Shown: one piece after another, positions 1 to 33,433 of the stretch
Layout: every line of letters begins with the position of its first letter
Position numbering within the stretch: position 1 is the stretch's first letter
From: Gallionella sp.
GTDB taxonomy: Bacteria > Pseudomonadota > Gammaproteobacteria > Burkholderiales > Gallionellaceae
Direction: 5' to 3'
Length of the DNA stretch: 33,433 bases
Assembly: GCA_024653675.1 (NCBI GenBank)
Contig: JANLIB010000275.1
Span: forward strand, 1 to 33,433
Translations under genes and position numbers: made by a program
The notes under the pieces: generated by a model
Databases searched by the model: none
Told to the model about the DNA's origin: nothing
The model's input: only the letters and a program-made list of their open reading frames with translations

Positions 1-95
1 ACAAATTTTAACGCTTACATATCAAACATATGCGGCGCGCTAAAATTTCTTTCGCGCCTTGTCTTGCTTGGGATTTTGAATTAATAGAGGCGCCC
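1..95. mobile_element. Partial MITE-like dispersed repeat (copy 1, cut by window edge)
   Basis: Bases 1-95 match, in inverted orientation, the sequence at about 386-480 (aattttaacgcttacatatca.acatatg.ngcgcgctaaaattt...cgcgccttgtctngcttgggattttgaa...agaggngccc). Confidence 0.7.
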
Positions 96-214
96 TTAAT
101 GTCTTCACCTATCCTTTTTCGATCAGTAGCCGACAACTCTCGCAACCAATCACGCACAGGTTCTGTGCCGCCATCGGTTTTGAAGAATCTAACTTCGAGT
201 GTGGGTTTGTTCAT
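8..214 (-). pseudogene. Truncated RelE/HigB-like (DUF891/Gp49-type) toxin N-terminus, interrupted by the repeat at 1-95
   Basis: N-terminus MNKPTLEVRFFKTDGGTEPVRDWLRELSATDRKRIGEDIK resembles phage Gp49-like/HigB toxins. The frame then runs into repeat-derived sequence (GASINSKSQARQGAKEI...). Confidence 0.6.
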
Positions 215-385
215 TTGCGCATCGTATCAATATTGGTACGATCGAGCAATCTTATTATTTACATGCATGCAACTATTTACTGGTCTTAAGTGGATTGGTG
301 GATATGGGGTGCTGGAAGGTCAAGGCAGGATAATGCAGACATTCCAGTGCCCAGATTCATCTCTTCGGGCGCACCATTTTCAAAC

Positions 386-531
386 TGGGCTCCTCTAAAA
401 GTTCAAAATCCCAAGCGAGACAAGGCGCGAAAAAAATTTTAGCGCGCAGCATATGTATGATATGTAAGCGTTAAAATTTTTTTGAGCAACGCCGTATCGC
501 GACGGAGTTTGGATTTTTAGAGGTGCCCAAC
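386..531. mobile_element. MITE-like element, ~146 bp, with terminal inverted repeats
   Basis: Left end gggctcctctaaaagttcaaaatcc and right end ggagtttggatttttagaggtgccc are imperfect inverted repeats. The internal sequence is shared in inverted orientation with 1-95. Confidence 0.6.
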
Positions 532-1551
532 TGTCATTCCGCCGCTCACCCGCTCTATTCCTGCCAGATCCCGTGCTGAAAATACTTCCACAAATCCAGC
601 TTGCTGCAACAGTGCGCGTGCCTGTTCCGCCTGGTCGTGGCCATGCTCGAACAACAGCCAGCCATTCACATTGAGATACTCTTTTGCTTGTGCGATGATG
701 CGGCGGATGTCATCCAGTCCATCCGCTCCGGAAGCCAGCGCGGCGCGCGGTTCGAAGCGCAAATCACCCCGCGAAAGATACGCGTCGCTTTCGGCGACAT
801 AGGGCGGATTGGCGACGATCATGTCGAAGCGCTCGCCCTGCAATGCGGAAAACCAGTCGCTGCGCAGCAAGCGTACGTTGCCGATGTTCAATCGCTGTGT
901 ATTCACCCGCGCCACTTCCAAAGCGTCTTGCGACGCATCCACCGCCACCGCTTCCACATCTGGCCGCGCATGGGCAATGCTCAGCGCGATCGCGCCGCTG
1001 CCGGTGCCCAGGTCCAGCACGCGAAATAGACCCCCTCTCCCCCAGCCCCTCTCTCCCGCAAGAATTAAAGAATTGCCTTCCTCGTTTGCCTCCTCGCCCG
1101 CTTGCGGGATAACCAGCGACTTGGCTGCGGTTGTTGGCAGCCTAGTCGAATGGCTAGTTGTTTCACTCAGAGGATTGAGGAGAGGGATCGGGAGAGGGGT
1201 TGGGGGAGAGGGGATGCGTTGCAATGCCATCTCGACCAGCAATTCGGTTTCGGGGCGCGGGATCAAAGTCGCTGGTGATACTTTGAAGTTCAACCCATAG
1301 AATTCGCGTTCGCCCAGAATGTACGCGACAGGTTCCCCGTTCAACCGACGCTCCAGCAATGCTCTGTATCGGGCATGCTGTTCTTCGTTGAGTGACTGTT
1401 CCGGGTGGGTCAGAAGGTAGGCGCGATCCGCTTGCAGCACGGCCTGCAACAGGCATTGCACCTCGATTCGTGCGCTGCTGGAATCGAGTCCATGCTCGCT
1501 TACCAGCCGCTGGCTATCATTACGGATTATTTCCTGAATACGATCTGTCAT
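517..1551 (-). CDS. prmC: Peptide chain release factor N5-glutamine methyltransferase
   Basis: ORF translation from MTDRIQEIIRNDSQ... with RPETELLVE, DLGTGSGAIALSIA and NPPY motifs. Adjacent to prfA. Annotated start is internal to ORF 517..2193. Carries an in-frame ~61-codon insertion. Confidence 0.93.
   Translation of the reverse strand: MTDRIQEIIRNDSQRLVSEHGLDSSSARIEVQCLLQAVLQADRAYLLTHPEQSLNEEQHARYRALLERRLNGEPVAYILGEREFYGLNFKVSPATLIPRPETELLVEMALQRIPSPPTPLPIPLLNPLSETTSHSTRLPTTAAKSLVIPQAGEEANEEGNSLILAGERGWGRGGLFRVLDLGTGSGAIALSIAHARPDVEAVAVDASQDALEVARVNTQRLNIGNVRLLRSDWFSALQGERFDMIVANPPYVAESDAYLSRGDLRFEPRAALASGADGLDDIRRIIAQAKEYLNVNGWLLFEHGHDQAEQARALLQQAGFVEVFSARDLAGIERVSGGMTVGHL
1031..1213. 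repeat. Palindromic repeat element inserted in frame in prmC
   Basis: Ends ccccctctcccccagcccctctctcccgcaag and gggagaggggttgggggagagggg are inverted repeats. Encoded peptide SPPTPLPIPLLNPLSE...GERGWGRGG separates conserved PrmC blocks. Confidence 0.85.
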
Positions 1552-1563
1552 GCAGAAACCCGT

Positions 1564-1700
1564 GTAGGGTGGATAAAGCGCAGGGCGCGTATCCACCAAT
1601 CTGAACGGTGGATACGGCATACCCCTCACCTCAATCCTCCCGCAAGCGGGAGAGGAGGCGAACGTGAATAGCGTTTGTGTTTCCTGTGCCTTTATCCACC
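1564..1700. repeat. Intergenic repeats: GGGTGGATAAAGCG...TATCCACC type plus partial CTCCCGCAAGCGGGAGAGG palindrome
   Basis: gtagggtggataaagcg...gtatccacc, then cctcccgcaagcgggagagg, then tatccaccctgc, between prmC and prfA. Confidence 0.6.
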
Positions 1701-1706
1701 CTGCAA

Positions 1707-2792
1707 TCAAATAGCGTCTTCCGCCATCGCGGCAAGCTGTTCGGCCTGATGCTCGGCCATCAGCGCGCCGGTCAGTTCGCCGATGTCGCCATCCATGATC
1801 GCATCCATCTTGTAAAGTGTCAGGTTGATGCGGTGGTCGGTGACGCGGCCTTGCGGATAGTTGTAGGTGCGGATGCGTTCGGAACGGTCGCCGCTGCCCA
1901 CCAGGCTTTTGCGCGTCGCGGCGGTTTTGGCGTTCTGCTCGCGCACCTGTGCGTCTTTGATACGGGCTGCCAGCACGCGCATCGCCTGCGCCTTGTTCTG
2001 GTGCTGCGAGCGGCCATCCTGGCACTCGACCACCACGCCGGTTGGCAGGTGGGTGATGCGCACCGCCGAATCGGTCTTGTTGATGTGCTGCCCGCCAGCG
2101 CCGGAAGCGCGGAACGTGTCGATGCGCAGATCGGCTGAGTTCAGCACTACATCGTTGACCTCGTCCACTTCCGGCATGATCGCCACGGTGCACGCAGAGG
2201 TGTGAACGCGGCCTTGCGTCTCGGTGGCCGGCACGCGCTGCACGCGGTGCGCGCCGGACTCGAACTTCAGCACCGAGTACGCGCCCTGCCCTGCGATGCG
2301 CGCGATGATTTCCTTGTAGCCGCCCATCTCGCCCGGACTCTCAGAGATCACCTCAACCTGCCAGCGCTTGCGCTCGGCGAAGCGCGCATACATGCGGAAC
2401 AGGTCGCCTGCGAACAGCGCCGCTTCGTCGCCGCCGGTTCCGGCGCGAATCTCCAGAAACACGCTGCGCTCGTCGTTGGGGTCTTTGGGCAATAACTGTT
2501 TTTGCAATTCGCTGTCGAGTTGCGCCAATCGCTCTTGTCCATGCTTGATTTCGGCTTCGGCGAATTCGCGCATTTCAGGATCACCCACCATTCCCTGCGC
2601 GGCTTCGATGTCGGCCTGACAGGATTGATAGGCGTGATACAACTCCACCACCGGTTCGAGTTCGGCGCGCTCGCGGTTCAGCCTGCGGAACGCATCCATA
2701 TCCTTGGTGGATTCTTCGGTGCTCAGCAGTTGGTTGACTTCGTGCAGGCGCTCGCTCAATTGAGCGAGCTTGGCGGCGATACTGGGATTCAT
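1707..2792 (-). CDS. prfA: Peptide chain release factor 1
   Basis: 361 aa with RF1 features including the GGQ motif ([25 protein letters not shown]). Confidence 0.97.
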
Positions 2793-2828
2793 TCTAGATT
2801 GTTCATCAGGTGAAATCGGATATTAAAG

Positions 2829-2888
2829 GCCGTTCGTGGTGAGCTTGTCGAACCATGAATGGCCCTTCGACAGGCTCAGGGCGAACGG
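2829..2888. repeat. Dispersed palindromic repeat (CGTTCGTGGTGAGCTTGTCGAACCATGAATGGCCCTTCGACAGGCTCAGGGCGAACG)
   Basis: Inverted-repeat sequence between prfA and hemA. This type is commonly seen in many proteobacteria. Confidence 0.7.
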
Positions 2889-2897
2889 AACATGGAA

Positions 2898-4151
2898 TTA
2901 TTCGTCAGGACGGAGGTGATACAAACGATGGATCATTTCGAGGAGCGCCTCGCGGTCATCGCTATCTACCTGGTTCAGCGCATGGGTGGGCGCGTGCAGG
3001 AATTTGTTGGTCAGGCTGTTGCTCATGGCCTCCAGCACATGTTCGGGGCTCTCGCCCCTGGCCAGCAGGCGCAGGGCTTTTTCCATCTCATGGCGGCGGT
3101 CCCGCTCGGCATGGTCGCGCAGCGCGCGGATGGTCGGCACCGCTTCGCGCGATTCCATCCAGTGGATAAAATCGGACACGTTGGATTCGATGATGACTTC
3201 GGCTTCCCTGACCGCGCCCTGGCGCGCATCCAGCCCGTCCTTCACCACTTCGGCGATGTCGTCCAGTGTGTACAGGAACACATCGTCCAGCTCGGCGACT
3301 TCCGCCTCCACATCGCGCGGCACGGCCAGGTCAACGATGAACAGCGGACGGTGCTTGCGCGCCTTGAGCGCGCGCTCCACCATGCCCTTGCCGAGTATCG
3401 GCAACTGGCTGGCGGTGCAGGTGACGATGATATCGTGATGCGCCAGTTGTTCCGGCAGGTCGGTCAGCGTGATCGCATGTCCGTTGATGCGCCGCGCCAG
3501 CGCCTGCGCGCGCTCCAGCGTGCGGTTGGCGACCGTGATGCGCTGCGGTGAGCGCGCCGCGAAATGCACCGCATTGAGTTCGATCATCTCGCCCGCGCCG
3601 ATGAACAGCACGCGCTGCTCGGAGATGCTGGGGAAAATGCGTTCGGCCAGCCGCACCGCAGCAGCGGCCATCGAGACCAGGTTCGCGCCGATCTCGGTTT
3701 GCGTGCGCACATCCTTGGCGACCGAAAATGTGCGCTGGAACAATTTGTGCAGCAGGAATCCCATCGTGCCGGCCTGCTCGGCCTGGCGCACCGCCTGCTT
3801 CATCTGGCCGAGGATCTGCGGCTCGCCCAGCACCATCGAATCCAGCCCGCTCGCCACGCGGAACGAATGTTTCACCGCCTGCTCGCGCGGCAGGGTGTAG
3901 AGATAGGGATCGATATCCTTGCGCGGGAGATGGTGATATTGCGCCAGCCAGTCTATGGCCTGTTCGGGCTGCACGGCGTTGCAATACAACTCGGTGCGGT
4001 TGCAGGTGGACAGGATCGCCGCTTCCTTGGCCGCGCCATGTCCCACAAGGTCGCGCAGCGCACTCTCCATCCCGTCCTCATTGAACGCGACCTGTTCGCG
4101 CACGGCCAGCGGCGCGGTTTGGTGGTTGATGCCGAAAGTGAATAGCTGCAT
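2898..4151 (-). CDS. hemA: Glutamyl-tRNA reductase
   Basis: [23 protein letters not shown]...[12 protein letters not shown]...[12 protein letters not shown]; internal start in ORF 2898..4217. Confidence 0.96.
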
Positions 4152-4275
4152 TCGTGTATGACTGTCAGTAAGCCCGTGTTGGCGCGGATTATAGTCGCAA
4201 CGGCGTGGCAATGCCATTCGGCGCGGTTCACCCTGTTAGAATGTCTAATTCCAATTCCAGATAAAAAGCGCATTT

Positions 4276-4321
4276 GTAGGGCGGGCTACGCCCGCCATGG
4301 CGGGTGGAACCCGCCCTACGC
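4276..4321. repeat. Inverted repeat GTAGGGCGGG...CCCGCCCTAC
   Basis: gtagggcgggctacgcccgccatggcgggtggaacccgccctac upstream of hemA. Confidence 0.75.
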
Positions 4322-4358
4322 AAAAAGCGCTTCTAAATTAGAAATGGAATTAAACAGC

Positions 4359-4392
4359 AGGGTGGATAAAGCGTGAAGCATATCCACCCTGT
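4359..4392. repeat. Inverted repeat CAGGGTGGATAAAGCG...TATCCACCCTG
   Basis: cagggtggataaagcgtgaagcatatccaccctg; same family as 1564 and about 19364. Confidence 0.7.
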
Positions 4393-4425
4393 GAATCCGC
4401 ACAACGCAGCGCGCAATAGTTGCGC

Positions 4426-5619
4426 CTACAGCCGCCCCATCTTCGGCAACTCGCCCACCAGCGGCGCGACATAATCCAGCCAGGCCTGCGTCACATCGTT
4501 GCCTGCGGCGTTGATGAATTCGTCTTTCATCTCAGTGGCGACCTTCGCTACCGTGGACAACGGCGTGATGAAGGATTCGCTGGCATACGGTTTGTTGCTT
4601 AACCGGCGTATCGCCACCGAGCCGGGCTGTCCGGTGCTGGCCGCATGGTTCACCGCGTGTTCGCCCACCTCGCGCGCTTCCTTCGCATCTATCGGGGAAA
4701 CAATAGTGGGAAAGGAGCGCTGTAAATAACCGAAGGTGTCGGCGCGCACGCGCACCTTCTGTCCGGGGAAGGCTTCTTTCACCAGCGCTGCCAGCGTATC
4801 GCCCAGCGCGCCGCTGCCGGACAACTGGATGTTGCCGTGCGAGTCGCGCTCGCCGCTGGTCGAGATCGGGTTGCCGTCCTTGCCGGTGATGCCTTCGGAA
4901 GCGGCAATCACGCAGCGTCCGAATCTCGCCACCGCATCGCGCACGTCCTGCTTGAATTTTTCGACATCGAACACGCGCTCCGGCAAATAGATCAGATGCG
5001 GGCCGTCGTCCGGCGCCTGGCGCGCCAATGCCGATGCGGCAGTCAGGAACCCGGCGCTGCGCCCCATCACGACATTGACCTTGATGCCCGACAAGGCGCG
5101 GTTGTCGCGGTCATCGCCCATGAAAGCCAGCGCGACGAAACGCGCCGCCGAGGCAAAGCCCGGGCAATGGTCGGTGACCTTCAGGTCGTTGTCGATGGTC
5201 TTGGGAATATGCACGGTGCAGAAATCGTAATTCGCTTCCTTCGCCATCTCGGCGATGATATGCGCGGTCTCGGCGGAATCGTTGCCGCCGATGTAGAAGA
5301 AATAACGCACATCGTTCTTCCTGAACACCTCGAACACTTTTTCACATTCGGCTTTGCCGGGCTTGAGCCGCACCGAACCCAATGCCGCCGCCGGCGTCGT
5401 GGCGACCAGCTCGAGCTGCTCGACGCTCTGCGTGGTCAGATCGACGAAATCCTCTTTCATGATGCCGGCGATGCCGTGGCGCGCGCCGAGTATGCCGGTG
5501 ATATTGGGTTGCTTGCGCGCCGCCAGCACCGCGCCGACCAGCGACTGGTTGATGACCACCGTCGGGCCGCCGGATTGTCCGATGACCATCTTTCCGATTA
5601 ACTTTCCTTGCACAGCCAT
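4426..5619 (-). CDS. pfp: 6-phosphofructokinase, probably pyrophosphate-dependent
   Basis: PFK family: IGQSGGPTVVINQSLVGAV, IGGNDSAET, PKTIDNDL (Lys before TIDND, as in PPi-type enzymes), MGRSAGFLTAASAL. Confidence 0.88.
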   Translation of the reverse strand: MAVQGKLIGKMVIGQSGGPTVVINQSLVGAVLAARKQPNITGILGARHGIAGIMKEDFVDLTTQSVEQLELVATTPAAALGSVRLKPGKAECEKVFEVFRKNDVRYFFYIGGNDSAETAHIIAEMAKEANYDFCTVHIPKTIDNDLKVTDHCPGFASAARFVALAFMGDDRDNRALSGIKVNVVMGRSAGFLTAASALARQAPDDGPHLIYLPERVFDVEKFKQDVRDAVARFGRCVIAASEGITGKDGNPISTSGERDSHGNIQLSGSGALGDTLAALVKEAFPGQKVRVRADTFGYLQRSFPTIVSPIDAKEAREVGEHAVNHAASTGQPGSVAIRRLSNKPYASESFITPLSTVAKVATEMKDEFINAAGNDVTQAWLDYVAPLVGELPKMGRL

Positions 5620-5691
5620 AGCTTCATCTCCTGAGTTTAACTTGTTGCATTCTAAACCTATTACGGTTTCTCAGCATCGCCCAGCATCGTT

Positions 5692-5697
5692 TATAAT
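5692..5697 (+). promoter_or_regulatory. Possible -10 box (TATAAT) for ppa in the divergent pfp/ppa intergenic region
   Basis: Perfect TATAAT 28 bp upstream of the ppa ATG. No clear -35 seen. Confidence 0.4.
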
Positions 5698-5724
5698 CGC
5701 GGTCCTCAATAACAAGGAAGCAGC

Positions 5725-6276
5725 ATGAGTCTGTTAAACGTCCGCCCCGGCGACAACCTGCCCCACGAATGCAATGTCATCGTCGAAATCCCCAAACACG
5801 CCGACCCCGTCAAGTATGAAGTGGACAAGGTATCCGGCGTGCTGGTAGTGGATAGATTCATCGGTTCGCTGATGCGCTATCCCTGCAACTATGGCTTCAT
5901 CCCGGAAACCATCGCCGATGATGGCGACCCGGTGGATGTGCTGGTGGTCACACCTTTCCCCATCGTGCATGGCGCGATCATTCCCTGCCGCCCGGTCGGC
6001 ATGCTGAGCATGGAAGACGAAGGCGGCAATGATGCCAAGATCATCGCCGTGCCCACCGGCAAACTCACGCCGCTGTATCACAATGTTCTGACGTACAAGG
6101 ATTTGCCTGAGATTACGCTGGAACAGATCAAGCATTTCTTTGAACTCTACAAGGCGCTGGAACCTGGCAAGTGGGTCAAGATCAAGGGTTGGGAAGGTGT
6201 AGAAGCTGCGCACGCGGAAATCATGAACGGCTTGGCGGCTTACAAATCTGTTAATTTAATTTCAAAACAACAATAA
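5725..6276 (+). CDS. ppa: Soluble inorganic pyrophosphatase
   Basis: 183 aa; EVDKVSGVLVVDRF...YPCNYGFIPET..DDGDPVDVLV family I PPase signature. Confidence 0.96.
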   Translation: MSLLNVRPGDNLPHECNVIVEIPKHADPVKYEVDKVSGVLVVDRFIGSLMRYPCNYGFIPETIADDGDPVDVLVVTPFPIVHGAIIPCRPVGMLSMEDEGGNDAKIIAVPTGKLTPLYHNVLTYKDLPEITLEQIKHFFELYKALEPGKWVKIKGWEGVEAAHAEIMNGLAAYKSVNLISKQQ

Positions 6277-6281
6277 TTATT

Positions 6282-6306
6282 CAGGGTGCGTTCCACGCAC
6301 CCTACG
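6282..6306. repeat. Short inverted repeat CAGGGTGCGTTCCACGCACCCTACG
   Basis: agggtgcgt/acgcaccct arms; same family as 31251-31299. Confidence 0.6.
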
Positions 6307-6330
6307 AAGTTTTACTTTAGAGGACGAAAC

Positions 6331-7191
6331 ATGACCGCTCAAATAATCGACGGCAAGGCCATCGCGCAAGAAGTGCGCGCCGAATGGAAAATTCGCGCCG
6401 ATGCGCTAAAGGCGCGCGGCGTCACGCCGGGACTGGCAGTCATCATCGTCGGCGAAGATCCCGCCTCCAAAGTGTATGTCGCCAACAAGGTGAAAGCATG
6501 CGCCGAACTGGGCCTGCATTCCGAGCACATCGTCCTGCCCGCCGGCACCAGCGAAGCGACGCTGCTGGCGAAGATCGCCGCATTGAACAGCGACCCGAAG
6601 ATCCACGGCATCCTGGTGCAACTGCCGGTGCCGAAGCACATCGCCAGCAACAAGGTGCTGGAAGCCATCAGCCCGGACAAGGACGTGGATGGCTTCCACC
6701 CGATGAACGTCGGCGCGCTTGTCACCGGCAACATGCGCTTTGCCCCCTGCACGCCTTATGGCGCGATGAAGTTGCTGGAGAAATGCGGGGTAACCATCGA
6801 GGGCAAGCACGCCGTGGTAGTCGGGCGCAGCAACATCGTCGGCAAACCGATGGCGCTGATGCTGCTGCAACACAACGCCACCGTGACGATCTGCACCTCG
6901 AAGACCGTTGACCTTGCCAAATTCACCCGCGACGCCGACATCCTCGTCGTCGCCACCGGCAAGGCAAAGATGATCACCGGCGACATGATCAAGCCGGGCG
7001 CGGCGGTGATCGACGTCGGCATCAACCGCATGGCCGACGGCAAGCTGTGCGGCGATGTGGATTTCGATTCTGCCAAACAGGTTGCCGGCTGGATCACCCC
7101 CGTCCCCGGCGGCGTGGGACCGATGACCATCACGATGCTGGTAGCGAATACCGTGCAGGCAGCGGAGCGTTCATCCGGTATCGGTAATTAG
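6331..7191 (+). CDS. folD: Bifunctional methylenetetrahydrofolate dehydrogenase/cyclohydrolase
   Basis: [16 protein letters not shown]...[11 protein letters not shown]...[22 protein letters not shown]; internal start in ORF 6286..7191. Confidence 0.96.
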
Positions 7192-7199
7192 TTAAATGA

Positions 7200-7224
7200 C
7201 CCCCGGCAAAGCCGGGGGTTTATT
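7200..7224 (+). terminator. Rho-independent terminator after folD
   Basis: ccccggc-aaa-gccgggg followed by gtttatt. Confidence 0.7.
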
Positions 7225-7392
7225 GGGTGAGCGCCTCAAAGGCGCTGATAAAACCATGTGCCGCTTGAAGCGGCATTCCCTCTGCATCCCCCTTTAGAAA
7301 AGGGGGACTGAGGGGGATTTGAAAATGCCGAGTTCATATCCATCATCCGCAAATCCCCCCTCGCCCCCCTTTTTCAAAGGGGGGATGTACAG
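7201..7392. repeat. Composite palindromic repeat block (island-boundary copy A)
   Basis: Contains ttattgggtgagcgcctcaaaggcgc, cccctttagaaaaggggg and aaatcccccctcgcccccctttttcaaagggggg; inverted relative to 10312-10513. Confidence 0.85.
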
Positions 7393-7447
7393 CAGCTCCT
7401 ATTGACAATCAGATGCAAGACCACCGCATAGGTCAAACCGTTTTGAG

Positions 7448-7470
7448 TCCCCCGGCATAGCCGGGGGTTT
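7448..7470 (+). terminator. Second GC-rich hairpin, cccccggcatagccgggggttt
   Basis: Perfect stem plus T run; near-copy of the folD terminator. Confidence 0.55.
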
Positions 7471-7541
7471 ACCTCACCGAATTAGAGTCCGATCCGGGCC
7501 AATACCTTTATTTCAATCAGCCGCTATAATGCTGCGGTTAC

Positions 7542-7847
7542 ATGAGGAAGGATGTCATGCGCCCATCTATAGCCCTGCAAACCCACCGTGAGGCGATCCG
7601 CGAGATAGCACTGCGCCATCGCGTGCGCAACGTGCGCGTATTCGGCTCCGTACTGCACGGAGAGGACACTGAGGACAGCGACCTTGACCTGCTGGTTGAG
7701 CCAACCTCTGAAACCACACTCATGGACATCGGTGCAATCCAACATGAACTGAAGAAATTAATGGGCATAACGGTAGATGTTCTTACTCCGGGAGCCCTGC
7801 CAGACAGTTTTAAGGAACGTGTACTCGCAGAGGCAACTCTGATATGA
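7542..7847 (+). CDS. MNT-domain nucleotidyltransferase antitoxin (MntA-like)
   Basis: GSVLHGEDTEDSDLDLLVE matches the GSX10DXD motif. Stop overlaps the next start (ATGA). An alternative start at 7557 is possible. Confidence 0.85.
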   Translation: MRKDVMRPSIALQTHREAIREIALRHRVRNVRVFGSVLHGEDTEDSDLDLLVEPTSETTLMDIGAIQHELKKLMGITVDVLTPGALPDSFKERVLAEATLI

Positions 7848-8206
7848 GCAAGAGCGATGCTATACGTTTGCCGGAATATCTCCGACATATCCTCGAGGCC
7901 ATTGAGCGCATCCATCGTTACGTCGAAAATATGAGCGAGGTTGCATTCCTGAATGACCAAAAAACGCAGGATGCCGTGATCCGCAACCTTGAAATCATCG
8001 GCGAAGCCTCGCGTAACATCGAGCGCTACCACAAACAATTCGCCGACGAAAATGATTACCTGCCGCTGGGAAACGCCTACGAAATGCGCAATGCTCTTTC
8101 TCACGGCTACTTCAAGGTTGATCTGGAAATGGTCTGGAAAACCATCCACGCCGATTTGCCTGAACTGCACGCGCAAATCAAACAACTGCTCGAACAAATC
8201 CGGTAA
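7844..8206 (+). CDS. HEPN-domain toxin, HepT-like (DUF86)
   Basis: RNALSHGYF matches RX4HXY; IRNLEIIGEASRNI is typical of DUF86; coupled to the MNT gene. Confidence 0.88.
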   Translation: MSKSDAIRLPEYLRHILEAIERIHRYVENMSEVAFLNDQKTQDAVIRNLEIIGEASRNIERYHKQFADENDYLPLGNAYEMRNALSHGYFKVDLEMVWKTIHADLPELHAQIKQLLEQIR

Positions 8207-8262
8207 AAACCTAGCAAGCGGCTACAATAAATACGCGCGGCGCAAATTCGCCGTCAAGGTTA

Positions 8263-8448
8263 ATGATGATCAGTGTCGACATCAACCGCCTGCCTGAAGG
8301 CAAACTGTGCGGCGATGTGAATTTCGATTCGGCGAAGGGAGTCGCCGGATGGATCACCCCCGTCCCCGGCGGCGTGGGACCAATGACCATCACGAGGCTG
8401 GTGGCGAATACCGTGCAGGCGGCGGAGCGGACATCCGGTATCGCTTAA
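8263..8448 (+). pseudogene. Duplicated 3' fragment of folD
   Basis: [59 protein letters not shown] is homologous to the folD C-terminus encoded at about 7009-7191, with many nucleotide differences. Confidence 0.9.
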
Positions 8449-8663
8449 TAAAGGTGGTATCAGATTTCCGTGTTGATGCAGCCGGCTCGCATAAACACAA
8501 TGACCGCCGCCATAGCCGGCCCCTCTAGTATTTCCTGAAAAAGCCCAATTTGTCTTGGCGTTTAATATGCCAGTGAGACTCAACAAGCCGTATGAATTGA
8601 GATTTTTGCTTCCTGCGCGCAGAATGTCGCCTTGTAAGCCGACATTTCGGTCGGCCAATATAC

Positions 8664-8670
8664 GTTAGGC
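8664..8670 (+). other. Integron R'-like core GTTAGGC upstream of the 8693 gene
   Basis: Exact match to GTTRRRY; preceded by a gccgac/gtcggc hairpin. Confidence 0.35.
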
Positions 8671-8692
8671 CTTTTCCGGAAAGCGAAGCCAC

Positions 8693-9112
8693 ATGGGTAC
8701 CATCAGCAAATTAACTTACAAGAGACTTCTGGTCGTTGCTTGGATCGCCATCGTTTTCGGCTACTTGTGGCTGCTTAGCTTTGCCTACGAAAAGGACAAG
8801 GGGTTCGTTCTATTTACCTGTCTGGCAATCGCTGGCAACTTAGCGTGTGACGGACTCAAGATCGTTTTGCGATTTGACCCGCTATACACAACCGAAGCCA
8901 AGTCGGTTGTCATTTACGTTTCTGGTTTTGTCGCATCCATGGCTGGTTCTGTCGCGGCGTTTGTCATAGGCGCGCAGCTTTACGTTTATCGTCTACTACC
9001 CGAGTGGGGCGCACAAGCCGTCTCAGCAATTGGTTTCCTATCGTGCATGGCTGCTGGAATCTGGTTAATCGGGGAAGCGGAGAGAAGGTTTTGTGTCACA
9101 AACCGCGCCTAA
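8693..9112 (+). CDS. Hypothetical membrane protein, cassette-like
   Basis: 139 aa with several hydrophobic segments; stop codon embedded in GCCTAAC (9107-9113). Confidence 0.65.
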   Translation: MGTISKLTYKRLLVVAWIAIVFGYLWLLSFAYEKDKGFVLFTCLAIAGNLACDGLKIVLRFDPLYTTEAKSVVIYVSGFVASMAGSVAAFVIGAQLYVYRLLPEWGAQAVSAIGFLSCMAAGIWLIGEAERRFCVTNRA

Positions 9113-9170
9113 CCCACCATTTAATCAACCACGTGCGAATAGCCGCACAGACCAACGCTTTCAAACGTCC
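9107..9170 (+). other. Weak attC-like sequence
   Basis: Starts GCCTAAC; contains a gtgcg/cgcac hairpin; right core is degenerate (cgtccggc). Confidence 0.3.
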
Positions 9171-9198
9171 GGCACACGGAGACTGGAGGAACGCAAGA

Positions 9199-9603
9199 AT
9201 GGCTGAAGTTAGAACTGTCTGGGTCCATGCCCACTTCAAGGAGGTTGGGGAGTGGACTACCGACCATGTCAAGATTCGCACAGAGACCAGAATGGTTGAA
9301 AAAGGTCTATTCAATAAGAAGCAGGTACAGGAAGAGGTGCCCATCTTTGAAGACAGGCAAGTCTGGAAGGTTACTGGCACATCAGACAGGGAAATCGACG
9401 GTAAGAGGTTATCAACAGATGTCGAACAAGCCATAGCAGCGCTTCTGTCGGAAGGCTACAACATCTCGTGTGTGATTCCTGTAATTTCAGGGGAGTACAA
9501 ATCTGACTTCGGGCCTCAAGCCATGAGCGCAGGGTCCAATTATGGCTGGGGCTATGGTTATAGCTTCACTGAGGGAGTAACCATTGTTGGCACAAAGGCC
9601 TAA
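9199..9603 (+). CDS. Hypothetical cytosolic protein, cassette-like
   Basis: MAEVRTVWVHAHFKEVGEWTTDHVKIRTETRM..., preceded by ctggagga RBS; stop lies within GCCTAAC (9598-9604). Confidence 0.65.
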   Translation: MAEVRTVWVHAHFKEVGEWTTDHVKIRTETRMVEKGLFNKKQVQEEVPIFEDRQVWKVTGTSDREIDGKRLSTDVEQAIAALLSEGYNISCVIPVISGEYKSDFGPQAMSAGSNYGWGYGYSFTEGVTIVGTKA

Positions 9604-9662
9604 CCATCGCTTCGAGGGGACCGCCGGCTTCGCCGCCGGGCGGCCACTCAAGCTGAACGTTT
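9598..9662 (+). other. attC-like recombination site
   Basis: GCCTAACcatcgCTTcGAGgGGaCCGCCGGC-ttcg-cCGCCGGGCGGCCaCTCAAGctgAACGTT: imperfect stem with an extra base in CTTcGAG versus CTCAAG, as in attC extrahelical bases. Confidence 0.5.
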
Positions 9663-9686
9663 TGTTGCTTCCATGAGGCTCCCACA

Positions 9687-10301
9687 ATGAGTGGTTGTTG
9701 TGACAATGGTTGCTCTATAGACCGCCTGCGCGAGCGGCAGCGCGGAACGTTGCTGATTGTCCTCGGCATCAATGCCGTGATGTTCTTTGTCATCGCTGCC
9801 GCAGCATTCTATGGCAAGTCAACCGCGCTGCTGGCCGACAGTCTTGATAACCTTGGGGATGCATTGACCTATGGCCTCAGCCTCTACGCAGTTTCCAGGG
9901 GCGCTACCGTCAAGGCCAAAGTCGCCCTGTTCAAGGGTGGGCTCATTTTCCTTGCGGCTTTCGCCGTGGCCGCTCAAATTATTTACAGGCTTTTTGTCCC
10001 CAGCGTCCCCGTCTTCGAGATTATGGGCGCATTCAGCCTTCTGGGTCTTGCTGCAAATTCCATTTGTTTTTTTCTTCTGTGGCGCCACCGTCACGAAGAC
10101 GTGAACATGAGCTCGGTTTGGGAGTGCTCGCGAAACGACATAGCATCAAATCTTTCTGTTTTCGTGGCGGCTGGCGCAGTCTGGTTCACCGGGTCAGGCT
10201 GGCCGGATATAGTGGTTGCGCTCGGTCTTGTCTGGCTCTTGGTGCGTTCAGCCATTCGGGTCATTTCTTCGGCCATGTCGGAGCTTCGTGAAGCAAGCTG
10301 A
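9687..10301 (+). CDS. Cation diffusion facilitator-like transporter (short)
   Basis: STALLADSLDNLGDALTYGLSLYAVSRG and ECSRNDIASNLSV resemble CDF TM2/TM5; Cys-rich N-terminus MSGCCDNGCS. Confidence 0.75.
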   Translation: MSGCCDNGCSIDRLRERQRGTLLIVLGINAVMFFVIAAAAFYGKSTALLADSLDNLGDALTYGLSLYAVSRGATVKAKVALFKGGLIFLAAFAVAAQIIYRLFVPSVPVFEIMGAFSLLGLAANSICFFLLWRHRHEDVNMSSVWECSRNDIASNLSVFVAAGAVWFTGSGWPDIVVALGLVWLLVRSAIRVISSAMSELREAS

Positions 10302-10311
10302 TTCCGTGAGG

Positions 10312-10513
10312 TAACCCCCCCTTTGAAAAAGGGGGGCGAGGGGGGATTTGCAGTATGCAGTATGCAGTATGCAATATGCAATTCAGGTGTTCTCAAATCC
10401 CCCTCATTCCCCCTTTTCTAAAGGGGGAGGCGAAGATTGCAGTCGCCTTCAGGCGGCTCGCGGTTTTATCGGCGCCTTTGAGGCGCTCACCCAATAAGCC
10501 CTGGCTTTGCCGA
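10312..10513. repeat. Composite palindromic repeat block (island-boundary copy B)
   Basis: Reverse complement carries the same ordered modules as 7201-7392. Also contains a (gcagtat)n heptamer tract at about 10349-10381. Confidence 0.85.
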
Positions 10514-10520
10514 TGGTAAT

Positions 10521-10865
10521 TTATTTAGGGACGCCGGAAACAGTAGAAGCAGGCGATGACGCTGCCTGCTTTTCTGCGGTTTGAGCGGATGGGGTTTCCA
10601 GAACCTGATAAAAGATTTCGTCGCGCTTGATCATTCCCAGTTCGCTGCGCGCGCGTTCTTCGATGGCTGCCGTCCCCTGTTTCAGGTCGCGCACTTCGGC
10701 GTCCAGCACGGCATTGCGCGTTCCGGTCTGCTGATTGACTTGTTGCTGTGACTCTACCTGACGATTCAAATCCCACACCTTCAACCAGCCGCCCTTGCCC
10801 AGCCACAGCGGGTACTGCAACAGCAGCAGCAGAGCTAGCAGAATCAGAGTGACAGTGCGGCGCAT
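10521..10865 (-). CDS. ftsB: Cell division protein FtsB
   Basis: Short septum-type coiled coil (LLLLLQYPLWLGKGGWLKVWDLNRQVESQQ) next to eno. Confidence 0.88.
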   Translation of the reverse strand: MRRTVTLILLALLLLLQYPLWLGKGGWLKVWDLNRQVESQQQVNQQTGTRNAVLDAEVRDLKQGTAAIEERARSELGMIKRDEIFYQVLETPSAQTAEKQAASSPASTVSGVPK

Positions 10866-10902
10866 CTAATTCCGATTCTATTTCAAAGGCAATAAACTCG
10901 GC

Positions 10903-10952
10903 AGGGGCGAGATTCATCGCGCCATAAGAAGGGCGCGATGAATCGCGCCCCT
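10903..10952. repeat. Inverted repeat AGGGGCGAGATTCATCGCGCC...GGGCGCGATGAATCGCGCCCCT
   Basis: Two near-perfect arms with a short loop between ftsB and eno. Confidence 0.75.
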
Positions 10953-10989
10953 GCGATATTACTTATATGACTGGAAAATGAAATCTGGG

Positions 10990-12428
<1,439 letters not shown>

Positions 12429-12432
<4 letters not shown>

Positions 12433-13276
12433 ACGTTTTTCAAATCGATCTGCTCTTCGATCAAACCCTGCTGCTTGACAGTTTCATCCAGCGCTTTCAG
12501 CGTTTTTAACAACGCCTTGAGATGGCCGAGCGGAAAGGCGTTCGGCCCATCCGACAACGCCTTGGCCGGATCGGGATGCGTTTCCATGAACAGGCCGGAA
12601 ATACCCGCCGCCACCGCCGCGCGCGCCAGCACCGGCACAAACTCGCGCTGCCCGCCGCTGACCGTCCCCTGCCCGCCCGGCAACTGCACCGAGTGAGTGG
12701 CATCGAACACCACCGGACAGCCGGTGTTGCGCATCACCGCCAGCGAGCGCATATCCGACACAAGGTTGTTGTATCCGAAAGACGCGCCTCGTTCGCATAC
12801 CATAATGTTATCTGCACCGCTGGCCTCGCGCGCCTTATCGACCACGTTCAGCATATCCCAGGGCGACAGGAACTGCCCCTTTTTGATATTCACCGGACGA
12901 CCACAGCGTGCCACGGCGTGTATGAAATCGGTCTGGCGGCACAGGAACGCCGGCGTTTGCAATACATCGACCGCTGCGGCGACCGGCGCGATGTCTTCGA
13001 TGGTGTGCACGTCGGTCAACACCGGCACGCCGATCTGTTTCTTAACTTCGGCAAGGATCTTCAATCCGGCATCCAGACCAAATCCTCGGAAAGATTTTCC
13101 GGAGCTGCGATTGGCCTTGTCATACGAAGACTTATAAATGAATGGGATACCCAGCTCGATGCAGATTTCCTTCAATTGCCCGGCAGTGTCCAAAGCCAGT
13201 TGCTGCGATTCGATTACGCATGGGCCGGCAATCAGGAACAGCGGCTTGTCCAGGCCGGCATCAAATCCGCACAGCT

Positions 13277-13280
<4 letters not shown>
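12429..13280 (-). CDS. kdsA: 3-deoxy-8-phosphooctulonate (KDO-8-P) synthase
   Basis: [31 protein letters not shown]... Confidence 0.97.
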
Positions 13281-15150
<1,870 letters not shown>

Positions 15151-15187
15151 TCAGGTGGCAGGATACGTCGCCACGTGCCCCCCGATC

Positions 15188-17752
15188 TCAATGTATCACT
15201 GTGTTTGCATCCAGCCTTGACCGCAAAAAATTCACATTCAGCGCCACTTTTCCGAACTCTTCCAGTGACAACGGATTGCCGAATAAATAGCCCTGATAAG
15301 CCTTGCAGCCAACATGTTCCAGGAAAGTGCGTTGCGCCTCGGTTTCCACCCCCTCTGCGATCACATCTATCCCGAGACTGTTGGCCATGCCGATGATGGT
15401 CTGCACAATCACTGCGTCGGTAGGCTTGGTGCCGATGTTGCGCACAAAAGATTGATCGATCTTCAATTGGTCAAGCGGAAGCTGCGTCAGATAAGCCAGG
15501 GATGAATATCCGGTTCCAAAATCGTCCATCGAGAAACGCACCCCGGCCTTCTTGAGTTCGTGCATCTTGCCGATGGCGTCGTTGATATTGTCCAGCACCA
15601 CACTCTCGGTCAATTCAAGCTTAAGCCGGGTCGGGTTGGCGCCGGTCTTTTTCAGGATTTCTCTCACTTGTTCGACAAAATCCGGCTGATGGAACTGAAG
15701 CGCGCTCACGTTGACAGCGATCTGCAATTCACTTGCCAGCGGATTGGTTTCCCAATCCTTGATCCTGGCACAGGTGGTTTCAAGCACCCAGCGCCCGATG
15801 GCTACGATAAGTCCGGTCTCTTCAGCCATGGGAATAAATTCGGTTGGCATCACCAATCCCTGTACCGGGTGCCTCCAGCGCAGCAATGCTTCGGCGCCGA
15901 TGGTGCGGTTTGCGGCATTTACCTGTATTTGATAGTAGAGATCGAATTGGTTATGGGAAAGCGCATGGCGCAGGTCCGCTTCAAGCTTGACGCGGGCCTC
16001 AAGCACGGCTTGCATGGTCGGGTCGAAGAAACGCAGAGTGTTACGCCCGGCGGTTTTGGCCTCGTACATTGCCGTGTCAGCCCGCTTGAGCAGGTCGTCC
16101 ACGCTGACATCGTGCGCGCGGAAAAGGCTGACGCCGATACTGCAGGAACTGTGATATTCAAAATTCCTCAACCGGTAAGGGTGGCCGAGCGATTCGCGGA
16201 TTTTTTCCCCTATAGCTTTCGCCTGGGCGGCAGCCTGTTCCACTTCCTCGCTCAAATTGACCATCATGACGACGAATTCGTCGCCGCCCAGCCGGGCTAC
16301 CGTATCCCCTCCGCGCACGCTGGCCTGCAGGCGCTGGGCTGCCTCGATCAACAGCAGGTCGCCGACATCGTGGCCCTTGGTGTCATTGAGCGTCTTGAAA
16401 TTGTCCAGATCGATGAACAGCAGCGCGGAGTGGGCAATACTGCGGGTGCCGGAAGCCATGGTGTGATGCAGGCGATCTATCAGCAGGCGGCGGTTCGGCA
16501 GCTTCGTAAGCGGATCGTAGAAAGCAAGCTGATGTATCTGTTCTTCAGCCTGCTTGCGCAATGTGATGTCGGTAAATACCGATACATAGTGCGACATCTT
16601 CCCTGCCGCATCAGTGACGGCGGTAGTGGTAAGCCATATCGGATAAATCTCGCCATTCTTGCGCCGGCTCCAGACTTCACCCTGCCAGTATTTATCTCTG
16701 GTGATGGTTTCCCACATGTCAAGGTAAAACTTCCTGTCATGTCGCCCGGACGTGAGCAAGTCGGGAGTCTGCCCGATCGCCTCATCGGAGCTATAACCGG
16801 TCAAACGCGTGAAGGCGCGATTGACCCGAAGGATGCGCTTGTCAAGATCGGTTATCAGGATGCCCTCCTGCGTCTCGAAAGCTGTTGCAGCGATACGCAA
16901 TTCCTGGCCTCTTTCCACAACTCGATAATAGGCATAGACGGCGTATCCGAGCATCAGCATTGACGCCAGAAACAACAGGAGCTGATAGGCGAAAGCCGTG
17001 CGTTGTTGTGCCTGGTAGAAATCCAGATATTGCTGTTCGAGATCAGCCCCGATGTCTTTCTTTCCGATCGGACTGAGGCGCAGAAGCAATTCCGTCATGC
17101 CGTTTCCATGATCCAGAATAAGCTTGGCGTGCCGCAATGCGATTTTTGCAGGATCTTTGGCGCGGTCGGGCAAACCCGGAATGGCCTGCTCTACCCTGCT
17201 GATGTCCTGTTCCAGAATTTCCCGGATGCGATTGCCTGAATCGACACTTATCAAAAGAGCGTCGCGAAGCAGAAATGTGAATTGCTCCCGGCGCAACATG
17301 TCATTCTCGGGCAATAGCGCCAGAATGATGTTGATCCTGCGCGGCAAATACAGAAAAGAGTTCTTGATTACCGAGTTATTGGATTTGAATTGCTCAAGCT
17401 CTTCCTGCTTCTTTTCGATATGCTGCTGCAACCAGATCAATTCCTGCCTGACCTCCGGCGTATCCGGCAGCAACCCGCTTTGATGGTGTTGTGACAACCT
17501 GGCGCCGAGCCTCTGTATGCGTTGCATGATTGCGACCACCGTATCGTAGTTGCTGATCAAACGATAGTGGATCTGCAACACTGCTTCGCCCAACTCGGCC
17601 TCGCGCGTTTGCAGCTCGCGAAAATCGGACTGAACCAGATTGTGCGTATCAGGATCGACGGGCCGCGCCTTTACAAACAAAAATATCAGGAACGCCGCTC
17701 CCGCGCACGACAGGATCAGTTCCCATTTGTTTGTTTTGGCAAAGCGGATCAT
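15188..17752 (-). CDS. Membrane sensor PAS-GGDEF-EAL protein (c-di-GMP turnover)
   Basis: RLGGDEFVVMM; EALLRW; DDFGTGYSSL; N-terminal TM plus helical sensor region, then PAS (AATAFETQEGILITDLDKRILRVN). Confidence 0.93.
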   Translation of the reverse strand: MIRFAKTNKWELILSCAGAAFLIFLFVKARPVDPDTHNLVQSDFRELQTREAELGEAVLQIHYRLISNYDTVVAIMQRIQRLGARLSQHHQSGLLPDTPEVRQELIWLQQHIEKKQEELEQFKSNNSVIKNSFLYLPRRINIILALLPENDMLRREQFTFLLRDALLISVDSGNRIREILEQDISRVEQAIPGLPDRAKDPAKIALRHAKLILDHGNGMTELLLRLSPIGKKDIGADLEQQYLDFYQAQQRTAFAYQLLLFLASMLMLGYAVYAYYRVVERGQELRIAATAFETQEGILITDLDKRILRVNRAFTRLTGYSSDEAIGQTPDLLTSGRHDRKFYLDMWETITRDKYWQGEVWSRRKNGEIYPIWLTTTAVTDAAGKMSHYVSVFTDITLRKQAEEQIHQLAFYDPLTKLPNRRLLIDRLHHTMASGTRSIAHSALLFIDLDNFKTLNDTKGHDVGDLLLIEAAQRLQASVRGGDTVARLGGDEFVVMMVNLSEEVEQAAAQAKAIGEKIRESLGHPYRLRNFEYHSSCSIGVSLFRAHDVSVDDLLKRADTAMYEAKTAGRNTLRFFDPTMQAVLEARVKLEADLRHALSHNQFDLYYQIQVNAANRTIGAEALLRWRHPVQGLVMPTEFIPMAEETGLIVAIGRWVLETTCARIKDWETNPLASELQIAVNVSALQFHQPDFVEQVREILKKTGANPTRLKLELTESVVLDNINDAIGKMHELKKAGVRFSMDDFGTGYSSLAYLTQLPLDQLKIDQSFVRNIGTKPTDAVIVQTIIGMANSLGIDVIAEGVETEAQRTFLEHVGCKAYQGYLFGNPLSLEEFGKVALNVNFLRSRLDANTVIH

Positions 17753-18804
17753 CTGTGCGCCCCGCTTTGCTGGTGAGCGGACAACAGTTTTCCGTCATAC
17801 TCGCCGGTCAGGGCATTGAGAAATTTGACGATCTTTGCAACTTCTTCTTCGCGCAAATCCACGCCAAGCTGGTATTTTCCCATGATGATTACCGCAGCAT
17901 CCAATGTGCTCGCGGAAGCATCGTGCAAATAAGGCGCGGTCAATGCCACGTTGCGCAATGACGGCACGCGAAATTCGTAGCGATCGTCCTCATCCTTTGT
18001 GAGGTTATAGCGGCCTAAATCAACTTTGCGCAAATTTCCGCGATTCCTGAAATAATCTTCAACCAGACCCAACTTCTCATACATGTTTCCGCCCATATTC
18101 ATGCCCTGGTGACAGCTGATACAGCCAAGGCTCTTGAACAGGTCGTAGCCGGCCAGCTCGGAGCTATCCAGGGCTTGCTTGTCGCCGCGCAAATAACGAT
18201 CGAATCTTGAGTTGGGGGTGTTCAACGAACGCTCAAAAGTGGCAATCGCGTCCCTGACTGTTTGTGGATTAATATTTTCTTTGTAAATATCCGCAAAATC
18301 GCGGCGATAAGCCTTATCATTCCCCAGTTTGGCGATGACCTCGTCCCAGGTCGAACCCATTTCACAGGGGTTATTCATCGGGAAATCTATCTGATCTTCC
18401 AATGTTGCTGCGCGCCCGTCCCAGAATAACCTGAAATTGAAACCGCTGTTGAACACCGTCAGCGTGTCAATCTTACCGTCTGTTTTGCTAGAGCCAACAG
18501 GGTGCGCCAATCCATCCACTCCGCCTGTCGCAAGATTATGGCAATGCGCGCAGGATATCCTGCTGTCGCCGGAAAGTTGGGGGTCGTGAAATAGCCGCCG
18601 TCCAAGAGCAACTTTGCGCTTGTCCAGCTTTAAATCGCGCGGTATCGGGGTGATCGGCTCATCCACGTCGCCATGCTTTACGGCAAACACGGCATCTTCT
18701 TCCGCGCCGTTATGAGCATATGTTGTATACCAGAAAACAAATGCTGCCCCGCATAGAGCCAGTCCAAACAAAGCCAGCACCAACCAGTACGAACGCTTAA
18801 CCAT
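17749..18804 (-). CDS. Di-heme cytochrome c peroxidase family protein
   Basis: Two CXXCH motifs (CAHCH, CISCH), N-terminal signal anchor, FWDGRAATLEDQ, VPSLRNVALTAPYLHD. Confidence 0.93.
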   Translation of the reverse strand: MVKRSYWLVLALFGLALCGAAFVFWYTTYAHNGAEEDAVFAVKHGDVDEPITPIPRDLKLDKRKVALGRRLFHDPQLSGDSRISCAHCHNLATGGVDGLAHPVGSSKTDGKIDTLTVFNSGFNFRLFWDGRAATLEDQIDFPMNNPCEMGSTWDEVIAKLGNDKAYRRDFADIYKENINPQTVRDAIATFERSLNTPNSRFDRYLRGDKQALDSSELAGYDLFKSLGCISCHQGMNMGGNMYEKLGLVEDYFRNRGNLRKVDLGRYNLTKDEDDRYEFRVPSLRNVALTAPYLHDASASTLDAAVIIMGKYQLGVDLREEEVAKIVKFLNALTGEYDGKLLSAHQQSGAHR

Positions 18805-19319
18805 GGTGTCCTTTTACTCAGAAAAGCAGCATATCCACGAAATAAACAAAGTAACGAGAACCCAACATGTGAGCAATACGTCGTATCATTACTCAACAGG
18901 CGAATATTTATCGCATGGATATTTATCGTGGTAACTTGATGATTTATAAGGCGCCTTTCGTGTTATTGCATCCCGGCAATATTTTGCACAAGCCAATTCA
19001 TGAGTTGAAAAGCAATTTTCAGGCCTATTCCATGATTTGTGGAGCATATTGTGCTCCCTAAGTTCCGAATATTCAATCAGGTACTGTTTCTTCCAATCCG
19101 TCTAAAGCCGGCACGCGACCAGGCTCCCGCATACGCCAGGAAAATAAATCGTGAAGAGTTTTTTCAGGATAATTTTCCGGAATTTCGATCGCGAAGATGG
19201 AAGACCGCATGGATTTAGCAGCGTCGGCTGCAACAAACGCCATGCAAGGAAAAGGCCGGCGAGCGATCCCGCGATTTGCAAAAAAGCAGTGAGAATTTTT
19301 ATAAGTGCAACAGCAGCGC

Positions 19320-19348
19320 AATAAGAAACCCCGCAGCAGGCTGCGAGG
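19320..19348 (-). terminator. Rho-independent terminator downstream of the nuo operon
   Basis: On minus strand: cctcgcag-cctg-ctgcgggg followed by tttcttatt. Confidence 0.6.
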
Positions 19349-19481
19349 TATAGATGGTGCAGAATGGATAAAACGCCAAAGGCATGTATCCACCAATAAA
19401 CCGCTGGAGCTTAATCCACTCTGCGAAATATGACGCTGCAAGCAGCGGGGAATCGAACCCAAAGAGGTTGAAAATTCACCG

Positions 19482-20936
19482 CTAATGCAGCAACAAGGAT
19501 TGTCTGACAGCCACGGCGCAAACCGACATCAATGTTTCGGGAAGCAAACCTAGCAACAGCACGGCCAGACCGTTCACGCTGATCAGCAGCGCAGTATCCT
19601 GGCCGATGGTGATCGGTGCATGGCTTTCCGGCGTATCGAAATACATCAGCTTGACGATACGCAAGTAATAGAAAGCGCCGATCAAAGAGAACAACACTGC
19701 AACCACCGCCAGCCAGACATGCCCGGCCTGCACAGCGGCGTTCAGCACTGAAAATTTGGCGGTAAAACCGACAGTGGGCGGCACACCGGCCATGGAAAAC
19801 ATCAACAGCAGCATCAGGAAAGCGAGCCACGGGCTGCGCCGGCTGAGCCCTTTGAAATCGTCAAGCGTATCGGCTTCAAAACCCATTCTTGACAGCAGAA
19901 TGATCATGCCGAACGAGCCCAGCGACATCAACACATACACCACGGCGTAGAACATCGATGCGCCGTAGCCCACGATTCCGCCGCTCAACAGCCCCAGCAG
20001 CATAAAGCCCATGTGGGCGATGGTTGAGTAGGCGAACATGCGTTTGAGGTTGGTCTGCACGATCGCGGTTATGTTGCCGAGCGCCATCGAGGCAATTGCA
20101 AGAATAATCAACATACCCGACCAATGTTGTACCAAGGGTTGCAGGCCTTCGACCAGAATGCGCGCAACGAAAGCAAAGGCGGCAAGTTTGGGAGCCGAGC
20201 CGATCAGCATCGTTACGGCGGTAGGCGCACCCTGATACACATCCGGCACCCACATATGGAAGGGCACTGCGCCGAGTTTGAAGGCCAGTCCGGAGACCAC
20301 AAACACCAGGCCGAACACCAGTATATTCTTGTCCGCCGTACCGGACTGGATCGCCTGTGACACCGCGCCCAGCTCCAGCGTGCCGGTCGCGCCATACAGC
20401 ATGGACATGCCGTACAGCAACAGGCAGGACGCCAGCGAGCCCAGCACAAAATATTTCATCGCGGCTTCGATGGCAATGGAGGAATCGCGTTGCAGGGCGA
20501 CTATCGTATACAGGCTCAGAGAAAGCAGTTCCAAACCGAGATACAGGGTCAGGAAGTTGTTGGCTGATATCATGACCATCATCCCGATCATGGCGAACAG
20601 TACCAGCACCATGAACTCGCCGGTGAACAGTTCGCGCACGGTGAGATATAGTCTTGAATACGCCAGCATCATGGACAAAGCCAGACAGGTCAACAGCTTC
20701 AGCACATCGGACATCGAATCGTCCACGAACATATTGTGAAAAGCGTAGACCACGCCGTTTCCATGCGTGCCGACGATAATCAGCGAACAGCCCAGCAAGG
20801 TGAGTTGCACCAGCAGGTAGGTGACCAGCCTGCCATCCTGCCTGATCAACAAATCCGCAATCAGTATCACGCACGCCATGGCCAGCACGAATACCTCGGG
20901 GAGCACAGGCAATAAGTCCGATATTACAAAGTTCAT
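19482..20936 (-). CDS. nuoN: NADH-quinone oxidoreductase subunit N
   Basis: [30 protein letters not shown]...; ATG overlaps the nuoM stop (ATGA). Confidence 0.95.
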
Positions 20937-22576
20937 AGCGTCTGTTTCCGATCCCGGTTGGAAATTTGACAAGGCGGTGCGCGGCACGCGTCCGCAGGTG
21001 TCCGGTTCACTGCGGCGGTGTTTGCCACTGCGGCATGCTGAAGTCTCCGGACGGGCAGCGACGGAGGAACTGCTTCATTAAGCCCTTCGATATTATTGAC
21101 GCCCCGGACCGGCGACACTTCCGAGACGAGGTGCTCTACGCTTGCCCGCATCCTGGCGAGGAACGGTTCCGGGTTGAAGCCGATCCAGAAGACCAGCACC
21201 AGCAGCGGCAATAATGTTGCGATCTCGCGGCCGTTGAGGTCGGTGACAACAACCTCCTCCTTCCTGGTCGATTCCCCCCAGACCACGCGTTGCAGCATCC
21301 AGAGCATGTAGGCCACGGTAAGCACTACCCCGCCGAGAGCGATTGCCCCGGCCAGCAAGCTGGATTTAAATGATCCGACCAGCACCAGGAATTCCCCGAC
21401 AAACGAATTTGTCCCGGGAAGCCCGAAGGAAGCAAAGGAAAAAATAGCCAGCAGCGTCACATAAATCGGCACCGTCATCCGCAACCCTCCGCAGTCCGAG
21501 ATAAGCCGGCTGTGGGTTCTCTCGTAGATCATTCCCACGCAGAGAAAAAGCGCTCCGGTGGTGATCCCGTGGTTGACCATCTGAAGAATTGCCCCTTCGA
21601 TGCCCTCTGTGTTGAAGACGAATATTCCCAGCGTAACGAATCCCATATGCCCGACGCTGGAGTAGGCGACCAGTTTCTTGAGATCGGTCTGCACCAGCGC
21701 CATGTACGAGCCCCAGATGATGGCAATCAACGAAAGGATCAGGATGACCGGCGCAAAGGCATGACTCGCATCGGGGGTTATCGGCAAACTGAATCTCAGA
21801 AACCCGTAGGTGCCCAGCTTCAGCATCACGCTTGCCAGCATCACACTACCGGCAGTGGGCGCCTCGACGTGGGCATCTGGCAGCCAGGTATGAAACGGAA
21901 ACATCGGAACCTTGATCGCGAAGGCCAGGAAGAATGCCCAGAACACCCAGAACTGGAACGCCGCGCTGTATGATCCTTGCGCAAGCTGCTGAATGTCAAA
22001 TGTCCCGCCACCCGTGAAATACAGCGCCAGTATCGCCACCAGCATGGGAAGGCTTCCTGCCATCGTGTAGAGGAAGAACTTCAACGCGGCATATACCCGG
22101 CGCTGACCGCCCCATACCCCGATGATAAGAAACATCGGGATGAGTTCCGCCTCCCAGAAGACGAAGAACAGGAACAGATCGAGCGCCACAAAGACTCCGA
22201 TTATCGCCGCCTCCATGATCAGGATCGCCATCATGTACTCCTTGACCCGGGTATCGATGGCCTTCCATGAACAGAGCACGCAAAGCGGAGTAATCAGGGT
22301 GGTGAGCAGCACCAGCAGCACACTGATTCCGTCCACACCTACGGCATAGTTGATGTTGAAAGCGGGTATCCATGACAACCGGGTGACAAACTGCATCTCG
22401 TGGCTGGAGGTATCGAAGAGAAACCACAGCGGAAGCGAAACGGCAAAAACCAGCAGGGTAAAAACGAGAGCTGTCCAGCGCGTCCACCCATCATGGCGCG
22501 GGGCGAAGCCGATTATCGCCGCGCCAAGGAGCGGGAGAAGTATAAGCAAACTCAAAAGGTTGGATTCGTGTATCAC
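20933..22576 (-). CDS. nuoM: NADH-quinone oxidoreductase subunit M
   Basis: [26 protein letters not shown]...[18 protein letters not shown]...; nonstandard ~60 aa C-terminal tail. Confidence 0.93.
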
Positions 22577-22585
22577 GCTATAACC

Positions 22586-24331
22586 TCAGAACAGTGAATA
22601 AAGGCTCAGGATTAACAGTGATCCCACCATAACCAGGGCGTACTGCCGGAGCTGTCCGGTTTGCATCTGCCGCAGTGTGCTGCCCCCCCGCACCACCGCA
22701 GCGGCAATGGCGTTGACAGCCCCGTCAATGACGTGCTTGTCCAGCCATAGCCCTTTTATGCCAAGTATCAGATTGCCGCGGAACACGTGGCGGTACACTT
22801 GAATAAACCAGTTTTCGATGGGGCTTACCACGTGGTACACGAACTGCATGAAAAGGCCTGCGCCCTTCCGGTAGAACCAGTCTATATCCAGGGTAATCTT
22901 GCGCAGCCCCCCGAGTTTTTTGCGCAGCATGAAGAAGCCCATGGCGGTAAACAGCAGTATCTGCAAAGCCCAGATGATATGGGTTGGCGTGTAGGAATGG
23001 TACTCAACCACGTTCGGCAGCTTGTCGTAAAGCCATGCGGGATAAACACCGATGAAGATGCACAGGAACGCGGCCATCCCCATCGCCACCAGCATGTTGC
23101 GTGGCGGTTCTGCCGGTCGCGCCCCGCAATCCTTGCCAAAGAAGGTGTAATAGGGAATCTTCAGCCCCAGGCACAGGAACGTTCCGACGGAAGCCAGAGT
23201 GAGCAGCAGCCATACCTTGGGAAGATGCATTTCGGCGGCGGCAGAAATTTCCATGGACTTGCTCACGAATCCGCTGAATAGGGGAAAAGCCGAAATCGAC
23301 AAGGCGCCGACCATGTAGAGAACAAAGGTCACGGGCATCCAGCGGTATAAACCTCCCAGCTCGCTAAGCTTGCTCTGCCCCGTCATCTGGATGACTGCTC
23401 CCGCCCCCATAAACAGAAGTCCCTTGTACAGGATGTGCGCAAAAGCATGCGCGACCGCACCGTTGATGGCCAGAGCCGAACCCATCCCCACGGCGGTCAC
23501 CATGAAGCCCACCTGGCTGATGATGTGATAGCCGAGCAGACGGCGAATATCGTTCGACAGCATGGCAAACACCACACCGTAGAGCGCCATGAAAGTGCCC
23601 ATCCAGATGAGCAGCTCGGTCCCGGGGTAGGCGCGGATCAAGGCATAGACCGCCGTCTTGGTAGTAAAAGCACTCAGAAAAACCGCACCGGTCACCGTTG
23701 CCTCAGGGTAGGCATCGGTCAGCCATGCGTGCAGCGGAGGAACGGCAGCGTTGAGCATGAAACCGGCCAGGATGAGATAGAACGCCGCGCCATTTCCCTG
23801 CATGACATCGAAACGGGTCGATCCGGTCGTCACATAAAGTATCACGATCCCGGCAAGGAGCACCACGCCGCCGACGGCATGCACCAGCAGATACCGGTAC
23901 CCGGCTTCGATCGAGGCCTTTACCCGGCGCGACCAGATGAGCCAGACCGAGGCGAACGCCATGAGCTCCCAGAACACAAAGAGCGTCAAAAGATCGCCGG
24001 CAAACGTTACCCCGAGCGATGACCCGGCATAGACGAACGCGGCGATATGTTGCCCATTGTCCTTGACATGCAGCGCATAGGTCGCCCCGACCAGCGCTGC
24101 GATCGAAAACACATATGCAAAGGCAAGACTGAGCTTGTCCGCACGTCCGAAGATCAGTTCAAATCCGAGAAAGTTGACGACACCATGGACGCCGGGCGAC
24201 ATCAGCATCACGGTCACCAGCGCAAGAGCCGGCAGCAGGACGATATAAATCTGCTGCGCTCTTCCTCTGATGAAAGGAATGAACAAAGCCCCCAGAATGA
24301 GGAAAACTGAAGGGTGTACCCAATCAATCAT
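22586..24331 (-). CDS. Proton-translocating antiporter-like subunit, NuoL position (Mrp-like core, NuoL-like C-terminus)
   Basis: Proton_antipo_M-type core; C-terminus IDGAVNAIAAAVVRGGSTLRQMQTGQLRQYALVMVGSLL resembles the NuoL C-terminus. Confidence 0.85.
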   Translation of the reverse strand: MIDWVHPSVFLILGALFIPFIRGRAQQIYIVLLPALALVTVMLMSPGVHGVVNFLGFELIFGRADKLSLAFAYVFSIAALVGATYALHVKDNGQHIAAFVYAGSSLGVTFAGDLLTLFVFWELMAFASVWLIWSRRVKASIEAGYRYLLVHAVGGVVLLAGIVILYVTTGSTRFDVMQGNGAAFYLILAGFMLNAAVPPLHAWLTDAYPEATVTGAVFLSAFTTKTAVYALIRAYPGTELLIWMGTFMALYGVVFAMLSNDIRRLLGYHIISQVGFMVTAVGMGSALAINGAVAHAFAHILYKGLLFMGAGAVIQMTGQSKLSELGGLYRWMPVTFVLYMVGALSISAFPLFSGFVSKSMEISAAAEMHLPKVWLLLTLASVGTFLCLGLKIPYYTFFGKDCGARPAEPPRNMLVAMGMAAFLCIFIGVYPAWLYDKLPNVVEYHSYTPTHIIWALQILLFTAMGFFMLRKKLGGLRKITLDIDWFYRKGAGLFMQFVYHVVSPIENWFIQVYRHVFRGNLILGIKGLWLDKHVIDGAVNAIAAAVVRGGSTLRQMQTGQLRQYALVMVGSLLILSLYSLF

Positions 24332-24575
24332 TGTAGTAATCCTCAGGCCGTCCCAGCCAATAGTGTCCCAATGTCTTCGAAACGACGACGATCAGGATAA
24401 AGGAGAGGAGCCCGTAGAGGGCGCTGAACCCCGGAATGTCGTCCCAGAAAAAATGTGAGTGGTGCCGGGGAAGAAAAAAATCGATCACGACTATGAGCGC
24501 CAGTACCGCGAAACCGATCCGCTTCAACGTCTTCGCGTTATTCACCAGGTTTTCCAGAATTTTGCCAATATCCAT
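24324..24575 (-). CDS. Small (83 aa) two-TM hypothetical protein
   Basis: MDIGKILENLVNNAKTLKRIGFAVLALIVVIDFFLPRHHSHFF...; overlaps both neighbours by 1-8 nt. Confidence 0.75.
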   Translation of the reverse strand: MDIGKILENLVNNAKTLKRIGFAVLALIVVIDFFLPRHHSHFFWDDIPGFSALYGLLSFILIVVVSKTLGHYWLGRPEDYYND

Positions 24576-26062
24576 CACCGAATCCCCACCTTGATTAAAT
24601 TGAGGAAGTGGTCCGGATAGATGCCCAGAGCCACCGTTCCAACCGCCGTAATCAGCAACGGTATAAGGACTTTGTAGGGCGCTTCGCTGATGCCTTCGTG
24701 CCCATCCGCCGGCGGAGTCCCAAACACAGCCTTGTAGACGACCGGCGCGAAGTACGCCACGTTGAGCAGGCTGCTGGTCAATATCACCCCGAGCAGCATC
24801 CAGCTCCTGGTCTCTATGGTGCCTACGGCAAGATTCCATTTGGTGATGAATCCGGCGAATAGCGGCACGCCGATGATGCTGAGTGACCCGATGGCGAAGG
24901 CTGCGATCGTCCACGGCATTTTCCGTGCAATCCCGTGCATTTCACTGATGTTGGTCTTGTGCGACGCGACATAGATCGCGCCGGCGCAGAAGAACAGCGT
25001 GATTTTCGTGAAGGCATGATTCACGATGTGAATGATGCCGCCGGTGATTCCGCTGACCGACAGCAGCGCCACGCCCAGCACGATGTACGAGAGCTGGCTC
25101 ACTGTGGAATAGGCCAGCCGCATCTTGAGATTGTCCTGGGTCAGCGCATAGGCCGACGACGCCAGGATGGTGATGGAAGCGATAATGGCCGTGTAGTCAC
25201 CCAGGTGGAGATTCTGCATCGTCGGAACCCCGTAGACGTCAACCACCAGCCGGACGATACAGAATGCGCCGACCTTCACCACCGCCACGGCGTGGAGCAG
25301 AGCGCTTACCGGCGTGGGCGCCACCATCGCGGAGGGCAGCCAGTTGTGCATCGGCATCAGCCCGGCCTTGGCAAAACCGTACAGGAACATGAAATACATC
25401 ACTGTCAAAAGTGTCGGAATCTCCATCCCGGAGAACGTCGTGGCCGTTATCCCCATGAACATCCCCACCTTGTTGAATTCCAGCGAGCCGGTAAGGCTAT
25501 ACGTCAGGATGATGGCGCCCAGAAGGATGCTGCTCGATGCGCCCACCAGATAAAGCAGATACTTGCGCCCCGCATCCCAGTCCTTGGCGGCTTCATTGTG
25601 TATCACCAGCGGCAACGTGCACAGGCTCAGTACTTCATAGAAAAAGAACAGCGTGAACAGATTTCCCGCAAAGGCGACGCCCATGGCCGAGGACAGCGCA
25701 ATGGCAAAGCAGGTGTAATACCTCGTCTGGGCATGCTCCTTGAGGGTGCGCATGTAGCCCATGGAATAAACCGTGGTGATAATCCACAGAAATGAGGACG
25801 TGGTGGCAAACAGCAAACCGATACCGTCCACCTTGAAAGCGAGTTCAACGCCGGGAAGAATTTTGAAGACCGTATACTTGATCGCTATCCCGGAAAGAAC
25901 CGCAGGCGTCATGGATATAACGATCAGAAACTTGATGACTCCCGCACCGATGGACCAACCCTCTCTCAGGTTCGGGCGCCGGTAAGAACACATGATCAGC
26001 ACGGCGGCAATTGCCGAGACCAGCACCGCCAGAAGAGGCTTTATCGAAATCAATGTTTCCAT
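24575..26062 (-). CDS. MrpD-like proton antiporter subunit
   Basis: 495 aa; FFFYEVLSLCTLPLVIHNE, FAKAGLMPMHNWLPSAMVAPTPVSALLHAVAVVKVGAF, AYSTVSQLSYIVLG. Confidence 0.9.
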   Translation of the reverse strand: METLISIKPLLAVLVSAIAAVLIMCSYRRPNLREGWSIGAGVIKFLIVISMTPAVLSGIAIKYTVFKILPGVELAFKVDGIGLLFATTSSFLWIITTVYSMGYMRTLKEHAQTRYYTCFAIALSSAMGVAFAGNLFTLFFFYEVLSLCTLPLVIHNEAAKDWDAGRKYLLYLVGASSSILLGAIILTYSLTGSLEFNKVGMFMGITATTFSGMEIPTLLTVMYFMFLYGFAKAGLMPMHNWLPSAMVAPTPVSALLHAVAVVKVGAFCIVRLVVDVYGVPTMQNLHLGDYTAIIASITILASSAYALTQDNLKMRLAYSTVSQLSYIVLGVALLSVSGITGGIIHIVNHAFTKITLFFCAGAIYVASHKTNISEMHGIARKMPWTIAAFAIGSLSIIGVPLFAGFITKWNLAVGTIETRSWMLLGVILTSSLLNVAYFAPVVYKAVFGTPPADGHEGISEAPYKVLIPLLITAVGTVALGIYPDHFLNLIKVGIR

Positions 26063-26190
26063 GTGGCCATCCGGTTCATCCCAGCGAGTGAAAAGACGGC
26101 GAAATCATAATTCGCCGGGCTATCAATCCGGTAAAGAAAAAAACTGTTTTTAATCATTGTGGTCATCATTATCACCATCGCACCGGCGGT

Positions 26191-26496
26191 TCATCCCTTC
26201 AGCTCGTCCCAATCGGCCACATCGATCGTCCGCCTGTTACGGAAAAGCAGCACGACGATGGCAAGCCCGATGGCCGCCTCGGCAGCGGCAACCACCAATA
26301 TGAAAAAGACAAATATCTGGCCGGCGGGGTCTCCCCGATAGTGCGAGAATGCGACGAAATTCGTATTCACCGCCAACAGCATCAGCTCGATCGCCATCAA
26401 CATATTGATGATGTTCTTCCGTTTGAACAGAATACCGGCAACTCCCATGCAGAAGATGACCGCTCCAAGAATCAGGAAATCAGAAAGAACAATCAT
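26191..26496 (-). CDS. nuoK: NADH-quinone oxidoreductase subunit K
   Basis: [20 protein letters not shown]...[20 protein letters not shown]. Confidence 0.97.
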
Positions 26497-27128
26497 CGAC
26501 CGGCCTCTGCTGGGTTATCCATTTTTTCCTGAGCGTGTTTCTCCGGGAGCATCTTGACCAGGCGCAAGCGATCCGCTTTCCTGACCGCGATCTGTTCGGG
26601 CACCGCCTGCGATTTGGCATCCTTGCGGCGGCGCGAGGTCAAGGCAATCGCGGCCACCATCGCCACCAGCAGAATCACTGCGGCAATCTCAAACGGGTAA
26701 ACATATTCGGTATAAATCAAGCGCCCCAATTCCTTGGTATTGCTGTAATCGGCAGCATGCTTAATGGCCGTCTTGCCACCGGATATTCTGGAGGGACCCA
26801 ATACCCAAGTCATCTCGAATACCATCAAACCGGCCAGCACCGCACCGAATGGAAGCCAGCGCCAGAAACCTTCGCGCAGCCGCGCCGGATTGATGTCCAG
26901 CATCATCACCACAAACAGGAACAGCACCATCACCGCACCGACATATACCAGCACCAGCGTAATGGCGAGGAACTCCGCTTCCAGCAGCATCCAGATGCCT
27001 GCCATGCTGCAAAAAGCCAGCACCAGGAACAACACCGCATGCACCGGATTGCGCGAGGTGATTACACGCAATGCCGCAAACACCGTCAAGGCAGCAAACA
27101 GATAAAACACGATGGTTTCAAAATTCAT
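26493..27128 (-). CDS. nuoJ: NADH-quinone oxidoreductase subunit J
   Basis: [78 protein letters not shown]; internal start in ORF 26493..27221. Confidence 0.96.
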
Positions 27129-27143
27129 AAATTTACCCTTTTT

Positions 27144-27246
27144 GTAAGTGGTAAGTGGAGCGGTGCTGCGCACCTCAGTAGTGAGTGGAAAAAACCCAGC
27201 CCCTCGCTTCGCGCTCCCCACTTACTACTCACCACTTACTACTATC
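27144..27246. repeat. Heptamer-based inverted repeat (gtaagtg)n ... (cacttac)n
   Basis: gtaagtggtaagtgg at 27144 and ccacttactactcaccacttactact at 27218 in the nuoI-nuoJ spacer. Confidence 0.7.
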
Positions 27247-27724
27247 TATACTTGGCGTCCGCTGCCCTGTCCTTCGCGATCTGCTCTTCATATTTGCCGC
27301 CCAATGCCAGCAACATCGGTTTGGTGTAATACAAGTCGCCGCGCTTTTCGCCGTGATATTCGAAAATGCGGGTCTCGACGATCGCGTCAACCGGGCAGGA
27401 TTCCTCGCAGAAGCCGCAGAAGATGCACTTGGTCAGGTCGATGTCATATCGCGTGGTGCGGCGCGTGCCGTCTTCGCGCTCGGCCACTTCGATCTTGATC
27501 GCCAGTGCCGGGCAAATTGCCTCACACAGCTTGCAGCCGATACAACGCTCTTCGCCGCTGGCATAACGGCGTTGCGCATGCAGGCCGCGAAAGCGGAAAC
27601 TCTGCGGAGTCTTTTCCTCAGGGTACTGCACAGTGATTTTGCGCGCAAAGAAATACCGCCCGGTCACAGCCATGCCCTTGATTAACTCAAAAAGCAGGAA
27701 AGTCTTGAAGAAATTTTTGATCAT
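27242..27724 (-). CDS. nuoI: NADH-quinone oxidoreductase subunit I
   Basis: Two 4Fe-4S motifs, [12 protein letters not shown] and [30 protein letters not shown] start. Confidence 0.97.
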
Positions 27725-27741
27725 TTGCATATTCTTCCCAT

Positions 27742-28782
27742 CTACCAGACCCACAGCGGAGTCTGCATCCATACCGCAATCACCACCACCCAGATGATGG
27801 TGAGCGGGATGAACACTTTCCAGCCCAGGCGCATCAACTGGTCATAGCGATAACGCGGGAAGGTCGCGCGGAACCACAGGAACAGGAACAATATGAAGGA
27901 GACCTTGCCCAGCAGCCAGATGAAGCTGTCCGGCAGGAACGGCAACGGCGACAACCAGCCGCCCAGGAACATGATGGCGGTCAGGAAAGCGATCAGAATC
28001 ATGTTGGCGTATTCGGCCAGGAAAAACAGCGCGAACGCCATGCCGGAATATTCCACATGGAAACCCGCGACGATCTCGGATTCGCCTTCGGCCATATCGA
28101 ACGGCGCGCGGTTGGTTTCCGCCACGCCGGAAATCAGGTAGACCATGAACATGGGAAACAGCGGGATCAAGTTCCAGTTCAGGGCGCCCAGGCTGCCATG
28201 CTGGCCGCGCACGATCTCGCCCAGATTCATGCTTTGCGAGACCATCAGCACGCATACCAGCGCGAAACCCATCGCGATTTCATAGGACACGATCTGCGCC
28301 GCGGAACGCACCGCGCCGAGAAATGCGTATTTGGAATTGGATGCCCAGCCGGCGATGATGATGCCGTACACCCCCAGTGAGGTCATCGCCAGGATGTACA
28401 ACAGCCCTGCGTTGAGGTCGGCCAGCGCCATCCCTTCGCTGAACGGAACCGCCGCCCAGGCTGCCAGCGATGGGGCCAGCGCCATGATGGGCGCCAGAAC
28501 GAACAGGAACTTGCTGGAGCCGGCCGGAATGACGATTTCCTTGAACAGCAATTTCACGCCGTCGGCGACCGGTTGCAGCAAGCCGAAATATCCGACGCGA
28601 TTCGGGCCGATGCGGATCTGCATGTAGCCGATGACCTTGCGCTCGGCCAGCGTCAGATAGGCGACCGCGCCCATGATCGGCAATACGATCGCCATGATCT
28701 TGACCAGAGTCCAGACCGGCAGCCATGCGGGACCAAGCAGGTCCTGGCCGGCGTGTTGTATCGCCTGCAACAATTCCATCAT
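27742..28782 (-). CDS. nuoH: NADH-quinone oxidoreductase subunit H
   Basis: [33 protein letters not shown]...; start overlaps nuoG stop. Confidence 0.97.
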
Positions 28783-31199
28783 GTCCGATCTCCGTTTACC
28801 GGTTCAACAATGATCGTACCAAACATTGCACCCAGTCCGGCCGTGGCGTGATGTCCCGCCGCCACACGCGCAGTACCGGCCGGCATGGTGTCGTTCGCTT
28901 GCGCCACCAGCCGCACAGTTGCCTTGCCCTGAGTCACTTTAACGGTGTCTCCGGGTTTCACGCCCAGTTTTTGCATCTCGCTGCTGTGCATCACCACGCA
29001 CGGAGTTGCAGCGTCGCACGTCTTTTGCAGCGCGGCAGCGCGACGCACCACGGCATCGGCGGAATAGATCGGCACATCGGCAACGCGCTGAAATCCCCCG
29101 CTCACTTCGTTCGCCGCCCCCTTTTGCAAAGGGGGCACAGGATGCCCCCCCCTTTGAAAAAGGGGGGCTGGGGGGGATTGCAGCGCAACACCAGAAATAC
29201 GGTTGTTCAATTTGTCCGCAACCTTCACGCCGGACAGCATTTCATCGCGCACCGCTTCACTGGAGTCGAAATCAAAACCGGCTACGTCGAGCAGATTACC
29301 CAGCACGCGCAGCACTTTCCAGGCCGGGCGGGCTTCACCCAGCGGCTTGACCGCGCCCCTGAAACTTTGCGCACGGCCTTCGGTGTTCATGAACGTGCCC
29401 GAGGTTTCAGTGAAGGGCGCGATGGGCAACAACACATCGGCGTAATCGGTCGCATGGTGTTTATAGGCCGACAAGGCCACCACCATATCGGCGGCATTCA
29501 TCGCGGCCATCGCCAGTTGCGGGTCATGCATATCGAGTTCCGGCTCGACATTCAGCAGGATGTATGCCTTGCGCGGCGATGCCAGCATCTGAGCGGCATT
29601 CATGCCCGTGGCACCGGGCACGGCTCCGGCCAGATAGCCGCCGGCGCTGTTCGCCGCCTCGCCGAGGAAACCGAACTTCGCCCCGCACAATCCGGCGATC
29701 TGCCCGGCCAGCAAAGAAATCTGTGAAGCCTGCGGATGTTGTTGCGCGAAATTGCCCAGCAATACTGCGGCACGTTCGCCGCTTGCCAGACTGTGCGCGA
29801 TGGCACGCGCTTGCGCGGAAGGTTGCACAGCTTCGACGGCCTTCTGCGCCTCAACGGAAAGTGCAGCCGATTTTTCAGCGGCGAGCGCTTTGAGGATTTG
29901 CGCCAGCGCGTTAGCCAGATCGCTCGGCGCAACGATGGACTTGTTTGCCACCGGCATCAGCAGATCGTCGTCAATCGAGTGAACAATATTGGCCTGGGCG
30001 CCCTTCTTGACAGCCTGGCGCACACGCTGAGCCAGCAGCGGATGGTCTTTGCGCAAAAAGCTGCCGACGATCAGGAAACGGTCGCGGGTGTTGATGTCGG
30101 CGACCGGCATGCCCAGCCAGGGAGCGCCGTCTTGTTTGCCGTCCGCACTGAAGTCCGACTGGCGCAAACGATAATCGATATTGTTACTGCCCAAGCCGCG
30201 CATCAGTTTTTGCAGCAGATAGAGTTCTTCCAGCGTGCTGTGCGGCGTCGCCAGCGCGGCAATCTGCTCTGCGCCGCTTGCAGTCCTGATCTGGCGCAAG
30301 CCATTCGACACATACTCCAGCGCAACCTGCCATTCGACTTCGATCCACTTGCCGTCCTGCTTGATCATGGGTTTGGTCAGGCGTTCCGGCGCGTTCAGCC
30401 CTTCATAGCTGAACCTGTCCTTGTCGGATATCCAGCATTCGTTGACGGCTTCGTTCTCTGCCGGCGCCACCCGCAGCACCTTGTTGTCCCTCACCTGCAC
30501 GGACAGATTGGAGCCCAGGCCGTCGTGCGGGCTGACCGACTTGCGCCGCGACAATTCCCAGTTGCGCGCGGTGTAACGGTATGGCTTGCTGGTCAGCGCG
30601 CCCACCGGGCACAGATCGATCATGTTGCCGGACAGCTCGGAATCCACCGAGCTGTTCACAAAGCTCATGATCTCGGAATGCTCGCCGCGGAACGCCATGC
30701 CCAGTTCCATCATCCCGGCGATTTCCTGTCCGAAGCGCACGCAGCGCGTGCAGTGGATACAGCGGCTCATCTCTCCGGTGGAGATCAGCGGCCCGATGTC
30801 CTTGTGCATCACGCTGCGCTTGGGCTCCTGATAACGCGACTCGCAGCCGCCGTAACCCATCGCAATATCCTGCAACTGGCACTCGCCTCCCTGGTCGCAT
30901 ATCGGGCAATCCAGCGGATGGTTGATCAACAGGAACTCCATCACCCCTTTTTGCGCCTTGACCGCTATCTCGGAATGCGTGCGCACCTTCATGCCCTCCG
31001 CAACCGGAGTGGCGCAGGCCGGCAGCGGCTTGGGCGCCTTCTCGACCTCGACCAGGCACATCCGGCAACTGGCCGCGATGGACAATTTTTTGTGGTAGCA
31101 GAAATGCGGAATATAGACGCCCAGCTTATTCGCCGCATCCATCACCGTGGAACCGTGCTCGGTTTCAACTGCTTTGCCGTCAATTTCCAGATTAATCAT
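28779..31199 (-). CDS. nuoG: NADH-quinone oxidoreductase subunit G
   Basis: [27 protein letters not shown]...[18 protein letters not shown]...[14 protein letters not shown]; contains in-frame repeat-derived peptide. Confidence 0.96.
29091..29179. repeat. Palindromic CCCCC-TTTTTCAAA-GGGGG repeat inserted in frame in nuoG
   Basis: aaatccccc...cccccttttgcaaaggggg...cccccccctttgaaaaaggggggctgggggggatt; encodes [31 protein letters not shown]. Same family as the 7.3 and 10.3 kb blocks. Confidence 0.9.
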
Positions 31200-31250
31200 T
31201 ACTCACCTGATCCGCCTTATTACATTTGCATTACAAACAACAATAACCCC

Positions 31251-31299
31251 GTAGGGTGCGTTTACGCACCAATTGGCAATGTGCGTAAACGCACCCTAC
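31251..31299. repeat. Perfect 19-bp inverted repeat GTAGGGTGCGTTTACGCAC
   Basis: Arms 31251-31269 and 31281-31299, between nuoF and nuoG. Confidence 0.85.
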
Positions 31300-31319
31300 A
31301 TTATTTCTCACCGGCCATG

Positions 31320-32600
31320 TCACACCAGGCAACGCTTGTGTTCGATGTGATATTCGAATTCGTCACGGAAATGCCTGAGCATGCCCTGCACCGGCCAGAC
31401 CGCGGCCTCGCCCAATGCGCAGATGGTCCGTCCGGCGATGTTCTCGCCCACGCTCAGCAACATGTCCAGATCATCCTTGCGCCCTTCGCCGTGCTCGATA
31501 CGATGCACGATGCGGTACAGCCAGCCGGTGCCTTCGCGGCACGGCGTGCATTGCCCGCAGGACTCCTCGTAATAGAAATAGGACAGGCGTTCCAGCGCGC
31601 GCACCATGCAGGTGGTGTCATCCATGATGATCACCGCGCCGGTTCCCAGCATCGAGCCGGCCTTGGAAATGGAATCGTAGTCCATGGTCAAACCCATCAT
31701 GATCTCGCCGGGCAACACCGGCATGGATGAGCCGCCGGGGATACAGGCTTTCAGCTTGCGCCCGCCGCGCATTCCCCCGGCCATTTCCAGCAGCTTGGTG
31801 AACGGCGTTCCCATCGGCACTTCGAAATTGCCCGGATTGTTCACATGGCCGGACACCGAAAACAGCTTGGTGCCGCCGTTGTTGGGCTTGCCCAATTCCA
31901 GGAATTTCTGCCCGCCATTCCTGATAATGTAGGGAATGCTGGCGAAGGTCTCGGTATTGTTGATGGTGGTCGGCTTGCCATACAGGCCGAAGCTGGCCGG
32001 GAACGGCGGCTTGAACCGCGGCTGGCCTTTCTTGCCTTCGATGGACTCCAGCAATGCGGTCTCTTCGCCGCAGATGTATGCGCCGTAACCCAGATGATTG
32101 TGCAGGTCGAAACTGAAGCCGCTGCCAAGTATGTCATTCCCCAGATAACCCGCCGCGCGCGCCAGTTCGCAGGCCTCTTCCATGCGCTCATATGCCTCGA
32201 AGATTTCGCCATGCACGTAGTTGTAGCCGGTCCTGACATTCATCGTATAAGCCGCGATGGCCATGCCCTCGATCAGCGAATGCGGGTTGTACCGCAATAT
32301 GTCGCGGTCTTTGCAGGTGCCCGGCTCGCCCTCGTCAGAATTGCAGACAAGGTACTTGTCGCCATCGTAGTTCTTTGGCATGAAACTCCACTTCAGCCCG
32401 GTCGGAAACCCCGCGCCGCCCCGCCCGCGCAACGCCGACAGCTTGACTTCGGCGATGATCGCTTCAGGCGGCATTTTTTCAGTCAGCACCTTGCGCAATG
32501 CCTGATAACCGCCCACCTTGAGGTAATTCTCCAGCGTCCATGGCTGGTCGAACTCCGAAGTAGTGAAAATGACCGGTCCGCTCATGCCAGTGTTATTCAT
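31320..32600 (-). CDS. nuoF: NADH-quinone oxidoreductase subunit F
   Basis: [32 protein letters not shown]; start overlaps nuoE stop (ATGA). Confidence 0.97.
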
Positions 32601-33076
32601 GATTGGTCCAGCTCCGCCAGAATTTGATCGATCTTTTCCGTGGTCAAACAGCCGCACAGCCTCTTGTTGTCAATGGAAAACAGCGGCGCATCCACACACG
32701 CCCCCATGCACTCCCCTTCGCGCAAACCGAATTTTCCGTCGGCTGTCACCCCGCCAAATCCGATGCCAAGCTTCGATTCCAGGTACGCAACTGTGTCGCT
32801 GGCACCGCCCAACTGGCAGGATATATTGGTGCACACCGTGATGGTGTGCTTGCCCATCGGCTTGAGGTTATACATGTGATAGAAACTCGCCACTTCGTAC
32901 ACCGCCATCTGCGGCATGCCCAGATATGTTGCTACATCGGCCATATCCTCGGTAGCGACCCAGCCCTTTTCATCCTGCACGAATCGCAAAGCGGCCATCA
33001 CCGCAGACTGCTTCTGGTCTGCCGGATATTTATTCAGCTCGCGGTTGATCCTGGCTTGTATCTGTTCGGATAACAT
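32597..33076 (-). CDS. nuoE: NADH-quinone oxidoreductase subunit E
   Basis: [40 protein letters not shown]...[11 protein letters not shown]...[12 protein letters not shown]. Confidence 0.96.
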
Positions 33077-33084
33077 TGTTTTAT

Positions 33085-33133
33085 GGATGCCTCAAAAAAT
33101 TCAAAGTTCGCCCAAATGCAAGGCGCGTAAATA
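33085..33133. repeat. Diverged relative of the terminal sequence of the 386-531 element
   Basis: gcctcaaaaaattcaaagttcgcccaaatgcaaggcgcg compared with cctctaaaagttcaaaatcccaagcgagacaaggcgcg. Confidence 0.45.
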
Positions 33134-33186
33134 AATACGGCAATCCCGCAGAATATCTATGAGACTTGCAGCCGCGCATTCTGCCA

Positions 33187-33433
33187 TCAATCGTCCTTGT
33201 CTTCACCCATACGCTTCGTCACATATTTGAGATCGAAGTCAAGTACCCGTGCGGCGAGTTTATCGATCAGAGCGCGTTCGGGCTTAGTTTTATCATTATC
33301 GCCCTTGTCATCGCTGTCATCTTCCTTATCCGCGTCCGGCTGTTCCTTTTTGATCAGATTTCGTATTTCCTGAATCTGTTGCCTGCCGACCTTGGGCTGG
33401 TTCAAGCGGTATGCGCTGATCGCGGCCTGGAAG
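33187..33433 (-). CDS. C-terminal part of a hypothetical charged protein, running off the window edge
   Basis: Open frame to the window end (...FQAAISAYRLNQPKVGRQQIQEIRNLIKKEQPDADKEDDSDDKG...). No family recognised. Confidence 0.5.
   Translation of the reverse strand, partial: FQAAISAYRLNQPKVGRQQIQEIRNLIKKEQPDADKEDDSDDKGDNDKTKPERALIDKLAARVLDFDLKYVTKRMGEDKDD

Follow-up and report, generated by a model that had tools for sequence, protein, structure and literature searches.

The window, by which we mean the whole 33,433-nucleotide stretch of Gallionella sp. DNA analyzed (GenBank assembly GCA_024653675.1, contig JANLIB010000275.1), carries a minus-strand complex I operon in the order nuoE-F-G-H-I-J-K-D1-S83-L2-nuoM-nuoN; all coordinates given below are on that strand. 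The native genes nuoE (32597..33076; Pfam 2Fe-2S_thioredx), nuoF (31320..32600; Pfam Complex1_51K, SLBB, and NADH_4Fe-4S), nuoG (28779..31199; TIGR01973, 674.7 bits), nuoH (27742..28782; NCBIfam NuoH, 517.7 bits), and nuoI (27242..27772; NCBIfam NuoI, 301 bits) are followed by nuoJ (26493..27128; NCBIfam NuoJ, 276.8 bits), the final clearly native gene ahead of the grafted segment. An in-frame palindromic repeat insertion lies within nuoG near 29078-29180. The next gene, nuoK (26191..26496; NCBIfam NuoK, 154 bits), is of betaproteobacterial type but diverged. At the far end of the operon is a native nuoN (19482..20936; NF004442, 712.6 bits), the start of which we place at 20936 rather than 20987.

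Between nuoK and nuoN, in the slot of nuoL and nuoM, four genes with intact reading frames were found, as the earlier note had reported. D1 (24575..26062; 495 amino acids [aa]) encodes an MrpD-like antiporter subunit (NF006236/PRK08375, 687.2 bits; cutoff, 663), and L2 (22586..24331; 581 aa) encodes an MrpD-like core joined to a NuoL-like C terminus (NF009310/PRK12668, 746.8 bits; cutoff, 564). Both PRK08375 and PRK12668 are existing NCBI families, each named antiporter subunit D. S83 (24324..24575) lies between D1 and L2, and the fourth gene is a foreign nuoM (20933..22576; TIGR01972, 643 bits) of the green type, that of the rhizobial green complex I compared below. The Pfam domain Proton_antipo_M was detected in D1, L2, NuoM, and NuoN, in agreement with the proposal that the operon encodes four antiporter-like subunits. 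Most junctions overlap by 1 to 8 nucleotides (nt), again as first described (J/K, 4 nt; D1/S83, 1 nt; S83/L2, 8 nt; M/N, 4 nt), with gaps instead of overlaps from L2 to nuoM (9 nt) and from nuoK to D1 (128 nt; 26063..26190). The 128-nt spacer is conserved across the green operons of Gallionella type, differs from the canonical nuoK-nuoL spacers with which it was compared, and contains a hairpin-like repeat that is kept only in part among relatives. An Rfam scan of positions 17000-33433 returned zero matches.

The predicted two-transmembrane nature of the 83-aa protein was supported by a structural model (pLDDT 80) with two long helices, at residues 14-34 and 50-74. Sequence and fold searches of S83 against Pfam, NCBIfam, and the PDB gave no match of weight. 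Members of the conserved S83 family separate D1 from L2 in almost every green locus and in many Mrp-type loci. The suggestion of an accessory subunit in a complex I variant is supported, and S83 is probably a structural subunit at the D1-L2 interface.

Mosaic ancestry of the operon

We compared the median protein identity between green and canonical operons of the genus with that among canonical operons. NuoE was 84% identical to its same-genus canonical counterparts, equal to the canonical-canonical value, and the across-type and within-canonical medians were likewise close for NuoF (90% versus 90%), NuoG (78% versus 78%), NuoH (82% versus 82%), NuoJ (76% versus 77%), and NuoN (77% versus 81%). 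NuoI, 81 to 93% identical to same-genus canonical operons, was left out of the median comparison because its values were distorted by start-site errors. In contrast, NuoM was only 50% identical to same-genus canonical NuoM against an expected 86%, a value below even the 69% that separates canonical NuoM of different families, and NuoK reached 67% against an expected 91%. Phylogenetic trees placed NuoM with green-type NuoM of Thermodesulfobacteriota and Verrucomicrobiota (support, 96/90) and NuoN with same-genus canonical NuoN (support, 100/97); NuoK stayed among betaproteobacterial NuoK on a long branch.

By these comparisons the operon is a mosaic, in which NuoE, -F, -G, -H, -J, and -N are native, NuoM is foreign, and D1-S83-L2 occupies the former position of nuoL. 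The same mosaic without NuoL is common to three relatives in the genus. Transfer of the whole operon was rejected, since nuoE through nuoJ and nuoN are native by identity and trees. Instead, a native betaproteobacterial enzyme had its nuoL-nuoM exchanged for a green-type D1-S83-L2-nuoM segment, perhaps together with nuoK; the exchange would have occurred by recombination across nuoJ/K and nuoN. Because the green Gallionella operons cluster as one group, a single exchange suffices, and because the closest L2 beyond the genus is only about 60 to 65% identical, the donor is unsampled. The result is a natural experiment within one genus, with the distal part swapped and the electron-transfer part native, and canonical sisters that are nearly identical offer a direct comparison for the enzyme.

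Lateral helix and helix-VII site of L2

The NuoL-like C terminus attributed to L2 was recovered by hhalign to canonical NuoL (E = 1.8e-39), with an alignment reaching through the C terminus, and comprises a NuoL-like lateral helix and a final transmembrane helix. The modeled L2 fold resembles chains of MrpA and of NuoL (TM-score, 0.66 to 0.77) and has lateral helices at residues 485-526 and 530-556, modeled with low confidence in that region. The lateral helix region (residues about 484-556; 22664..22882) is longer than the canonical one. We measured tail length from a DWxY anchor to the C terminus, since hhalign was unreliable just before the final helix (ahead of an IDG motif). This anchor was cross-checked with D542, K551, and P552 of E. 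coli, the letters between them being those that we take the E. coli protein to have. The three residues themselves are named in PMC3274701. Tails were about 76 to 78 residues long in canonical NuoL from the order to which this genome belongs, mostly 70 to 78 in Mrp-type standalone L2, 97 to 106 in green L2 (98 in the present protein and 102 in the rhizobial one), and 127 in a locus (L027) with five antiporter-like subunits, two of them NuoM. Tails of 103 to 114 were also measured in five loci that are of Mrp type or of uncertain type (L030, L054, L055, L070, and L085). The L2 tail is thus about 22 to 30 residues longer than the canonical tail; at 1.5 Å per residue, 24 residues correspond to about 36 Å, a distance compatible with one more subunit under the helix. 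This length fits what would be expected of a helix spanning one extra subunit, and lateral-helix inserts of 26 residues have been reported for 2M NuoL and for Manganitrophaceae (PMC9040806). The lateral helix seems to lengthen like a ruler as the number of subunits rises.

The helix-VII ion-pair lysine corresponds to K229, K234, and K217 in E. coli NuoL, NuoM, and NuoN, respectively. In L2, alignments placed Asn194 (codon, 23750..23752) at this site, and a profile alignment set it opposite K237 of the NuoL of another locus (L123). Asparagine occupies the site in 78 of 82 aligned L2 sequences, including all 26 of the complex-I type; the four L2 with lysine (L072, L081, L084, and L086) form one Mrp-type group in the tree. 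Lysine is present in canonical NuoL (21/21), NuoM (64/64), NuoN (61/61), and 73 of 76 D1 rows, as well as in the three hydrogenase-type paralogues of this genome. D1 carries the full charge relay (E143, K232, K263, and K408), invariant or nearly so across the 76 aligned rows, with Lys232 (codon, 25367..25369) as the equivalent of the helix-VII lysine. D1 accordingly passes the ion-pair test (helix-V glutamate with helix-VII lysine), whereas L2 fails it, and a complete lysine/glutamate relay is present in D1, NuoM, and NuoN. Helix-V Glu122, helix-VIII Lys225, and helix-XII Lys358 of L2 are invariant (82/82), which argues that L2 is not simply dead. The invariance of this glutamate and these two lysines is also a counterpoint to any view of L2 as an inert strap.

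The helix-VII lysine and its glutamate partner form a proposed coupling gate (PMC9271201). Work cited in PMC4938563 found that NuoL K229A severely reduces complex I activity, and the same lysine mutation had little effect in the non-complex-I, Mrp-type test system of PMC4938563. The invariant exchange of lysine for asparagine in L2 is thus a direct reason to doubt simple pump counting and renders a count of four channels doubtful. Of the fourth MrpD-type channel proposed earlier, the fourth antiporter-like subunit stands, and the implied four pumping channels are in doubt because of Asn194.

Taken together, these observations point to a mosaic, four-antiporter complex I with L2 as the odd subunit, a reading that we consider probable. 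Given the operon structure and the replacement of NuoL, D1, S83, and L2 would assemble into one complex with the Nuo subunits. The tail length suggests a membrane arm in the order H/J/K-N-M-D1-L2; L2 would then be the outermost subunit, and its long lateral helix would reach back across D1, M, and N. D1 would most likely take the place of NuoL as the third standard proton channel, and L2 would serve mainly as a strap and end cap, pumping differently or not at all. The "four pumps" may then be three plus a lateral-helix carrier, in which case the H+/2e ratio would remain near 4 and not increase to 5; the chances of this, and of whether L2 moves a proton at all, are about evenly balanced. A broader generalization, which we hold only tentatively and judge somewhat less likely to be right than wrong, is that in all green complex I the two jobs of NuoL are split, with D1 as the channel and L2, lacking the coupling lysine, as the strap, and that the module is mobile between phyla as a cassette able to replace nuoL-nuoM in a native operon. 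If this division of labor were true, the published values of five to six ions for such enzymes would be too high. These questions bear on whether the proton count of complex I is fixed by how many antiporter-like subunits it contains.

The leading alternative, less likely than not though a serious contender, is a true four-pump complex I in which L2, without the helix-VII lysine, pumps by means of the lysines of its helices VIII and XII, so that the enzyme moves about 5 H+ per two electrons; in reverse, the enzyme would give an extra push for NADH in autotrophic growth on weak electron donors. The invariant E122, K225, and K358 and the extended lateral helix are in keeping with this alternative, and the authors of PMC9040806 count both MrpD subunits as pumps (the word "lysine" is absent from the main text of that paper). 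The genome also encodes a RuBisCO large subunit and a COX1-family oxidase, which makes it plausible that complex I is run backwards to make NADH. However, the helix-VII lysine is replaced by asparagine in every aligned green L2, and a canonical complex I serves most sister species of the genus, so that an extra subunit is not required for reverse running.

Complex I content of the genome

The operon encodes the only complex I of its genome (2.9 Mb, 99.99% complete, in 307 contigs), which belongs to an iron-oxidizer-like bacterium of the Gallionellaceae type. Seven antiporter-type (PF00361) genes were detected genome-wide: D1, L2, nuoM, nuoN, and three more on contigs C224/C225, in a hydrogenase-4/formate-hydrogenlyase-like cluster. 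The genome search found no canonical NuoL anywhere, which led us to reject a hidden copy, and genome-wide searches for MrpB/MnhB and MrpG found neither gene. A single NuoD above the cutoff is encoded, on contig C303, and together with the complete NuoE-N set it provides what a respiratory complex I demands. The lack of a canonical NuoL, the lack of Mrp B and G, and the single full-scoring NuoD together identify the operon as the sole complex I. Among 36 other genomes of the genus, three (G007, G013, and G032) have L2 and lack NuoL, and 32 of the remaining 33 have NuoL and lack L2; the last (G026) is an incomplete genome (87%) with neither. NuoL and L2 are thus mutually exclusive within the genus, with L2 only in G000, G007, G013, and G032.

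The alternative named in the earlier note, a separate canonical nuoL elsewhere with D1, S83, and L2 forming an independent Mrp complex, does not describe this genome. That the three proteins form a separate Mrp-like Na+/H+ antiporter merely cotranscribed with complex I is highly improbable, even though genuine Mrp clusters, with MnhB, MrpF, MrpG, and NuoK-like genes, do contain homologues of all three: we rejected it because MnhB and MrpG are missing from the genome, complex I would be left without a distal subunit for want of any other NuoL, and green-type L2 stands apart from most Mrp-type L2, with a longer, NuoL-like tail. An assembly or binning artifact in which a foreign contig was fused to a Gallionella operon, conceivable in so fragmented a genome, has a negligible probability and was rejected because the same arrangement recurs in independent assemblies (L013-L018, G007, G013, and G032).

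Relation to known systems

The earlier note had cited the 2M complex I as an established form; the nearest relative proved to be not this form but the rhizobial green complex I, and the architecture has thus already been described. The same gene order is present on a Sinorhizobium meliloti plasmid, annotated as J, K, "monovalent cation/H+ antiporter subunit D," "hypothetical protein," "Na(+)/H(+) antiporter subunit D," M, and N, and D1, L2, and NuoM are 55 to 57% identical to their rhizobial counterparts. In the L2 tree, complex-I-type sequences fall almost entirely into a single group, separate from most Mrp-type L2, and both the rhizobial L2 and that of the window fall within this complex-I set. 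Operons of the nuo type in Thermodesulfobacteriota, Verrucomicrobiota, Acidobacteriota, and further groups also contain the D1-S83-L2 module.

The Gallionella and rhizobial operons share two MrpD-like subunits that replace NuoL between nuoK and nuoM, the order J-K-D1-small protein-L2-M-N, and asparagine at the helix-VII site. They differ in that the rhizobial enzyme is a second complex I, with J-K-D1-S83-L2-M-N followed by ABCD and EFG, whereas the present one is the sole complex I, in which only D1-S83-L2-M (perhaps also K) is of green type and the flanks are native. Accompanying a standard enzyme as a second complex I is a habit of the known green members and not a strict definition. Complex_I_3 of "Ca. 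Manganitrophaceae" (PMC9040806) likewise carries a related pair of MrpD subunits where NuoL would be, and its lateral helix is lengthened; it differs in having two NuoM, for five antiporter-like subunits in all, and a further helix insert of 26 aa, against one NuoM here. The 2M complex I of Nitrospira (Chadwick et al. 2018, as cited in PMC9040806) resembles the present enzyme in its four antiporter-like subunits and in the extension of its lateral helix; in that account it combines a canonical NuoL with a duplicated NuoM, whereas here NuoL is absent and NuoM is single. Homologous D1, S83, and L2 also follow one another in this order in Mrp-type clusters that have S83 and three MrpD-like genes, and most of these L2 carry asparagine; such clusters differ in that they encode MnhB, MrpF, MrpG, and a NuoK-like gene and have mostly shorter L2 tails; MnhB and MrpG have no counterpart here. 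The mosaic and the helix-VII residue pattern were not found in the literature searched, two key papers lying outside that search. We conclude that the operon is a variant of green complex I, a known architecture, to which the present analysis adds the mosaic and the residue pattern.

Sequence features within and beside the nuo operon

The nuoK-D1 spacer, which precedes the gene for the MrpD-like antiporter subunit (window 26063-26190, 128 nt), is conserved. Part of it is rich in A and T, and it also contains an imperfect hairpin with TTTT after it. In the canonical relatives used for comparison, the corresponding spacer is either of another kind or nearly absent. A palindromic repeat lies in frame within nuoG (29078-29180), adding ~30 residues close to the NuoG C terminus that are absent from most relatives; other copies or arms of this repeat were detected at 7286-7384 and 10315-10431. 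Downstream of the operon, a GGDEF/EAL-like sensor protein adjoins a di-haem cytochrome c peroxidase of the MauG family (15188-18804). Elsewhere in the same genome, two contigs (C224 and C225; loci L004, L005, and L006) encode a membrane complex resembling hydrogenase-4/formate hydrogenlyase; three of its subunits are of the antiporter type, and its large subunits are NuoD-like.

Variation among related loci

Among relatives of the NuoL-tailed hybrid L2, the helix-VII lysine is retained, within the motif FGIKCAFPFLHNW, only in a small Mrp-type group (L072, L081, L084, and L086). In several Desulfobacterota green operons (L019 and L022-L026), the NuoG-like and other input genes are strongly divergent (26-35%), and this divergence suggests a different electron donor module.

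A locus with five antiporter-like subunits

Locus L027 (JACRCM010000032.1, 261-9774), from a MAG labelled Deltaproteobacteria, has the gene order K-D1-S83-L2-M-M-N and thus encodes five antiporter-like subunits. Its L2 (610 aa) carries a further insert in the lateral helix; the helix-VII site is Asn in L2 and Lys in both NuoM proteins. A five-antiporter complex of this kind has been described as unique to Manganitrophaceae (PMC9040806).
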